From positions 524,953 through 588,952 of the forward strand of contig JASEFA010000001.1 in NCBI GenBank assembly GCA_030019365.1: 64,000 nt of DNA, in the 5' to 3' direction. Every line of letters starts with the position of its first letter. Positions within the stretch are counted from its first letter, which is position 1. The DNA comes from Bacillota bacterium (GTDB lineage: Bacteria; Bacillota; Sulfobacillia; JACIYH01). The translations under genes were made by a program, and so were the position numbers. The notes under the pieces are model-generated. The model made no database searches. It saw nothing but the letters and a program-made list of their open reading frames with translations, and was not told the origin of the DNA. This document shows positions 1 through 64,000 of this stretch, in pieces.

Positions 1-292
1 GCTGGGCGGGGGGCGCATGCACCCGCACCAGGGCCAGCTCTCGACCGATGGCATCGGGTTCCTCCAGTACGGACACCTTGATCACGTTGATGAGCTTGTT
101 CAGCTGCTTCTGCACCTGCTCCAGGATCCGGTCGTCCCCATCCACCACGATGGTCATGCGCGAAAGCGAAGGGTCCTGGGTGACGCCCACGGCCAGGCTC
201 TGGATGTTATACCCCCGGCGTCCGAACAGGCCGGCCACCCGTGAGAGGACCCCGGGCTGGTTCTCCACCAGGACGGAAAGGGTGCACTTCAT
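1..292 (-). CDS. ilvN: Acetolactate synthase small (regulatory) subunit, 3' part outside window
   Basis: Regulatory ACT-domain subunit of acetohydroxyacid synthase; it binds valine and activates the large subunit encoded just upstream. The visible N-terminal 97 residues begin [20 protein letters not shown], the classic ACT start, followed by [16 protein letters not shown] and a second beta strand MTIVVDGDD. The ATG at 292 lies 14 bases after the ilvB stop, so the two are translated as a pair and ilvN is the last visible gene of the leu-ilv operon. The reading frame is open to the left edge, so the C-terminal half is missing only because the window ends. Identification is secure from sequence and position. 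Confidence 0.95.
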
Positions 293-306
293 GCCTATCA
301 CCCCCC

Positions 307-1959
307 TCACCAGCTCACGATGATGCGGGCCAGGGGTTCCCCGGCCGGCACCATGGGGAGCACCTTCTCGTCCGGCGGCACCAGGCAGTGGAGCAGCCCG
401 GGACCGGGCTCGGCGAGCAGCGCCGACAGCCCTTCCTCCAGCTCGCCCGGATCGCCGCACCGCCAGGCCTTGATACCATACGCGCCGGCCAGTGCCACCC
501 AATCGGGACCCTGCAGCGACACCGCTACCAGGTTGCCGTCGAAGAACATGTCTTGCCACTGGCGCACCATGCCCAGGCTGCCGTTGTCCAGGAGCACGAT
601 CTTGATGGGCAGATTCTCCTGCCGCACGGTGGCCAGCTCCTGCAGGTTGATCTGCAGGCTCCCGTCCCCCGTCACCAGCACCACCGTCTTGCCGGGACAC
701 CCCACCTGCGCCCCCACCGCCGCCGGCAGGCCGTATCCCATGGCTCCCAGCCCGCCCGAAGTGAGCAGGGTGCGGGGATGGTAGAAGGGGTAGTGCTGGG
801 CCACCCACATCTGGTGCTGGCCCACGTCGGTCACCAGGATGAGGTCTCCCCGCCGGGCCGCGTCAGCCGTGGCCTGGGCCAGGGCGCGCACGGTGCGGGC
901 GCCCATGCCGTCCTGCCCGGCCGGCGACCGGAAGGAATCAACCTGGTCCACCCACTCCTGGCGCCGCCTCTCCGGCACCAGGGGGATAAGTGCCTCCAGC
1001 ACCCGGCCCGCGTCGCCCACGATGGGGATGTGGGCGGGCACGTTCTTGCCCAGCTCAGCCGGGTCCACATCCACGTGGATGATCTGCGCCTCTGCGGCAA
1101 AGGCTTCCCGCTTGCCCGTCACCCGGTCGCTGAAGCGCGCCCCCAGGGCCAGCAGCACGTCACACTCCTGCACGGCCCGGTTGGCCGCCACGGTGCCGTG
1201 CATCCCGACCATCCCCAAGAACAGGGGATGGTCCGCCGGCACCGTCCCCAGGCCCATCAGGGTGCTGGCGACGGGGAACCCCCCCTTCTCGGCCAGCCGC
1301 ACCGCCAGGGGCGCGGCTTCCGCCCGGTTAACACCGCCCCCCACCAGGAGCAGCGGCCGTCTCGCCGAAGCAAGCACCTCCGCCGCCCTGGCCACCTGGG
1401 CGGGGTGGCCGTCGCGCCGGGGTTTGTATCCGGGAAGCCGGGGGGCGGCATCAACGACCGCCGGCACTTCCGCCTCCGCCACGTCCCGGGGCAGGTCCAC
1501 CAGGACAGGACCGTTGCGGCCGGCCTGCGCCAGGTAGACCGCTTCGTTCAGTATCCGGGGCAGATCTTCCACCCGGCTCACCAGGTAGTTGTGTTTGGTG
1601 AGGGGCATGGTGGCCCCGAAAACGTCCGTTTCCTGGAAGGCGTCGCGGCCCAGCTGGCCGGTGGGAACCTGCCCGGTGATGGCGAGCACCGGCACCGAAT
1701 CCAGAAAGGCGTTGGTCAATCCACACAGCAGGTTGAGCGCCCCCGGACCCGAGGTGGCGACGCAGGCTCCCAGCCTGCCGGTGGCGCGCGCGTAACCATC
1801 GGCCGCCATGGCGGCGGCTTGCTCGTGCCGCACCAGCACGTGCCGCAACGACCGGGGCAGCACGTCGTACACGGGGATGACCGCCCCGCCCGGATAACCG
1901 AAGATGACCTCGATCCCATGCTCGCGGAGCGAGTTCCAGAGGACTTCGGCGCCGATCAT
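307..1959 (-). CDS. ilvB: Acetolactate synthase large (catalytic) subunit
   Basis: Thiamine-diphosphate enzyme that condenses two pyruvates, or pyruvate with 2-oxobutyrate, in the first common step of valine and isoleucine synthesis. The 550-residue length is normal. The N-terminal Pyr domain carries the catalytic glutamate in [16 protein letters not shown] (E46). The central FAD-type domain follows, and the C-terminal PP domain has the TPP/Mg motif GDGSLQ (about residue 431) ending in [12 protein letters not shown]. The start ATG overlaps the ilvD stop as ATGA, indicating translational coupling. ilvN follows after 14 bases. No anomalies are seen. Confidence 0.97.
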
Positions 1960-3704
1960 GGCCCCTCACCCGCCCTCGTCCGCCCCTCCCGCCCGACCCG
2001 ACGGCCGCGACCCCGGAGGTCCCCAGCGCTGCGGCGGGCGGGGCTGGCGGTGAAGACGGCGCAGCGGGCGGCGTCGGTGACGAGCGCCCGGTAGCGCTGC
2101 AGGATGCCCGCCGGCACTTCTCGCTCGGGACGATGCCAGGCGGCCCGCCGCCGCGCCAGTTCCTCCTCGGAAACCAGCAGGTCCAACCGGCCGGCCCCCA
2201 CATCCAGCGAGATGAGATCACCGTCGCGCGCCAGGGCGATGGGGCCGCCCGCGTATGCCTCGGGACTGACGTGGCCCACGGCACCACCACGGGACGCCCC
2301 CGAGAAGCGGCCGTCGGTCACCAGGAACACCTTGCCTTCCAGACCCCGACCGGTGAGCACCGAGGTGGCCTGCAGCATCTCCCTCATGCCGGGCCCGCCC
2401 GCCGGCCCCTCGTAGCGGATCACCACCGCCTCGCCCGGCCCCACCCGGCCCGCCAGGATGGCTTCCACGGCGTGTTCCTCGGCGTCGAAGACGCGGGCCC
2501 GGCCCTGCTGCTGCCAGGCCTCGGGGGCCAGGGCGCCCGCCTTGATGATGGCCCCGGCCGGGGCCAGGCTGCCGTACAGCACCCGCAGGCCGCCCGTGCC
2601 AGCCCAGGGCTCCGCCAGGGGACGCACCACCTGGCCGTCAGCTCCGGCGGCCGCGCGCAGGTTTTGCGCCACGGTGGCCCCGTTCACGGTGAGGGCCTCG
2701 CCTTCCAGGAGGCCGCCCTCGTGCAGTTCCTTCATTACCACGGGGAGACCGCCCACCCGGTCCAGGTCCTCCATGAAGAGGTCGCTGGCCGGGCTGAGCC
2801 GGCAGAGGTGGGGAGTACACCGGCTGATGCGGTCCACCAGCGCCAGGTCGAAGGGCACCCCGGCCTCCGCCGCGATGGCCCCCAGGTGCAGGATGCTGTT
2901 GGTGGAGCCACCCAGGGCCATGTCCACCGCCAGGGCGTTGGCCACCGCCATGGGGGTGAGGATGCGGGAGGCGCGCAGGTCCGCCCGCCAGGCGGCCACC
3001 GCCTGTCTCCCGGTGGCGCGGGCCAGGGCCCGCCGGCGGCTCGACACCGCCGGTACGGTGGCGCTGCCGGGGAGGGCCATCCCCAGCGCTTCTGCCAGGA
3101 CGTTCATGGTGTTGGCGGTGAACATGCCGGCGCAGGAACCCGGACCCGGGCAGGCGGCCAGCTCCACCCCGCGCAGCCCGGCGGCGTCCAGGCGCCCGTC
3201 GGCGTGGGCGCCCACGGCCTCAAACAGGTCGGAGAGGTCCACCCGCCTTTCGCCCAGCCTGCCCGCCAGCATGGGCCCGCCCCCGCAGAACAGCGCGGGG
3301 ACGTCCAGGCGGGCCGCCCCCATGAGCGTCCCCGGCACGATCTTGTCACAGCTCGCCAGCAGCACGATGGCATCCAGGGCGTGGGCCTGCACCATCACTT
3401 CCACGCAGTCGGCGATGAGTTCCCGGCTGGGCAGGGAGTAGCGCATACCGGCGTGACCCATGGCCAGGCCGTCGCACACCCCCGGCACGCCGAAAGCCAG
3501 GGGTACCCCCCCGGCTTCCCGCACCCCCTGGGCCACCGCCTCGGCCAGGGCACCCAGGTGCATGTGCCCCGGCACGATCCCACCCCAGGACACGGCGATA
3601 CCCACCAGGGGCCGGGCCAGGTCCTCGTCTCCCAGGCCCAGGGCCCGGAGCAGGGACCGGTGGGGCGCCCGTTCCGGGCCCCGCTTGATCACGTCGCTCC
3701 TCAT
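1956..3704 (-). CDS. ilvD: Dihydroxy-acid dehydratase
   Basis: Fe-S dehydratase converting 2,3-dihydroxy-isovalerate or -methylvalerate to the 2-oxo acids of valine and isoleucine synthesis. Signature segments are VPGHMHLG (about 44), [10 protein letters not shown] (about 75), SCDKIVPG (about 118) and [16 protein letters not shown] (about 186). C119 and C191 are likely cluster ligands. The canonical PCN cysteine at the first motif is PGH here, a variant I recall from clostridial and archaeal-type IlvD, so the first ligand assignment is open. The last roughly 35 residues are an Arg/Gly-rich tail beyond the usual end. Both ends use ATGA overlaps, with ilvE upstream and ilvB downstream. Confidence 0.95.
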
Positions 3705-4612
3705 GATCGCTCGCCTCGCCCCCGCACCCCCACCAGATCACTGCGGGCAGCGGCCCCGGCATGGCTGCGGGTGAGCTCCCGGAAGGCGGCCGTGAGCCGG
3801 GCGGTAACGGACCCCGGCTTCCCGGTTCCCACCGGCCGGCCGTCCACCTCCACCACGGGCATGATCTCGCAGGCCGTGCCGGTGAGGAAGCACTCGTCGG
3901 CCACGTAGAGGTCGTGCCGGCAGAACAGCTTTTCCTCCACCGGAATGCCCATGCCGCGGGCCAGCTCCATCACCGCGTTGCGGGTGATCCCCTCCAGGAT
4001 GCCCACGAAGGCGGGCGGCGTGACCAGGACACCGCGCCGCAGGATGAAGATGTTCTCCCCGGTGGCCTCCACCACGTACCCCTCCGGATTGAGGAGGATG
4101 GCCTCCGGGTATCCGGCCTGGAGGGCGTCCAGCTTAGCCAGGATGTTGTTAAGGTAGTTGAGTGACTTCACGCGCGGGTTCAGGGCGTTCACCCCCACCC
4201 GCTGGGTGGAGGCGGTCATGGCCCGCAGCCCCTGCTCGTACAGTTCCGCCGGGTAGAGGGCGATGTGGTCCGCGATGATGACCACGTTGGGGGAAGTGCA
4301 CTTGCGCGGGTCCAGCCCCAGGTCGCCCACCCCGCGGGTGACGACCAGGCGGATGTACGCAGCCCGGAGGCCATTTGCCTCCATGGTCCGGTAGATGGCC
4401 GCCCCCATCTGTTCCACATCGATGGGGATGGCGAGCATGATGGCCCGGGCCGACTCATAGAGACGCACCAGGTGCTCCTCCATCTTGAAAACCCGGCCCT
4501 CGTAGGCGCGGATCCCCTCGAAGATGCCGTCCCCGTAAAGGAGGCCGTGGTCGAAAACGGACACGCGCGCCTCCTCCGGCGGCACCAGTTGGCCGTTGAA
4601 GTAAATGAGCAT
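3701..4612 (-). CDS. ilvE: Branched-chain amino acid aminotransferase
   Basis: PLP fold-type IV transaminase catalysing the last step of leucine, isoleucine and valine synthesis. The 303 residues include the N-terminal [20 protein letters not shown] motif (about 20-39), the Schiff-base lysine in [12 protein letters not shown] (K149) and the PLP-phosphate region [20 protein letters not shown]. The start ATG is two bases after the leuB stop, with a GGGAGG site overlapping the leuB end; its own stop overlaps ilvD as ATGA. A D-amino-acid or aminodeoxychorismate enzyme of the same fold is possible in principle, but the operon context makes IlvE the clear choice. Confidence 0.94.
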
Positions 4613-4614
4613 CC

Positions 4615-5826
4615 CTATCCCTCCCGAATGGCTTCTACTACCAGGTCCCCCATGGTCGCAGTGCCCACCGCCCGGTACCCGGCGGTGGCCGCCAGGCGGG
4701 ACCCGGGTTCCTCCAGGTCGGGGGTGCGGTATCCCGCCTCCAGCACGCCCCCGACGGCCGCCTCTATGCGGAGGGCGGCTCGCAAGCCGTGCTCCCCCGC
4801 GCCACAGTACCTGAGCAAGAGAGCGGCGCTCAGGATCGCCCCCACGGGGTTGGCCCGGTCCTGCCCCGCCAGAGCGGGGGCCGAGCCGTGCACGGGCTCG
4901 AACAGCCCCGGGCCGTCGTCGCCCAGCGAAGCAGAGGGCAACAGGCCCAGAGAACCCACCAGGGCTCCTCCCAGGTCGCTCAGGATGTCCCCGAACGTGT
5001 TCTCCGTGACCAGCACGTCCAGGCGCCAGGGCCGCAGCACCATCTCCATGGCCGCGGCGTCCACATACATGTGCTCCACGGCTACGCCCGGATACTCCGG
5101 GTGCAGGTTCTCGACCCTTTCCCGCCAGAGACGGGAGGTGGACAGCACATTGGCCTTATCCACCGACGTCAGTCGGCCGGCGCGCCCGGCCGCCAACTCG
5201 AAGGCCAGGCGGGCCACCCGCTCGATCTGACGGCTCTGGTACCACATGGTATCCACGGCCAGGTAGCCGGAACCGTCGGCCCAACGCCCGCTTGGTTTGC
5301 CGTAGTAGAGCCCACCGGACAGCTCGCGTACCACCATGATGTCCAACCCGCGCGCCGCCAGGTCCCCCCGCAGGGGAGAGGTCCCCGCCAGGGCGGGATG
5401 CAGCTTCACCGGGCGGAGGTTGGCCCACAGGCCCAGCCCCTGCCGCAGGGCCAGCAACCCGGCCTCGGGTCGCCGTACGGCGGGAAGGCCGTCCCAGCGG
5501 GGACCACCCACCGCCCCCAGCAGCACGGCATCCGCCTGCCGGCAGGCCCGCAACACCTCGTCGGGCAGGGGTTCGCCCGCCTCCTCGATGGCGGTCCCGC
5601 CCACGGGCAGGTGTCGGCACCTCACAGTCAGACCCTCCACCGCCGCTGCCGCCTCCAGGGCCTTCACCGCCTGAGCGGTCACCTCGGGTCCGATGCCGTC
5701 TCCGGGCAGCACCGCCACCACGAGCGCCCGCGCGGCAGAGTCGCCTTCGGCCTGGCCGCCCCGCGCCGGACTCCTACCTTCGGCCCGGCAACCCTGTGGC
5801 GAACCCCTGCCTTCGGCCTCACTCAT
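4615..5826 (-). CDS. leuB: 3-isopropylmalate dehydrogenase with repetitive N-terminal extension
   Basis: NAD-dependent oxidative decarboxylase of 3-isopropylmalate in leucine synthesis. The catalytic body starts at VVAVLPGDGIGPEV and contains VRELSGGLYYG, the TSVDKANVL lysine region and VTENTFGDILSDLGGAL. I chose the ATG at 5826 because AAGGGG precedes it by about nine bases and it overlaps leuD by only 8 bp; an in-frame ATG at 5847 is the alternative. Either way about 35 residues precede the normal family start. They hold three 11-residue repeats beginning AEG (AEGRGSPQGCR, AEGRSPARGGQ, AEGDSAARALV). This low-complexity extension is unusual for LeuB. Confidence 0.95.
   Translation of the reverse strand: MSEAEGRGSPQGCRAEGRSPARGGQAEGDSAARALVVAVLPGDGIGPEVTAQAVKALEAAAAVEGLTVRCRHLPVGGTAIEEAGEPLPDEVLRACRQADAVLLGAVGGPRWDGLPAVRRPEAGLLALRQGLGLWANLRPVKLHPALAGTSPLRGDLAARGLDIMVVRELSGGLYYGKPSGRWADGSGYLAVDTMWYQSRQIERVARLAFELAAGRAGRLTSVDKANVLSTSRLWRERVENLHPEYPGVAVEHMYVDAAAMEMVLRPWRLDVLVTENTFGDILSDLGGALVGSLGLLPSASLGDDGPGLFEPVHGSAPALAGQDRANPVGAILSAALLLRYCGAGEHGLRAALRIEAAVGGVLEAGYRTPDLEEPGSRLAATAGYRAVGTATMGDLVVEAIREG
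5745..5818 (-). repeat. 33-bp periodic in-frame repeats at leuB 5' end
   Basis: The core CTTCGGCC (plus strand) recurs at 5745, 5778 and 5811, exactly 33 bp apart. On the coding strand each unit encodes an 11-residue block starting Ala-Glu-Gly. The period keeps the reading frame, so the array lengthens the LeuB N-terminus without breaking it. Sequence between the cores is only partly conserved. Confidence 0.7.
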
Positions 5827-6364
5827 GCTGCATAGCCCCTTCGGCACCGGTTCCTCCTGCGGGGCCGGCCCGGGCCGCCAGGCGCTTCCTGACGTATGCC
5901 ACCAGGCCTCCCGCCCCCTGTACCTCCGCGGCCGCCCCGGCCGGAAACCTCACTGGGATGGTCTCACCCGACGACAGCCGCAGGAGACCCTTCTCCCCGT
6001 CGATCTCGATCGTCTCGCCGGGTTGCACGCGGTCCACCGCCTCCGCAGACTCCACCAGGAGCAGGCCCAGGTTGACGGCGTTGCGGAAGAAGATACGGGC
6101 ATAGGATGCCGCTACGACCGCCGCCACCCCACATGCCTGCAGGGCCCGGGGCGCATGCTCCCGCGAACTGCCGCATCCGAAGTTCCTCCCCGCCACCACC
6201 ACGTCCCCGGGACGCACCCCGCCGGGAAACTGGGGATCGGCCACCTCCAGGCAGTGGGCCGCCAGCATCCGGGGATCGTGGGTGTAGAGATAGCGGGCCG
6301 GGATAATGACGTCGGTGTCCACGTCATCCCCGAACTTCCATGCCCTACCCGCGATGCGGGCCAC
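5819..6364 (-). CDS. leuD: 3-isopropylmalate dehydratase small subunit
   Basis: Swivel-domain subunit that pairs with LeuC to isomerise 2- to 3-isopropylmalate. The N-terminus GRAWKFGDDVDTDVIIPARY and the substrate-loop motif GRNFGCGSSREHAP are diagnostic of the compact, archaeal/clostridial-type LeuD. The start is GTG at 6364, chosen because AGGAGGTGA sits nine bases upstream inside the leuC 3' end; the two genes overlap by 20 bp. The C-terminal AARAGPAGGTGAEGAMQHE tail is a little longer than usual and overlaps leuB. Confidence 0.95.
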   Translation of the reverse strand: MARIAGRAWKFGDDVDTDVIIPARYLYTHDPRMLAAHCLEVADPQFPGGVRPGDVVVAGRNFGCGSSREHAPRALQACGVAAVVAASYARIFFRNAVNLGLLLVESAEAVDRVQPGETIEIDGEKGLLRLSSGETIPVRFPAGAAAEVQGAGGLVAYVRKRLAARAGPAGGTGAEGAMQHE

Positions 6365-7586
6365 CCCCGATCACCTCCTCCGGGTGCGCGATGCACCCCG
6401 CCACTGCCGTCGCCGCCGCCACTGCCGGGCCCGCCAGGTACACCCGGCTCTCCGGGTGACCCATGCGTCCCCGGAAGTTCCGGTTGGTGGTGGCCAGGCA
6501 AACCTCACCCTCGGCCAGCACCCCCATATACCCGCCCAGGCAGGGCCCGCAGGTGGGGGTGGAGACCGCGGCTCCCGCCTCCAGGAAAGCTTCGATGAAT
6601 CCCGCCTTCAGGGCACGCCGGTGGACGTCCTGGGTGGCGGGGATGACGATCAACCTGACCTGCGGATGGACCTTTCGACCGGCCAGAATCCGGGCGGCCA
6701 CCGCCAGGTCAGAAAGGCGGCCGTTGGTGCAGGAACCTATCACCACCTGGTCCACCGGTGTCCCGCCCACTTCCCGAACGGGCACGGCATCGGCCGGCGA
6801 AAAGGGACGGGCCACCTGCGGCTCGAGGCGCGAAACATCCCACGCGTAGTGGGCTGCCACCGCTGCCTCCCCATCGCTCTGCCATGCATCCGCCGGGACG
6901 AGCCCGGCCTTCGCCCCCGCCTCGACCGCCATGTTGCTCAGGGTCAGGCGCCCGTCGAGCGGCAGCTCCGCTATGGCCTCACCCGTGAACTCCAGGGCCA
7001 CGTAGTTGGCGCCCTCCGTCCCCAGTTGAGAGAGCAGGAACAGGGCCAGGTCCTTGCCCCCCACCCACGGGGGCAGGCGCCCCCCGAACTCCACCCGCAC
7101 GGTGGCCGGGACCCGGAACCAAAGTTCCCCCAGCGCCATGGCGCAGGCCAGGTCGGTGGACCCCACCCCGGTGGCGAACACCCCCAGGGCGCCGCAGGTA
7201 CAGGTGTGGGAGTCGGCCCCCACCAGCAGGTCTCCCGGTCGCAGGATGCCCAGCTCCGGAAGCAGGGCGTGCTCGACCCCCATACGGCCCACTTCGTAGT
7301 AGTGCACTATGCCCTGCTCGCGGGCGAAATCCCGCATCACCCGCGCCTGGGCCGCCGAGGCGATATCCTTCGCCGGCACGAAATGGTCAGGTACCAGGAC
7401 TACGCGCCCGGAGTCGAACACCCGGTCACAGCCCATGGCCCGCATCTGTTCGATGGCCAGGGGAGCGGTGATGTCGTTGGCCAGGCACCAGTCCACCCGC
7501 GCCCACACCGTCTGGCCGGGCTCCACCTGCTGCCTCCCGGCATGGGCGGCCAGGATCTTCTCCGCCGCCGTCATCGGCCTCGCCAT
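6345..7586 (-). CDS. leuC: 3-isopropylmalate dehydratase large subunit
   Basis: Aconitase-family [4Fe-4S] subunit for isopropylmalate isomerisation. Cluster ligands are visible as IGSCTNGR (about residue 285) and TCGPCLGG (about 345). GADSHTCTCGALG and the C-terminal TTNRNFRGRMGHP substrate-binding segment are also present. The 413-residue length matches the short clostridial/archaeal LeuC rather than the 465-residue enterobacterial type. The ATG shares one base with the leuA stop (TGATG), so coupling with leuA is expected. Confidence 0.95.
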   Translation of the reverse strand: MARPMTAAEKILAAHAGRQQVEPGQTVWARVDWCLANDITAPLAIEQMRAMGCDRVFDSGRVVLVPDHFVPAKDIASAAQARVMRDFAREQGIVHYYEVGRMGVEHALLPELGILRPGDLLVGADSHTCTCGALGVFATGVGSTDLACAMALGELWFRVPATVRVEFGGRLPPWVGGKDLALFLLSQLGTEGANYVALEFTGEAIAELPLDGRLTLSNMAVEAGAKAGLVPADAWQSDGEAAVAAHYAWDVSRLEPQVARPFSPADAVPVREVGGTPVDQVVIGSCTNGRLSDLAVAARILAGRKVHPQVRLIVIPATQDVHRRALKAGFIEAFLEAGAAVSTPTCGPCLGGYMGVLAEGEVCLATTNRNFRGRMGHPESRVYLAGPAVAAATAVAGCIAHPEEVIGGGPHRG

Positions 7587-9130
7587 CAGTCCACCCCCGC
7601 CGCGGCCACCTGCCGTCCCACGGGCATCCCGCTCAGCCAGCGGTTCACCGCTTGCAGGTAGGCGCGCACGCTGGCCTCCAGCACGTCGGTGCTCACACCG
7701 CGGCCGGAGTAGACGGCCCCGTCGCGCTCCACGCGCACGGCCGCCTCACCCAGGGCGTCCTTGCCCCCGGTTACCGCTTTCAGCGAGAACTCCAGCAGGT
7801 GGAAGTCGGCTCCCACCGCCCGCTCGACCGCCCGCAGCAGGGCATCGACGGGGCCGTCCCCGCAGGCGGCCTCCTGCACCACCTGGCCGTTCTTCACCAG
7901 GGAAACGGTGGCCGTGGGGAGGGAGCGGTTCCCCGTAGACACCTGAAAGCAATCGAGGCTCCACACTTCCGGTTCCTTGAGCACCTCGTTTTCCACCAGG
8001 GCCTCCAGGTCGCGGTCGGAGATGTCCTTCTTGCGGTCGGCCATCTCCTTGAAGCGGGCGAACGCCTTCTCCACGTCCTCCTCCCGCAACTGGTACCCCA
8101 GGGCCAGCAGGCGCTCCCGGAAGGCGTGGCGACCGGAGTGCTTCCCCAGCACCAGGCGGCCAGCGGGGACGCCCACGTCCTCGGGCCGGATGATTTCGTA
8201 AGTAGTCCTTTCCTTCAGAACCCCGTCCTGGTGGATGCCCGACTCGTGGGCGAAGGCGTTGGCGCCCACCACCGCCTTGTTGGGCGGGACCGGCATCCCC
8301 GTGAGGGTGGCCACCAGGCGGCTGGTCCGGTAGATCTGCTCGGTGGCGATCGCGGGCGAGGCCCCCAGGGCATCCTGCCTCACCTTGAGCGCCATAACCA
8401 CCTCTTCCAGCGAGGCGTTCCCGGCCCGCTCCCCGATGCCGTTCACGGCGCACTCCACCTGGCCCGCGCCCGCCTCCACCGCGGCCAGCGAATTGGCCAC
8501 CGCCAGGCCCAGGTCGTCGTGGCAGTGGACCGATATGACCACGCCGTCGATGCCGGGCACGTTCTCGCGCAGGAAGCGGATCAACTCCGCGAACTCCCGG
8601 GGGGTGGTGTACCCCACCGTGTCGGGCACGTTGATGGTGGTGGCCCCCGCGTCAATGGCAGCACGGAAGAGGGTGCACAGGAACTCGGGGCGGCTCCGGG
8701 TGGCGTCTTCGGCCGAGAACTCCACGTCCTCCGTGTACTGGCGGGCCCTCTTCACCGCCGCCACCGCCGCCTCCAGCACCTCGCGGGGCTCCTTGCGCAG
8801 CTTGTACTTCATGTGCACATCCGACGAGGCAATGAACGTATGAATCCGCTTGCGTTCCGCCCCCGCCAGGGCCGCGGCCGCCCGGTCGATGTCCACCGGG
8901 TTGGCGCGGGCCAGGGCGCAGATGACGGGACCCCTGACCTCCCGGGCGATGGCGGTCACCGCCTCGAAGTCCCCCGGGGAGGCTACCGGGAAGCCGGCCT
9001 CGATCACGTCCACCCGCAGGCGGGCCAGTTGGCGGGCGATCTCCAGCTTCTCCGCCGGGGTCAGGCTCACACCCGGCGACTGCTCGCCATCGCGCAGCGT
9101 GGTATCAAAGATGAGCACACGTCTTTCCAC
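7586..9130 (-). CDS. leuA: 2-isopropylmalate synthase
   Basis: Claisen-type condensation of acetyl-CoA with 2-oxoisovalerate, the committed and leucine-inhibited step of leucine synthesis. The TIM barrel starts [15 protein letters not shown]; the metal-site [12 protein letters not shown] lies near residue 200. The C-terminal regulatory (LeuA dimer) domain includes [20 protein letters not shown] and occupies about residues 390-510. I use the GTG at 9130 (VERRVLIFD...), preceded by AGGAGGGG, giving 514 residues, the usual length. The frame stays open about 35 codons upstream through the leader hairpin, which is unlikely to be coding. It is the first gene of the leu-ilv operon. Confidence 0.96.
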
Positions 9131-9169
9131 CAGACACCCCTCCTGAATCGCTGGCAGGCCCCCCAATAC

Positions 9170-9227
9170 AAAAAGACCCGAAGAGGCAAGTCTCCTTCCG
9201 ACCAGGAACCTGCCGCTCGGGTCTTTT
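9170..9227 (-). terminator. Intrinsic terminator/attenuator hairpin before leuA
   Basis: On the minus strand AAAAGACCCGA pairs with TCGGGTCTTTTT. Inside this, GGCAGGT pairs with ACTTGCC and TCCT with AGGA, giving a long nested hairpin followed by five T. It lies 138 bases after the alaS stop and 40 bases before the leuA start. It either ends alaS transcripts or acts as a transcription attenuator for the leu-ilv operon. I see no T-box motif and no leucine-rich leader peptide, so the sensing element, if any, is unidentified. Confidence 0.75.
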
Positions 9228-9364
9228 GTACCCACGGTGTACCCGGGAAGGCGCCTCCTGGCCCCTCTTTCCGGGCCGATACCGCTCGGTCGCTGACCAC
9301 CCGGGCCCGATGCCGGATGCGGAACCCTAGGTATCCTTCCTGCGACGACGTTTGCTGCTTTTGA

Positions 9365-12157
9365 CTAAGCCATATACGACGTCGGTGTCAGGATTCCTCC
9401 TTCGCCGCGCCGTGATTTGCGCTGGGACCGCACCTCGGCAGCGACGCGGGCCAGGGCGTCCCCGATGCCGGCCGGGTCGCGCCCGCCGGCCTCGGCCATG
9501 TGTGGTTTCCCCCCGCCGCCCCCGCCCACCAGGGGTGCCAGGGCCTTGATCAGCCGGTCGGCGTGGAGCCCGCGCCCCACCAGGTCGGGGGACACCATGG
9601 CCAGCAGGTGGGCGCGGCCTCCCTGCTCGGCCGCCAGCACCACCACTCCCGACCCCAGGCTGTCTCTTACGGCGTCCCCCAGCGTGCGCATGGCCCCCCG
9701 GTCGGGCAGCGGACAGCGGGCGGCCACCACCTTGATCCCCTCCACCTCGGTGGCGGTGGCGGCCAGCAACCTGGCCTCCCGGCCCAGCAGGGAAGCCTGC
9801 AGCGACTCCAGCCGCCGCCCAGCCGCGGCCAGCTCTTCCCGGAGCTCGGCCACCCGGGCGGGAAGTTCCTGGGGTGCGACTCCGAGGGGCTCCGCCGCCT
9901 GCGCGAGCAGCTCCTCCTGGCGACGGACCCAGGCCAGGGCCACCCGCCCCGCCACCGCCTCCACCCGCCGCACCCCGGCCGCTACCGCCGAGGATGAGGT
10001 CAGGCGAAACATACCCACCTGCCCGGTGGTGCGGAGGTGGGTGCCGCCGCACAGTTCCAGGCTGAATTCCCCCATCCGCACCACCCGCACGACCTCCCCG
10101 TACTTCTCCCCGAAGAGGGCCACGGCCCCCATGCGCGTGGCCTCATCCCGCGAGGTATACAGCGCCTCCACGGGCAGGTCGGCCATTATCTGCTCGTTCA
10201 CCAGGTCCTCCACCTGGCGCAACTCCGACGGCGAGGGTGCCTGGTAGTGCACAAAGTCGAAGCGCAGCCGGTCCGGCGCCACCAGCGACCCCGCCTGGGT
10301 GGCGTGACTCCCCAGCACCTCCCGCAGGGCGCGGTGCAGGAGGTGGGTGGCGGTGTGGTGGCGGGCAATGTCCAGGCGGCGGTCGCCGTCCACCCGTGCC
10401 CTCACCCGGTCCCCCACCCGCAGGGTACCGCGGTCCACCTCCACCAGGTGGAGGATACGCCCACCCGGCGTCCGCTGCGCGTCCAGTACGCGTGCTGACA
10501 GGGCGCCGTGGGTGATTTCCCCCGCGTCGGACACCTGCCCCCCCGCCTCGGCGTAAAAGGGGGTGCGGTCCACCAACACACGGGCCCGTCCCCCCGCCCG
10601 CACCTCACCGTGCAACCTGTCCTCCCCGGAAGGCACCCCGGTGCCGGCCTCCCCGGGCACCTGACGGCCGGCACCCTCGTGGGGGGCGTCCTCGCCCACC
10701 CCGGTGGGGCCCCCGTCGTGGGGGCCCCCGCCCGCCGGGAGCAGTGCGAGAACCACCGCTTCGTCGTCCAACCGGTCGTAGCCTACGAAATCGGTTTCGG
10801 GGTACTGGGCGAGAAGCATGTCAAGGGGCGAGCCGATGTCCCAGCCCTCCACCGCCCGCGCCGCCCGGGCCCTCTCCCGCTGCCCCTCCATGGCCTGCTC
10901 GAATCCTTCCCGGTCCAGGCCAAGGCCCTGCTCGGCAGCAATGTCCGCGGTGAGGTCGAGCGGGAACCCGTAGGTGTCATACAGCAGGAAGGCATCACGC
11001 CCGGGGAGGCGGTCAAGGCCCTTCTCTCGGGCCGCCGCCACCAGCTCCAGGGCACGCTCCGTCCCCTCCGCCAGGGTCTGACGGAAACGCTCCTCCTCGG
11101 CCCGCATGACCCCGGCCACCTGAGGGGCGGCCGCCCGCAGGTGGGTGTAGGGGTCACCCATGATGTCCACCGCCACGGGCACCAGCCGGTGCAGGAAGGC
11201 CTCCCCGATGCCCAGGGACTCCCCGTAGCGCACTGCCCGGCGCAGAAGCCGCCTGATCACGTATCCCCTGCCCTCGTTGGAGGGAAGCACCCCCTCGGCC
11301 ACCGCGAAGGTGATGGCCCGCAGGTGGTCGGCGATCACCCGCATGGCAACGTCGTCCGCCTCCCGCGCCCCGTACCGCTTACCGGAAAGGCGGGCAGCTT
11401 CACTCACCAGGGGGAAGAGGAGGTCACACTCAAAGTTGGAGTCGACCCCCTGCATCACCGAGGCGATGCGCTCCAGGCCCATCCCCGTGTCGATGTTCTT
11501 GCGCGGCAGGGGAACGTGCTCGCCGCTCTCCAGGTGGTTGAACTGGCTGAACACCAGGTTCCACAGTTCCAGGTAGCGGGAACACTCGCACCCGGGGCGG
11601 CAATCGGGCGATCCGCAGCCGAAGGCGGGACCGCGATCGATGTAGATCTCCGAACAGGGCCCGCACGGCCCGGGCCCGATGTCCCAGAAGTTGGTCTCGT
11701 CGTCCACCACCTTCTCCGGGGGCAGGCCCACGTCGCGCATCCAGATCTGGCGTGCCTCGTCGTCGGTGGGATGGACGCTCGCCCACAGGTCCTCCGCTGG
11801 CAGCCCGAGCACGCCCGTCAGATACTCCCATCCCCACACGATGGCCTCGCGCTTGAAGTAGTCCCCGATAGAGAAGTTCCCCAGCATCTCGAACAGGGTG
11901 TGGTGCCGCGGCGTGTGCCCCACATTCTCGATGTCGCTGGTACGCAGGGAGAGCTGACTGGAGGCCAGCCGGTGGCGCGGCGGCTCCGCCTTGCCCGCGA
12001 AGTAGGGCTTGAGCGGCGCGACCCCGGCGTTGATCCACAGCAGGGTGGGATCGTCCCTGGGGACCAGCGGGGCGCTGTCCAGCACCAGGTGATCCCGCTC
12101 GGCGAAGAACTCCAGGAACTTCCGTCTCAATTCCTTTCCCGTCACCGTTCCCGTCAT
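9365..12157 (-). CDS. alaS: Alanine--tRNA ligase
   Basis: Charges tRNA-Ala and edits mischarged Ser/Gly. The class II catalytic core opens LRRKFLEFFAERDHLVL and WINAGVAPLKPYF. The editing-domain zinc ligands are in HTATHLLHRALREVLG and ELCGGTHLRTTG, and the C-Ala domain ends with GGGGGGKPHMAEAGG. The start is ATG 12157, behind GGAGGAG; the frame is open further upstream but that sequence is the T-box leader. At 930 residues it is about 50 longer than usual, because a Gly/Pro/Glu-rich insert (about residues 471-525) separates the tRNA-recognition region from VLVDRTPFYAEAGGQ. Confidence 0.96.
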   Translation of the reverse strand: MTGTVTGKELRRKFLEFFAERDHLVLDSAPLVPRDDPTLLWINAGVAPLKPYFAGKAEPPRHRLASSQLSLRTSDIENVGHTPRHHTLFEMLGNFSIGDYFKREAIVWGWEYLTGVLGLPAEDLWASVHPTDDEARQIWMRDVGLPPEKVVDDETNFWDIGPGPCGPCSEIYIDRGPAFGCGSPDCRPGCECSRYLELWNLVFSQFNHLESGEHVPLPRKNIDTGMGLERIASVMQGVDSNFECDLLFPLVSEAARLSGKRYGAREADDVAMRVIADHLRAITFAVAEGVLPSNEGRGYVIRRLLRRAVRYGESLGIGEAFLHRLVPVAVDIMGDPYTHLRAAAPQVAGVMRAEEERFRQTLAEGTERALELVAAAREKGLDRLPGRDAFLLYDTYGFPLDLTADIAAEQGLGLDREGFEQAMEGQRERARAARAVEGWDIGSPLDMLLAQYPETDFVGYDRLDDEAVVLALLPAGGGPHDGGPTGVGEDAPHEGAGRQVPGEAGTGVPSGEDRLHGEVRAGGRARVLVDRTPFYAEAGGQVSDAGEITHGALSARVLDAQRTPGGRILHLVEVDRGTLRVGDRVRARVDGDRRLDIARHHTATHLLHRALREVLGSHATQAGSLVAPDRLRFDFVHYQAPSPSELRQVEDLVNEQIMADLPVEALYTSRDEATRMGAVALFGEKYGEVVRVVRMGEFSLELCGGTHLRTTGQVGMFRLTSSSAVAAGVRRVEAVAGRVALAWVRRQEELLAQAAEPLGVAPQELPARVAELREELAAAGRRLESLQASLLGREARLLAATATEVEGIKVVAARCPLPDRGAMRTLGDAVRDSLGSGVVVLAAEQGGRAHLLAMVSPDLVGRGLHADRLIKALAPLVGGGGGGKPHMAEAGGRDPAGIGDALARVAAEVRSQRKSRRGEGGILTPTSYMA

Positions 12158-12291
12158 CGTGATTCTCCTCCTCACCTCGACCGCCCGCCTCGGGCTGCTC
12201 CTCGCCGCCGCGTCGCCTGCCGCAACGTTCTCTCGCCCACCGGTGAGCGCGTCGTCGCGGCGGCAGGAGCGACCGCCAACCCGGCGGCAGC

Positions 12292-12610
12292 AAAAGATGA
12301 TCCCCCGCCCGCAGGGGCGAGGGATCGTTCGCGGTACCACCCTGTTCACCGCCGCGTCGCCGCGGCGGCCTCGGCGTGCTCGACCGGCAAACACGCTCAC
12401 GCTGGCTCGCGCGCCTGCCCTCGGCCGGCACCCCTGCGCCTAACGGCGACCACCGCCGGCGCCTACTCGTCCCCTGTCCCACGCGTCGCCGGTAGGACTT
12501 TCGGCACCGGAGCTCGGGGGAGGCGTTCGACCGCTTACCCGGGAAACCTCGCAGCCATGGGCTTCCTCTCTGGGCGGCAGGGCGGCCTACTCGGCCCCGT
12601 CATCGCTTTG
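12292..12610 (-). promoter_or_regulatory. Alanine T-box leader of alaS
   Basis: tRNA-sensing riboswitch that aborts transcription when tRNA-Ala is charged. The 14-base T-box AGGGTGGTACCGCG is at 12343-12330. It is followed by a terminator with a perfect 12-bp stem (GATCCCTCGCCC with GGGCGGGGGATC, loop CTGC) and ATCTTTT, ending at 12292. Upstream are stem I hallmarks: GATGACGGGGCCGAGTA near 12604, AGAGAGGAAGCC with GGCTGCGAGG, and GAAC followed by GCCTCCCCCGAGC. A GCG triplet at 12534-12532, just before GAAC, is a candidate alanine specifier; I have not folded the RNA to prove it. The position directly before alaS supports alanine specificity. Confidence 0.92.
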
Positions 12611-12616
12611 TCCCTG

Positions 12617-12645
12617 ATTGTACGGGACGCGCAAACTCCTGTCAA
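12617..12645 (-). promoter_or_regulatory. Sigma-A promoter of alaS T-box operon
   Basis: TTGACA (12645-12640), a 17-base spacer and TACAAT (12622-12617) on the minus strand. It matches the vegetative consensus at 11 of 12 positions and sits immediately ahead of the T-box leader, giving a start near 12610. Confidence 0.9.
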
Positions 12646-12713
12646 CCAGACCGCATAGCGCTGACGAGCTACAACAGGTCCGCGATTCCGCTCGTCTCGC
12701 AGGGCGGGGGGGG

Positions 12714-12743
12714 TTGGCCGCGGGGGCCGCTGCAGGATACAAT
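12714..12743 (+). promoter_or_regulatory. Probable promoter of M28 peptidase gene
   Basis: TTGGCC, an 18-base spacer and TACAAT on the plus strand, about 33 bases before the peptidase start and divergent from the alaS promoter. The -35 box matches at only three positions. Confidence 0.55.
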
Positions 12744-12775
12744 GGCGGAAAAGCAGCACGACGGGGGGAGTGGGG

Positions 12776-13972
12776 ATGCGGGACCCGGTGGAGCATGTTC
12801 AGGAACTGGCAGCGAAGATCGGGCCGCGGGGAGCCACCACGGAGGGAGAGCGCCGGGGCGCGGGGTACGCGCGCCGCGAAATGGAGCGCTGGGCCCACGC
12901 CGTCACGGTAGAACCCTTCTCCTCGTGCCCCACCCTCAGCTGGCCCTGGGGACTGGTGGCCGTGCTCCTGGTGGCCAGCGCCACCCTGGTCTGGTTGTGG
13001 CCGTGGGCGGCGGTGGCCGCGGCGGCGGCCGGGTTCGCCACCTTCGTGGGACTGGCGCGGGGCTCCTTTGAGGTGGGCCGGCTCTTTCCGGGACGGCCCA
13101 GCCAGAACATCCTGGGCGTGGTGAAGCCGCGCGGCGAGGCGCGTCACCGGGTGGTGCTGGCGGCCCATGTGGATAGCACGCGTTCCGCCCTCTTCTACCA
13201 CCCCGCCCGGCTCCACCTCTTCCGGCTCAACCACATCCTGAACATGGTCACCGCCGGCGGCCTGCTGCTCTTCGGCCTGCTCACCGCCCTGCGAGTACCG
13301 CCGGGCCCCCTGTGCTGGCGTCTGCTCACGTTGCCCCTGGCGGCCGTCGCCCTTTACGGGGGCTACGTCCTCCTGCACCGCGAACTCTTCTGCAATTACA
13401 TCCCCGGCGCCAACGACAACGCCTCCGGGGTGGCGGCCGCCCTCTGGGTGGGCGAGGCGGTGGCGGCCGAGCCGCTTGAGCACACCGAGCTCTGGTGCGC
13501 GGTAACCGGCTGCGAGGAAGTGGGATACGCGGCGGGCATGGATCGCTTCGTGCGGGCTCACCTGGGCGAGTTGCGGGGTGCCGACATCCTGGTGTTCGAC
13601 TCGGTGGGCGCCGGGCACATCCGCTACCTGACGGGCGAGGGCATCATGGGTTACCTGCCCATGGCCCCGGACCTGGTGGCCCTGGCGGCCGAGGTGGCCG
13701 GGGCCTATCCAGATTGGGGGATCCGGGGCACCAGGTTCGGCCTCGGTTACACCGATGCCACCCCCGCGCTGATGCGCGGGCTGCGGGCCCTGGCCCTGTT
13801 CACCCTGGGCGAGCGCGGCCTCATCAAGAACTACCACTGGCCCAGCGACACCGCGGAGAACATCGAACCGGAAACCCTGCGGCGGGTGGCCCGGTACAGC
13901 CTGGCCCTGGTGCGGGCAATCGACCGCCGCCACGCGGGCACGCCCGCCCCGGCACCGCACGCTGTCGACTGA
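12776..13972 (+). CDS. M28-family metallopeptidase with membrane segments
   Basis: Predicted zinc aminopeptidase of family M28. Co-catalytic metal ligands are visible in order: AAHVDST (His, Asp), PGANDNASG (Asp), GCEEVGYA (Glu-Glu), VFDSVGAG (Asp) and NYHWPSDT (His). Two hydrophobic stretches, near residues 55-85 (WPWGLVAVLLVASATLVWLW) and about 160-200, suggest the protein is anchored in the membrane with the catalytic domain split around them. I prefer ATG 12776, five bases after GGAG; GTG 12770 is in frame. It is divergent from alaS with its own promoter. The substrate is not predictable. Confidence 0.8.
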   Translation: MRDPVEHVQELAAKIGPRGATTEGERRGAGYARREMERWAHAVTVEPFSSCPTLSWPWGLVAVLLVASATLVWLWPWAAVAAAAAGFATFVGLARGSFEVGRLFPGRPSQNILGVVKPRGEARHRVVLAAHVDSTRSALFYHPARLHLFRLNHILNMVTAGGLLLFGLLTALRVPPGPLCWRLLTLPLAAVALYGGYVLLHRELFCNYIPGANDNASGVAAALWVGEAVAAEPLEHTELWCAVTGCEEVGYAAGMDRFVRAHLGELRGADILVFDSVGAGHIRYLTGEGIMGYLPMAPDLVALAAEVAGAYPDWGIRGTRFGLGYTDATPALMRGLRALALFTLGERGLIKNYHWPSDTAENIEPETLRRVARYSLALVRAIDRRHAGTPAPAPHAVD

Positions 13973-14081
13973 GCGTACCGGTACCGGCGCCGCCAGCCAC
14001 AGCGGCGGCGAGGTGCTGTACGCCGCGCCCACAGGCCCCGGCCTTACCAGAGAACGCGTTCTTTCTGGAGGAATGGAAGCG

Positions 14082-14774
14082 GTGACAGGAACGCTCATCA
14101 ACGCGGCTACTGTAATCGCAGGAGGCACCCTGGGCACACTGCTGGGCAACCGCCTCCCCACCCGGGTGCGCAGCACGGTCATGGACGCCCTGGGGCTGAC
14201 CACGATCCTTATCGGGTTGAAGATGGCCTTCGAGACCTCCAACGTCCTGCTGCTGCTGGGTAGCCTCCTGCTCGGCGGCATCGCGGGGGAATTGCTGGAT
14301 ATCGAAGCCGCGCTCAACCGCCTGGCCGGGCGGCTGGAAGCCCGCGTGTCGCCCGGCTCAGGGACGGCCACGGGCGGGCGGTTTGCGCGCGGCTTCGTCA
14401 CCGCGTCCCTGGTGTTCTGCGTGGGCCCCATGACCATCATGGGGTCCCTCCAGGACGGCCTCACCGGCGACTACAGTACCCTGGCCATCAAGGCCATGCT
14501 GGACGGCTTCGCCGCCCTGGCCTTCGCCTCGTCCCTGGGCATGGGGGTGACATTCTCCGCCCTGGTGGTCCTGGTCTACCAGGGAGGTATTACCCTGGCG
14601 GCCGCCTGGGCCCAGGCCATCCTCACCCCAGCCATGGTGGCGGAGATGACCGCCACCGGGGGACTGCTAATCTTCGCCATCGGCCTGGGGCTCCTCGAAC
14701 TCAAACGCATCCGGGTGGCGAACCTGCTCCCGGCCATCTTCGTCGCTCCCCTGCTGGTCGCCCTCTTCCACTAG
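14082..14774 (+). CDS. DUF554 family membrane protein
   Basis: Polytopic membrane protein of the DUF554 family (YdfK/YqgA-like), whose function is unknown. The opening GTLINAATVIAGGTLGTLLG and the central CVGPMTIMGSLQDGL with GDYSTLAIKAMLDGFAALAF are the family hallmarks. I count about six to seven hydrophobic helices. GTG 14082 is chosen because GGAGG precedes it by ten bases; ATG 14073 lies too close to the same site. The 3' end overlaps the convergent ruvX frame by 108 bp, which is unusual. Confidence 0.85.
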   Translation: MTGTLINAATVIAGGTLGTLLGNRLPTRVRSTVMDALGLTTILIGLKMAFETSNVLLLLGSLLLGGIAGELLDIEAALNRLAGRLEARVSPGSGTATGGRFARGFVTASLVFCVGPMTIMGSLQDGLTGDYSTLAIKAMLDGFAALAFASSLGMGVTFSALVVLVYQGGITLAAAWAQAILTPAMVAEMTATGGLLIFAIGLGLLELKRIRVANLLPAIFVAPLLVALFH

Positions 14775-15236
14775 CTCCTGGCCCGGCACCAGCCGATGGG
14801 GGCGGCCGGCATCCGGCTCTCGCGCCCGCCGGCGGTCGAGGTAGGATTGCAGGATAAGAGCGGCGGCCGTCTTGTCGATGACCTGCCGGCGCCGCCGCCG
14901 GCTGAGGTCGGCACCCACCAGCAGTCGCTCCGCCTGACAGGTGGTGAGCCGCTCGTCCTCCAGGTGCACGGGCAGCCCGATGACGGCAGCCAGCCGGCGG
15001 GCGAATGCCTCCGCGCGCTCCGCCTGGGAACCGCGGCTGCCGTCCAGGGACAGAGGCAGGCCGACCACCACCTCGCTCACATCCCACTCCCGGACCAGTC
15101 GCAATACCTCCCCCAGGTCCTTTTCCCGATTCCGCCGGCGGATGACCCCCACGCCCTGACCCGTCCAGCCCAGCGGATCGGATACCGCCACCCCTATCGT
15201 CTTGCTCCCCACGTCCAGCGCCATGATCCTGCCCAA
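14667..15236 (-). CDS. ruvX: Holliday junction resolvase-like protein, YqgF/RuvX family
   Basis: RNase H-fold protein of the YqgF family, implicated in Holliday junction resolution or pre-16S rRNA processing. ALDVGSKTIGVAVSDPLG, VVVGLPLSLDGSRGSQ, VHLEDERLTT and the C-terminal VIDKTAAALILQSYLD are diagnostic. TTG 15236 fits the family N-terminus (M-x-x-I-x-x-LDVG) with GGTGA upstream; ATG 15224 is an alternative. The conserved domain ends near residue 140; the remaining 49 Asp/Glu/Gly-rich residues lie largely antisense to the end of the DUF554 gene. Confidence 0.9.
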   Translation of the reverse strand: MGRIMALDVGSKTIGVAVSDPLGWTGQGVGVIRRRNREKDLGEVLRLVREWDVSEVVVGLPLSLDGSRGSQAERAEAFARRLAAVIGLPVHLEDERLTTCQAERLLVGADLSRRRRRQVIDKTAAALILQSYLDRRRAREPDAGRPHRLVPGQELVEEGDQQGSDEDGREQVRHPDAFEFEEPQADGED

Positions 15237-15254
15237 CAGCCGTTCACCAGCAAG

Positions 15255-15283
15255 ATAATATCATGCGCCTTGACCCCTGTCAC
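15255..15283 (-). promoter_or_regulatory. Promoter of ruvX
   Basis: GTGACA, a 17-base spacer and TATTAT on the minus strand; the predicted start near 15248 leaves a very short leader before TTG 15236. Confidence 0.65.
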
Positions 15284-15417
15284 CACGATCCCCCGCCCCG
15301 CGCCCAACGCTGTCCGCACACGCGACGGGTCCGCGGCTCGACCCCATCATGGGGGGTCTCACGGACGCGCGGTGTCCGCCCCCGCACCAACGGGCGGCCA
15401 CTCTCCCGCCGGGGAAG

Positions 15418-16431
15418 TCAGGGCCGCGGATTGTCGACCCAGCGCTGGTAGGCAAGGGACAGCAGTGGTCGCAACGCTCCTGCCACGGGCACGGCCAGAA
15501 TCATCCCTGTGAGTCCGCCCAGATAGCCCCCCGAGAGGACGGCGCCCGCCACCACCACGGGATGGAGGCCGGTCCGCTGGCCCACCATACGGGGGGACAG
15601 GAAGCCGGCCTCCAGTTGCTGGATAAGTACCAGCGCCAGCACCACCTTCAGCACCATGACCGGCCCTCTCGTGAGAGCCAGCAATCCCGCCGGAAGCCCA
15701 CCCAGGACGGGGCCAAAGTAAGGGATGAGGTCGCTCACCCCCGCCACCAGACCCAGAAGCAGGGGGAAGGGCATACCCAGGAGGAACATGGCCGCCGCTA
15801 CCAGGACTCCCACCAGGCCGGCCACGACTACCTGACCCCGGAAGAAGCCGCCCACGGCACGGTCCACTTCCGCCACCACCCGCCAGCCCTTCTCCGTGAG
15901 GTGCCAGGGGACCAGGCAGAACAGCCAGGCCTTGATGGCCTCCAGATCGCGGAGGAGAAAGTAGGCCAGGAAAGGTGACAGGAGCAGGCTGGCCAGCACG
16001 GGGGCAGCACCCACCACGCCACGTGCCATCTCGCGGGCGTCACTTACCATCGCCCCCTGCGCCGCCAGGAGGACCTCGTTCACCGCCGCCCGGATCGCCG
16101 CCGGCAACCAGGGAGCGGCGAGGTGCCCCTGTAAATCGGAACCCCACCTGCTCAAGCGCTCGGCATAGAACGGCAGTTGCGAGGCGGCCACCCCCATTTC
16201 CGCGAGCAACCGGGGCAGGTATACGAGGAGGAAGCCCGCCGTTGCTGCCACCCCTCCCGCATACACAGCGGCTATGGCAGCGGTGCGGCCCAAACCCCTC
16301 CTTTGCAGCCACGTCACGGCTGGGTTGAGCAGGTATACCAGCGCCAGGGCCCCCAGGAATGGGGGCAATGTGCGCCTTACCAGGTAGAGGAAGGTCACCG
16401 TCGCCAGCCCGAACCCCACCAGGGCCAGCAC
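15418..16431 (-). CDS. AI-2E family transporter (PerM-like permease)
   Basis: Polytopic inner-membrane protein of the AI-2E/PerM (UPF0118) family; some members export small molecules or ions. The family pattern is clear: an N-terminal two-helix block (LALVYLLNP), a soluble middle with RLSRWGSDLQGHL, then FLAYFLLRD, the VSDLIPYFGPVLGG motif and VVVAGAVLSGGYLGGLTGMI. The start is uncertain. GTG 16431 gives 337 residues beginning just before the first helix; TTG 16515 would give 365. The frame is open far upstream through ytxH, but that part is a shadow. The order with the zinc-ribbon and YtxH genes suggests co-transcription. Confidence 0.85.
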   Translation of the reverse strand: MLALVGFGLATVTFLYLVRRTLPPFLGALALVYLLNPAVTWLQRRGLGRTAAIAAVYAGGVAATAGFLLVYLPRLLAEMGVAASQLPFYAERLSRWGSDLQGHLAAPWLPAAIRAAVNEVLLAAQGAMVSDAREMARGVVGAAPVLASLLLSPFLAYFLLRDLEAIKAWLFCLVPWHLTEKGWRVVAEVDRAVGGFFRGQVVVAGLVGVLVAAAMFLLGMPFPLLLGLVAGVSDLIPYFGPVLGGLPAGLLALTRGPVMVLKVVLALVLIQQLEAGFLSPRMVGQRTGLHPVVVAGAVLSGGYLGGLTGMILAVPVAGALRPLLSLAYQRWVDNPRP

Positions 16432-16589
16432 CCTTCTGGCGTCGCGCAGCCGCCCGACCCGGGACCCTCCAGTCGCAGGAAGATGCCCGGTGCGCGACTT
16501 CGCAGCCGCAGGCAAAAGGCCGCTCGAGGAGTCCCCGGGCGCGCGCGGTGCCCCGGCGGTAACGTACCGATGAGCCCTCCGGCGCCCTC

Positions 16590-16787
16590 TTACCTCACCA
16601 CCATGCGCACGATACGCGACCTGATGCCTCTCCACGCGCGCCGCGCGCCCCGCCGGGCGTTTTCGCTGGCGACGTCGATGAGGCGGCGCCGCGAAGTGGC
16701 GCGCGTCTCCGGACTCATGAACAGCGCGGCTGCGATGCCCAGCACGGATCCGGCCAGCAGACCTCGCCAAAAACTGCCCACGACCAT
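16590..16787 (-). CDS. Small YtxH-like membrane protein
   Basis: A 65-residue protein with one N-terminal membrane helix (GLLAGSVLGIAAALFMSP) followed by a strongly basic, Arg/Ala-rich amphipathic tail. This resembles the short YtxH/gas-vesicle-P-like family. AAAGGAAG just upstream supports a start at ATG 16787 (or the adjacent GTG 16790). It lies between the zinc-ribbon gene and the permease on the same strand. Function unknown. Confidence 0.7.
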   Translation of the reverse strand: MVVGSFWRGLLAGSVLGIAAALFMSPETRATSRRRLIDVASENARRGARRAWRGIRSRIVRMVVR

Positions 16788-16829
16788 CACTTCCTTTGCC
16801 CCACCCGCTGCCTGAGGCCACCGGCAGGC

Positions 16830-17048
16830 TCAGGAAACCCGCGGGTGATCTCCTGACCGCCGGACACCGGTGAGTTCCCGCACTTCCTCCGGCCGGAGGT
16901 GCACAAGGGTACCGTCCTCCTCCACCCGGTAGACCTGCAGGCCCCGGCGGCCGGCGGAGAACTCCACGCAGCAGTCCCAGCAGTAGTATTGCCCGCTGCC
17001 CACCCTCCCGGTGGCCCTGCCACCGCAGACGGGGCAAACGACGTCCAC
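16830..17048 (-). CDS. Small zinc-ribbon protein
   Basis: 72 residues with an N-terminal zinc ribbon: VVCPVCGG, then GSGQYYCWDCCVEF, giving two Cys-x2-Cys pairs about 17 residues apart. The rest is a short beta-rich segment (LQVYRVEEDGTLVHL) and a basic tail. The GTG start at 17048 has GGGGAGG seven bases upstream. Similar small proteins occur, as I recall, beside YtxH and AI-2E permease genes in Clostridia. No function can be assigned beyond metal binding. Confidence 0.75.
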   Translation of the reverse strand: MDVVCPVCGGRATGRVGSGQYYCWDCCVEFSAGRRGLQVYRVEEDGTLVHLRPEEVRELTGVRRSGDHPRVS

Positions 17049-17191
17049 AGTCCGTCCTCCCCAAAAGCATTTGAGGGACGTACCCTCACCAATCAGTATC
17101 CCGTGCTGAACAAAGTTTCATTCTTGGAAAGGGGTCGTGCGCTTGCACCCCGGCCCGCGCCACCGCCCGCGCTGCCGGAGGCGGTCGCCGA

Positions 17192-18382
17192 TCAGTCCCC
17201 GAGGGTGCAGGCGATGGTGGCGCCGCCGACCACGAGATCCCCCTGGTAGAACACCACGGCCTGGCCGGGTGCGATGGCTCGCTGCGGCTCCCGGAAATCC
17301 ACGCGGACCCGCCCCTCGCCGAGAGATGTCACCACTGCGGGAAGGGCAGGGCCGCGGTACCTGACCTGGGCCTCCACCTGCAGGGGCCCGGGCGGCCAAT
17401 CAAAGGGGATGAAACGGGCCTCCTCGGCCTCCAGGGCACACCCCAGCAGATCCGTCTGCCGGCCCACCACTAGCGCGTTCTCCTCGGGCCGGATTTCCAC
17501 CACGTACCAGGGCCCCGGCCGCCGGATGCCCAGGCCCCGTCGCTGCCCTACGGTGAAGAAGGCCAAACCGGGATGCTCTCCCAGCACCTCTCCTTCCCTG
17601 CTGACGATGGGACCGGCGGCGAAAACCCGGTCGCCCAGCCGCTCTCGCAGGAACTCCCGGTAATCCCCCCCGGGAATGAAGCAGATCTCCTGGCTCTCGG
17701 GCCGCCCCGCGGTGGGGAATCCGCGCCTGCGCGCCATCTCCCGCACACGCGCCTTCGTCAGGTGCCCGAGCGGCAGCAGCAGCCGCCCGAGTTCTTGCTG
17801 GCCCAGGCGATAGAGCACGTAGGACTGGTCCTTCCGGCGATCGCGCGCCCGCCACAGGAGGTACCGCCCCCGCCGCGACTCTTCGCCCGGCCCGCGGCCC
17901 TCTGGGGGGGTGGCGCGCGCCCCCGTTCGGGCGGCGGTCCCGGCTGCCCCACCGTGGCCGGTGGCGCAGAGGACACGGGCGTAGTGGCCCGTGGCCACGA
18001 AGTCGCATTCCAGGGCCCGGGCACGATCCCAGAGGACCCCCAGCTTGATCACCCGGTTGCACAACACGCACGGGTTGGGCGTGCGCCCCCGCATGTAATC
18101 CGCGATGAAGGGACCCACGACGAGCCGCTCGAAATCGTCGCGCAGGTCGACGGCATAGTGCGGTATCCCCAGGCGGGCCGCCACCTGACGCGCACCCTCG
18201 GCCGCTTCCAGGGAGCAGCACACCCCTTCTCCGCCGGTCTCGTCTCCGGGCAGCTTCATGGTGATGCCCACCACGGAGAAGCCGGCCTCCACCAGCAAAG
18301 CGGCGGCGACCGAACTGTCGACGCCGCCGCTCATGGCCGCGAGTACCCGCTTGCCGTCAGCGGGCCGCTCCACCCCGCTCAT
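17192..18382 (-). CDS. mnmA: tRNA-specific 2-thiouridylase
   Basis: Installs the 2-thio group of U34 in tRNAs for Lys, Glu and Gln, using sulfur supplied by a cysteine desulfurase, here encoded two genes upstream. The PP-loop motif AMSGGVDSSVAAALL, the catalytic cysteines in PNPCVLCNRVIKLG and ESQEICFIPGGDYREF, and the C-terminal barrel (VGQRRGLGI) are present. ATG 18382 is preceded by tandem GGAGGTCG sites. A Gly/Arg/Thr-rich insert of about 35 residues (about 137-170) after GHYARV makes it longer than the usual 360. The start overlaps the nifU 3' end by 26 bp. Confidence 0.95.
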   Translation of the reverse strand: MSGVERPADGKRVLAAMSGGVDSSVAAALLVEAGFSVVGITMKLPGDETGGEGVCCSLEAAEGARQVAARLGIPHYAVDLRDDFERLVVGPFIADYMRGRTPNPCVLCNRVIKLGVLWDRARALECDFVATGHYARVLCATGHGGAAGTAARTGARATPPEGRGPGEESRRGRYLLWRARDRRKDQSYVLYRLGQQELGRLLLPLGHLTKARVREMARRRGFPTAGRPESQEICFIPGGDYREFLRERLGDRVFAAGPIVSREGEVLGEHPGLAFFTVGQRRGLGIRRPGPWYVVEIRPEENALVVGRQTDLLGCALEAEEARFIPFDWPPGPLQVEAQVRYRGPALPAVVTSLGEGRVRVDFREPQRAIAPGQAVVFYQGDLVVGGATIACTLGD

Positions 18383-18851
18383 CGACCTCCCGACCTCCGG
18401 GCGCGTCTTCGTCGTGCGCGTGCCCGTCGGCTTCGTCTTGGGCATGCCCACCATCGGACTCCGTCGCGCCGCCTGCCTTCTGCCCGTTGCCGCGGGACAG
18501 GTAGTCCTTGATGGCCTCGTGCAGGGCGTCGGCCGCCAGGTTGGAGCAGTGCATCTTGATGGGGGGCAGCCCATCAAGCGCCTCCGCCACCGCCCGGTTG
18601 GTGACCTGCATGGCCTCCTCCAGGGTCTTGCCCTTCACCAGTTCCGTCACCATGCTCGAGGTGGCGATGGCGGCCCCGCACCCGAAGGTGAGGAACCTGA
18701 TGTCCTCTATACGATTATCCTTCACCCGGATGGTGATCTTCATCAGGTCGCCACACACGGGGTTGCCCACCGTGCCCACGCCGTCCGGGTCGGCGATTTC
18801 TCCCACATTGCGTGGCTTGGTGAAGTGCTCCATCACTTTCTGACTGTACAC
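18357..18851 (-). CDS. nifU: Fe-S cluster assembly scaffold, NifU/IscU N-terminal type
   Basis: Scaffold on which [2Fe-2S] clusters are assembled with sulfur from the adjacent NifS. The three cluster cysteines are in GNPVCGDLM, TFGCGAAIATSSM and MHCSNLAADAL. GTG 18851 (VYSQKVMEHFTKPRNVGEI) matches the family N-terminus and has GGGGGGAT upstream; the frame is open 13 codons further. The IscU fold ends near residue 125. The remaining tail is rich in Gly, Asp and His (GHAQDEADGHAHDEDAP) and could bind metal, though this is inference. The 3' end overlaps mnmA. Confidence 0.93.
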   Translation of the reverse strand: MYSQKVMEHFTKPRNVGEIADPDGVGTVGNPVCGDLMKITIRVKDNRIEDIRFLTFGCGAAIATSSMVTELVKGKTLEEAMQVTNRAVAEALDGLPPIKMHCSNLAADALHEAIKDYLSRGNGQKAGGATESDGGHAQDEADGHAHDEDAPGGREVDERGGAAR

Positions 18852-18896
18852 TCTGATCCCCCCAATGGACTCACCTTGCAGAATGCCCACCCTGGC

Positions 18897-20066
18897 TTAC
18901 CGCACGCGGGCATTCCACAGAGGCGACATGGCTCGCAGCCGCGCCACGATCTCCCCCAGGGACTCGGCCACGTAGGCGGTGTCCTCTTCCGTGGTGGCGG
19001 TGCCCACCGTCATGCGCAGCGAGCCGTGGGCCACCTCGTGGGGAATCCCCATGGCCAGGAGCACGTGCGACGGCTCCAGCGACCCCGACGTGCACGCCGA
19101 CCCGGAGGAGGCGGCGATCCCCTTCATGTCCAGGTTCAGGAGCATGGACTCCCCTTCCACATACAGCACGCTGACGTTGAGGTTGTTGGGCAACCTCTCC
19201 GAGGGGTGCCCGTTCAACCGCACCTCGGGCACCCGCTCCTGGATGCGCTCCCACAGGAGATCCCGCACCCGCCGGTAGTGCTCCACCCGCTCGTCAAAGT
19301 GCAGCCGTGCCAGCTCGGCGGCCTTGCCCAGCCCCACCATGCCCGGCACCCCCTCCGTGCCCGCCCGGCGCTTTCGCTCATGGGCACCCCCGTGCAGAAG
19401 GGGCGTCAGGCGCACACCCCTGCGCACGTACAGGGCCCCCACCCCCTTGGGACCGTAAATCTTGTGGGCCGACAGCGAGAGCAAGTCCACACCCCGGGCA
19501 TGGACGTCGACGGGGATCTGCCCCACTGCCTGCACGGCGTCGGTGTGGAAGCGCACCCCCTTCTCCTGGCAGATACGCGCGATCTCGGCCACCGGCTGCA
19601 CGGTGCCCACTTCGTTATTGGCAGCCATGATGGAAACCAGGACGGTCGAAGGGGTGATGGCCCTCTCCACGTCCCTGGGGTCCACCATGCCGTATTGGTC
19701 CACGGGGAGGTAGGTGGCGCGGAACCCCTGCTTCTCCAGCCATTCCACCGCGTGCAGAACGGCGTGGTGCTCCGCGGCCGAGGTGATGATATGATCCCCC
19801 TTGTTGCGCAACTCCCAGGCCGTACCCTTGATGGCCAGGTTGTCCGCCTCCGTGCCCCCGCCCGTGAAGACAATTTCTTCAGGGTCGGCCCCGATGAGGG
19901 CAGCCACCCTGGCGCGGGCCTCATCCACGCCGGCGCGGGCCTCCCGCCCGAAGGAATGAATGCTGGATGGGTTGCCCCAATCCTGCAGCATGTAATGTCT
20001 CATTACTTCCACCACTTCCGGGTGGACGGGTGTGGTGGCAGCATGATCCAGGTAAACGCGCCTCAT
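18897..20066 (-). CDS. nifS: Cysteine desulfurase NifS/IscS
   Basis: PLP enzyme that takes sulfur from cysteine as a persulfide for Fe-S clusters and tRNA thiolation. YLDHAATTPVHPEV, the PLP-pairing SAAEHHAVLH, the Schiff-base lysine in SLSAHKIYGPKGVGALY and the persulfide cysteine loop SSGSACTSGSLEPSHVL are all intact. Length (389) is normal for the NifS/IscS class. The ATG overlaps the rrf2 stop as ATGA, and nifU follows 45 bases after the stop. Confidence 0.97.
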   Translation of the reverse strand: MRRVYLDHAATTPVHPEVVEVMRHYMLQDWGNPSSIHSFGREARAGVDEARARVAALIGADPEEIVFTGGGTEADNLAIKGTAWELRNKGDHIITSAAEHHAVLHAVEWLEKQGFRATYLPVDQYGMVDPRDVERAITPSTVLVSIMAANNEVGTVQPVAEIARICQEKGVRFHTDAVQAVGQIPVDVHARGVDLLSLSAHKIYGPKGVGALYVRRGVRLTPLLHGGAHERKRRAGTEGVPGMVGLGKAAELARLHFDERVEHYRRVRDLLWERIQERVPEVRLNGHPSERLPNNLNVSVLYVEGESMLLNLDMKGIAASSGSACTSGSLEPSHVLLAMGIPHEVAHGSLRMTVGTATTEEDTAYVAESLGEIVARLRAMSPLWNARVR

Positions 20067-20629
20067 CTGACCTCCCCTTTCCTCCTCCGCCGGTTTGTAC
20101 CGGGCCCGTCCCGCTCCCTGGCCACCCTCTCTGACGCCCCGCGGGCCGGGCAGCCGCCCCGCCCTTCCCCGTCGCGCTCACCGGCGGCCTCACCCGCAGC
20201 ATCCCCCGCAGGCTCGCCCGCCTCCCGGCAGAGGTCGGCCAGGGTGATGGAATCCAGTACCCGGGCAATGCTCTCGGAAACACGCTCCCAAACGCCACGC
20301 GCCACACAGCCCTCGGCGCGACCGCACTGCTCGATGCCGGTGCCCGGTACGGTGCAGTCGGTGACGGCGATGGGGCCCTCCAGGATGCGCACCACGTCAC
20401 CGACGGTAATCTCCTCGGGCGGGCGTGCCAGCTCATAGCCCCCCTGAGCACCCCGTACGCTGCGCACCAGGCCCGCTTCCCGCAGTGGGCCCACCAGTTG
20501 CTCGAGATAATGCTGGGAGAGTCCCTGCCTGCGGGCGATCACGTGCAGGGGTAGCGGTCCGGCGCGACCCGTGCGCGCCAGCTCGTACATGGCCTTGACC
20601 CCGTATCTCCCTTTCGTGGAAAGCTTCAT
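20063..20629 (-). CDS. Rrf2-family, probably Fe-S-sensing, transcriptional regulator
   Basis: Winged-helix regulator of the Rrf2/IscR/CymR group. MKLSTKGRYGVKAMYELA, LSQHYLEQLVGPLREAGLV and GAQGGYELARPPEEITVGDVV are the DNA-binding domain. Three cysteines, DCTVPGTGIEQCGRAEGC (about 98-115), have IscR-like placement and suggest cluster binding rather than a CymR-type partner. ATG 20629 has GGGAGG just upstream. An Ala/Gly/Glu-rich tail of about 50 residues follows the domain. It heads the nifS-nifU-mnmA operon and probably represses it through the operator just upstream. Confidence 0.92.
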   Translation of the reverse strand: MKLSTKGRYGVKAMYELARTGRAGPLPLHVIARRQGLSQHYLEQLVGPLREAGLVRSVRGAQGGYELARPPEEITVGDVVRILEGPIAVTDCTVPGTGIEQCGRAEGCVARGVWERVSESIARVLDSITLADLCREAGEPAGDAAGEAAGERDGEGRGGCPARGASERVARERDGPGTNRRRRKGEVR

Positions 20630-20723
20630 GCCCTCCCAGCACTCCCGCAGGCTTTCCGGCAGGCTCCCGGCCCCGTCGCCGCAAGCTCTCCCGCAGCCGC
20701 TTCCACAGCAGGTCCCGCCGGGC

Positions 20724-20748
20724 AATCCCGAGTGAATCACTCAGGATT
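20724..20748 (-). promoter_or_regulatory. Rrf2/IscR-type operator
   Basis: A 25-bp near-perfect palindrome with half sites AATCCTGAGTG and CACTCGGGATT around a three-base centre. Its layout matches the IscR type 1 consensus, in which ATASYYGACT is followed by three W and the mirror half; the main difference is GAG for GAC. It begins right after the predicted transcription start, where a bound repressor would block initiation. Confidence 0.8.
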
Positions 20749-20755
20749 CCGCCCC

Positions 20756-20785
20756 ATCTTAGCACCGCCTCCGGCCCCCTGTCAA
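20756..20785 (-). promoter_or_regulatory. Promoter of rrf2-nifS-nifU-mnmA operon
   Basis: TTGACA (20785-20780), an 18-base spacer and TAAGAT (20761-20756) on the minus strand, directly upstream of the palindromic operator. Confidence 0.85.
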
Positions 20786-20852
20786 CGCCCCAGCCGCTCA
20801 CACGCCCCAGCCGCTCACACGCCCCAGCCGCAGACTGCCCCAGCCACAGTTA
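20785..20852. repeat. 17-bp tandem repeats upstream of the rrf2 promoter
   Basis: Unit ACGCCCCAGCCGCTCAC occurs twice perfectly (20785-20801, 20802-20818), a third time with a diverged end (20819-20835), and a fourth partial GCCCCAGCCA follows. The array abuts the -35 box of the rrf2 promoter. It is too short and lacks spacers, so it is not a CRISPR. Confidence 0.75.
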
Positions 20853-20916
20853 GGTCCCGCGCAGTCAGGCTGCCCGTTGTCCGGCGGCCGCACTCGGGTG
20901 CCCGTACTCCGGGCGG

Positions 20917-20946
20917 TTGCCGTACTGTAGCGCGAAGGGATACAAT
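20917..20946 (+). promoter_or_regulatory. Promoter of the pspC-like gene
   Basis: TTGCCG, an 18-base spacer and TACAAT on the plus strand, about 30 bases before the start codon of the frameshifted PspC gene. Confidence 0.65.
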
Positions 20947-20982
20947 CGTGCTGGAAAACGCGTAGCAAGGAACGGTGTGGAT

Positions 20983-21178
20983 ATGAAAAAGCTGTATAGA
21001 GCGCGTGAGAACCGATGGTTGGGCGGGGTCGCAGCAGGAATGGCCCAGTATTTGAGCGTGGACGTGACCGTCGCTCGCCTGTGCTGGGCTCTTTCCATAT
21101 TTCGTGTTCGGACCCTTGGCCCCGCTGGCTTATCTCGCGGCCTGGGCCATCATACCCCCTGAGCCAGGGATCGCATAA
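20983..21178 (+). pseudogene. PspC-domain protein, frameshifted
   Basis: Small membrane protein of the PspC family. MKKLYRARENRWLGGVAAGM and QYLSVDVTVARLCWALSIF give the first two-thirds of the domain. The frame then changes: in the annotated frame translation ends in a meaningless RVRTLGPAG... tail at 21162. Skipping one T in ATATTTCG (about 21100) gives FVFGPLAPLAYLAAWAIIPP ending at TAA 21178, exactly the expected second PspC helix and PPEP end. One base must therefore be extra, either a real disruption or a sequencing error. The intact promoter and ribosome site argue for recent damage or error. Start ATG 20983, or GTG 20977. Confidence 0.8.
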
Positions 21179-21232
21179 ACCGTCAACCGAGAGCTGTCCG
21201 CCCACCCACTGCCTAGCACCACTGTCACCCCC

Positions 21233-22144
21233 TCAGCGGTAGTGGCGGGCCACTTCGGACGCATACCGCAAACCCACCCGCCTGGCGTGCTGCGCCAGCC
21301 AGTCTGTGAACTGCACCCGCCCGGCGGGCGGCCCGTCCGACACCAGCAGGTTCATCATGAGGCCGCAGATTTCGTCACGGGTGAGGAGAACGTCGCCTAC
21401 CATCAACCCGACCACACTCCCCAGGACAAACCCAGCAGCAGGCGGCAGATGCACTAGGCGGGCCCGGCTGCCCACCGCCCGCGCCACCAGTCGCACGAGC
21501 TCCTCGAACGTGAAGGTTTCCGGGCCGGCTGCATCCACCACCGTATCCGCGGTGCTTCCCCCCGCCCGCACAGCCATTTCGGCCACGTCTCCCACGAATA
21601 CGGGTTGCAGGCGGTAGTCCCCCCTCCCGAACAGGGGAAACACGGGGAACTTCCTCGTTAGCCAGGCTATGTTGTTGATCAGGATGTCGCCCTCGCCGAA
21701 GACGACGGTGGGACGGATGATGGCGTACGATAACCCTGACCCAACCAGGGCCTGTTCCACCAGCGCCTTGCCGCGGAAGTATGGAAGGGGCGAGTCCTGC
21801 GACGGATTGGTGATGCTGATGTGCACCACCCGCCTGACCCCGGCCTCCCGCGCCGTGGCGAATAGGGTGCGGCTGTTCGCCACAGTTCTCTCGAAGGTGG
21901 CCGGGCCGCGCTCGAAACGAATCCAGTAAGTGTTGTACAGAGTGCTCGCCCCGCCCATGGCTTCCACCAGCCGTTGGGGGTGCCCGAAATCGAGAGGAAA
22001 CACCTTCAGCCGGTCCCCGAAGGGATTGGGCCGTTCGGGGTGACCGGTGAGCGTCACCACCTGCTCGCCTGCATCGAGCAGATGCCGGGCGATGTGTCGA
22101 CCGGTATAACCGAAGGCGCCTGTGACCACGCTTACCCCTGCCAT
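21233..22144 (-). CDS. NAD(P)-binding epimerase/NmrA-like protein
   Basis: Extended short-chain dehydrogenase-like protein. The Rossmann start VVTGAFGYTGRHIARHLL has the GxxGxxG nucleotide motif. HISITNPSQDSPLPYFRGKALVEQAL and YAIIRPTVVFGEGDILINNI match the NDUFA9/YlbE-type atypical SDRs. The usual YxxxK is represented only by YFRGKALVE, so catalysis may be altered and a quinone-binding or assembly role is possible. GAGGTGA lies just before ATG 22144. It is divergent from the molybdopterin enzyme gene; no closer functional link is visible. Confidence 0.75.
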   Translation of the reverse strand: MAGVSVVTGAFGYTGRHIARHLLDAGEQVVTLTGHPERPNPFGDRLKVFPLDFGHPQRLVEAMGGASTLYNTYWIRFERGPATFERTVANSRTLFATAREAGVRRVVHISITNPSQDSPLPYFRGKALVEQALVGSGLSYAIIRPTVVFGEGDILINNIAWLTRKFPVFPLFGRGDYRLQPVFVGDVAEMAVRAGGSTADTVVDAAGPETFTFEELVRLVARAVGSRARLVHLPPAAGFVLGSVVGLMVGDVLLTRDEICGLMMNLLVSDGPPAGRVQFTDWLAQHARRVGLRYASEVARHYR

Positions 22145-22276
22145 GCCGTCACCTCGTCGACCGGGGCACCGCCGCGGGGCGGGGCAAGGCAGAGCCGTCC
22201 CTCCCCCTGCCAGGCCAGCTTACCCAGCCATGCGACCACACCTGGTGCACCCCCTTCTAGGGACGCCACGGCGGCC

Positions 22277-22305
22277 GGAAACGTTTCCCCTGCATGTGCT
22301 ATACT
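22277..22305 (+). promoter_or_regulatory. Extended -10 promoter with palindromic operator
   Basis: TGC-TATACT at 22297-22305 is an extended -10 element about 40 bases before the molybdopterin gene. The perfect 12-bp palindrome GGAAACGTTTCC at 22277-22288 covers the -35 region. Its AACGTT core with flanking GA/TC resembles LacI/CcpA-type operators. Confidence 0.55.
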
Positions 22306-22345
22306 GAACCAGCGTGGGGTGCAACAGGAGGGGGACGAGCGCCAG

Positions 22346-24397
22346 ATGAGGAAGACGACCTGTCCGTTTGATTGCTGGGACGCGTGCGGGGCCCTGGCGG
22401 AGGTCGGAGGCGGCGGGGCGGTGCCCCTGGACGGGGACGTCACCACGTACCGGGAGGTAATCCTGCGCGGGGACCCCGAGCACCCCTTCTCCAGGGGGAC
22501 CATCTGCGGGAAGCTGGCCCGCTATCCGGCCTTCCTGCGCTCAGACGCCCGCCTGAGAAACCCCCTCCTGCGCGACGGCAGCAACTGGCGGGAAGTTTCC
22601 TGGGACGACGCCCTGGACCTGTGCGCGCGCAAGCTGGAGGAGGCCGCTCGATCCGGGCCGGAGCGCATCCTCTTTGACCTGGGCAACGCCAACTGCGGCA
22701 TCCTGCGCTTCTCCGGTCAGAGGCTGTTTCGCCTGCTGGGTGCGACCGTCACCACGGGCAGCCTCTGCGACATCGCGGGAGAAAAGGGCCTGGTACGCAC
22801 GACGGGCGCCTGCCTCTCTCACCCGCCGGGGGACGTGCTGAACAGCCGGGCCATTGTCCTGTGGGGACGGAATCCGGCCGCCACCAACACTCACTTCTGG
22901 CGCTTCGTGCAGGAAGCCCGCCGTCGCGGGGCGCAGTTGGCGGTGGTGGACGTATATCCTTCGGCCACCGCCCGCAGGGCTGACCTCTTCCTGTGCATCC
23001 GGCCCGGCACCGACGTGTACCTGGCTCTCGGTCTAAGCCGTGCGCTCTGCGACCTGGGCCTCCTCGACGAGCACTTCCTGGACTCCCATACCCGCGGCGC
23101 AGACGAGTTCATGCGCCTGGTATCCTCCCTCACCGTGGAAGAAGCGGCGCAGGCCTGTGGCCTCGAAGCCGAAGAAGTCCGGCAACTGGGCGGCCTGCTC
23201 TCGCTGAAGCCGGCATCCATCTGGTTGGGGATGGGGATGCAGCACTACCGCTGGGGCCCCACTGCGGCCTCCTTCGTGGCTGCGCTGGGCGCCCTCACCG
23301 GGCAGTACGGAATCCCGGGGGGCGGCGTTTCGTTCTTCACCGCCAGCCTCACGCCCTTCCAGCTGGACTGGGCCAACCCGCCCCCGTTGCGCGGCATAGC
23401 GTCCGGGAACCGCACGGTGCGGAAGCCGGCTCTGGCCGCCGACCTGCTGGCCGGACCTCCCTACCGGGTGGCCTGGTTCCAGGCCAGTAACATCGTCAAG
23501 CAGGCCCCCGACTCGGGTGCCACCGCCCGTGCCCTGGCCGGGGTGGAGTTCAAGGTGGCGGTGGAGGTGCGCATGAGCGAAACCGCCCAGCTATGTGACC
23601 TGGTGTTGCCCGCCGCGTCCTTTCTCGAGTTCGAGAACGTACGCGGGTCCTATGGCACGCCCTGCGTGGGTCACATGCCAGCCCTGGTGCCACCCCCACC
23701 GGCATGCCGGCCGGAGCCCGAAATCTACGCGGATCTCGCCCGCCGCCTGGGTTGCGAGGGGGAATACCTGGCGGAAGGCGGACCGGAAGGCTGGCTGCGC
23801 CGGGCGCTGGCCCCCTTGCAACGCTACGGCGTCACCCTGGAATCCCTCCGGCAGCAGGGAGGAGCAATCGTGGCGGACGGTGGGGGTCACCTGGGCCAGG
23901 TTTACCCGCACTTGCCCTTCGCCAGGGGGGCGTTCCCCACCGCCGACGGCCGCTTTCACTTCCCGGGCCCCGAGGACCTCCGGCGCTATCTGGACCTCAG
24001 ACGCCGGTGGGAGGGGGAGGGCGACACCGGCCATTATCCCCTGCACCTCATAACCCCCAAATCCCCCGACCGCATAAACTCCCATGCCCACGCCCGATCC
24101 CCCGACCACGTTTGTGGCACCGCTGACGACGGCGCCGGCGACGGTCCGCTCCCGGGGGCCCGGGTCCACCCCTCCCACCTCCCCGGGGGAAAGACGGAAG
24201 CCCTTCTCGTCACGCCCCTGGGACGGCTGCGCGTACGCCTCGTGCCAGACCCGGAAATGAAACCGGGGGTGGTGGTCATCGACCAGGGAGGCAGGGTGCC
24301 CGGTATCATCGGCATCAACGCCCGGGTGCCTGCCACCGTCTCCGAGGACGGAGAGGGAGCCTGCTACTACGAGGCCCGCTGCCGCCTCGAAAGCTAG
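22346..24397 (+). CDS. Molybdopterin oxidoreductase (DMSO reductase superfamily)
   Basis: Bis-MGD molybdenum or tungsten enzyme. The N-terminal [4Fe-4S] domain has CPFDCWDACG and, after about 50 residues, GTICGKLARYP supplying the fourth cysteine. The catalytic core has VLWGRNPAATNTH, IRPGTDVYLALGLSRAL and a likely metal-ligand cysteine in TGSLCDIAGEKG. The C-terminal domain ends IGINARVPATVSEDGEGACYYEA. ATG 22346 follows AGGAGGGG; the upstream open frame is non-coding. There is no Tat signal, so it is probably cytoplasmic. No Fe-S or membrane partner lies beside it. A roughly 40-residue Gly/Asp/His-rich linker precedes the last domain. Substrate unknown. Confidence 0.85.
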   Translation: MRKTTCPFDCWDACGALAEVGGGGAVPLDGDVTTYREVILRGDPEHPFSRGTICGKLARYPAFLRSDARLRNPLLRDGSNWREVSWDDALDLCARKLEEAARSGPERILFDLGNANCGILRFSGQRLFRLLGATVTTGSLCDIAGEKGLVRTTGACLSHPPGDVLNSRAIVLWGRNPAATNTHFWRFVQEARRRGAQLAVVDVYPSATARRADLFLCIRPGTDVYLALGLSRALCDLGLLDEHFLDSHTRGADEFMRLVSSLTVEEAAQACGLEAEEVRQLGGLLSLKPASIWLGMGMQHYRWGPTAASFVAALGALTGQYGIPGGGVSFFTASLTPFQLDWANPPPLRGIASGNRTVRKPALAADLLAGPPYRVAWFQASNIVKQAPDSGATARALAGVEFKVAVEVRMSETAQLCDLVLPAASFLEFENVRGSYGTPCVGHMPALVPPPPACRPEPEIYADLARRLGCEGEYLAEGGPEGWLRRALAPLQRYGVTLESLRQQGGAIVADGGGHLGQVYPHLPFARGAFPTADGRFHFPGPEDLRRYLDLRRRWEGEGDTGHYPLHLITPKSPDRINSHAHARSPDHVCGTADDGAGDGPLPGARVHPSHLPGGKTEALLVTPLGRLRVRLVPDPEMKPGVVVIDQGGRVPGIIGINARVPATVSEDGEGACYYEARCRLES

Positions 24398-24502
24398 GGG
24401 CGCGGTCCCGGCTCGAAGCCAGGCGCCGCTAATCGTTGCCGGTATGAAGCCCACGCGGCTGCATATACATGGGGCGGCACCGTGCACCGGAGTGATGCTC
24501 CC

Positions 24503-25603
24503 ATGGCCAGTTCCAGGGTGGTCGTCACCTGTGCGGCGACCGTGCTCAGCGTGCTGGTGCTCTTCGCCTACGGCCGGGCCATGCCTGCCGTCGCAGACAG
24601 GGCCACGCTCCTGGACGAGTTGGCCGAACTGTTCGAGACCCGAACCCGCTGGCTCCTGGACGCCGACGTGCAGACCTGCTCCACCTTCTACGACCGCACC
24701 GGCCGGACGGGCGAGTGGGCTCTCCAGCAGGAGCAGCGCAAGATAAACCGCGTGCACGGGTGGGCGGCGTCGCGAGGTGTACGGCTGACGGGGGCGGAGG
24801 GGCACGCCCGGGTGGTCGACGCCGGGGTGAGTGGGGACCGCGCCTGGGCGTCGGTGTGCTACAACCTCATCCTTACCTACGCTTACGGGCAGGGTCCGGC
24901 CTCCCAGCGCATGGGGGTGCGGACCATCCACTGGCTGGAACTGGTCCGCCGGGGAGATCGGTGGCTGATCCGGCGGGACTGGTACTGGGATCCCTTCGGC
25001 AGCGGCCGCGCCTCGGGCATTTCGGAAGTGACCCTCCGGTGGCAACATCTTCCCGGCGTGGCCGAGGGCACCGGGGCAGACGGTGGCGGCCCTAAGGGGA
25101 CCTACAACCGGGAGGCGGCCGTAGCCTATGCCGACCGCTACTGCGGCGTGGCGGTCCCGGGAACCAGCGGCCGTTACAACCAGCGCTACCGCGACTTCAC
25201 CTTCCTGGGAGGAGATTGCACCAACTTCGTATCCCAGGTCCTGGCCGACGGCCAGGCCGGAGGGCTCCCCACCCACCCGGGCTGGTCATACCGGAACGGG
25301 AACCCCACCCCGGCATGGGTGCAGGCAAACGCCTTCGTGCGCTACATGCTGCAGACCGGCAGGGTGAGGTGCCTGCACCGAGGCACCATCGCAGAAGTCG
25401 AGCCGTCGCTGGACCGGCTTCTCCCGGGCGACCTCATCGCCGTGGAAGAAAAGGGTACCATTGAGCACCTCATGGTGGTAGTAGGCAAAGATCATCGGGG
25501 AATACCCCTCGTGGACAGCCATTCCGCCGACCGCTATCACGTTCCCTGGGACCTGGGGGGCGATCCCGGCACCGTGTTCTGGCTGCTGGAGGTGGGGCCC
25601 TGA
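24503..25603 (+). CDS. Exported protein with amidase_6 domain
   Basis: Secreted or membrane-anchored protein. The N-terminus RVVVTCAATVLSVLVLFAYG is a signal or anchor helix. The middle has SVCYNLILTYAYG and WLELVRRGDRWLIRRDW. The C-terminal half is a putative amidase domain: YNREAAVAYADRYCG, then GGDCTNFVSQVLADGQAGG with the catalytic cysteine, and IEHLMVVVGKD supplying the histidine. Similar proteins are common in spore-forming Bacillota and may act on cell wall or spore peptides. ATG 24503 has GGAG ten bases upstream; GTG 24482 is in frame. The 3' end overlaps the convergent rarA by 67 bp. Confidence 0.8.
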   Translation: MASSRVVVTCAATVLSVLVLFAYGRAMPAVADRATLLDELAELFETRTRWLLDADVQTCSTFYDRTGRTGEWALQQEQRKINRVHGWAASRGVRLTGAEGHARVVDAGVSGDRAWASVCYNLILTYAYGQGPASQRMGVRTIHWLELVRRGDRWLIRRDWYWDPFGSGRASGISEVTLRWQHLPGVAEGTGADGGGPKGTYNREAAVAYADRYCGVAVPGTSGRYNQRYRDFTFLGGDCTNFVSQVLADGQAGGLPTHPGWSYRNGNPTPAWVQANAFVRYMLQTGRVRCLHRGTIAEVEPSLDRLLPGDLIAVEEKGTIEHLMVVVGKDHRGIPLVDSHSADRYHVPWDLGGDPGTVFWLLEVGP

Positions 25604-26925
25604 CGGCCCCTGGCCGCCTCCCACTCGGCCAGGCGGCGGCCTATCTCCCGCTCGAAACCCTGGTCGCCGGGTCGGTAGAAGGTGGCACCCTCCAGGCCGG
25701 GAGGAAGGTACTGCTGGGGCACGAAGTGGCCCGGGAAATCGTGGGGATACAGGTATCCCTTGCCGTGCCCCAGGGCGGCCCCGTCCCTTGACGCATCCTT
25801 GAGGTGGTCGGGAACCTCCAGTTCCCCCTGCTGCTGCACTTTGGCCAGCGCCGCGAAGTAGCCGCCCACCGAGTTGCTCTTGAGGGCGGTGGCCAGGTAG
25901 ATGGTGGCCTGGGCCAGGTGATACTGGGCCTCCGGCATCCCCACCCACTCCAGGGCCCTGGCGCAGGCAGCCGCCACCACGATGCCCATGGGGTCGGCCA
26001 GGCCGATGTCCTCCGCCGCCAGGATGAGCAGCCGTCGCATGATGAACCTGGGATCCTCCCCCGCGTGTACCATCTTGGCCAGCCAGTAGAGGGCGGCGTG
26101 GGGATCGGAGCCGCGCACGGACTTGATGAAGGCGCTGATGGTGTCGTAGTGCTCGTCAGCACCCCGGTAGTAGCGCAGCGCCCGCTGCTGGATGGATTCC
26201 TGCGCCACCCCCAGGTCGATGCGGATCACTCCGTCCTCGCCGGCAGGCGTCGACTCCACCGCCAGTTCCAGGGCGTTGAGGGCGGCGCGGGCGTCGCCGT
26301 CGGCCACCCGGGCCAGGTGCTCCAGGGCTTCACCGGTAGCTTCGATGGGCCTGCCCCCGTAGCCGCGCTCGGGGTCGCTCAGGGCACGGCGCAGGATGAG
26401 GACGGTCTCGGCGGGGGTCAGCGGGCGGAGGCGGAACACCCGGGAGCGCGAAAGCAAGGGGGGCACCACCTCGAAGTAGGGGTTTTCGGTGGTGGCCCCC
26501 ATGAGCACCACCGTCCCGTCCTCCACGTGGGGAAGGAGGGCGTCCTGCTGGGCTTTGTTCCAGCGGTGCACCTCGTCCACCAGCAGGATGGTGCGCTGGC
26601 CGTACAGGGTACGCCTCTCTTTGGCCTCGGCCACCACCCGGCGCAGGTCCGCCACCCCGGCCAGCACCGCACTGAGGGTCTCGAAGTGGGACCGGGTGGT
26701 GCGGGCCACGATCATGGCCAGGGTGGTCTTCCCCGTCCCCGGCGACCCCCACAGGATGATGCTGGAGAAGAGACGGTCGGACTCAATGGCCCGGCGCAGT
26801 AAGGTGCCGGGCCCCAGGATGTGCTCCTGGCCCACCATCTCGTCCAGGGTGCGGGGTCTCATGCGCGCCGCCAGGGGTGCCTCACGCTTCGCCCTCTCTT
26901 CCCGTGCCTGCTCGAACAGGTCCAT
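25537..26925 (-). CDS. rarA: Replication-associated recombination protein RarA (MgsA)
   Basis: AAA+ ATPase of the clamp-loader group acting at stalled replication forks. PRTLDEMVGQEHILGPG leads to the Walker A site LWGSPGTGKTTLA, Walker B ILLVDEVHRWNKAQQDALLP, sensor 1 GATTENPYFEV, and the C-terminal tetramerisation part ending YLPPGLEGATFYRPGDQG. ATG 26925 is chosen over GTG 26940 from the family N-terminus MDLFE. The final 20 Ser/Pro/Gly-rich residues extend past the normal end and overlap the amidase gene antisense. rarA near aspS-hisS and an rrf2-nifS cluster is typical of Bacillota. Confidence 0.95.
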   Translation of the reverse strand: MDLFEQAREERAKREAPLAARMRPRTLDEMVGQEHILGPGTLLRRAIESDRLFSSIILWGSPGTGKTTLAMIVARTTRSHFETLSAVLAGVADLRRVVAEAKERRTLYGQRTILLVDEVHRWNKAQQDALLPHVEDGTVVLMGATTENPYFEVVPPLLSRSRVFRLRPLTPAETVLILRRALSDPERGYGGRPIEATGEALEHLARVADGDARAALNALELAVESTPAGEDGVIRIDLGVAQESIQQRALRYYRGADEHYDTISAFIKSVRGSDPHAALYWLAKMVHAGEDPRFIMRRLLILAAEDIGLADPMGIVVAAACARALEWVGMPEAQYHLAQATIYLATALKSNSVGGYFAALAKVQQQGELEVPDHLKDASRDGAALGHGKGYLYPHDFPGHFVPQQYLPPGLEGATFYRPGDQGFEREIGRRLAEWEAARGRQGPTSSSQNTVPGSPPRSQGT

Positions 26926-27053
26926 CCCTTCCCCCACCACCAGCCTGGCCGCCGGCCACTCCGGCCGGGGACCTCACGGCCCTCCCCGCCGCGGGTCCTG
27001 CACAACCGTCCGCGCGTCATCCCATACGCCCGCGCCGGGAACCGCCGGCCCGG

Positions 27054-28091
27054 TCAACCGGGGAGGCGGCGGGCCTCTTCCTTCATGATGGCGGCCGCCT
27101 CTTCGACGTCGGCCCGGGAGACGTCCTTGTGGGTCACCAGGCGGATGCGGTCGGGCCCGGTGGCATTCACCTTCACCCCGCGCGCGGCTAGCCGCCTAAC
27201 GTACTCAAAGGCGTCTCCCCGGGTGAGCCAGCACAGCACGATGTTAGTCTGCACGGTTTCCCTGTCCACCCGGAAAAGGGGATCTTCGGCGAGCAGGTCG
27301 GCCAGCAGGCGGGCGTGGACGTGGTCCTCCGCCAGCCGGTCCACCATGGTCTCCAGGGCCACCACCCCGGCGGCGGCGATCACCCCCGCCTGTCGCATGG
27401 CCCCGCCCACGATCTTGCGGTTACGCCGCGCCCGCTCGACGAACTCCCGCGACCCGCATATCACCGACCCGATAGGGGCCGCCAGCCCCTTGGAGAGGCA
27501 GAACATGACCGAGTCGGCGGGTGCCGCCAGTTCCCGGGGATCGCAACCGACGTACACCGCCGCGTTGAATATGCGGGCCCCGTCGAGGTGTACGGCCAGC
27601 CCCCGCCCGCGGGCCACGTCGGCCAGGGCCCGGGTGAGGGCGGGCGTCATCACCGTGCCCCCGGCCCGGTTGTGGGTATTCTCCAGGCAGAGGAGCCGGG
27701 GGGGCGGGTAGTGGATGTTCGAGGGCCGGATGGCGCGGGCCAGCTCGTCGGGGTCCATCATGCCCCGCTGCCCCCTGACCAGGCGCGGCTGGACTCCCGA
27801 GAGCACGGCCAGCGCCCCCGCCTCGTAGTAGTAGATGTGTGCTTCTTCCTGCAGGATCACCTCATCCCCCCGGCGCGTGTGGGTCATCACCGCCACCTGG
27901 TTGGCCATGGTGCCCGAAGCGCATAGCAGGCCGGCCTCCTTGCCCATGCGCGCAGCGGCCATCTCCTCGAGCCGGATGACGGTGGGGTCCTCCCCGTAGA
28001 CGTCATCGCCCACCTCAGCCCGGGCCATGGCTTCCCGCATAGCAGGGGTGGGGATGGTCACCGTGTCGCTGCGCAGGTCAATGGTCCGCAA
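27054..28091 (-). CDS. ltaE: Low-specificity L-threonine aldolase
   Basis: PLP fold-type I enzyme cleaving threonine or allo-threonine to glycine and acetaldehyde. TIDLRSDTVTIPTPAMREAM, the GDDVYGEDPTV loop, LENTHNRAGG, VHLDGARIFNAAV and the PLP lysine in MFCLSKGLAAPIGS are diagnostic. I use TTG 28091, since AAGGAGGA lies six bases before it and the family starts at this point; the upstream open frame adds 32 unrelated residues. It is monocistronic, divergent from hsp20. Confidence 0.92.
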   Translation of the reverse strand: MRTIDLRSDTVTIPTPAMREAMARAEVGDDVYGEDPTVIRLEEMAAARMGKEAGLLCASGTMANQVAVMTHTRRGDEVILQEEAHIYYYEAGALAVLSGVQPRLVRGQRGMMDPDELARAIRPSNIHYPPPRLLCLENTHNRAGGTVMTPALTRALADVARGRGLAVHLDGARIFNAAVYVGCDPRELAAPADSVMFCLSKGLAAPIGSVICGSREFVERARRNRKIVGGAMRQAGVIAAAGVVALETMVDRLAEDHVHARLLADLLAEDPLFRVDRETVQTNIVLCWLTRGDAFEYVRRLAARGVKVNATGPDRIRLVTHKDVSRADVEEAAAIMKEEARRLPG

Positions 28092-28217
28092 GGCGATTCC
28101 TCCTTCGACCTGGGTTGCGCATAAGGGGACGTTTGGTGCAGGGACAATAACCCGGGAAGTTGCCGCCAGGTTCTCCGGATAGCCCACCGCGGCACAAACA
28201 TGACGGGAGGGAACCCC

Positions 28218-28928
28218 ATGAGCGACCGGGAACGCGACAGGGCCAGGCGCGGACAGACGGGCGAGCGCGAGCCTGCCGGACGACAGTTCCCCGTGCGACC
28301 AGCATTCGCCGCACCTGCGCCCGGTCCCTCCTCTCCCGTTCCGCCCCCTCTGCCCGCCTACCCACCCTCGGCTTACCCGAGCGCACCGGCCGTCCCCCCT
28401 CCCGGCCCGCCGGCTGCATATCCCTCCCCACCCCCGTACGCAGGCGCGTACGGCGTGCTGCCTGCCGGGGTACCCGGCCCCGGCTTCCCTGGACCAGCCG
28501 GTATGCCGGCTCCCGGGGGCATACCCACGCCCGGCGGCCTACCCGCCCCGGCTGGCATGCCACCAGCCTCCTGGGCGTACCAGCCCGGCACGTGGATGCC
28601 CCGGGCCGACGTTTACCAGGAGGACGGGGACTACGTCATCATCACCGACGTCCCCGGCATTGACCTTGACACCCTGGACCTCACCTGGGACGGCGGGGAA
28701 CTGGTCCTCGAGGCTACCATCCGGTCCCCCGAGAAGCCCGAACGCAAACCGGTGGTGCGCGAGCGCCCCAGTGGGACCTACTACCGGCGCATCCCCCTGG
28801 GAGCCGACCTGGACCCCGCGGGGGCGGTGGCCAGCTACTGCGACGGTATCCTGGAGGTACGGGTACCGCGCAAGCGCCGGCGTGCCAGGCGGGCCCGCAC
28901 CGTCCGGGTCAAACGCCCGGAAGAGTGA
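28218..28928 (+). CDS. Hsp20/alpha-crystallin protein with long Pro-rich N-terminus
   Basis: Small heat-shock protein, an ATP-independent holdase. The alpha-crystallin domain occupies about residues 120-225: PRADVYQEDGDYVIITDVPG, LVLEATIRSP and ASYCDGILEVRVPRK, with a very basic tail. Before it lie about 115 residues of Pro/Ala/Tyr/Gly low complexity, with PPPLPAYPPSAYPSAP and repeated PAPGGIPTPGGLPAPAGMP. Normal N-terminal arms are 30-50 residues. ATG 28218 has GGGAGGGA upstream. The proline-rich arm is probably disordered and may control oligomer size or adhesion to partners; this is inference. Confidence 0.9.
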   Translation: MSDRERDRARRGQTGEREPAGRQFPVRPAFAAPAPGPSSPVPPPLPAYPPSAYPSAPAVPPPGPPAAYPSPPPYAGAYGVLPAGVPGPGFPGPAGMPAPGGIPTPGGLPAPAGMPPASWAYQPGTWMPRADVYQEDGDYVIITDVPGIDLDTLDLTWDGGELVLEATIRSPEKPERKPVVRERPSGTYYRRIPLGADLDPAGAVASYCDGILEVRVPRKRRRARRARTVRVKRPEE

Positions 28929-28931
28929 CGC

Positions 28932-28976
28932 CGCGTCAGCCCTGCAGGTCGACCCAGGGCTCAATGATGACGCGGT
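28932..28976. terminator. Nested hairpin between convergent genes
   Basis: CCGCGTC (28932-28938) pairs with GACGCGG (28970-28976), and AGCCCTG (28939-28945) pairs with CAGGGCT (28956-28962). It fills the 55-bp gap between convergent hsp20 and the CoA-transferase. There is no T run, so it may be a bidirectional factor-assisted terminator or a 3'-end stabiliser. Confidence 0.5.
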
Positions 28977-28983
28977 GCGCCAG

Positions 28984-30609
28984 CTAGGGGAGCATGGTGC
29001 CGGTGTTCTGGTAGCGGAGGTGCCAGGAGAGGGCCTCGGCCAGGAGGTGAGGGGAATGCCCGCCCTGCCGGCGGGCGCGGGCGAAGTAGTCCTCCAGCAG
29101 GGGGCGATAGGCCGGGTGGGCACAGCATGAGATGATGGCCTGCGCCCTCTCCCGGGGACTTAGACCCCGCAGGTCCGCCACCCCCTGCTCGGTGATCAGG
29201 ACGTGCACCTCGTGTTCGGTGTGGTCCACGTGGGAGACCATGGGCACCACACAGGAGATCGTTCCGTCCCGTGCCGTGGAGGGACTGACGAAGATGGACA
29301 GGAAAGCATTGCGCGAAAAGTCGCCGGACCCGCCGATGCCATTTAGCATCTGGGACCCGAGCACGTGGGTGGAGTTGACGTGACCGTAAATGTCCACCTC
29401 CACCGCCGTGTTGATGGCGATCACACCCAGGCGCCGGATGGCCTCGCCGCTGTTGGAGACCTCCTGGGGACGCAGGACCAGGTGGCGCCGGTAGCGCTCC
29501 AGGTTGCGATACAGGCGCTCCTGGCCGGCCGCCGAGAGGGCCAGCGAAGTGCCGGAGGCACCGCAGGCCATGCCGGCATCGATCAGGTCGAGGACGCCGT
29601 CCTGCAACACCTCGGAGAAGAAGACCAGCCCCGGCCGCTCCCACTCGGCCAGGGCGCTCAAGACGGCATTGCCCAGGTTCCCGATCCCCGTCTGGAGCGG
29701 CAGGAGCGTGGGCGGCAACCGTCCCGCCCGCGCCTCTCCCCGCAGGAAGTCAAGGAGATCCAGGCCGATGCGGCGGGAGGCGTCATCGGGTGCTTCGAAG
29801 CTGTAGGGGTGGTCGGGCTGATGGGCCGCCACGATGGCCGCGATGCGGTCGGGGTCCACGGCGATGGCCGGCTCGCCGATGCGCTGCAGCGGTTCCACCA
29901 GGGGAAGGGGTTCGCGCCCCGGGGGCCCGGAGTAGCCCCAGATGTCGTGCAGCCCCTCCATCCCGGGCGGGTGCCAGAGGTTCACCTCCACGATGACCCG
30001 GTCGGCCACCGCAGCGTACAGGGCAGCGTTCCCCACCGAGGAGGTGGGCACAATGGCCCCGTCCTCGCGGATGGCACACGCTTCCACCAGGGCCACATCC
30101 ACCTTGCCGAGATGGCGGGCCCTCACCATCTCCGCGCACACACCCAGGTGCTGATCCAGGTAGGCGATATCGCCGCGGTTGATGAGCCGGCGCATGGCAC
30201 CGAGGGACTGGTAGGGGAGGCGTCGCGCGATGCCGCCCGCGCCGGCCAGTTCCTCGTCGATCTCGCCCCCCACCGAGCCACCCGACCACACACTGAGCCG
30301 GAGGGGGTGTCCCGCCCGTGCCTGCCGCGCCAGGGCCCGGGGTACCTCCTTGGGGCTCCCCGCCCGCGCGAACCCGCTCACGCCCACTACCGCTGCCTCG
30401 GGCACCAGGCGGGCGGCCTCGTCGGGAGCCATGAGCCTGCCGCGGAGCCGGGCATTGCGCACCCTGTCCTGAGCACCCGCACCTGCCCCATTCACCCTGT
30501 CTTGGGCACCCACACCTCCTCCACTCGCCCTGTCCCGGGCACCCGACCGCATCCCGACCTTCACGCTGCCGCCAGCGCCGGCGTCAGCCGCGTCCTTCGC
30601 CCCGTGCAT
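28984..30609 (-). CDS. Acetyl-CoA hydrolase/transferase family CoA-transferase
   Basis: Class I CoA-transferase of the AarC/Cat1/Ach1 type, probably moving CoA between acetate and succinate or another acyl-CoA. VVGVSGFARAGSPKEVPRAL, the catalytic glutamate in FFSEVLQDGVLDLID, NGIGGSGDFSRNAF and the C-terminal VLITEQGVADLRGLSPRERA are present. The family normally starts near RVRNARLRGRLMAPDEAA, so GTG 30462 (492 residues) is the homology-supported start. The frame is open to ATG 30609 and the extra 49 residues include tandem 11-residue copies of that same segment. Neither start has a convincing ribosome site. Confidence 0.88.
   Translation of the reverse strand: MHGAKDAADAGAGGSVKVGMRSGARDRASGGGVGAQDRVNGAGAGAQDRVRNARLRGRLMAPDEAARLVPEAAVVGVSGFARAGSPKEVPRALARQARAGHPLRLSVWSGGSVGGEIDEELAGAGGIARRLPYQSLGAMRRLINRGDIAYLDQHLGVCAEMVRARHLGKVDVALVEACAIREDGAIVPTSSVGNAALYAAVADRVIVEVNLWHPPGMEGLHDIWGYSGPPGREPLPLVEPLQRIGEPAIAVDPDRIAAIVAAHQPDHPYSFEAPDDASRRIGLDLLDFLRGEARAGRLPPTLLPLQTGIGNLGNAVLSALAEWERPGLVFFSEVLQDGVLDLIDAGMACGASGTSLALSAAGQERLYRNLERYRRHLVLRPQEVSNSGEAIRRLGVIAINTAVEVDIYGHVNSTHVLGSQMLNGIGGSGDFSRNAFLSIFVSPSTARDGTISCVVPMVSHVDHTEHEVHVLITEQGVADLRGLSPRERAQAIISCCAHPAYRPLLEDYFARARRQGGHSPHLLAEALSWHLRYQNTGTMLP
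30451..30549 (-). repeat. Three 33-bp repeats at CoA-transferase 5' end
   Basis: Three consecutive 33-bp units encode GARDRASGGGV, GAQDRVNGAGA and GAQDRVRNARL. The core CCCTGTC (plus strand) recurs at 30462, 30495 and 30528. The last unit is the natural start of the CoA-transferase domain, so the others look like in-frame duplications of it. Confidence 0.75.
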
Positions 30610-30645
30610 GGCCCCTGCCCTGCCCTTTCCGCCATTTCACGCGCC

Positions 30646-30687
30646 GGCCCGGGTGCCCCGCCGCACCGTGCGGACGGCACCCGGGCC
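30646..30687. terminator. Large GC hairpin downstream of trxA
   Basis: GGCCCGGGTGCC (30646-30657) and GGCACCCGGGCC (30676-30687) are perfect 12-bp inverted repeats, with a further CCGCAC/GTGCGG pair inside. It begins 43 bases after the trxA stop and 36 before the CoA-transferase start. No T run follows on the minus strand, so termination is plausible but unproven. Confidence 0.5.
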
Positions 30688-30730
30688 GCAGTTGCCCCAG
30701 CATCGCAGATTATCCCGCGAAACCCCTCGT

Positions 30731-31054
30731 CTAGATGTGAGGGTCCAGCTTTTTCTTCAGTTCCGCCCTGGGGACGTAGCCCACGATGCGGTCGACCGGC
30801 TGGCCGTCCTTGAAGAGGATCAGGGTGGGAATGGCCATGACGCCGTGCTGGCCGGCCAGGTTGGGGTTCTCATCCACGTTCACCTTGCCGACCCTCAGCC
30901 GGCCATCGTACTCCGCTGCCACTTCCTCCACCACCGGGGCCACCATGCGGCAGGGGCCGCACCACGGCGCCCAGAAATCAACGAGCACGGGCAGCTCGGA
31001 GTCACCCACTTCGCGAGGAAAGTTCTGCTCCGTCAGCTCCACAGGCTTGGCCAC
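30731..31054 (-). CDS. trxA: Thioredoxin
   Basis: Cytoplasmic dithiol reductant. VLVDFWAPWCGPCRMVAP carries the WCGPC active site. The cis-proline is in MAIPTLILFKDGQPVDRIVG, and KVNVDENPNLAGQHGV is typical. Length 107. GTG 31054 follows GAGGAGG with nine bases between. It has its own extended -10 promoter and is flanked downstream by a strong hairpin, so it is probably monocistronic. Confidence 0.97.
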   Translation of the reverse strand: MAKPVELTEQNFPREVGDSELPVLVDFWAPWCGPCRMVAPVVEEVAAEYDGRLRVGKVNVDENPNLAGQHGVMAIPTLILFKDGQPVDRIVGYVPRAELKKKLDPHI

Positions 31055-31086
31055 ACCGGATCGCCTCCTCGGACAAACTACGCCCT

Positions 31087-31095
31087 ATTCTACCA
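31087..31095 (-). promoter_or_regulatory. Extended -10 promoter of trxA
   Basis: TGG-TAGAAT on the minus strand, 33 bases before the trxA start codon. There is no good -35 box; TTGGAG lies 15 bases upstream, which is short. Confidence 0.55.
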
Positions 31096-31317
31096 CAGGT
31101 CTCCGCCCTCCAACAGATCAACGTGCGCGGCCACGGCGCGCAGGCGCGGCGCGGGGAGCACGCAGGGTCCCGTCCGGGCTATTCGTCCACTCCCCCGATG
31201 GGCCCGGCCCGCTACCTCCCGCATGACGGGGGCATGGGGCGGGAGTCTTTGAGAAATACCCACGCCCCCCTCGACCCTCGGGGTATTGAGGAGCAGTTCT
31301 AACAGGGTAAGTCTTGA

Positions 31318-31520
31318 TAAAAGGCCCGCCGTGCCGCATCTCGCGCCGTTTTGAACCCGCTCTCCGCAGGTGGGTGCCTTCCTGTCTGCTTTTTGCTTCC
31401 CCGGACCGGCCCTACGCCACCGGGGGGCATGCAAGCCACAGCCAGAGACCAGGCTCCCTTCGTTTTGGTGTTGGCCCAAAACTTCGCGGCGAGACCGCGC
31501 GCACGGCAGGCTGAACCTGA
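31318..31520 (-). ncRNA. ssrS: 6S RNA (RNA polymerase-binding regulatory RNA)
   Basis: In this otherwise gene-free stretch the minus-strand RNA folds as a 200-nt rod. GCCTGCCGTGC (31511-31501) pairs with GCACGGCGGGC (31334-31324) with one G-T wobble. Next TCTCGC pairs with GCGAGA, then GTTTTG with CAAAAC, separated by internal loops. At the apex CCCCGG pairs with CCGGGG inside GCTT/AAGC. TTTTATC directly follows the closing stem. GTTTTGG can also pair locally with CCAAAAC, a refolding feature like that of 6S RNAs. A sigma-A promoter precedes it. 6S genes lie near aspS in some Bacillota, as I recall for B. subtilis bsrA. Exact ends are estimated. Confidence 0.75.
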
Positions 31521-31543
31521 TGCCCTATTATTTTGTCAAATGC

Positions 31544-31572
31544 AGTTTAGCACACCCGGCCGCCTTTGACAA
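31544..31572 (-). promoter_or_regulatory. Promoter of the 6S RNA
   Basis: TTGTCA (31572-31567), a 17-base spacer and TAAACT (31549-31544) on the minus strand. The predicted start near 31537 is about 25 bases before the closing stem, so the 5' end may be processed. Confidence 0.65.
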
Positions 31573-31675
31573 GGGGGTTGTCCCAAAATCTGGCCGCCAC
31601 TCCAGAGAACGGCAGGTCAGACGGCGATACTCGGCCGCACTGCATGGGCGGTCCGATGGCCGCGCCCCGGCCGAC

Positions 31676-33454
<1,779 letters not shown>

Positions 33455-33479
33455 TCCTGCCACCTCTCCCCGATCCTCT

Positions 33480-34760
33480 TCACCGGTCCGGCAGGTAGCG
33501 CCTGAGGGCTGCCTCCAGGCTGCCGGCGGGAACCCGCACCTGGTCGCCAGAGCGCATGTCCCGCACCGTGACCTCCCCCGACGCCACCTCGTCCTCCCCC
33601 ACCATCGCCACCAGGGGAGCACCCAGGCGAGAGGCATGCTTCATCTGAGCCCGGAGGCTGCGGCCCAGGTAGTCGATGTCGGCCTGCCAGCCCGCCCCGC
33701 GCAGCCGGTACAGGAGGTCGAGGGCCACCGGGCGGGCCGCGTCGCCGGCGTACACCACCATCACCTGCACTTCTGCGGGTGGCGCGGGCAGTCTGCCCTC
33801 CAGCTCCAGGGTGGTGATGATCCGCTCCAGTCCGGCGGCAAAGCCCACCCCGGGGGTGCGATCGCCCCCCAGCTGCTCCACCAGGCCGTCATAGCGGCCC
33901 CCGGCGCACACCGTGCTTTGGGCTCCCAGGGCCCCGTGCATGATCTCGAACACGGTGCGGGTGTAGTAGTCCAGCCCGCGCACCAGGGTGGGATCGAGCA
34001 CGAAGGGGATACCCATCCGGCCCAGGAACTCCTGCACGGTGGCAAAGTGCTGCCGGCATTCGGGGCAGAGGAAATCGGTGGGCCGGGGTGCCTCCCGCAC
34101 CAGGGCCCGGCAGGAGGGCTCTTTGCAGTCCAGCAACCGCAGGGGATTGACCTCCAGCCGCCGGGTGCAGTCCGGACACAGGCCTTCCCGGCCCCGGAAG
34201 TAGGAGAGCAGGGCCTCCCGGTAGGAGGGGCGGCAACGGGGGCAACCGATACTGTTCAGGTGGACGGATAGCCCCTCCAGGCCCAGCCGCTCGAACAGGT
34301 CTCGAGCCAGGGCGATCACCTCGCCGTCCAGGGCGGGATCGTCCGCACCGAAGGCCTCCACGCCGAACTGCACGAACTGGCGGAATCGCCCCGCCTGAGG
34401 CCGTTCGTGGCGGAACATGGGACCCAGGTAGAAAACCTTCCACGGCAAGAGAGGGCGCTCGGACGCCTCCAGGTAGGCCCGCGCCACCGGAGCCGTCCCC
34501 TCGGGGCGCAGGGTGAGGCTGCGCCCGCCCCGGTCGCGGAAGGTGTACATCTGCTTTTCCACGATGTCGGTGGTCTCGCCCGTCGTGCGCTCGAAGAGTT
34601 CGGTGTGCTCGAAGATAGGCGTACGTACCTCGAGGTAGTGGTAACACCGGCACACCTGGCGGATGACATGTTCTACATACTCCCACACATAAACGGCCCC
34701 CGGCAGCACGTCCTGGGTACCCCGGGGCCGCTGAATCGCAGCCCTGGCCGCCCTGGCCAC
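33480..34760 (-). CDS. hisS: Histidine--tRNA ligase
   Basis: Class IIa synthetase for tRNA-His. RPRGTQDVLPG opens the catalytic domain; motif 2 is FRHERPQAGRFRQFVQFGVE; the histidine-A motif is RGLDYYTRTVFEI; GGRYDGLVEQLGG and the C-terminal anticodon domain follow. The insert carries two CxxC pairs (CPRC, CPDC) plus LDCKEPSC and CPEC, so zinc binding is likely in this version. I set the start at GTG 34760, because the perfect promoter at 34778-34806 overlaps any upstream start. Confidence 0.96.
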   Translation of the reverse strand: MARAARAAIQRPRGTQDVLPGAVYVWEYVEHVIRQVCRCYHYLEVRTPIFEHTELFERTTGETTDIVEKQMYTFRDRGGRSLTLRPEGTAPVARAYLEASERPLLPWKVFYLGPMFRHERPQAGRFRQFVQFGVEAFGADDPALDGEVIALARDLFERLGLEGLSVHLNSIGCPRCRPSYREALLSYFRGREGLCPDCTRRLEVNPLRLLDCKEPSCRALVREAPRPTDFLCPECRQHFATVQEFLGRMGIPFVLDPTLVRGLDYYTRTVFEIMHGALGAQSTVCAGGRYDGLVEQLGGDRTPGVGFAAGLERIITTLELEGRLPAPPAEVQVMVVYAGDAARPVALDLLYRLRGAGWQADIDYLGRSLRAQMKHASRLGAPLVAMVGEDEVASGEVTVRDMRSGDQVRVPAGSLEAALRRYLPDR

Positions 34761-34777
34761 CCCCTCACCATGGCCCC

Positions 34778-34806
34778 ATTCTAAATTGGGCACCACCTGC
34801 TGTCAA
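34778..34806 (-). promoter_or_regulatory. Promoter of hisS-aspS
   Basis: TTGACA (34806-34801), a 17-base spacer and TAGAAT (34783-34778) on the minus strand. It overlaps the stop codon of the dppA-like gene and predicts a start near 34771, leaving a leader of only about 11 bases before GTG 34760. Confidence 0.85.
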
Positions 34807-35615
34807 CGAGCGGCAAGGGCCATGAGGGCACGGCCGGCGCGGTAGGCGGTGAGGAAATCGGGTGCCCGGTATCCCACGGTGACGTCGTCGATACGCAGGG
34901 CCCCCGGCATCAGTTCGGCCGCATCGGCCAGGCCGCTGTGGATGAACCGGGTGTGAAGCTCCACGGGCCGGTCCACGCGGAAGGGAGGGATCTCACCCGC
35001 GCGGGTGACCGCGCGGCGGGCTGCTTCCCGGAGCAGGGCGTGCACCTTCTCGGGCGGCAGGCTGGCAGCAACATTGCGGGCCACGTACTCCTTCACCGCC
35101 ACCGTCTCTATGGGACCGAGCAGGGCGCGGGCCTCCTCCACCACCGTGGAATCACCGGACACCAGCACCACCGGTACCCCATACTCGCCCGCCACCGCGG
35201 CATTCATCCCCGTCTCACCCATCACCCGTCCGTTCACCCGATACTCGGCCACGCTCCCGGTGTAGGTGTGGCTCAAGACTCCCCGGCTCCCGGCGCGGGC
35301 ATGGTACCCCACGAAGAAGGCGCACCGGAAGCCGCCGTCCAGCCCCTGGACCATGGAGAGGGGCTTGGGGCTGCCGCTGATCAGGCGCGCGGCCGGGTGC
35401 AGTTCCTCCAGGAGTAAGTTGCGCATGCTACCATGAGAGTCGTTCACCACCACCTCGGCAGCTCCGGCCTCGAGCGCCCCCTCCACGGCCGCGTTCACCT
35501 CGCGGGTCATGAGGCGCCGGGCCCGCTGGTAGTCCTCGCCCCCCTCCTTGCCCGTCTCATCCCAGTGCACGATCCCGCTGATGCCTTCCAGATCCGCCGA
35601 TACGTAGACCTTCAC
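34803..35615 (-). CDS. M55-family D-aminopeptidase (DppA-like)
   Basis: Zinc peptidase that, in the B. subtilis DppA prototype, removes N-terminal D-Ala from short peptides. Metal ligands are in SADLEGISG (Asp, Glu), VNDSHGSM (His), GYHARAGS (His) and GETGMNAAVAGEYG (Glu). Length 270 fits. GTG 35615 follows GGAGGTTAAG. It sits in the relA-dtd-hydrolase operon, where D-amino-acid handling could relate to dtd; that link is inference. Confidence 0.9.
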   Translation of the reverse strand: MKVYVSADLEGISGIVHWDETGKEGGEDYQRARRLMTREVNAAVEGALEAGAAEVVVNDSHGSMRNLLLEELHPAARLISGSPKPLSMVQGLDGGFRCAFFVGYHARAGSRGVLSHTYTGSVAEYRVNGRVMGETGMNAAVAGEYGVPVVLVSGDSTVVEEARALLGPIETVAVKEYVARNVAASLPPEKVHALLREAARRAVTRAGEIPPFRVDRPVELHTRFIHSGLADAAELMPGALRIDDVTVGYRAPDFLTAYRAGRALMALAAR

Positions 35616-35684
35616 CCCCGCTTAACCTCCTTCATCCTCAGCTGCCCGCCGGGGCGGCCGCCCTCACTGCAGGCACGATTGGCC

Positions 35685-36305
35685 TCACTGCAGGTACGGG
35701 TTACCCGCCCTCTCCTCCCCAATGGTGGTGGCGGGGCCGTGTCCCGGATACACTACCGTCTCGTCGGGGAGAACCAGCAGCTTTTCCTTGATCGATCGGA
35801 TCAGGGTGACATGGGAGCCTCCGGGAAAGTCGGTCCGCCCCACGGACCCGGCGAACAGGGTGTCCCCGGAAAACACCGCCCCCTCGCCCGCCAGGCAGAT
35901 GCCGCCCGGGGTGTGACCCGGCGTGTGCAGGACCCGGAAGCGCATCTGGCCCACCTCGACGAGGTCACCGTCTTCCAGCAACCGGCCGGGGGCGACGGGA
36001 GGAAGGGGGTCCCCCGCCCAGGCCGAGAGGTTGCGAGCGGGGTCTGCCAGCAGGGCGGCATCCAGGCGGTGAATGTGCAGGGGTGCTCCGGTGGCCTCCT
36101 TGATGTCCCGGTTGGCGCCGATGTGGTCGGCGTGGCCGTGGGTGTTGACGACGCATCGGACCGTGATCTTCATCTGCCCCACTACCTCCAGGATGCGCTC
36201 CGCTTCGTCGCCGGGGTCGACGATCATGCCTTCGCGGGTGACGGGACAGCCCACTATGTAGCAGTTGGCCGCAAACCACCCTACCGCCAGCGTCTCTAAC
36301 AGCAA
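35685..36305 (-). CDS. Metallo-beta-lactamase-fold hydrolase (glyoxalase II-like)
   Basis: Binuclear-metal hydrolase. [16 protein letters not shown] is the HxHxDH motif; [12 protein letters not shown] supplies the next histidine, [19 protein letters not shown] the bridging aspartate, and [14 protein letters not shown] the last histidine. At 206 residues it is the short type, lacking the glyoxalase II C-terminal domain, so the substrate is uncertain. TTG 36305 has GGGAGG eight bases before it and overlaps the dtd stop by 10 bp, indicating coupling. Confidence 0.9.
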
Positions 36306-36772
36306 CCCACCGACCTCCCCCGTGACTGTTGCGGGTGGCTGTCCAGGAGCACGGTCACCGGTCCGTCGTTGGCCAGTTCCACCAGCATATGTTCTCCGAA
36401 AGCACCCGTCTGCACCGGTACCCCCCTCCGGCGCAGATCCGCCACGAACTCCTCGAAGAGGGGAAGTGCTTCTGCGGGGGGAGCAGCATCGCTGAACCCC
36501 GGCCGCCTCCCCTTGCGACAGTCGGCATAAAGGGTGAACTGGGAAACGGCCAGCACCTCGCCCCCCACGTCCCCCAGAGCGAGGTTCATCTTGCCCACCC
36601 CGTCCTCGAACACGCGCAGGGTGGCCACCTTCTCCGCCAGATGGCGCGCCGCCGTGGCATCATCACCCCGGCCCACCCCCAGCAGGACGAGGAACCCCGG
36701 TCCGGTATGGGCGAGTTGCCGGCCCTCCACCGACACCCGCGCCCACTTAACGCGCTGTACCACCGCCCGCAA
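36296..36772 (-). CDS. dtd: D-aminoacyl-tRNA deacylase
   Basis: Proofreading enzyme that removes D-amino acids, and glycine from tRNA-Ala. [26 protein letters not shown] and the two active-site motifs [17 protein letters not shown] and [12 protein letters not shown] are present. TTG 36772 follows AGGAGGTG by eight bases. It lies 60 bases after the relA stop, the standard Bacillota neighbour. The C-terminus has a few extra residues ([11 protein letters not shown]). Confidence 0.95.
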
Positions 36773-36832
36773 ACACGTGCACCTCCTGCCCCGCGCCCCG
36801 GCTCGGCACCCTCCCGCGCGGTGGGGCCGCCA

Positions 36833-39052
36833 TCAGGGCGTGCGGGACTCTCGCACCACCCGGTCCACCGAAACCACGTCCTTGATTTTGCGGATGCGCC
36901 GGGCCAGGTCGTCCAGTTCCCGCAGGTTGTGTACCTGCAGGACCAGGTCTATCAGGGCCAGGCCGCCCTTGTCGGCCCAGGCCCGGGCCGACAGGATGTT
37001 GGCCCGGGCGTCTGCCACCACCGCAGTGACTTCCGAGAGCATCCCCGGCCGGTCCAGGCCCCGCACCTGCATCTCCACCGGGTACCAGCCATCGGCGCCC
37101 GCGTCCCAGGACACCTCCACCAGCCGACCGGAGTCACGTGCCAGGGCCCGCACGTTGGGGCAGTCCAGCCGGTGGATGGAGACACCCCGACCCCGCGTCA
37201 CGTAGCCGATGATGGGGTCGCCGGGAATGGGAGTGCAGCAGCGTGAGAAACGCACCAGCACGTCTCCCACGCCCCGGACCAGCACACCCTGGCTGCTGGT
37301 ACGACTGGGCTCGGTCGGACCCGGCGCCGGCACCTCAGGAGCCAGTCGCCCCAGCCGTTCCGCCAGGCGGGTGGCCACCCGCTGGGCGCTCACCGCCCCG
37401 TATCCGATCGCAGCCAGCAGGTCGTCCCCGGCGGGGAAGTTCAGTTCCCCGGCCAACTCATCCAACCACGCGGGCCGAACCTCCCGGGCGTCCAGCCCCA
37501 GCGCCCGCAACTCTCGGTCCAGGGTCTCGCGGCCGGCGGCGATGTTCTCATCCCGGCGCTGCTTTTTGAACCAGGCCCGGATCTTGGAGCGCGCTCCCGA
37601 AGTCCTCACCATCTGGAGCCAGTCGGGACTGGGGCCCCGGCTGTGCCGCGAGGTGAGGATCTCCACGATGTCGCCGTTTTCCAGGGGGTGGTCGAGGGGG
37701 ACGATGCGCCCGTTCACTTTGGCCCCCACGCACGAGTGGCCCACTTCAGTGTGCACCCGATAAGCGAAGTCCAGCGGGGTCGCTCCCGCCGGAAGATCGA
37801 TCACGTCGCCTTTGGGGGTGAACACGAAGACCTGGTCGGAGAAGACGTCGATGCGCAGGGAATCCATGAACTCCTGGGCATCCCGCACGTCCCGGGACCA
37901 CTCCAGCAGCTGGCGTAACCAGGAGAGCTTCTCCTCGAACCGCCGATCGGTGATCCGACCACCCTCCTTGTAGCGCCAGTGGGCGGCCACCCCGTACTCA
38001 GCCGTGCGGTGCATCTCCCAGGTGCGGATCTGCACCTCAAAGGGCTCTCCCGCGGGCCCGATCACCGTGGTGTGCAGAGACTGGTACATGTTGGGCTTGG
38101 GCATGGAGATGAAGTCCTTGAAGCGGGCCGAGACCGGCTTCCAGAGGGAATGGACGACCCCCAGGGCGGCGTAGCAGTCGGGGACGGTGTCCACGACCAC
38201 CCGCACGGCGATGAGGTCGTAAATGTCGGACAGGTCGCGGCCCTGCTCCACCATCTTGCGGTGGATGCTCCACAGGTGCTTGGCCCTCCCCTGGACGTCG
38301 GCCCTGATGTGCGCGGCCTCCAGCCGCTCCTTCAATAGATCGATGACCTGTGCCAGCCGGGCCTCCCGCTCCTCGCGCCGTTTGGCAACCCGGTCCACCA
38401 GCTGCCGGTAACGCTCGGCATCCCGGTACCGGAAGGACAGATCCTCCAGCTCCCACTTGAACCGCCAGACCCCCAGCCGGTGAGCCAGGGGTGCGTAGAT
38501 CTCCAGGGTCTCGTCCGCGATCTTGCGCTGCTTGTCCGCAGGCAGGTAGCCCAGGGTGCGCATGTTGTGGAGCCGGTCGGCCAGCTTGATGATCACCACA
38601 CGCAGGTCCTGGGCCATGGCCAGGATCATCTTGCGCAGGTTCTCGGCCTGGGCCTCCCGGGCCGAGGCAAACCCCAGCCGGCCCAGCTTGGTGACTCCGT
38701 CCACCAGGCCGGCCACCTGCTTGCCGAACTGGGACTCGATCTGGGCCAGGGTGACGCCGGTGTCTTCTGCCACATCGTGCAGGAGGGCAGCCGCAATGCC
38801 CACCGGGTCCATCTCCAGCTCGGTGAGCAGCAGGGCCACCGCGAGGGGATGGAAGATGTAGCACTCACCCGAAGCGCGGCGCTGTCCCTCGTGGGCCCGC
38901 AGGGCAAAACGGTACGCCTTCTCCACCAGTTGCGGATCCGCTCCCGGGTAGTAAGCGCTGAGCTTCTCGACCAGCACTCCGAAGAGCTTGTCCGCCGCCC
39001 GGAGGAGTTCTTCTGTGTATTCGCTGCGTACCGCCCGTTCGGCCAGGCTCAA
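36833..39052 (-). CDS. relA: Bifunctional (p)ppGpp synthetase/hydrolase
   Basis: Long RelA/SpoT homologue controlling the stringent response. The HD hydrolase domain is intact (ALLHDVAEDTG, KLADRLHNMRTLG). The synthetase has GRAKHLWSIHRKM, YDLIAVRVVVD and EVQIRTWEMH. Then come the TGS domain (VFVFTPKGDVIDLPAGAT), the zinc-finger region FSRCCTPIPGDPIIGYVTRG and a C-terminal ACT domain. The TTG start at 39052 has GAGGAGG seven bases upstream and a clear TATAAT promoter. Both activities are expected, since key residues are kept. Confidence 0.96.
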   Translation of the reverse strand: MSLAERAVRSEYTEELLRAADKLFGVLVEKLSAYYPGADPQLVEKAYRFALRAHEGQRRASGECYIFHPLAVALLLTELEMDPVGIAAALLHDVAEDTGVTLAQIESQFGKQVAGLVDGVTKLGRLGFASAREAQAENLRKMILAMAQDLRVVIIKLADRLHNMRTLGYLPADKQRKIADETLEIYAPLAHRLGVWRFKWELEDLSFRYRDAERYRQLVDRVAKRREEREARLAQVIDLLKERLEAAHIRADVQGRAKHLWSIHRKMVEQGRDLSDIYDLIAVRVVVDTVPDCYAALGVVHSLWKPVSARFKDFISMPKPNMYQSLHTTVIGPAGEPFEVQIRTWEMHRTAEYGVAAHWRYKEGGRITDRRFEEKLSWLRQLLEWSRDVRDAQEFMDSLRIDVFSDQVFVFTPKGDVIDLPAGATPLDFAYRVHTEVGHSCVGAKVNGRIVPLDHPLENGDIVEILTSRHSRGPSPDWLQMVRTSGARSKIRAWFKKQRRDENIAAGRETLDRELRALGLDAREVRPAWLDELAGELNFPAGDDLLAAIGYGAVSAQRVATRLAERLGRLAPEVPAPGPTEPSRTSSQGVLVRGVGDVLVRFSRCCTPIPGDPIIGYVTRGRGVSIHRLDCPNVRALARDSGRLVEVSWDAGADGWYPVEMQVRGLDRPGMLSEVTAVVADARANILSARAWADKGGLALIDLVLQVHNLRELDDLARRIRKIKDVVSVDRVVRESRTP

Positions 39053-39073
39053 GCCGTCGCCTCCTCATATTCG

Positions 39074-39103
39074 ATTATAGTCCACCGCCGCGAAGAGTGT
39101 CAT
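39074..39103 (-). promoter_or_regulatory. Promoter of relA operon
   Basis: ATGACA (39103-39098), an 18-base spacer and a perfect TATAAT (39079-39074) on the minus strand. The start near 39067 gives a leader of about 15 bases that contains the GAGGAGG ribosome site. The -35 box overlaps the end of lapA. Confidence 0.8.
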
Positions 39104-39540
39104 CTTCCGCCGCCCGGCTCGGCCGCGCCAGGTGGGGGTGCGGACCCCTCCGTCACTCTGTCACCGGTTCCCGAACCTATCCCGGAGCCCTGGCCGGACG
39201 GACGGCGCCCTTCCTCTTCGGCTTTCTTGAGCTTTTCGGCCAGCTGGCGGGCTTCTTCCTCCGCCCCGGTTACCCGCTCGCTGAGCTGGCGCTTCTCTTC
39301 CTGCAACCTGCGCACCTGGCCCTGCAGGTCCGAGCTGCGAAGATACGCCCGCACCCGCTGCGGCAGGGCGCTCACGGCGGTGAGGAGCACGCCGGCCGCG
39401 GCAGCACCGGTGATCACCAGCGCCTGCGAAGTGCGCCACTCCCACCCCAGGAATCGGATCACCACCAGGTCCGTGTTCTGGCCGGCAAACAGGGCAATCA
39501 GGACAGCGGCCACAAACCACACCAGCCAGGCCCAGGTCAC
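39100..39540 (-). CDS. lapA: LapA-domain membrane protein with coiled coil
   Basis: Two-helix inner-membrane protein of the LapA (DUF1049) family, linked to lipopolysaccharide assembly in Gram-negatives but of unknown role here. Helix 1 is VWFVAAVLIALFAGQN, followed by the family segment DLVVIRFLGWEW, then helix 2 ALVITGAAAAGVLL. A cytoplasmic coiled coil rich in Glu, Lys and Arg follows (VRRLQEEKRQLSERVTGAEE) and a Gly/Pro tail. GTG 39540 is chosen because GAGGGG precedes it and the upstream frame adds only a Cys-containing stub. Confidence 0.8.
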   Translation of the reverse strand: MTWAWLVWFVAAVLIALFAGQNTDLVVIRFLGWEWRTSQALVITGAAAAGVLLTAVSALPQRVRAYLRSSDLQGQVRRLQEEKRQLSERVTGAEEEARQLAEKLKKAEEEGRRPSGQGSGIGSGTGDRVTEGSAPPPGAAEPGGGR

Positions 39541-39674
39541 GCCCCTCGCCCCCTCAGGACATTTTTGGCAAGCCATTCGCCGCCCGGCGCCAGCATTCCT
39601 GCTCGCCCGTCTGCCCTCGTGCGGTCAGGCAGTACGGCCCGCCCGGCGGTCGGGCGCTGGAGCGTGCCAGTCGG

Positions 39675-41477
39675 TCAGGCGGTGAGGGCGCGCACGCGGC
39701 GCCTCTCGGCGTGGGCGATGGCCACCAGGGCCTCCTTCTCCAGTTCGTCCACGATGTACAGGTGCCCGTTGGCCCTCCGGCACAGGCCCTCCAGGAAGGC
39801 CCGGTTGGGCTCAAGACCGATGCAGGCGAAGTTCACCCGGGCTGCGGGTATGCGGTTGGCGGCGTCCAGAGCGTCGCTCAGGGGGTCGAGGGTCCACTTG
39901 GGTACGGTGGGGATGCCGTCCGAGATGAGCAGGAGGACGGGGTTGCGCGCCCGCGCCCGGCGCAGGTACTCCAGGGCCCCCATAATCCCCTCCGCCATGG
40001 GAGTGAGCCCCAGGGCGGAAATGCGGGAAAGACCGTGCTCCACCCGGCAGTAACTCCGGCACAGGGGCACATAGGTCTCCACCTGGCGTTCCTGGAACAC
40101 CAGCACCGCCACCCGGTCCCGGGTGGCCAGTACCAGGTGTTGAGCCAGGAACTTGGCCGCCCGCAACCGCCGCCCCGCCATACTGGCCGAGGCGTCGATG
40201 AGCAGGCAGATGTCGATGGGATTGCCCGGCCGGTGCCGCCACACCCGCACGTCCTCCGGCCTGAGGACGATGCGCGACGGCCTGACGGCCTCGGGGGGCG
40301 GGGCCAGGAGCCCCCGGCGCACCGACTCCACCACCGTCTCGGTGACGGCCAGCTCCCGTGCCCACTCCCCCTTTTCCACCGGTTCAGGCCGCATGGCCGG
40401 TCCCCGTCCCTGCTCGGGACGACCCTCCAGCCGGCGGTTGACCCGGGCGCGGGCGGGAACGGGAGCGGGGATGCGCCGCAGCAACTTGCGGAACTCCAGC
40501 TCGATTTCTCGCCGCCGCTCCCGCACCATCTGTCGCAGGGTCATCCCGGTGGGCGTGAGAGTGACCTTCCACCCGTCCCGGCGGATCAGACCCCGCTGCT
40601 CGAGGAGGTCGAGAAAGCGCGACACCGAGCGGTGCGAGCCGGCCAGCTTCATCGCCAGAGAACGCATCCCGTCGTCGCCGGCCAGGGCATCCAGCGCCTC
40701 CTGCAGGTCCCCCACCCCGCCCAGTTCCTCGGCCAGCTCGAGGGCAGACTCCAGTTGCCGGCTGGCCTGCACCTCGGGTGAGGCCCGGTCTCCCGGGATC
40801 TCCTCCCGCAACAGGGAGTCGGACAGGGAACGATAGGGAGAAAGATCGATGTCGGGACTGCCGGGCGGCGCGGGAGGATCGCATATCACCTTCTCCACCC
40901 GGCGAATCTCCAGGCCGCTCAGGCCCACCTGCTCCTCCACCGCCGCCACGAAGTAAAGGAGCAGGCCCATCATCTCGCGGGGGATCCGGGCGGCGATGTG
41001 CACGTGGTTGGAATGGGCATAGCGCACCGATGCCCGCCTTCCGTACTTCAGGCTCCCCGTGCACCGCCCGCCGCCGGTGGCCGTCTGCACGTCCACGTAG
41101 TCGAGGATGCGGCCGGGGGCCCGATCGGGAGACTCCCGGGGCCAGGGCAGGCCGGGCGTCGCCGCCCAGGCGTCCACCGCCCGGGCGAGGGCCCGGGCCA
41201 CCGCCCGGTGATCCACCGCCCCCAACTGATGGAACACATCCAGGTGGATCACCTCGCCGGGACGTCGCCGGTGGTAGAACACCTGCCCGGCGTCGGCACC
41301 CGTGAGCACGTGCAGCTCTTGAGGACGACGGGGGTCCACGGTGTGCATCTTCAGGGAAGCCACCCCTGCTTCCCCGAGGTGCACCCCCCGCGTCCCCTCC
41401 AGCGCTGCCGCCATCACCAGACCCGCCTGGCGCAGAAACTCGGCATCCGCCAGCGAGCGCACCCTGAGCAGGGACAC
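39675..41477 (-). CDS. VWA-domain protein, ChlD/CoxE-like partner of the adjacent ATPase
   Basis: 600 residues. The C-terminal quarter is a von Willebrand A domain with a full MIDAS: LLIDASASMAG (about 430), the threonine in LGLTPMAEGI and LLISDGIPTVP. Residues about 265-330 look like a winged helix (LAMKLAGSHRSVSRFLDLLE, RGLIRRDGWKVTLTPTG). The first 200 residues match no family I recognise; they contain NHVHIAARIPREMMG and DYVDVQTATGGG. GTG 41477 has GGGAGGAG just upstream, three bases past the ATPase stop, so the two are coupled. AAA+/VWA pairs act in metal insertion or enzyme activation; no target is encoded nearby. Confidence 0.8.
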   Translation of the reverse strand: MSLLRVRSLADAEFLRQAGLVMAAALEGTRGVHLGEAGVASLKMHTVDPRRPQELHVLTGADAGQVFYHRRRPGEVIHLDVFHQLGAVDHRAVARALARAVDAWAATPGLPWPRESPDRAPGRILDYVDVQTATGGGRCTGSLKYGRRASVRYAHSNHVHIAARIPREMMGLLLYFVAAVEEQVGLSGLEIRRVEKVICDPPAPPGSPDIDLSPYRSLSDSLLREEIPGDRASPEVQASRQLESALELAEELGGVGDLQEALDALAGDDGMRSLAMKLAGSHRSVSRFLDLLEQRGLIRRDGWKVTLTPTGMTLRQMVRERRREIELEFRKLLRRIPAPVPARARVNRRLEGRPEQGRGPAMRPEPVEKGEWARELAVTETVVESVRRGLLAPPPEAVRPSRIVLRPEDVRVWRHRPGNPIDICLLIDASASMAGRRLRAAKFLAQHLVLATRDRVAVLVFQERQVETYVPLCRSYCRVEHGLSRISALGLTPMAEGIMGALEYLRRARARNPVLLLISDGIPTVPKWTLDPLSDALDAANRIPAARVNFACIGLEPNRAFLEGLCRRANGHLYIVDELEKEALVAIAHAERRRVRALTA

Positions 41478-41480
41478 GCT

Positions 41481-42869
41481 CTACTCCTCCCTGACCCAGG
41501 CGGCCAGGGGCAGTTCCACCAGGGGGCGAGCCACCGCCGGCGGGGAAGCAATGGGTGCCTGCAGGGGGTCGGTCATGGGAGATGCGCCTCCCCCACCTCG
41601 CGTTCCCGTGCCTGCCGGACCCGCCCTGCTCTCGCGGGCCCCCCTTCCGCCCGGCCCGCCGCCCGGCTCGCCCCCCAGCAATGCCTGCAGCCGTTCGCGG
41701 GCGCGGGCGAACAGCTGGCTGAGACCGGTATCGCCCCGCTCCTGGGTGGGGGCGGCAGCGGGCACCTGGGCCTCCGCCGCTCCCCCCCCTGGTTCCCGGG
41801 GCGAATCGAGCCTGGCCATAACCTCGCTGAGAGTGGGCATGTCCACCCGATGCCGCAACACCAGGGGCGCCACCGCCAGGAAATCGGCTACTTCCGCCTC
41901 TTTGCGCCCGGCCAGGCAGGCGTGAATGCGGGCACCCAGCTGCCAGGCTTCCACCGCCCGAAGGCTCTCGAAACCGAAGTCCACGTATAGCGAGGCGATC
42001 AGCCCCCGCAGGCTGTCGGGAACCAGCACCTGGGGCATCCACTGCATGAAGTGGCTCCACCGGGTGCGGTTGCGGTCCAGGTCGGGCAGACCCGGGATGG
42101 CCGGCCTGGGGCATACGCCCGGGACGCTCCCTGTCCGGAACCAGGCGTCCGACGCCTCCAGGACCCGCCTTACCGCTTCCGGGGCAGCGGGACGTCCCAT
42201 ATTCACCACCAGGTCAAAGCGGTCGGCCAGTTGCCGCCTGATGTCTTCCAGGGGGCCAGGGTCCTCGTCCGGGTTGGAGGCCGCCCAGACGCAGGCGTTG
42301 ACATCCAGCGACACCACGGGCAGGCCCGTCTCCTCGATCTGCACCCGCCCCGGCTTGGTACCCATCACCCCCAGCAGGACGTCAGTCAGCTCGGGGGAGG
42401 TCTCGGCCAGGCGGTTGATCTCATCCACGAAAATGATTCCCCGGTGGGCCTGAGGGATGGTGCCGGGCAGCAGGGCAGCCTGGGCACCGCGGGGCGATGT
42501 CAGCCGGCCCAGGTCGATGCTGCCCACCACCGTGCCCAGCTTGGCCGAGTGGGTGATCTCCAGGAAGGGCATGGCGGTCCACTCGGTCCCCAGGGCCGCC
42601 ACCTCTTCCCGGCTCAGGTCGCGGTGCTCGGGACAGTGAGGCCGATCCGGATGGCAGTTGTAGACGCAGCCGGCAATGCGCAGGATGGGGGGCAAGACCT
42701 GCCGGGCCGCCCGCAGGATGGTGGTCTTCCCCGTGCCTCGCAGCCCCTCGGCGTGCAGGTGCAGGGGGCGGCCGCACAGGGTGCCGAGGACGCTCATTTC
42801 GATGGCTTCAAACAGCGCCTGGTTTCCCGGAAAGCGAATCAGTTCCTGATACCCCAGCACGGAGCCCAC
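41481..42869 (-). CDS. ChlI/MoxR-like AAA+ ATPase with Cys cluster
   Basis: Hexameric AAA+ ATPase of the magnesium-chelatase subunit I type. Walker A is EGLRGTGKTTILRA, Walker B IIFVDEINRLAETSPELTDV, and sensor 1 ACVWAASNPDEDPGPLEDI with the arginine finger region LADRFDLVVNMG. Between Walker A and the first insert lies a possible zinc site, AGCVYNCHPDRPHCPEH, where ChlI has a Cys-free NxDP segment. The C-terminal 100 residues are a Gly/Pro-rich linker. GTG 42869 follows AGAGG; GTG 42860 also possible. It is followed directly by the VWA protein. There is no ChlH/CobN-type subunit in the window, so chelatase function is not implied. Confidence 0.82.
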   Translation of the reverse strand: MGSVLGYQELIRFPGNQALFEAIEMSVLGTLCGRPLHLHAEGLRGTGKTTILRAARQVLPPILRIAGCVYNCHPDRPHCPEHRDLSREEVAALGTEWTAMPFLEITHSAKLGTVVGSIDLGRLTSPRGAQAALLPGTIPQAHRGIIFVDEINRLAETSPELTDVLLGVMGTKPGRVQIEETGLPVVSLDVNACVWAASNPDEDPGPLEDIRRQLADRFDLVVNMGRPAAPEAVRRVLEASDAWFRTGSVPGVCPRPAIPGLPDLDRNRTRWSHFMQWMPQVLVPDSLRGLIASLYVDFGFESLRAVEAWQLGARIHACLAGRKEAEVADFLAVAPLVLRHRVDMPTLSEVMARLDSPREPGGGAAEAQVPAAAPTQERGDTGLSQLFARARERLQALLGGEPGGGPGGRGARESRAGPAGTGTRGGGGASPMTDPLQAPIASPPAVARPLVELPLAAWVREE

Positions 42870-43094
42870 CCCCTGCCTCTTGTCGCGGCATCTATTGTTT
42901 CCCGGCGGCAACCCGGCCATAAGAAGTTTGCCCGGCCAGTTTTTCCCGGCCGAGCCTCCCTTGGCAGGGGAGAATCCGGACCACCGCGAAAGTACAGCGC
43001 AGCGGCTACCCGGTCTGCGGGGTAGGGGCGGCGGCTACGCGCTCCTCCCAGCGGGAGCATCCGTGGGTGCCAGGGCACTCGGGGGGGAATGGGA

Positions 43095-43667
43095 ATGGCG
43101 GGCGCTGAGCTGTTCGAGCTTTTCAGGCAGAGGGCGGAGCAGGCAGGGGCCCACGTGGAGCGCCTGCCGGGACCGCGGGAAGCGTGCGCGTACGTGTGCC
43201 GCATGGTCGCGGAACGGAAGCTGGCCCCGGTCCTGGTGGCAAACGGTCCCTTACTCGGGGAAATGCATCTGGTGGCCGCTCTCGCCGGGCAGGGCACCGA
43301 GGTGCTCCTGGATACGGCTCAGGGTGCGGAGCAGGCCGCCCTGGGGGTGACCGAAGCCGACCTGGGCGTGGCCGAGACGGGGAGCCTGTACCAGGATGCC
43401 ACGTCTCTCGTGCTCCGGCTGGCCAGCATGCTGCCACCCGTACATGTGGCCGTGCTGCCCGCCGACCGCATCGTGGGGACCCTGGAGGAAGCTCTCCCCT
43501 ACATCTTGGGCCGCGGGCAACCCCCGGCCTACGCCGCCTTCATCACCGGCCCCAGCCGCACCGCCGATATAGAGCGCGTGCTCACCATCGGGGTACACGG
43601 GCCCGCGGAACTTCACATCCTCTGCATAGACCGGCCCCAGGCCGCTCAGCGGGCCGCCTCAGCCTGA
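43095..43667 (+). CDS. LUD-domain protein (LutC/YkgG-like)
   Basis: 190-residue protein of the LUD family, related to LutC of the lactate-utilisation complex. The pattern ELFRQRAEQAGAHVERL near the start, LGVTEADLGVAETGSLYQD, VHVAVLPADRIVGTLEEAL and AAFITGPSRTADIERVLTIGVHGP is characteristic. No LutA or LutB partner is adjacent, so it is a stand-alone version of unknown role. ATG 43095 gives better spacing from the G-rich ribosome site than ATG 43089. It is divergent from the ATPase-VWA pair. Confidence 0.88.
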   Translation: MAGAELFELFRQRAEQAGAHVERLPGPREACAYVCRMVAERKLAPVLVANGPLLGEMHLVAALAGQGTEVLLDTAQGAEQAALGVTEADLGVAETGSLYQDATSLVLRLASMLPPVHVAVLPADRIVGTLEEALPYILGRGQPPAYAAFITGPSRTADIERVLTIGVHGPAELHILCIDRPQAAQRAASA

Positions 43668-43729
43668 CGAGCACGCCCCTTCCCGGCCCGCCCTCCGGGC
43701 TCACGCAGACCGGCGAGGGACCACCGCCG

Positions 43730-44080
43730 TCAACGCGGGCGCTCGCCCGCGTCCGCCGTGCGGCCGTATGCATCCTCGATCCTCACCACGTCTTCCACCT
43801 GGGGCGTGGATACCTCCACGATCTGGAGGTCCTCCTCCGCCCAGATGCGGTGCACGGTCCCGGGAGGGATGGTCACCGCCAGGCCGGGCGCAACTTCCTT
43901 TTCTTCATCACCGACCAGCAGGCGTCCCCTTCCCCGCAGGAAGTACATGCTCTCCAGCTTCTCACGGTGATACTGCAGGCTGAGGCTGTGCCCCGCTCTG
44001 ACCTCGATGATCTTCCCCACGTAGGAGGGAGTGACGGCCCACCACGTCTCGCGTCCCCACGGCTTCTCCACGACCTTCAC
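43730..44080 (-). CDS. Cupin-domain protein, mannose-6-phosphate isomerase type
   Basis: A 116-residue single cupin resembling the C-terminal domain of type II phosphomannose isomerase/GDP-mannose pyrophosphorylase. KPWGRETWWA, SLQYHREKLESMYFLRGRG and TIPPGTVHRIWAEEDLQIVEV supply the metal-binding His/Glu set. GTG 44080 begins four bases after the ROK kinase stop with GGGGGGTGA before it; the longer open frame is a shadow of that gene. Pairing with a sugar kinase suggests hexose-phosphate metabolism. Confidence 0.85.
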   Translation of the reverse strand: MKVVEKPWGRETWWAVTPSYVGKIIEVRAGHSLSLQYHREKLESMYFLRGRGRLLVGDEEKEVAPGLAVTIPPGTVHRIWAEEDLQIVEVSTPQVEDVVRIEDAYGRTADAGERPR

Positions 44081-44084
44081 CGTG

Positions 44085-45068
44085 TCACCCCCCGTGTCTC
44101 CCCAGGCGATCCCGCACCAGCACGGCCGCCCCCACCACGCCCGCGTCCCGGCCCAGGGCGGCCGGCCTGATTTCCAGGTCCCGCACCAGATAGGGCATCC
44201 CCTGCTCCCGTACCAGGCGGCGCAGGGGCGCAAAGAGAAGGTCACCCGCGGCCGCCAGCCCTCCCCCTACCACCACCACGTCAGGGTTGAAGGCGTGCAC
44301 GGCGGACACCACCCCCGCCGCCAGGTACTCCATGGTTTCTTCCCATGCCCGCACCGCCACTGGGTCACCTTGGCGTACCGCCTCCACCACCGCCTCCCCC
44401 GTGAGGGGCGCAACGCCGGCCAGCAGGCTACCCGCACCCTCTCCGGTCAGGGCCGACCGCGCCCGGCGCACCAGGGCCGGCCCGGAGGCGTAAGCCTCCA
44501 GGCATCCCCGCCCGCCGCACCGGCAGGGCTCGCCCCCTGCGCGCACCACCAGGTGACCGAGCTCGGCGGCCGCTCCCCTCACACCGGAGAATATGCGGCC
44601 GTCGCACACCACTCCTCCGCCCACGCCCGTCCCCAGGGTGAAGTATACCACCAGGGAGAATCCCCGCCCGGCACCGTGGCGGGCCTCGCCCAGGGCAGCG
44701 GCGTTGGCGTCGTTCTCCACTACCACCGGGAGCCCCAGCTCGTCGGCCAGGAAATCGCCCACGCGCATCCCGTCCCACCCCGGGAGATTGGGCGGGTTGT
44801 GCAATACCCCTGCCCGGGGGTCAAGAGGACCGGGAAAACCGGCTCCCGCCCCGCCCACCCGCCATCCCCGCCCGCCAGCGCACTCCACCAGCGAGCGGGC
44901 CACCGCCGCCACCTGCCCGAAAGAGACCTCGAAGCCGCCCTCGGCCAGCGTTGGTAGCTCCACGCGCTCCCGCACCTGGCCCCGGTCGTCCACCAGGGCA
45001 CCGGCCACCTTGGTGCCGCCCACGTCAAGGCCCAGCCATACCCTGTCCCGGGCGGTCAAGCCCACCAC
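44085..45068 (-). CDS. ROK-family sugar kinase (glucokinase type)
   Basis: ATP-dependent hexose kinase, most likely glucokinase. The phosphate-1 motif is LGLDVGGTKVAGALVD; ENDANAAALGEARHGAG has the catalytic aspartate; TLGTGVGGGVV is phosphate-2; and the zinc motif ELGHLVVR...CRCGGRGCLEAYAS is complete. Length 327. The GTG start at 45068 is the best of several close GTG/TTG codons. It is probably transcribed with the cupin gene. Confidence 0.9.
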   Translation of the reverse strand: MVGLTARDRVWLGLDVGGTKVAGALVDDRGQVRERVELPTLAEGGFEVSFGQVAAVARSLVECAGGRGWRVGGAGAGFPGPLDPRAGVLHNPPNLPGWDGMRVGDFLADELGLPVVVENDANAAALGEARHGAGRGFSLVVYFTLGTGVGGGVVCDGRIFSGVRGAAAELGHLVVRAGGEPCRCGGRGCLEAYASGPALVRRARSALTGEGAGSLLAGVAPLTGEAVVEAVRQGDPVAVRAWEETMEYLAAGVVSAVHAFNPDVVVVGGGLAAAGDLLFAPLRRLVREQGMPYLVRDLEIRPAALGRDAGVVGAAVLVRDRLGRHGG

Positions 45069-45146
45069 CCCCGCTCATAGCGACGCGACAGCTCGTGCCT
45101 GGATGGCATTCAGCCAGGCCGGTAGTCAGCCAGCGCGTCCCCGCCC

Positions 45147-45175
45147 ATTGTGACACGGCCACGGCCCCCGATCAA
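45147..45175 (-). promoter_or_regulatory. Possible promoter of the ROK kinase-cupin pair
   Basis: TTGATC, a 17-base spacer and CACAAT on the minus strand, about 80 bases before the kinase start. The -35 box overlaps the stop codon of the MATE gene. Confidence 0.45.
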
Positions 45176-46545
45176 ACCCTCACCGACTTCCATCGCCCCG
45201 AACGGAAACGGTGCAGGAACAGGGTCGACCGCACCACCCAGTCGGCCAGCATGGCCAGCCAGGCGCCCGGCAGCCCCATGCCCAGGCCGAACACCAGCAA
45301 GGAAGTAAGACCCAGGCGGACGACCCACATCCCCACCAGGGTGTAGCCCATCACCACCGTGGTGTCCCCCGCCCCCCGCAACGCGCCCGGGATGACGAAC
45401 CCGACCGCCTCCGGGAACTGGGTGAAGGCCACTATCCGCAGCAGGGGTACGCCCAGGGCGATCACGCGGGGATCGGGGGTGTATATGCGCAGGAACAGAC
45501 CGGGGATGGAGAAGAACAGCACCGCCATCCCCCCCATGGTGGCCAGGGCAAACCACAGCGCCACATAGGCGCTCCTCTCCGCATCGCGGGGGCGGCCTGC
45601 GCCCAGGTTCTGTCCCACCAGGGCGGTGGCGGCAGTGGCGAATCCCATCCCGGGCATGTACGAGAATGACTCGGCGTTCAGAGAGAGGGAGTGGGCGGCA
45701 TACGCCACGGTACCCAGGCTGGCCACCTGGCGGGCGTATGCCAGCTGGCCGCCGCTGGTGAAGGCGCGCTCTGCGGCGGCGGGAACCCCCACCCGGAGGA
45801 CGCGCCAGATCAAGGCCAGGTCCAGCCGGGTCATCTCCCGGGTGCCCAGGCGCAGACCCGCCCTGCCCGCCATGACCATCACCATGAGGGCCACCGCCCC
45901 CAGGCCGCGCGACAGCGAGGTGGAAAGCCCCGCTCCCACCACCCCCAGGGGCGGACAGCCCAGGTGCCCGTATATGAATACCCAGTTGAAGAAGATGTGG
46001 ATGGCGTTCAGGGCCGCGTTCACGTACAGGGGCGAGCGGGTGTCGCCGGCACCACGCAGGCACCCGGCCACCACGGTGAGGACGAAGAAGAAGGGCATGC
46101 CGGGCATAACCGCGCGGATGTATGCCGCCCCCAGGGGGACAACGTCCGGCGCCGCCCCCATGAAGATGGCGATGAGGGACGCCAGCAAGAACCCAGCTCC
46201 CGCCACCAGGGTCCCGAGGGCCATGGCGACGGTAACCGTCTGGCCGGTGACCCGGGCCGCCGTGGGGCGATCCCCCGCCCCCACCGACCGTGCTACCACC
46301 GCGGTGGCACCCACCGCCAGTCCCATGAATATGGAGCTCACGAACCAGAAGGGCTGAAAGCTGAGTCCCACGGCGGTCACGGCCTCGGTGCTCAGATGAC
46401 CCACCATGGCCATGTCCACTACCTGGGTGATCGTGCCCAGGGCCTGTTCGGCCACCACCGGCCAGGCCAGCCGCCATACCGCCCGGCGCAGTTCCCTTCC
46501 CGTTGCAGCTTCTTCCTGCACTCCCCCGCCACCCATCGCGACCAT
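45172..46545 (-). CDS. MATE-family efflux transporter
   Basis: Na+- or H+-driven multidrug and toxin extrusion protein with about 12 helices in two homologous halves. WPVVAEQALGTITQVVDMAMVG (helix 1) is mirrored by VGVPAAAERAFTSGGQLAYAR in the second half. GCLRGAGDTRSPLYVN and its counterpart GALRGAGDTTVVMGY are the duplicated MATE signature. The start is uncertain: ATG 46545, ATG 46536 and GTG 46521 are all in frame. The 5' end overlaps the upstream ECF-like frame. Substrate unknown. Confidence 0.9.
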   Translation of the reverse strand: MVAMGGGGVQEEAATGRELRRAVWRLAWPVVAEQALGTITQVVDMAMVGHLSTEAVTAVGLSFQPFWFVSSIFMGLAVGATAVVARSVGAGDRPTAARVTGQTVTVAMALGTLVAGAGFLLASLIAIFMGAAPDVVPLGAAYIRAVMPGMPFFFVLTVVAGCLRGAGDTRSPLYVNAALNAIHIFFNWVFIYGHLGCPPLGVVGAGLSTSLSRGLGAVALMVMVMAGRAGLRLGTREMTRLDLALIWRVLRVGVPAAAERAFTSGGQLAYARQVASLGTVAYAAHSLSLNAESFSYMPGMGFATAATALVGQNLGAGRPRDAERSAYVALWFALATMGGMAVLFFSIPGLFLRIYTPDPRVIALGVPLLRIVAFTQFPEAVGFVIPGALRGAGDTTVVMGYTLVGMWVVRLGLTSLLVFGLGMGLPGAWLAMLADWVVRSTLFLHRFRSGRWKSVRV

Positions 46546-46988
46546 GTCCCGGAGCGTCCGCCCGCCGCAGGGCTCCGCGACGCCCGAGTGGAAACCGGCC
46601 GGTGAAACCCCGGCGGCGACCGGCCCGTCGTCACGGCGAGCGACGCGCGGCAGCCGGGCCGCTGGCCACAAGGTTTAGCAATTCTTTCGCCCAGGCGCAT
46701 CCTTCCGTACAGGAACCCGGTGAGCAGGCCGTAGATGCCCAGCTCGAAAACCATGGCCTGGGCCACCGGGGGAGCAAGAGGCGGCATCCCGGTGAGCACG
46801 GCGCTGAGCAGGGGCGTGATCATCCCCGCCAGCAGGCCCACGGAAGGGCTGCAAAAGAAACCCGCCAGCAGCACGGGAATGTGCATGGGCAGGAAGACCT
46901 TGCCCAGGCCCACGGCGTGAAAGGCAATGGGCAGCAGGATTCCCAGGGCCACGAAAAGAGCCCCCCGGGTCAGGTTGCGCAGGCTCAC
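46419..46988 (-). CDS. ECF transporter S component-like protein, C-terminally altered
   Basis: Residues 1-100 match vitamin-type ECF substrate-binding (S) components: TRGALFVALGILLPIAFH, LPMHIPVLLAGFFCSPSVGLL, TPLLSAVLTGMPPLAPPVAQ and FELGIYGLLTGFLYGRMRLG. About four helices are present. The last two helices expected after GFLYGR are absent. Instead the frame runs on through IAKPCGQRPGC... into Arg/Gly-rich sequence that is antisense-free shadow of the MATE 5' region. The gene therefore looks truncated and may be non-functional. GTG 46988 is the likely start. No ECF ATPase or T subunit is nearby. It is divergent from the DUF134 gene. Confidence 0.7.
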   Translation of the reverse strand: MSLRNLTRGALFVALGILLPIAFHAVGLGKVFLPMHIPVLLAGFFCSPSVGLLAGMITPLLSAVLTGMPPLAPPVAQAMVFELGIYGLLTGFLYGRMRLGERIAKPCGQRPGCRASLAVTTGRSPPGFHRPVSTRASRSPAAGGRSGTWSRWVAGECRKKLQREGNCAGRYGGWPGRWWPNRPWARSPR

Positions 46989-47005
46989 CGTTCTCAACCC
47001 CCCTG

Positions 47006-47032
47006 GTAGCACGAGTGTTACTTATGTGCTAC
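47006..47032. promoter_or_regulatory. Inverted repeat, candidate operator
   Basis: GTAGCAC (47006-47012) and GTGCTAC (47026-47032) form a perfect 7-bp inverted repeat separated by 13 A/T-leaning bases. It lies 18 bases upstream of the ECF-like start and in the divergent gap before the DUF134 putative DNA-binding gene. Confidence 0.5.
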
Positions 47033-47148
47033 GAATTCGACTCCCCCGCCGCCATCTCCTGCCGGCTTCCGCGGCGCTCACCGAAATGATAAAGTAGCGG
47101 TGGTACGCAGGCAAGCCGCCCACAATTCGCCTTGGAGGAGCAACTGCC

Positions 47149-47550
47149 ATGCCCAGGCCTCCCATCCCCAGGTTGGTAGAACACATCCCCGAAGTCACCT
47201 ACTTCAAGCCGGCCGGGATACCCCTCCGGCTCCTCGAGGAAGTCGAGCTCACCGTTGACGAGCTGGAGGCCATCCGCCTCAAGGACATCGAGGGCCTGGA
47301 GCAGGAAGAGGCGGCCGGCCGCATGGGCATAGCGCGTACCACCTTCCGCAGGGTCCTGGTGTCGGCGCGGGCCAAGATCGCCGAAGCTCTGGTGCGGGGA
47401 AAGGCAATCCGCATTGAGGGCGGCACCTTCACCGCCGCCCGCGGGGAGGATGACACGGGAACGCGTCCGGCGCCCTATGGCCCCGGGCACCCCGGGGCGT
47501 ACCGGCCGACCGCTGGGCGACACCGGCGCGGCCGGGCCTGGCAAAGGTAA
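47149..47550 (+). CDS. DUF134 (UPF0251) predicted DNA-binding protein
   Basis: Small putative regulator with a sigma-70 region 4-like [23 protein letters not shown] is the family N-terminus, [18 protein letters not shown] leads to the [25 protein letters not shown], and [17 protein letters not shown] ends the domain. The last 35 residues are a basic, Gly/Pro/His-rich tail. ATG 47149 follows GGAGGAG. It is divergent from the ECF-like gene, suggesting local control through the inverted repeat between them. Confidence 0.88.
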
Positions 47551-47708
47551 GGGGCGTCGCCGGCGGTACCGCCCGGTTCGGGCAGACCGGGTCGAGCCTC
47601 AAGGGGATTGTGAGCGGCCGGGCCTTTTGCTGTGATACCGGGCCGCCCGCGGTGCCCGATTCGACCGCCGCCAGCTCCACCGGGAGGCGGAGGAGGGGGG
47701 ACCGGGAA

Positions 47709-48194
47709 ATGGAGTGCGGGGAGAAGCTGCTAGATGCCGCCAAGCTGTGGCTGGCCCACGACGGCCTCTGGTTCCGGGCGGTGGAAGAAGAGTTCGGGCT
47801 GGAGGCGGCCATCAGGCTGGATGAGAAGGCCATGGCCCGCTTCACCGTGCTGGAAGCCCAGCGCATCGTGCGCCGCCTGGGCCTGGAGCCCGGCGGCGGC
47901 ATCCCCGCCCTGGTGCGGGCGCTGGGGGAGAGGCTTTACGCCTACATAAACGAGCAGGACGTTATCGAGCAAACCGATACCCGGGTGGTGTTCCGCATGC
48001 GCACCTGCCGCGTGCAGGCTGCCCGGCAGCGGCAGGGGCTCCCCGATTTCCCCTGCAAGTCCGTGGGTGTCCTGGAGTACTCCGAGTTCGCCCGCACCAT
48101 CGACCCGCGCATCCGCACCCGGTGCGTGGCGTGCCCGCCCGATCCCCACCCGGTCGACTTCTGGTGCGCCTGGGAGTTCACAATCGAACGGTGA
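47709..48194 (+). CDS. DUF6125-like protein
   Basis: 161-residue soluble protein that I recognise as the family often annotated DUF6125. HDGLWFRAVEEEFGLEAA, LEAQRIVRRLGLEPGGGIPAL, VVFRMRTCRVQAARQRQG, DFPCKSVGVLEYSEFARTID and CPPDPHPVDFWCAWEF are its conserved blocks. Several conserved cysteines (MRTCR, FPCKS, RCVACPP, FWCAW) suggest a metal or thiol role, but function is unknown. ATG 47709 has GGAGGAGGGGGG upstream. The stop is only two bases from the convergent rpoD stop. Confidence 0.8.
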   Translation: MECGEKLLDAAKLWLAHDGLWFRAVEEEFGLEAAIRLDEKAMARFTVLEAQRIVRRLGLEPGGGIPALVRALGERLYAYINEQDVIEQTDTRVVFRMRTCRVQAARQRQGLPDFPCKSVGVLEYSEFARTIDPRIRTRCVACPPDPHPVDFWCAWEFTIER

Positions 48195-48196
48195 CG

Positions 48197-49282
<1,086 letters not shown>

Positions 49283-49286
49283 CCCG

Positions 49287-51131
49287 TCATCCCTCCTTCC
49301 CGGCCCGTCTCCGACCCGGCACCGCCCTCACCAGTTCCTGGTACTCCTCCAGGATGGCTGCGGGCACCGGCTCCTTCCTTTCATCGTACTCCCTGATCTG
49401 TGCCCCCAGTTCCTCCAGACGCCGGCGACTGCGCTCGCCTTCCAGCAACGCCAGGCAATCTTCCAGGGCCCGGTCCGGATCCGCGCAGTAGAAGCTTTCC
49501 ACCTGGATGCGCGCGAGCGCGCTCAGGGCCTGTTCGCTCTGCAGCCCGGCCGCCAGACCGGCGGCGAATACCTCGGGTGCCGGCGCCACGCCGGCGGCCG
49601 GGGTCCCGGGAGGAACCGCCCCTGCGGCCACTTCCATTGCCGCCGTCGCCAGTTCCCGCCAGACCGGATGCCGGAACTCCTCCGCACTGATGCGTACCTG
49701 CACCCTTTCCACCTTTCCCGGGTCTTCGAGCATGAGCCGTACCAGCATCTCCTCCGCTTTGACCAGGGCCGGGCTCCTTCCAGACTCGTTCATTTCTGCT
49801 ATTCTTTCCCTGACCCCCTGGCCTTTATGCCTGCGGCGCTGACGCCCGTATGCCCTCAGCTCCTGCCACAGGGCATCCTCGGACACCCCCAGGCGTCGCG
49901 CCGCCTCCCGAACGTACTCCTCCCGCTCGACGGGGCTGGAGAGATCGGCCAACACCGGAATGATGTTCGCTACCGCTTGCAATTTTCCTTCTACCGTGGT
50001 GGCCTGACGGGAAGCCGCCTCGATGCGAAACTGAACGAGAGGAAGCGCCTGCTCCAGCACGCGTGCCAGGGCCTCCCGGCCTTCCCGGCGGATCAGGGAG
50101 TCGGGGTCGTGCCCTTCGGGCAGCGCGGCCACGTACACCCGCATCCCCAGGTCCCGCAGGATCTCCAGGCTGCGCCAGGTGGCACTCTGTCCGGCTGCGT
50201 CCGCGTCGTAGCAGATGACCACCGCGGGGCAGTACCCCTGCAGCGACCGGGCCTGCTCGCGGGTGAAGGCGGTACCCATGGACGCCACCACGGACGCGAA
50301 TCCGGCCTGGTGGGCGGCGATGACGTCCATGTACCCCTCTACCACCACCGCCTGCTGCTCCCGCCGGATGGTCTCCCGGGCCAGGTGAAGGGCGTACCAG
50401 GTACTCCCCTTCTGGAACACCGGGCTTTCGGGAGAGTTGAGGTATTTGGGCTCGGCATCGTCCAGCGCCCGTCCCCCGAATCCAATCACCTGCCCGTGCA
50501 CGTCCCAGATGGGGAACATGAGGCGGTGGCGGAAGCGGTCGTATACTCCTCCCGTCTCCCGGGGCACGGCCAGTCCGGATTCGGCCAGTTCCTGTTCGGC
50601 AAAACCCTGCCGGCCCAGGAACTTAACCAGGGCATCCCAGGACGCCGGTGCGTATCCCAGTCCGAAGCGCCGTACCGTCTCTTCCCCGATTCCCCGCTGC
50701 CCGAGGTAGGTCCGCGCTCGCGCCCCCTCGATACCCTGCAGCCGGGCAGCGAAGAAGTCAGCTGCCAGGGCGAGGGCATCCAGAAGGCGACGCCGGTGGC
50801 GGGCGCGCGCTTCCTCCGCGGGGGTGAGATGACGTTCCGGCCAGGGGATACCGGCCCGCCGGGCCAGGAGCCGCACTGCCTCCAGGAAGGGCAGGCCCTC
50901 TCGCTTCATCACGAAGGCAAACACATCCCCGCCCGCCCCGCAGGCAAAACAGTAAAACATCTGCCGTTCGGGAGAAACGCTCAGGGAAGGCCGGCGGTCG
51001 GGGTGGAACGGGCACAGGCCCGCGTAGTTCTTGCCGGCCTTCTTGAGGTCCAGGTACTCACCCAGCACGTCCACTATGTCGGACCGGGCACGCACCTGGT
51101 CTAAGAATGCGGAATCCAGACCTGCCCTCAT
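49287..51131 (-). CDS. dnaG: DNA primase
   Basis: Makes RNA primers for replication. The zinc-binding domain is [20 protein letters not shown] with [18 protein letters not shown] (Cys-His-Cys-Cys). The Toprim catalytic core has [17 protein letters not shown] and [14 protein letters not shown]. The C-terminal DnaB-binding domain follows an Ala/Pro linker. ATG 51131 overlaps the dgt stop as ATGA; the upstream in-frame extension is not needed. Confidence 0.96.
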
Positions 51132-52147
51132 AGGGGACGTCCCCAGGGAGCAGGGAGAAACAGGCGACAATACTGGGCAATGGCAAACCGGTCGGTCATG
51201 CCCGCCACGTAATCACGCACCGCTGTATCCACGTCTTCACCGGGGGGCGGACCCGCGCCCCCGTAGACCTCGCCGGGGCGGTCCAGGTAGTACCGGTACA
51301 GCATCTCCAGCATGCGCCGGGCCTTGGCCTCCTCCCGCTTGGCCACCGTGCGTTCGGTATAGACGCGGGCGAACATGAACCGGTAAAGCTCCTCGGTGGC
51401 CTCGGTCACGGCGGTACTCATCTCCACCCGCTCCGACTCCCACGAGGTGGCGATGACGTCCCGCACCATGGTGGCGATGCGCTCAGAATGGGTGCTGCCC
51501 AGCACCTGCAGGCAGGACGGTGGCAGGTCACCGGGCGCCAGCACCCCACCGCGGATGGCATCGTCGATGTCGTGGTTCAGGAAGGCGATGCGGTCCGCCA
51601 GTTGCACCACCTCTCCTTCGGGGGTGGCGGGCTGGCGGTCGGGGACATGACAGAGGATGCCGTCCCGCACCTCCCAGGTGAGGTTGAGGCCCTGGCCTCC
51701 GTTTTCCAGCACGTCCACCACGCGCAGCCCCTGCTCGTTGTGCCGGAAACCGCCGGGGTGCAGGGCCTGCAGCACCTCTTCCCCGGCGTGGCCGAAGGGG
51801 GTGTGTCCGAGGTCGTGCCCCAGGGCGATGGCCTCGGTGAGGTCTTCGTTGAGGCGCAGCCCCCGGGCAATGGTGCGGGCGATCTGCGCCACCTCCAGGG
51901 TGTGGGTGAGGCGGGTGCGGTAGTGGTCGCCCTCGGGGGCGATGAAAACCTGGGTCTTGTGCTTGAGACGCCGGAAAGCCTTCGAGTGGATGATGCGATC
52001 ACGATCCCTCTGGAAGGCGGTGCGCACCGGGCAGGACGGCTCGGGGCGCGGGCGACCCCGGCTGCGGCTGCTCAGGGTCGCCCGCGCAGAGAGTACCCGC
52101 TCCTCCAGTTCTTCCGTTGTTTCTCGCACCCGGTCTGGCCCGGACAC
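51128..52147 (-). CDS. dgt: Deoxyguanosinetriphosphate triphosphohydrolase-like protein
   Basis: HD-domain dNTPase that releases triphosphate from dNTPs. RDRDRIIHSKAFRRLKHKTQV, HYRTRLTHTLEVAQIAR and EAIALGHDLGHTPFGHAGEE carry the H...HD...D metal ligands; LADRIAFLNHDIDDAIRGGV supplies the last aspartate. This is the type 2 short form. Its start is uncertain: GTG 52147 has GGAGGTGA eleven bases upstream; GTG 52162 overlaps the ppdK stop. dgt between ppdK and dnaG is a common clostridial order. Confidence 0.94.
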   Translation of the reverse strand: MSGPDRVRETTEELEERVLSARATLSSRSRGRPRPEPSCPVRTAFQRDRDRIIHSKAFRRLKHKTQVFIAPEGDHYRTRLTHTLEVAQIARTIARGLRLNEDLTEAIALGHDLGHTPFGHAGEEVLQALHPGGFRHNEQGLRVVDVLENGGQGLNLTWEVRDGILCHVPDRQPATPEGEVVQLADRIAFLNHDIDDAIRGGVLAPGDLPPSCLQVLGSTHSERIATMVRDVIATSWESERVEMSTAVTEATEELYRFMFARVYTERTVAKREEAKARRMLEMLYRYYLDRPGEVYGGAGPPPGEDVDTAVRDYVAGMTDRFAIAQYCRLFLPAPWGRPL

Positions 52148-52154
52148 TCCCAGG

Positions 52155-54914
52155 TCAATCACCTCCCGCCCGCTCCCGGTTGCGGATGGCTGCCCGGGCC
52201 GCTGCTAGCCGGGCCACGGGCACGCGGAAGGGGGAGCAGCTGACGTAATCCAGCCCCAGGCGATGACACAGGTCTATGGAGGCGGGATCACCCCCGTGCT
52301 CCCCGCAGATGCCCACCTTAAGCTGGGGACACACGGCCCGTCCCTCCTGCACGGCCATGGCCATAAGGCGGCCGACCCCCGGCTCGTCCAGGGTCATGAA
52401 GGGGTTCTCCGGAACCAGCTTCCTTTCCACATACTGGGGCAGGAACTTGGCCTCGGCGTCATCTCGCGAGAACCCGAAGGTGGTCTGAGTCAGGTCGTTG
52501 GTGCCGAAAGAGAAGAAGTCGGCGTGGCGGGCAATGTCCCCTGCTGTCAGGCACGCGCGCGGTACCTCGATCATGGTGCCCACCACCAGGGGGAAGGTCA
52601 CCCCGCCGGCGGCCATGACCTGGCGCCCCACCCGCTCCACCAGTTCCCGCAGTACCTCCAGCTCGCGGGCGATGCCCACCACCGGGATCATGACCTCGGG
52701 CCGGGCATCCACTCCTTCCTTCACCAGGCGGGCGGTGGCCCCGAAGATGGCGCGCGCCTGCATCTCGTAAATCTCGGGGTAAAGTATGCCCAGCCGGCAT
52801 CCGCGGAACCCCAGCATGGGGTTGGCTTCCTGCAGCGCCCTGGCCCGGCGCAGCAACCTCTCCGCCCGCACCAGCTCCACCGTCACCCCGTCCCGACGGT
52901 CGTGGACTCCGGCGCGATCAGACGCGGCACCTGCCGCTGCACCGGTGCTATCGCCTGCTACCTGCGCAGCCTGGCCTGCCACCCGGGCGCGAAGCTCGCG
53001 GACCCGCTCCACCAGCTCCTCGATGCGGGGCACGAACTCGTGCAAAGGCGGGTCCAGGAGCCGGATGGTGACAGGCAGGCCCGCCATGGTACGCAGGATC
53101 TGGTAGAAGTCTCCTTCCTGCATGGGCAGGAGGCGGTCCAGGGCAGCCCGCCTTTCCTCCTCCGTCTCCGCCATGATCATCTCCTGTACCACCGGCAGGC
53201 GGTCCGGGGCCATGAACATGTGCTCGGTCCGGCACAGCCCGATGCCGGCCGCACCGAACTCGCGGGCGCGGCGGGCATCCTGCGGGGTGTCGGCGTTGGC
53301 CCGCACCCCCAGCTGCCTGGTCTCGTCAGCCCAGGCCAGAAGCTCCAGAAACTCCGCGCCCAACTCCGGGTCCACCAGGGGAACTTCACCGGCGAAGACC
53401 CGCCCCGTGGCACCATCGATGGAAATGACGTCCCCCTCGGCCAGGCGGGTCTTGCCCACCCAGAACTCGCGCCTGTCCAGGTCGATGCGGATGGCCTCGC
53501 ACCCCACCACGCAGGGCTTGCCCATGTGGCGGGCCACGATGGCAGCGTGGCAGGTCATCCCGCCCCGGCTGGTGAGGATGCCCCGGGCCTGCACGATACC
53601 GTGCATGTCGTCCGGGGTTGTCTCCGGCCGCACGAGGATGACAGCCTCGCCCTGGCTGCCCAAGGCCTCGGCGCGGTCGGCATCGAACACCACCCTGCCT
53701 GAGGCCGCGCCCGGTGAAGCGGGGAGTCCCTGCGCCAGGGGGGACACCCTGGCGTCGGGGGCGACGCCCCGGTGCAGCATCTGCACCACCTGGGCGGGCT
53801 CAACCCGCATGAGCGCTTCTTCGCGGGTGACGCGACCCTCCCGCACCATGTCCACGGCGGTGCGGATGGCGGCCCGGGCGGTGCGCTTGGCCGACCGGGT
53901 CTGCAACACGTAGAGCCTTCCCTCCTGCACGGTGAACTCAATGTCCTGAACGTCACGGTAATGCTGCTCGAGCAGGCGGGCCACCTCCAGCACCTGGCGG
54001 TAGGTGGCCGGCATTTCCTCCTCCATCCGCCCCAGGGGTTGAGGAGTACGCAACCCCGCCACCACGTCCTCGCCCTGGGCCTGTACCAGGTATTCCCCGT
54101 ACACCTGCTTCTCCCCCGTGGAGGGGTTGCGGGTGAACATGACGCCAGTGGCCGACTGCTCGCCCAGGTTGCCAAACACCATGGCCTGGACGTTCACCGC
54201 CGTACCCAGGTCGTCGGGGATGCGGTTGACGCGGCGGTACACCCGGGCCCGCGGGTTGTCCCACGACTCGAAGACCGCCCCGATGGCCCGGCGCAGTTGA
54301 TCCCACGGATCCTGCGGGAACGGTTCACCCGTCTCCCTCTCCACCAGCGCCAGGTAATCCTCCACCAGTTCCTGCCAGGCGGCGGGGGGCATCAGCTGAT
54401 CCTGCTCCACCCCGAGCGCCCGCTTCTTGGCCTCCAGCAGCTCTTCGAAGCGCCGGTGCTCCATCTTGAGAACCACGTTGCCGAACATCTGAATGAAGCG
54501 GCGGTAGCAGTCGCAGGCGAAGCCGGGGTCCGTCTCGGCACCCAGACCGGCCACCGTGTACTGGTTGAGGCCCAGGTTCAGGATGGTGTCCATCATCCCG
54601 GGCATGGAAACGGGCGCTCCCGAGCGCACCGAGACCAGCAGCGGCCGCACCCGATCCCCGAACCTCCTGCCCGCCTTCTCTTCCAGCCTGGCCATGGCCG
54701 CCCGGGTCTCCTCCCAGAGACCGGTTGGAAGGCTCTTCCCCAGCCGGTAATAGGTGGTGCAGGCCCGGGTGGTGATGGTGAACCCCGGCGGCACGGGAAG
54801 GCCGATGCGGGTCATCTCCGCCAGCCCGGCCCCCTTACCACCCAAAAGGTCCCGCCAGGAGTCCCGGCCCTCCTCGAACATGTACACGTAGCGGTCTTCC
54901 GCCTGCCTACTCAA
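52155..54914 (-). CDS. ppdK: Pyruvate, phosphate dikinase
   Basis: Interconverts pyruvate, ATP and phosphate with PEP, AMP and PPi; it can serve glycolysis or gluconeogenesis. The ATP-grasp domain starts YVYMFEEG with LLGGKGAGLAEM. The phosphohistidine domain is LTSRGGMTCHAAIVARHMGK, where the regulatory Thr and catalytic His lie. The PEP-binding barrel ends VGICGEHGGDPASIDLCH. TTG 54914 follows GGAGGAGGAG and overlaps the regulator stop by 8 bp. At 919 residues it is longer than usual; an Ala/Gly/Asp-rich insert of about 32 residues (about 641-673) interrupts the barrel. Confidence 0.96.
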   Translation of the reverse strand: MSRQAEDRYVYMFEEGRDSWRDLLGGKGAGLAEMTRIGLPVPPGFTITTRACTTYYRLGKSLPTGLWEETRAAMARLEEKAGRRFGDRVRPLLVSVRSGAPVSMPGMMDTILNLGLNQYTVAGLGAETDPGFACDCYRRFIQMFGNVVLKMEHRRFEELLEAKKRALGVEQDQLMPPAAWQELVEDYLALVERETGEPFPQDPWDQLRRAIGAVFESWDNPRARVYRRVNRIPDDLGTAVNVQAMVFGNLGEQSATGVMFTRNPSTGEKQVYGEYLVQAQGEDVVAGLRTPQPLGRMEEEMPATYRQVLEVARLLEQHYRDVQDIEFTVQEGRLYVLQTRSAKRTARAAIRTAVDMVREGRVTREEALMRVEPAQVVQMLHRGVAPDARVSPLAQGLPASPGAASGRVVFDADRAEALGSQGEAVILVRPETTPDDMHGIVQARGILTSRGGMTCHAAIVARHMGKPCVVGCEAIRIDLDRREFWVGKTRLAEGDVISIDGATGRVFAGEVPLVDPELGAEFLELLAWADETRQLGVRANADTPQDARRAREFGAAGIGLCRTEHMFMAPDRLPVVQEMIMAETEEERRAALDRLLPMQEGDFYQILRTMAGLPVTIRLLDPPLHEFVPRIEELVERVRELRARVAGQAAQVAGDSTGAAAGAASDRAGVHDRRDGVTVELVRAERLLRRARALQEANPMLGFRGCRLGILYPEIYEMQARAIFGATARLVKEGVDARPEVMIPVVGIARELEVLRELVERVGRQVMAAGGVTFPLVVGTMIEVPRACLTAGDIARHADFFSFGTNDLTQTTFGFSRDDAEAKFLPQYVERKLVPENPFMTLDEPGVGRLMAMAVQEGRAVCPQLKVGICGEHGGDPASIDLCHRLGLDYVSCSPFRVPVARLAAARAAIRNRERAGGD

Positions 54915-55773
54915 ACTTCTCCTCCTCCCTGAAAGGTCTGGTGACCTCCAGCACCCGGTTCGCCGTCTCTTCGATCGCCCGGTAGGTGACCTCCACCACG
55001 GGGCATCCCAGCTGCCGGAAGACCTCCCGCGCATATGCCAGCTCTTCCCTCACCCGGTCCGGATCAGCGTAGCGGGCGGGTCCGTTGAGCCCCATGGCCT
55101 TCACCCGTTCGCTACGGATGGCACACAGGGACTCCGGCGCGATGGTCAGCCCCACCACCCTGCCCCGGGGAAGGGCCTGCAACTCGGCGGGCAGGGGGAT
55201 CTCGGGCACCAGGGGAACGTTGGCCACCTTGTAACCGCGCTGGGCCAGGTAAAGGCTGACGGGAGTCTTGGAGGTCCGTGACACGCCCACCAGAACCAGG
55301 TCGGCCCGCCCCAGCCCCCTCAGGTCGCGGCCGTCGTCGTATTTCACGGCGAACTCTACCGCTTCGATGCGGCGGAAGTACGCTTCGTCGAGCTGCCGGA
55401 TGAGCCCTGGTTGCAGACGGGGCGGGAAACCCGCCACCTTCTGCATGGCTTCCAGCAGGGGTCCCAACACATCCACCGCCGGGATGCCCAGCTGCCGGGA
55501 TTGTTCCTGCACCAGCTTCCGCAGGTCGGGACGCACCAGCGTATAGACCAGCAGGCTGGGTCGGGTGCGCGCGTGCTCGAAGACCCCCATGAGGACGCGG
55601 GCGTCCTCCACGTAGGGGACGCGCATGAACTCCATACGGTGCGAATCGAACTGGATGGCCGCTGCCCGCGCCACCAGCTCCGCCGTCTCACCCAGGGAAT
55701 CGGAAACCACAAAGATGAGGGTTCGGATCCCCTCTCCGTCGTCCACCGGACCACCACCCGCCACGTACTTCAC
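54907..55773 (-). CDS. PPDK regulatory kinase/phosphorylase (DUF299)
   Basis: Bifunctional regulator that inactivates PPDK by ADP-dependent phosphorylation of a threonine and reverses it with phosphate. FVVSDSLGETAELVARAAAI is the N-terminal signature and VLVGVSRTSKTPVSLYLAQ is the P-loop-like motif. VEVTYRAIEETANRVLEV closes the family. The direct overlap with ppdK supports the assignment over the related PEP synthase regulator. Start GTG 55773 is tentative because no good ribosome site precedes it. A CcpN-like CBS/HTH gene, sometimes found before it in other Bacillota, is absent. Confidence 0.93.
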   Translation of the reverse strand: MKYVAGGGPVDDGEGIRTLIFVVSDSLGETAELVARAAAIQFDSHRMEFMRVPYVEDARVLMGVFEHARTRPSLLVYTLVRPDLRKLVQEQSRQLGIPAVDVLGPLLEAMQKVAGFPPRLQPGLIRQLDEAYFRRIEAVEFAVKYDDGRDLRGLGRADLVLVGVSRTSKTPVSLYLAQRGYKVANVPLVPEIPLPAELQALPRGRVVGLTIAPESLCAIRSERVKAMGLNGPARYADPDRVREELAYAREVFRQLGCPVVEVTYRAIEETANRVLEVTRPFREEEKFE

Positions 55774-55939
55774 CTATTTCGCCGCCGACCCCTCCCATCC
55801 TCCCTGGGCCCATTTTCTGGAGGCGGCCCAGCGATGCTGCACGATGCGCAGGTCAGGGCCCGCGGTGCAGCGCAGGATGCGGGCCCGCACGGCGGGGGCC
55901 AGGGGGCTGGGGGCGGGGCCTGGGGCACAGCGCCGACCG

Positions 55940-58030
55940 TTACACGACGAGGACGCGGGAGAGGTCTCCCAGCAGGCCGAAGAGGTCGGCCAGGCGGCGC
56001 AGCAGGGCCAGCCGGTTGCGGCGCAGGGGCTCTTCGGGCGCCATCACCAGGACCCGGTCCAGGAAGGTGTCGACGGCAGGCCGCAGGGTGGCCACCGTGG
56101 CCAGAAAGCGTCTCCAGTCACCTGCGCCGGCGTGGGCACGGGCGGCAGGACTGCAGGCCAGGAATGCCTCCCATAGCTGGCGCTCGGGGGCTTCCCGTAG
56201 CAGGGCCGGCTCCACCGCGTCGCCCTCGGCTCTCTCCGCCAGGGTGGCTGCCCGCCGGAAGGCGGCCAGGGCGTCGGTGAACTCCGGGAAATCCTTGGCC
56301 TCCTGCAGGGCGAGGGCGCGGTTCCAGCCATCGCTCACGTCGTCGGTGCATCCCACCACGGCGTCGATGAAATCGGGCCGGATGCCCTGCTCCCCGAACA
56401 GGTTGCGGACTCGCTGCCGCAGGAATTCCAGCAGGGATTCCTTCACCCGCTCCGCCTGCTCTCCGTCCGCCAGATCCGCCCGCCCCAGCACCTGCCGGTA
56501 CGTAGCCTGGGATTCCTCAATGGCCCAGCCCAGCGAGAGCCTCAGCCCGGCCGCCCACAGGATGCGCACCAGCCCGTAGGCCGCCCGCCGCAAACCGTAA
56601 GGGTCCTGGGATCCGCTGGGCTCCAGGCCGGCAGAGAAGGCACCCACCAGGGTGTCCAGCCGGTCGGCCAGGCTCACCACCATGCCGGCCAGGGACGAGG
56701 GCAATTCGTCCTGGGCAAAGCGGGGGAGATAGTGCTCCCGGATGGCTTCTGCCACCGGTCCCTCCTCGCCCGAGCGCAGGGCATACTCCCTGCCCATGAT
56801 GCCCTCCAGTTCGGGCAGCTCTCTCACCATGTGGGTGGCCCGATCGGCCTTGGAGAGCCGCGCCGCCCTCCGGCAAACTCCCGTCAGTTGCTCATCCAGG
56901 CCAAAGGAGTAGGCCAGGAAACCGGCCAGCATCTCCATGCGGGCCACCTTGTCCTGCAGGGTGCCCATGTCCTCCAGGAAACCCATCCCGGCCAGGGATT
57001 CACCCCAGCGTTCCAGGGGTACCTTGAGATCCTCCGCGTAGAAGAAGCGGGCGTCGGCCAGCCTGGCCTGCACCACCCGTTCGTAACCTGACCGCACGGT
57101 CTCGATGCCCTCTACTCCTCCATCCCGAACGCCGATGAATGCGGGAAGCAGCCGCTGGCGATCATCCGCACCGACAGCGAAAAAGCGCTGGTGGTGGCGG
57201 AGCACGGTGATGATCACCTCGCGGGGCAAGGACAGGTATTCGGCCTGAAAACGCCCCCCCACGGCGGTGGGGTGTTCCACCAGAAAGGTTACTTCTTCCG
57301 CCAACTCCTCGTCTTCCAGGGGTCTTCCACCCAGGTGGGTCGCGGCTCGCTCCACCTGTTCTCTGATCCGCTGCCGCCGGAGGGTGGGGTCGGGAACCAC
57401 GCCGGCTGCTGCAGCAGCCTCCAGGTATCCCCGGGCATGGGCGACCTCGACCGGGGCGGGATGCAGTGCCCGGTGTCCCCGCATGGTACGCCCACTATGT
57501 ACACCGGCGAAAGAGAAGGGCACGACCAGATCGTCGAGCAGGGCCAGTACCCAGCGCACGGGCCGCACGAACCGGTACTCCCCCGAGCCCCACCGCATCA
57601 TGCGCGGGAACTCCAGGTCCGCCAGTATCTGCGGCACGATGGTCGCCAGCACCTCGAGGGTAGGGCTACCCTCCTCCTGGCGGCAGGCGAAAACGTACTC
57701 GCCCCCGGGGGTATCCTCCACGATCAGTTCCTCCAGACCCACCCCCTGGGCGGCGGCAAACCCCAGGGCCGCCCGGGTCGGGTTCCCGTGCTCGTCGAAT
57801 GCTACCCGGCGGGCAGGCCCCCTCGCCTTCACCACCCGCGGCTCCTGGCGTTCCGGCAGCCCCTCCACCAGGAGCACCAGCCTGCGGGGCGTCCCCAGCG
57901 TGGACAGCGAGCTCCAGCCCAGGCGCGCATCCTGCAGCGCCCGCCCGGCCCGCCCACCCAGTTGCTCGAGGGCGCGGGGCAGGAAGCGGGCCGGCGCCTC
58001 CTCCATCCCCACTTCCAGCACGAAATCCAC
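55940..58030 (-). CDS. glyS: Glycine--tRNA ligase beta subunit
   Basis: Beta subunit of the tetrameric alpha2beta2 GlyRS, which recognises tRNA. VLEVGMEEAPARFLPRAL is the conserved N-terminus, and GHRALHPAPVEVAHARGYL, FLVEHPTAVGGRFQAEYLSL and SLADRLDTLVGAFSAGLEPSG follow with a C-terminal DALR anticodon domain. Length 696. GTG 58030 follows GGGGAGGT four bases after the glyQ stop. The two subunits are therefore coupled. Confidence 0.96.
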   Translation of the reverse strand: MDFVLEVGMEEAPARFLPRALEQLGGRAGRALQDARLGWSSLSTLGTPRRLVLLVEGLPERQEPRVVKARGPARRVAFDEHGNPTRAALGFAAAQGVGLEELIVEDTPGGEYVFACRQEEGSPTLEVLATIVPQILADLEFPRMMRWGSGEYRFVRPVRWVLALLDDLVVPFSFAGVHSGRTMRGHRALHPAPVEVAHARGYLEAAAAAGVVPDPTLRRQRIREQVERAATHLGGRPLEDEELAEEVTFLVEHPTAVGGRFQAEYLSLPREVIITVLRHHQRFFAVGADDRQRLLPAFIGVRDGGVEGIETVRSGYERVVQARLADARFFYAEDLKVPLERWGESLAGMGFLEDMGTLQDKVARMEMLAGFLAYSFGLDEQLTGVCRRAARLSKADRATHMVRELPELEGIMGREYALRSGEEGPVAEAIREHYLPRFAQDELPSSLAGMVVSLADRLDTLVGAFSAGLEPSGSQDPYGLRRAAYGLVRILWAAGLRLSLGWAIEESQATYRQVLGRADLADGEQAERVKESLLEFLRQRVRNLFGEQGIRPDFIDAVVGCTDDVSDGWNRALALQEAKDFPEFTDALAAFRRAATLAERAEGDAVEPALLREAPERQLWEAFLACSPAARAHAGAGDWRRFLATVATLRPAVDTFLDRVLVMAPEEPLRRNRLALLRRLADLFGLLGDLSRVLVV

Positions 58031-58034
58031 TGCC

Positions 58035-58967
58035 CTACCTCCCCGCAGGGTCCAGCCAGGGGTAGCCCGCCGCTTGCCTCTGCTCCAGGTACAGGTCCGC
58101 GCAACGACGGGCCAGGTGGCGGCACCGCGCCAGGTAGGAGGTGCGTTCCCCCAGGCTCACTGCCCCCCTGGCGTCCAGGATGTTGAAGACATGGGAGCAC
58201 TTGAGCACGTAATCGTAGGCGGGCAGGAGGAGCCCCGCGTCCAGGCAGCGGGCTGCTTCCGCCTCGTAGGCGTCAAAGAGCTGGCGCATCAGGTTTACAT
58301 CGGCCACTTCGAAGCTGTACCGAGACTGTTCTTTCTCGTTCTGCCGGAAAAGGGCATCATAAGACAGGTCGGGGGACCAGGCCACCCGGTAGACCTCATC
58401 GACTCCCTGGATGTAGGCAGCCAGCCGCTCCAGACCGTAAGTGATCTCCACCGCCACCGGGCGGCACTCGCCCCCTCCCACCGTCTGGAAGTAGGTGAAC
58501 TGGGTGATCTCCATCCCGTCGGCCCAGACCTCCCAGCCCTGCCCCGATGCCCCCAGGGTGGGCGCTTCCCAGTTGTCCTCCACGAAACGGATGTCATGAC
58601 TGCGGCGATCCAGGCCAATCGCTTCCAGGCTCTCCAGGTAGAGCTCCTGGATGTCATCGGGCGAGGGCTTGACGATCACCTGATACTGCAGGTGCTGGTA
58701 CAGGCGGTTGGGGTTCTCCCCGTACCGGCCGTCGGCGGGACGGCGGGAAGGCTCCACGTAGGCCACCCGCCAGGGTTCGGGGCCCAGCACGCGCAGGAAG
58801 GTGGCGGGGTTCATGGTGCCCGCCCCCTTCTCCACGTCGTATGGCAGCCAGATCAGGCACCCCTGCTCCGCCCAGAAGCCGTGCAGCGTGTGGATGATGT
58901 CCTGCAGGCACAGACCCGTCGCTGCGGCGGGGCGCGTCCGGGAAGCACCCAGGGCACCCTCGGGCAA
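58035..58967 (-). CDS. glyQ: Glycine--tRNA ligase alpha subunit
   Basis: Catalytic alpha subunit for glycyl-adenylate formation. [56 protein letters not shown] and the motif region [17 protein letters not shown] with [15 protein letters not shown] are intact. TTG 58967 has GGAGGGGG upstream and lies about 24 bases downstream of the predicted transcription start; its first 15 residues are non-conserved. It heads the glyQ-to-rpoD operon. Confidence 0.96.
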
Positions 58968-58996
58968 AGGTCCACCCCCTCCCGTTCACTGCGCCC

Positions 58997-59025
58997 AGTG
59001 TAGCAATGCCCCGTCCGGGGGTCAA
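58997..59025 (-). promoter_or_regulatory. Promoter of the glyQS-ppdK-dnaG-rpoD operon
   Basis: TTGACC (59025-59020), a 17-base spacer and TACACT (59002-58997) on the minus strand, divergent from galU. No T-box lies between it and glyQ. Confidence 0.8.
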
Positions 59026-59131
59026 GCCGCGGCAGGAATGGCGATGCCGGATGGCCAAGTTACCCGGTGCCCTGCCGGCAGAGGGCAGGATGAAGCCCGG
59101 CCCTGCGGGGCGACCGGAAGGGGGAGGAATC

Positions 59132-60019
59132 ATGCAGGTCAAGAAGGCGGTGATCCCGGCGGCGGGTTTGGGAACGCGCTTCTTGCCGGCCACCAAAGCG
59201 CAACCCAAGGAGATGCTGCCCCTGGTGGACACGCCCATCATCCAGTATGTGGTGGAGGAAGCCCTCTCGGCGGGGATCAGGGACATCCTGCTGGTGACGG
59301 GTAAGAACAAGCGCGCCATCGAGGATCATTTCGACCGCGCGCCCGAACTGGAAAACCACCTGAGACAGAGCAGCAAGGATTACCTCCTGGAACTGATCCA
59401 GCAGGAAGACTGCGCCTTCGTCCATTACGTCCGGCAACCGGAGCCGCGAGGACTGGGACACGCCGTCCTCATGGCCCGTCACCACGTGGGCCGGGAGCCC
59501 TTCGCCGTCCTCCTGGGGGACGAGGTTTTCGTGGGAGAGCGCCCCTGCCTGGGCGAGCTGGTGGATGTGGCCGCCCGGGTGCAGGCCAGCGTGATCGCCG
59601 TGGTACCCGTGCCGCCGCAGGATGTGTCCCGCTACGGAGTGGTGAGCGGCGAGGAGATCTCGCCGGGACTTTACCGTGTGCACGACCTGGTGGAGAAACC
59701 ACCCGCCGAGCAGGCTCCCTCCCACCTGGCCATCGTGGGGCGCTACGTGCTCGACCCCGAGGTATTCGACATCCTGGAGCGGCAGCCACCCGGTTTCGGA
59801 GGAGAAATCCAGCTCACCGACGCCCTGCGCGAGCTCGCGCGCTACCAACCGCTTTATGCCTACCGTCCCCATGCCACCCGGTACGACGTGGGAGACAAGC
59901 TGGGTTTCCTCAAGGCCACCGTGGAGTTCGCCCTGGGGCGCGCCGACCTGGGGCCGGCCTTCCGCGCTTTCCTCGCAGAGCTGGTGGGGCGCACTCCACC
60001 CCCACCCCGGCCCGTGTGA
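59132..60019 (+). CDS. galU: UTP--glucose-1-phosphate uridylyltransferase
   Basis: Makes UDP-glucose for cell-envelope sugars. AVIPAAGLGTRFLPATKAQP is the nucleotide-binding signature; KEMLPLVDTPIIQYVVEEAL, VRQPEPRGLGHAVLMARH, LLGDEVF with the metal aspartate, and FGGEIQLTDALREL follow. ATG 59132 has GGGGGAGGA six bases upstream; the frame extends further left without support. Length 295 is typical. Divergent from glyQ. Confidence 0.96.
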   Translation: MQVKKAVIPAAGLGTRFLPATKAQPKEMLPLVDTPIIQYVVEEALSAGIRDILLVTGKNKRAIEDHFDRAPELENHLRQSSKDYLLELIQQEDCAFVHYVRQPEPRGLGHAVLMARHHVGREPFAVLLGDEVFVGERPCLGELVDVAARVQASVIAVVPVPPQDVSRYGVVSGEEISPGLYRVHDLVEKPPAEQAPSHLAIVGRYVLDPEVFDILERQPPGFGGEIQLTDALRELARYQPLYAYRPHATRYDVGDKLGFLKATVEFALGRADLGPAFRAFLAELVGRTPPPPRPV

Positions 60020-60037
60020 CCGTGGCAATCTTTTTGG

Positions 60038-60107
60038 ATACCGAAAATATGGAGGGGTGATACCAAGTAAGGGTAAAGGTATGCCCTCCCCCAGGTGTAA
60101 TCATTAC
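60038..60107 (+). promoter_or_regulatory. Short repeats upstream of the HTH regulator
   Basis: ATACC occurs at 60038-60042 and 60060-60064 and inverted as GGTAT at 60078-60082. The perfect palindrome GTAATCATTAC is at 60097-60107, itself between CCAGG and CCTGG arms. This A/T-richer block lies between galU and the HTH gene and may be an autoregulatory site. Confidence 0.4.
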
Positions 60108-60136
60108 CCAGCCTGGCCGTGAGGGGATGGGCGCCC

Positions 60137-60730
60137 TTGGACGTGCTGGAACAGGTGGCGGAGATGGTCCGGCAGAATCCGGCCATCACGGTGGCGGAAA
60201 TAGCGCAGAAGCTGGGATACGCCGAATCCAAGTCCATCTATTACTGGCTGCACAAAGCCCGCTTCCGCGGGTTCAAGGAGTTCAAGAAAGCTGTCCTCAC
60301 CGGGGTTTTTCCGGAGAGGTTGCGGCGCCCTTCACCCCTGCCCAACCGGGTGAGGGAGCGCCGGGTTCCCTATTCCAGCGATCTGCTCCCCCTCGCCCGC
60401 GGGCTGGGCCCCGACGGGGGACCGGTGTGGGCGGGAGTCAGCTCCCTCCCCCGCCGGGACCTCAGCGAGCGCGCGTTTGCCCTGGACTGGCTGTCGGGAG
60501 AGTACTTCCCGTTTTTCATGGCCGGCGACCACCTGGCCGTGGACCCCGAGGCTCCCCTTCAGTCCGGGGACACCGTGCTGGGCATTGCGGGAGAACTGCC
60601 CGTGCTGCTCCGCTACTATGGCCCCGAGGCGTCGCCCCTGTTCGCCCATCCGGTCACCGGGCAGCCCCAGGACTCCTCCCCGCCTCCCACCCTGGTGGGC
60701 CGGGTGATGGCCGTCTACCGCATCCTGTAG
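60137..60730 (+). CDS. HTH regulator with LexA/S24-like C-terminal domain
   Basis: 197-residue probable transcription factor. Residues about 1-50 form a helix-turn-helix (ITVAEIAQKLGYAESKSIYYWLHKARF), followed by a basic linker. The C-terminal half resembles the peptidase S24/LexA fold: SGEYFPFFMAGDHLAVDPEA, LQSGDTVLG and the closing LVGRVMAVYRIL. A serine at the expected nucleophile position and the catalytic lysine are not evident, so it is probably not self-cleaving. TTG 60137 has GAGGGG ten bases before it; GTG 60119 is in frame but lacks a ribosome site. Regulated genes are unknown; the ClC gene lies downstream. Confidence 0.65.
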   Translation: MDVLEQVAEMVRQNPAITVAEIAQKLGYAESKSIYYWLHKARFRGFKEFKKAVLTGVFPERLRRPSPLPNRVRERRVPYSSDLLPLARGLGPDGGPVWAGVSSLPRRDLSERAFALDWLSGEYFPFFMAGDHLAVDPEAPLQSGDTVLGIAGELPVLLRYYGPEASPLFAHPVTGQPQDSSPPPTLVGRVMAVYRIL

Positions 60731-60734
60731 GGTG

Positions 60735-60938
60735 TCACTTCCAGCTGACGTTGAACCAGTAGTACCCCGCGCCCAAATCCGGTAGCTGCCACTCACCCTT
60801 GCCGGTGTGCATCGGTGGCAGTATAGTATTTACGGGCAGATGATGATACCGGGGGCTGTGTGCCCACCCGCCGGGATGGTAGATGCGCTCAGCCCCAATC
60901 GCCTGCGTGGCCTGTTCTTGACGCCGCCGGGCGTCCAT
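60735..60938 (-). pseudogene. Possible gene remnant opposite the HTH-ClC gap
   Basis: The plus-strand gap between the HTH gene and clC contains a minus-strand open frame. From ATG 60938 it gives 67 residues with an aromatic-rich, protein-like end (WAHSPRYHHLPVNTILPPM, DLGAGYYWFNVSWK). Local GC is lower than the flanks. There is no ribosome site, and upstream the frame is only antisense to clC. I cannot name a family. It may be a decayed gene end or chance. Confidence 0.3.
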
Positions 60939-60978
60939 ATAAGGCTGCCACTCTGAATCGAGGTGACCTGCAATTCCT

Positions 60979-63102
60979 GTGTCAAAGGCCAAACGGTGGC
61001 GCGGCCTGGGGACCTCGCCTCTGGGTGAGTTCTTGCTGTTGCTCTCGCTCGCCCTGCTGACGGGAGTGGTGGGTGGCCTGGGAGCCGTACTCTTCCGCCT
61101 CATGATCGCGTGGGTGACCGCCGGCATGCGTCTCGTCCTGGGCCTCGTCCCATGGCTGTCGGCCTTCCCGCCGCCCCGCGGCGATCTCCCGCTCCTGGCA
61201 CCCCTGCTGGGGCTCCTTGTCGTGGGCGCGATCTCTCAATACGCCGCTCCCGAGGTAAGGGGACACGGTATCCCCCAGGTGCTGGAGGCCCTCGCCCTGC
61301 GCGGCGGCCGCATCCGTCCCCGGGTGGCGGGCCTCGGCATTGTGGCCCCGGCGGTGACCATCGGCGCGGGTGGATCGGTGGGCCAGGAAGGCCCCATAGC
61401 CCTCATCGGGGCCGCGTTCGGCTCCGTGATCGGGCAGCTGCTGCGGCTTTCTGACCGGTACCTCTCCCTGCTCCTGGCCTCGGGCGCGGCCGCGGGGATA
61501 GCGGCCACCTTCAACGCTCCCGTTGCCGGTGCCCTGTTCGGCATGGAAGTGGTGCTGGGCAGCTACGCCATGGGCGTTATAGTGCCCACGCTGGTGGCGG
61601 CGGTGACGGGAACCGTGACCTTCAACGCCATCATGGGCAACCACCTGGTGCTCCCCACCGCCACCTTCGGCCTGGGACATCCCTCCGAGGTGTTGCTGCT
61701 GCTGCTCCTGGGCGCCCTGGCCGGCCTGATGGGTCTGGCATACGCCCGCGGCCTGGACCTGGTGGAGACCGTCTCCGGCCGCTGGCGGGTGCCTTTCTTG
61801 GTGAAATCGCTGGCGGGAGGACTCGCGCTGGCGCTCTTCGGGTTCGCAGCCCCCCAGGTGCTGGGGGTCGGGTATGACACCATGCAGCGGGCGGTGGCCG
61901 GGAACCTTGCCCTGACCGGGTTTCTCTCATTGCTGGCAGCCAAGTACGTGGCCACCCTCGCCACCATAGGGGCGGGGGGATCGGGGGGAGTGTTCGCTCC
62001 CTCCCTGTACCTGGGCACCATGCTGGGAGGAAGCTTCGGCGCCGTTCTGCACTCGCTCGCGCCGGGACTGGCGGCCCACCCGCAGGCGTACGCCGTGGCA
62101 GGGATGGGTGCGGTATTCGCCGCTGCCGCTCAGGCTCCCCTCACCGCCATCACCATCATCCTGGAGATCACCGGAGACTACGAGATGACGGCCGGGGTCA
62201 TCGCTGCCTGCGCCATGAGCTACTTCGTCTACGGCTCCCTGGCCCGCGATTCCATGTACACGGTCAGGCTAAGCAGGAAGGGCATTGTCATCTTACGGGG
62301 GACAGAGATCAGACCCACGGAGCGCATTGCCGTCAGTGGAGCTCAGCGCCAGTTCACCGGCGGTGTCCCCGCGTCCCGGGCCGTGGCCGAGGTGTACCGC
62401 AGCATCTCCGCCCGTCGGCATCAGTCGGTGGTGGTTGTGGACGACCGGGGCGCCCTGGCGGGCATCGTGTCCGCCGAGGACCTGCGCAAAGCCATGATGG
62501 CGGGACAGGCAGATCTCCCCGTGGGGGAGGTCAGTTCCCGCACCGTGGTCACCGTGTATCCGGACCAGAGCCTGGAGGATGCCATGCGGCTTTTCGCCGT
62601 GTACGACTACCGCATGCTGCCGGTAGTCAGCCGAGATGATCCCCGACAGGTGGTAGGCATCCTGGGCCGCGATGACGTCCTGCGGGCCTACAACGCCCAC
62701 ACCATGCACGGCCTGGAGACGTCCCGCAAGGTGCACCTCCTGCGCGACCTGGCCCGGGATCAGGGTGGCTTCCGGGAACTGGTCTTGCCGACATCGTCTC
62801 CCGCGGCGGGCAAGTCCCTCGCCGAGCTGGACCTGCCCGCCCAGTGCCTGCTGGTGTCAGTCACCAGAGAGGGCACGGTGCTCATCCCCCACGGTCGCAC
62901 CCGGCTGCAGGCGGGCGACCGGCTGCTGCTGTTCTGCAGTCCCTCCAGCACGCTGGAACAGGTAGAGGCATATCTGAGCCGCGGTACCGGCCCCGCGGCA
63001 GTCCACCATCGCGACCCGGGCTCCTCACCGGGCTCCTCCACCCGCAGCATCGCGGCTCCCCACCGGGGAGGCTCCGGCGCCGCAGCGTCGCCGCCCTCCT
63101 GA
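60979..63102 (+). CDS. ClC-family chloride channel/transporter with CBS and TrkA-C domains
   Basis: Polytopic ClC protein. The selectivity motifs are VRGHGIPQVLEA (in place of GSGIP), GAGGSVGQEGPIALIGA with the gating glutamate, and GAGGSGGVFAPSLYLG. The membrane part spans about residues 15-430. Two CBS domains follow (about 455-580: QSVVVVDDRGALAGIVSAED and YDYRMLPVVSRDDPRQVVGI), then a TrkA-C/RCK-C-like domain (LPAQCLLVSVTREGTVLIPH, AGDRLLLFCSPSS). The tail is Gly/Ser/Pro-rich. The extra domains suggest nucleotide or ligand gating. GTG 60979 has GAGGTGA upstream, spaced a little long. Confidence 0.92.
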   Translation: MSKAKRWRGLGTSPLGEFLLLLSLALLTGVVGGLGAVLFRLMIAWVTAGMRLVLGLVPWLSAFPPPRGDLPLLAPLLGLLVVGAISQYAAPEVRGHGIPQVLEALALRGGRIRPRVAGLGIVAPAVTIGAGGSVGQEGPIALIGAAFGSVIGQLLRLSDRYLSLLLASGAAAGIAATFNAPVAGALFGMEVVLGSYAMGVIVPTLVAAVTGTVTFNAIMGNHLVLPTATFGLGHPSEVLLLLLLGALAGLMGLAYARGLDLVETVSGRWRVPFLVKSLAGGLALALFGFAAPQVLGVGYDTMQRAVAGNLALTGFLSLLAAKYVATLATIGAGGSGGVFAPSLYLGTMLGGSFGAVLHSLAPGLAAHPQAYAVAGMGAVFAAAAQAPLTAITIILEITGDYEMTAGVIAACAMSYFVYGSLARDSMYTVRLSRKGIVILRGTEIRPTERIAVSGAQRQFTGGVPASRAVAEVYRSISARRHQSVVVVDDRGALAGIVSAEDLRKAMMAGQADLPVGEVSSRTVVTVYPDQSLEDAMRLFAVYDYRMLPVVSRDDPRQVVGILGRDDVLRAYNAHTMHGLETSRKVHLLRDLARDQGGFRELVLPTSSPAAGKSLAELDLPAQCLLVSVTREGTVLIPHGRTRLQAGDRLLLFCSPSSTLEQVEAYLSRGTGPAAVHHRDPGSSPGSSTRSIAAPHRGGSGAAASPPS

Positions 63103-63210
63103 CCAGGAACGGTTCTCCCCTCGCAGCAAGCGCGCCCGGGGCAGGAGTCCGGGGCAGGGCGAAAGAAAACGCCACCCACCTGTTCTGGCTGGATCTCAGC
63201 ATGCGGGAAC

Positions 63211-64000
63211 TCAGTTGCCCGCCAGCCTGCCTTCCCGGTAGGCGCGCAGGTAGCAGCTACAGTACTCGTCCCGACCGAGCACCGCCTCCGCCGCCCGCAG
63301 GAGTCCCATCAGCCTGCCGTCCAGGGGATCCAGGATGACTGAGTCCAGACCGGCCGTCATGGCCGCCACCAGAAAAGCCCGGTTGAGCAGGCGCCGCTCC
63401 GGTAACGCGAAGGAAACATTGCTGAGGCCACAAATGGTGTGGATCCCCGGGTATTTCCGGCGCAGGATGGAGATCGCCTCCACCACCGCCACACCGGCGC
63501 AGGAATCGGTGCTCACCGGCCGCACCAGGGGATCCACGTATATGTCACCCGCGGGCACGCCCGCCTCCAGGAGGTCCTCCACCAGCCGGCTCCCCTTCTC
63601 CACCGCCTCCTCCGCCGAGGAAGGCATACCCGCTTCGTCCAGACAGAGCGCCACCACCCCACAGCCGAATCGCTTCACCAGAGGCAGCACCGCCCGGAAG
63701 CGCTCACGCTCGGCAGTGATCGAATTCAGCAGTGCCTTCCCCTGGTGCACCTCGAGCGCCACCGCCATGACCCCGGGATCCGGGCTGTCCAGGCACAGCG
63801 GCACCGGCACCGCTCCCTGGATGGTGGTAACCAGCCAGCGCAACGCCTCCGGCTCTTCGCCCAGCAGGGTCCCCGCGTTTACGTCGATGAAGTTGGCACC
63901 GGCCTCGTGCTGCCGCGCTGCCTCCCGGACGACGGCCCCGGCGTCCCGCCGGGCGACCAGGGCCGCGACCGGCTTTCTGCTGGTGTTGATCCTCTCCCCT
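63211..64000 (-). CDS. Methyltetrahydrofolate--corrinoid methyltransferase-like protein, 5' end outside window
   Basis: Pterin-binding TIM-barrel protein of the AcsE/MtgA/MetH-folate-domain class; it probably transfers a methyl group from methyl-THF to a corrinoid protein. The visible part starts RINTSRKPVAALVARRDAGA and has EAGANFIDVNAG, VPLCLDSPDP, KALLNSITAERERF, YVDPLVRPVSTD and HTICGLSNVSFALPERRLLN, where the Asp and Asn residues bind pterin. Folate-synthesis DHPS has the same fold, but GLSNVSFALPxR is typical of the corrinoid methyltransferases. The frame is open to the right edge, so some N-terminal residues are missing. It points to a Wood-Ljungdahl or methylotrophic pathway. Confidence 0.9.
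   Translation of the reverse strand, partial: GERINTSRKPVAALVARRDAGAVVREAARQHEAGANFIDVNAGTLLGEEPEALRWLVTTIQGAVPVPLCLDSPDPGVMAVALEVHQGKALLNSITAERERFRAVLPLVKRFGCGVVALCLDEAGMPSSAEEAVEKGSRLVEDLLEAGVPAGDIYVDPLVRPVSTDSCAGVAVVEAISILRRKYPGIHTICGLSNVSFALPERRLLNRAFLVAAMTAGLDSVILDPLDGRLMGLLRAAEAVLGRDEYCSCYLRAYREGRLAGN

Follow-up and report, generated by a model that had tools for sequence, protein, structure and literature searches.

A Bacillus 6S-1 (BsrA)-type 6S RNA gene in the aspS–trxA gap of a little-studied Bacillota lineage

Introduction

6S RNA is a small RNA, widespread in bacteria, that imitates an open promoter and restrains RNA polymerase. In Bacillus subtilis the gene of 6S-1 RNA, bsrA, is flanked by aspS and yrvM (PMC11077062), and the mechanism of action of this RNA has been described (PMC8876501). 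By homology to 6S-1, the rod-shaped RNA reported here would imitate an open promoter and would bind the housekeeping (sigma-A) RNA polymerase holoenzyme, and the bound RNA would reduce transcription under nutrient shortage. Once nutrients are back, the polymerase would be expected to copy short pRNAs off the 5′ central bubble, a synthesis upon which the 6S RNA would refold and the polymerase would be released. Transcription of the gene, polymerase binding and pRNA synthesis are thus attributed to the present RNA by analogy with its family, while its identity, its structure with covariation, its promoter-like site and its gene order are shown below.

Identification of the 6S RNA gene

The RNA was found in the window, the whole 64-kb stretch of DNA that was analysed, where a search with Infernal against all of Rfam returned RF00013 (6S/SsrS) as the sole match. 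The match occupies positions 31515–31319 of the minus strand and extends over the entire model (positions 1–187 of 187), with a score of 91.7 bits (E = 6.2e-17, cmscan) against a gathering score of 46.4 bits. Its span of 197 nt, as measured by the model match, agrees with the ∼180–200 nt of the family, and like other 6S RNAs it has a closing stem, a large central bubble and an apical arm, a structure backed by compensatory changes. A preliminary description made from the DNA letters had proposed a 6S RNA at this place and had named the RF00013 search and compensatory changes in relatives as checks; the full-length match, far over the gathering score, bears out the identity, and the covariation described in the next section agrees with it. 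The locus almost certainly encodes a 6S RNA like Bacillus 6S-1 (BsrA), a rod-shaped product of ∼200 nt with a sigma-A type promoter of its own between aspS and trxA.

Secondary structure and covariation

The 198-nt segment folds with a predicted energy of −101.9 kcal/mol (z = −3.93), and none of 200 shuffled sequences folds as well. Its ends are joined by an 11-bp pairing of 31511–31501 (GCCTGCCGTGC) with 31334–31324 (GCACGGCGGGC), which had been correctly recognized from the start and contains one U–G pair. In the Rfam alignment, this closing stem P1 (31324–31511) comprises 31511–31497 paired with 31324–31337. It is followed inward by helix P2 (31348–31482), in which 31482–31473 pair with 31357–31348 and which adjoins the central bubble. 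The 5′ side of the bubble (AACACCAAAACGAA) covers 31459–31472, and by analogy with B. subtilis 6S-1, in which the pRNA template starts at nt 40 (PMC8876501), the template start is expected nearby. The 3′ side covers 31358–31371 and could form a hairpin, ACCUGC/GCGGGU, with a predicted pair probability of ∼0.5–0.6; as in B. subtilis 6S-1, this hairpin would take up part of the P2 3′ strand. Positions 31372–31458 make up the apical (internal) arm, with helices P3 and up and the terminal loop.

This architecture was assessed in an alignment of 30 homologues made by MAFFT without structure guidance, from which RNAalifold recovered the closing stem, P2, the central bubble and the apical arm. Standard pairs occupy 95.7% of the cells and two-sided compensatory changes occur in 25 of the 48 pairs, in homologues that were chosen by the 6S model and therefore carry the model's own preference. 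Helix 1 is paired in 98.1% of cases, with two-sided changes in six pairs, and P2 in 93.3%, with such changes in five; helices 3–6 are 91–100% paired across the 30 sequences. All five covariation measures exceed those of every one of 500 shuffles, and when the 3′ partner is slid by 1–3 columns, pairing falls to 42–47%. Such a combination of pairing and covariation is what an RNA structure under selection would be expected to show.

Two further matched blocks had been noted inward of the closing stem, and each is now seen in a somewhat different light. TCTCGC/GCGAGA does pair in this genus, but it corresponds to an internal loop in Rfam and is unpaired in the family consensus. For GTTTTG there are two candidate CAAAAC partners: the first belongs to the 3′ strand of P2, the second to the 5′ central bubble.

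A predicted hairpin that competes with helix P2

The second of these candidates would produce a hairpin on the 5′ side of the central bubble. GUUUUGG (31482–31476) and CCAAAAC (31468–31462) are predicted to form a perfect 7-bp helix in this genus, with a predicted probability of 0.98–0.99, and this helix excludes P2. Because the best P2-containing structure of the free RNA is predicted to lie 4 kcal/mol above the hairpin fold, the good support for P2 comes from covariation, not from the minimum-energy fold of the single sequence. A similar preference for the hairpin (≥0.78) is found in 10 of the 30 aligned sequences, including the three of this genus, and most of the others favor P2. In B. subtilis 6S-1 a weak 5′ central bubble hairpin has also been predicted, but probing did not confirm it (PMC8876501), and for this reason the hairpin is taken here as a folding prediction only.

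It is conceivable, though rather unlikely, that free 6S RNA is bistable in this genus and in some relatives. On the folding model, the hairpin at 31482–31462 would shut P2 and cover the expected pRNA template, and polymerase binding might depend on a switch to P2 or bring one about. Bistability of this kind, if true, would amount to a tuned variant of the refolding cycle of B. subtilis.

Promoter and gene neighbourhood

A sigma-70/sigma-A type promoter is present on the minus strand directly ahead of the RNA (31544–31572). It consists of TTGTCA (31572–31567), a 17-nt spacer and TAAACT (31549–31544), with a TG ahead of the −10 element that makes it an extended −10 (TGC), and it places the predicted transcription start at ∼31537. 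The promoter had been proposed with the same two hexamers and spacer, and a pattern scan of 31050–31700 (651 bp) finds it as the only promoter-like site, with a mean of 0.0 in shuffled sequences. Among three genomes of the same genus the −10 element TAAACT is identical, and the −35 element is TTGTCA here and TTGCCA in the other two.

The RNA gene lies between two genes on its own strand. Upstream is aspS (31676–33637, minus strand), encoding aspartate–tRNA ligase (NCBIfam NF001750, 796.7 bits), itself preceded by hisS, and downstream is trxA (30731–31054, minus strand), encoding thioredoxin (TIGR01068, 125.1 bits, over its cut-off). Both neighbours had been named correctly in the preliminary description, but the gap between them measures ∼621 bp (31055–31675) and not ∼500 bp. 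At E ≤ 1, no other RNA family was found in this gap. Small open reading frames that overlap the RNA were set aside since the RNA covaries as a structure; a long plus-strand frame (31370–33451) was set aside as antisense to aspS in high-GC DNA.

Proximity to aspS, typical of the 6S-1/BsrA RNAs of Bacillota without strictly defining them, had been taken as a sign of 6S RNA, and this neighbourhood is indeed conserved: in 23 of 30 loci the RNA directly follows aspS on the same strand. Of the remaining seven, two (L011 and L028) have <250 bases of upstream sequence present. Given the same adjacency in B. subtilis, the location reflects an old Bacillota arrangement and is no novelty; the aspS–6S order is confirmed as old and widely kept.

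The position between two same-strand genes would also suit a structured 3′ untranslated region or leader element of an aspS or trxA transcript that merely resembles 6S RNA, and portions of the aspS and yrvM transcripts that adjoin 6S-1 in B. subtilis do co-purify with sigma-A (PMC11077062). Against this stand the full-length match to the 6S covariance model and the promoter directly ahead, which is conserved in the genus. Moreover, trxA is the downstream neighbour in just 10 of 30 loci, which makes the RNA independent of trxA. A transcript element of this sort is therefore extremely improbable, and an autonomous 6S RNA gene is the reading retained here.

The 3′ end and the downstream flank

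Directly 3′ of the closing stem lies a U-rich tract (31309–31323, minus strand), a possible site of termination or 3′ end formation; the TTTTATC noted earlier does follow the stem. Across the 30 loci (L001–L030), T makes up on average 0.44 of the 14 nt behind the stem versus 0.21 further downstream (Wilcoxon p = 1e-5), which points to 3′ end formation at this tract, the closing stem perhaps doubling as a terminator stem. No classical terminator was found in a minus-strand scan of the DNA downstream of the RNA, and this region folds no better than shuffled sequences. In the three genomes of the genus, the RNA body is nearly identical and the downstream flank has completely diverged, a contrast that marks the 3′ border of the gene.

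Copy number and distribution

The genome (2.94 Mb, 97.8% complete) contains one 6S copy, and a search of the whole genome for a second one found none at E ≤ 10. A functionless chance match or a pseudogene relic of 6S RNA would hardly be compatible with a sole copy whose stems are intact and whose sequence stays nearly the same in three congeneric genomes next to a diverged flank, and scarcely any likelihood attaches to it.

A 6S match at E ≤ 0.001 occurs in 56 of 60 relatives, 55 of which exceed the Rfam cut-off; with the genome of the window included, the counts become 57 and 56 of 61. Five same-class genomes (G018, G032, G038, G047 and G053) are without a clear match. They include all three genomes of genus g17, where G018 gives a partial match only (28.5 bits) and G038 and G053 give none. 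Loss or strong divergence of 6S RNA is possible in the five. Two matches apiece, on separate contigs, are found in G015 and G042; these could correspond to a second copy or to an assembly mixture, contamination in G015 being 6%.

Comparison with known systems

The present copy is ordinary. It adds one member to a well-known family, an orthologue, from a little-studied Bacillota lineage, of a transcription regulator that is nearly universal; its novelty is low and it leaves the knowledge of 6S RNA unchanged. Compared with RF00013, all consensus helices are present along the full-length match, but a few of the outermost stem pairs are non-standard and the closing arm is lengthened by the genus-specific TCTCGC/GCGAGA pairing. 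With B. subtilis 6S-1 (BsrA) it shares the rod with a central bubble, a gene of its own directly downstream of aspS and a potential small hairpin in the 3′ central bubble. The two differ in the downstream neighbour, trxA here and yrvM in B. subtilis, and in the 5′ central bubble hairpin, which is weak and unconfirmed by probing in B. subtilis, whereas the perfect 7-bp version found here is predicted to outcompete P2.

Follow-up and report, generated by a model that had tools for sequence, protein, structure and literature searches.

A conserved chelatase-type AAA+ ATPase and VWA protein pair of Bacillota with an unrecognised N-terminal domain

Overview

The window analysed here, a stretch of 64,000 nucleotides from a Bacillota bacterium of the class Sulfobacillia, carries on its minus strand two adjacent genes, for an AAA+ ATPase of the ChlI/CobD clade and for a VWA protein, which together form a conserved unit. 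Judged from its protein sequences, the pair reads as the motor chain of a chelatase divided between two proteins, in which the VWA half is preceded by a new N-terminal domain and a winged helix; it is kin to the motor that places magnesium in chlorophyll. The best explanation that we can offer, and to which we give about an even chance of being right, is a chelatase-derived AAA+/VWA machine for remodelling or metal insertion, the working end of which is fused to the VWA subunit. The pair is a clean case of an orphan motor, common in one phylum, with fixed partners and with half of its carriers devoid of tetrapyrrole synthesis, and with its two genes it offers a direct way of testing what such a motor does where there is no chelatase. 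The N-terminal domain of the VWA protein, which is the putative working end, combines an enzyme-like set of conserved residues with no recognised fold.

The ATPase

The ATPase gene (positions 41481-42920, minus strand) encodes 479 amino acids from its first ATG; an in-frame GTG at 42869, 17 codons after this ATG, is an equally plausible start because the majority of orthologues begin near there. The stop codon is followed after 3 bases by the gene of the VWA protein (39675-41477, minus strand, 600 amino acids). A coupled pair of a ChlI-like ATPase and a VWA protein had been proposed at this place by the sequence-only reading, and both open reading frames are present there with Pfam and NCBIfam matches. 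No Rfam match was found between positions 39000 and 44500, and the one promoter-like match found is located away from the start of the pair.

In Pfam, the ATPase matches AAA_lid_2 (1.8e-9) and Mg_chelatase (2.7e-5). Its best NCBIfam match is TIGR02442 (2e-36; 125.7 bits, where the cut-off is 779) and its score with TIGR02030, 94.0 bits, is also under the curated cut-off (467). Using phmmer against solved chains, we recovered three ChlI/BchI sequences (4.2e-16 to 6.9e-14) and, as the sole other chain, Lon protease at 0.049. The residues that we take to be the Walker, sensor and MIDAS residues of the two proteins are invariant or nearly so among orthologues. The presumed Walker A, GLRGTGKT, occupies residues 59-66 of the ATPase (42723-42746, minus strand), and K65, D166, E167, N216 and R228 are invariant in 25 of 25 orthologues, R321 being nearly so. 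The AAA lid (AAA_lid_2 in Pfam) spans residues 308-362 (41835-41999, minus strand). After a variable Pro/Gly-rich linker the protein ends in a conserved C-terminal tail (41484-41558, minus strand) with the consensus APPxxARPLxEL, in which P460 and A464 are kept in at least 90% of 25 orthologues; comparable tails are seen elsewhere, and the tail is a possible docking peptide.

The ATPase also has a Cys/His motif, C85-x3-C89-x6-C96-x2-H99 (42624-42668, minus strand), a candidate metal site; all 44 orthologues whose Walker A could be read have it as C-x3-C-x6-C-x2-H. The sequence-only reading had described it as an extra Cys cluster; the cluster is there but is not extra, because the alignment shows C-x3-C-x(7-8)-C-x2-C at the corresponding columns of chelatase-type ATPases (four of five, the stretch being missing in the fifth). 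As judged by this alignment, it is a feature of the clade in which a Cys has changed to His, with no addition. The five comparison ATPases come from two relatives, four from G028, which has CobN, and one from G016, which is without CobN.

With a ChlI-like AAA core, the lid and the Cys motif all present, the ATPase is a member of the chelatase clade. In a maximum-likelihood tree, which is rough, with long branches and unsettled bootstrap, 29 orphan ATPases lie on one side of a branch with support 96/90 and the five chelatase-type ATPases on a separate branch (99/98). The single MoxR row of this tree is on a very long branch; the NCBIfam matches favour chelatase models.

The VWA protein

The VWA domain lies at residues 422-580 (VWA_2, 7e-12) and has a complete MIDAS, D428, S430, S432, T492 and D520. 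The DxSxS...T...D pattern on a VWA fold makes it a member of the VWA domain family, and VIA-align superposed it on 4fx5 with a Z of 21.0 and an rmsd of 2.4 over 172 aligned residues. Together with a ChlD-type linker it forms residues 376-600 (39678-40352, minus strand). Residues 234-334 (40476-40778, minus strand) form a helical, probably winged-helix segment, indicated by winged-helix models over about residues 262-326, all below cut-off, and by a helix-helix-helix-strand-strand pattern in the predicted structure. Residues 1-230 (40788-41477, minus strand) constitute the N-terminal domain, over which no Pfam model was found. Both the winged helix and the about 200 unrecognised N-terminal residues had been read from the letters of the sequence, and both readings hold.

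Along the 641 positions of TIGR02442, the model of a single-chain putative cobaltochelatase, the ATPase covers positions 31-318 and the VWA protein (78.5 bits against the cut-off of 779) positions 410-638, in the same order. Distant orthologues tile the model likewise, the two halves at locus L134 covering 31-420 and 417-639. No AAA domain was found in the VWA protein with Pfam or NCBIfam, the linker and VWA domain being present; the AAA half expected of a ChlD-like subunit is replaced by the N-terminal domain of about 230 residues and the winged helix. The pair would accordingly be kin to chelatase motor subunits that have AAA+, linker and VWA in a single chain, but adapted to another use and distributed over two genes, and it may have originated by splitting of such a chain.

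Distribution and pairing

The VWA protein is found in 30 of 41 genomes, these being its own genome and 40 relatives, and a short-pattern scan of genome contigs recovered it in 11 loci, all from Bacillota. Of 398 genomes sampled across the phylum, 108 were matched by a profile of the N-terminal domain, representing 68 of 271 genera (105 of 393 genomes when 90% completeness and no more than 5% contamination are required); three of the 108 carriers, G062, G189 and G354, have fragmentary matches. Sporomusa malonica DSM 5090 (locus L018) is an example of a carrier in culture. These profile-sensitivity searches covered this phylum and viral contigs, where no match was obtained, and none was found on plasmids searched with the window sequence as query. 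Nearly all full-length matches sit in frames of 530-1250 amino acids, so the domain is not seen standing alone. At G018, G024, G025 and G038 the frames carrying it are 775-1245 amino acids long, with extra sequence beyond 600 amino acids.

In 46 of 49 loci the ATPase gene is directly upstream of the VWA gene, with both on one strand, and the other three run off the contig, 1, 347 and 674 bases before its end. The commonest gap between the two genes is a 4-base overlap. At five loci (L121, L122, L123, L124 and L125) one ChlI-like ATPase is followed by two or three tandem paralogues of the VWA protein, and genome G050 has two such clusters with 5 copies of the N-terminal domain.

Absence of the H subunit and of tetrapyrrole synthesis

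The sequence-only reading had noted the lack of an H subunit, and the H-subunit family PF02514 indeed gave 0 matches in the genome of the window. It is present in one of the 41 genomes mentioned above, 30 of which carry the VWA protein, and in 10 of the 108 carriers of the phylum sample, on another contig in nine of these and on the same chromosome but about 0.8 and 1.4 Mb off (at least 0.7 Mb) in one. Porphobilinogen deaminase (HemC) is needed for all de novo tetrapyrroles. It is encoded in the genome of the window and is absent from 53 of the 108 carriers (51 of 105 without the three fragmentary matches), including the single-contig genomes G024, G058, G285 and G317; the pair therefore cannot depend on home-made tetrapyrroles. 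As none of the HemC-lacking carriers has an H subunit by PF02514, the H subunit tracks tetrapyrroles and the pair does not. Over the phylum, HemC and the pair show no clear association either way (Fisher p 0.07).

These counts bear directly on the proposal that a tetrapyrrole chelatase uses the pair as its I/D motor, with an H subunit that has escaped recognition or whose gene lies elsewhere. This proposal draws on the clear kinship with the chelatase clade and on the presence of HemC in the genome of the window, but it has to accommodate 53 carriers without HemC and 98 of 108 without the H family, and we consider it already nearly refuted. Metallation of tetrapyrroles by the pair is unlikely. 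A target other than chlorophyll-like molecules is probable, because many carriers make no such molecules and the N-terminal domain has no recognised relative.

A second, different chelatase-type ATPase is found at locus L070 of genome G016, beside a frame of 301 amino acids matching the VWA part; this genome has neither PF02514 nor HemC, and these two genes are possibly another orphan motor.

The N-terminal domain

Over 25 divergent sequences, which reach down to 25% identity to the protein of the window, 15 positions of the N-terminal domain are invariant: G35, S41, H45, D62, A63, G64, H78, D80, H83, T132, G135, G137, H158, H160 and E181. Nine of them are Ser, His, Asp or Glu (S41, H45, D62, H78, D80, H83, H158, H160 and E181). 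From these residue types a metal role may be proposed, and the same set would equally fit the site of a hydrolase or a lyase. AlphaFold, run on the domain alone with 12 sequences, gave a moderately confident model (pTM 0.81, pLDDT 76) that is poor at residues 43-62, where the full-length model has better confidence.

Pfam searches with 28 members of the domain gave scattered matches only, at E values up to 1, and the best E was 0.085 in a profile search of solved chains. Foldseek reached at best 0.21 in the PDB and 0.15 among viral models. The best VIA-align result, biotin ligase 1bib (Z 5.1, rmsd 3.8, 112 aligned residues), falls in the range that this tool gives for models without a match. 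That neither fold nor sequence searches gave a significant match is no proof that the fold is new. Neither the profile nor the structure-model searches matched a known ChlD domain, in agreement with the novelty claimed earlier for this N-terminus. Searches of defence and phage libraries gave nothing beyond winged-helix, VWA and general ATPase matches. An internal duplication was also considered and rejected, as the two halves fail to align (hhalign probability 0.1%).

As an alternative we weighed a machine acting on DNA, with the winged helix for binding, the N-terminal domain for processing the bound DNA and the AAA+ ring for remodelling the complex. DNA motors, ComM for example, belong to the AAA+ clade, the winged-helix segment is present, recJ is nearby on the same strand in 25 of 55 loci, and the N-terminal domain contains an HxNHVHxA motif whose HVH strand recalls HUH endonucleases. 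However, none of the 28 domains was matched at E values up to 1 by a model for HUH proteins, relaxases or transposases, on which ground we rejected an identity as HUH-type nuclease; no Tyr is invariant across the whole family, Y68 not being kept, and recJ belongs to a housekeeping block and, in other lineages, does not occur close to the pair. We regard this explanation as improbable.

Still less probable in our opinion is an N-terminal domain that adopts an S-adenosylmethionine-decarboxylase-like fold and acts as an enzyme under the control of the motor. The family AdoMet_dc matched two of the 28 members (best E 0.092), a profile-profile alignment of 59 columns matches up the motifs H..[DS]P, DVF and VD..A, which follow in the same order, and the helix and strand order of the predicted model is similar to that which we take SpeD to have. 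On the other side, the comparison, made with 22 and then with 78 SpeD rows, is not significant: the hhalign probability is 1%, with p 0.05 for one chosen pair, and an earlier value of 0.6% compares with 0.1-0.4% for nine unrelated control families. The fold is not among the 50 solved structures listed, which does not exclude it.

The conserved residues also bear on a general factor of protein quality or assembly like RavA/ViaA, in which they would hold the fold and have no metal or catalytic role. Pairs of AAA+ and VWA proteins are commonly remodelling chaperones according to PMC7159879, but 15 invariant positions, nine of them Ser, His, Asp or Glu, at 25-45% identity to the protein of the window would exceed the usual needs of folding, and we hold this explanation to be unlikely, though it is the strongest of these three.

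Separately, at loci L206 and L207 (genomes G130 and G050) a frame of 274 amino acids has two tandem AdoMet decarboxylase domain matches.

Relation to known systems and proposed mechanism

The pair shares with the TIGR02442 subunit and with ChlI-ChlD an AAA+ domain with AAA_lid_2, the Cys motif, a ChlD-type segment before the VWA domain, the MIDAS and the order of ATPase then VWA. In contrast to ChlI-ChlD, its VWA subunit has no AAA half and carries the new N-terminal domain and the winged helix, and unlike the Mg- and cobalt chelatases (ChlIDH and CobNST) it has no H subunit and occurs without tetrapyrrole synthesis. The features that define these chelatases, namely an H subunit encoded with the motor, a tetrapyrrole-making host, a curated score for the I subunit and a D subunit with AAA, linker and VWA, are thus not those of the pair. 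NorQ-NorD, CoxD-CoxE and RavA-ViaA, which remodel or metallate protein targets, are likewise two-gene AAA+/VWA machines, but they belong to the MoxR sub-clade, whereas the pair is placed in the chelatase sub-clade by its profile matches and has no constant target gene. The AAA+/VWA pairs of the MoxR type have a dedicated target enzyme nearby.

The orphan I/D motor as such is already in print: the main text of PMC9227772 (2022) describes genotypes with chlI and chlD and without chlH or cobN, in Spirochaeta, Chloroflexi and others, and states their function to be unknown. Like the pair, these have an I-like gene next to a D-like gene and lack a large subunit. Their chlD is given there as the medium subunit with an N-terminal part homologous to chlI, whereas the D partner of the pair has no chlI-like part and has the new domain; the word Firmicutes is absent from that main text. 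In our literature search, we did not find descriptions of this family, of the domain replacement, of tetrapyrrole-free carriers or of the wide and fixed pairing.

By analogy with these systems, remodelling or metallation is the most likely class of function, and because of its descent and intact residues the pair is expected to be an AAA+/VWA machine powered by ATP. Its ATPase should assemble into a ring driven by ATP, on which the VWA protein should dock, and ATP hydrolysis would pull or twist the VWA protein, as has been proposed for NorQ-NorD and ChlI-ChlD. According to PMC13036017, the NorQD ring is proposed to twist and stretch its VWA partner, allowing metal insertion, and according to PMC6604950, the VWA domain and MIDAS of ChlD join the motor to the substrate-holding subunit. 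In the pair, the substrate-holding part would most simply be the fused N-terminal domain, which would act as the working end and hold a metal or an active site, and the machine would insert metal into, or remodel, a target other than a tetrapyrrole, either a protein or a small molecule. In arrays of one ATPase with two or three VWA paralogues, several working ends may share a single motor.

A more specific form of this reading, which we consider possible but doubtful, is a new ATP-driven metal-insertion machine in which a small metal-holding domain, joined to the VWA protein, takes the place of the large subunit of the chelatase, with a non-tetrapyrrole target and, in some lineages, one motor with several VWA-borne heads. 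If true, it would mean that the principle of the chelatase is applied to a protein metal site or to another ligand.

Gene neighbourhood

Within the class, the pair is usually found inside a housekeeping block consisting of secDF, lapA, recJ, apt, relA, dtd, a hydrolase gene and hisS, the identities of which were checked on examples; besides recJ, secDF is near the pair in 15 of 55 loci and relA in 26 of 55. Other lineages have different blocks around the pair, with RNase PH and Ham1, with RapZ-CofD-WhiA or with others. In the neighbourhoods surveyed, no constant neighbour pointing to a pathway was found besides the pair itself, and hence there is no guilt by association. Orthologues do not sit in chelatase operons, as expected for the orphan unit that had been proposed. 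In 6 of 55 loci, a set in which some genomes are represented twice, a cation-efflux gene is directly upstream of the ATPase gene, which is suggestive at most.

A LUD gene (43089-43667, plus strand; LUD_dom, 4e-31) is divergent from the pair in the window, as the sequence-only reading had stated; any link implied by this arrangement is not supported, since the gene is beside the pair in three of 60 neighbourhood loci, all three in the genus of the window. On the other side of the pair, positions 33480-39576 (minus strand) carry lapA, relA, dtd, the hydrolase gene, an M55 peptidase gene and hisS in the same order as in relatives; in this genus, recJ and apt are missing from the place of the lapA-hisS block. 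In several lineages a gene for a class-III aminotransferase of about 900 amino acids is near the pair (L121, 15440-18136, plus strand; L126, 1630-4314; L129, 17186-19912), with a long C-terminal half without Pfam match and with PigE, below cut-off, as its best NCBIfam match.
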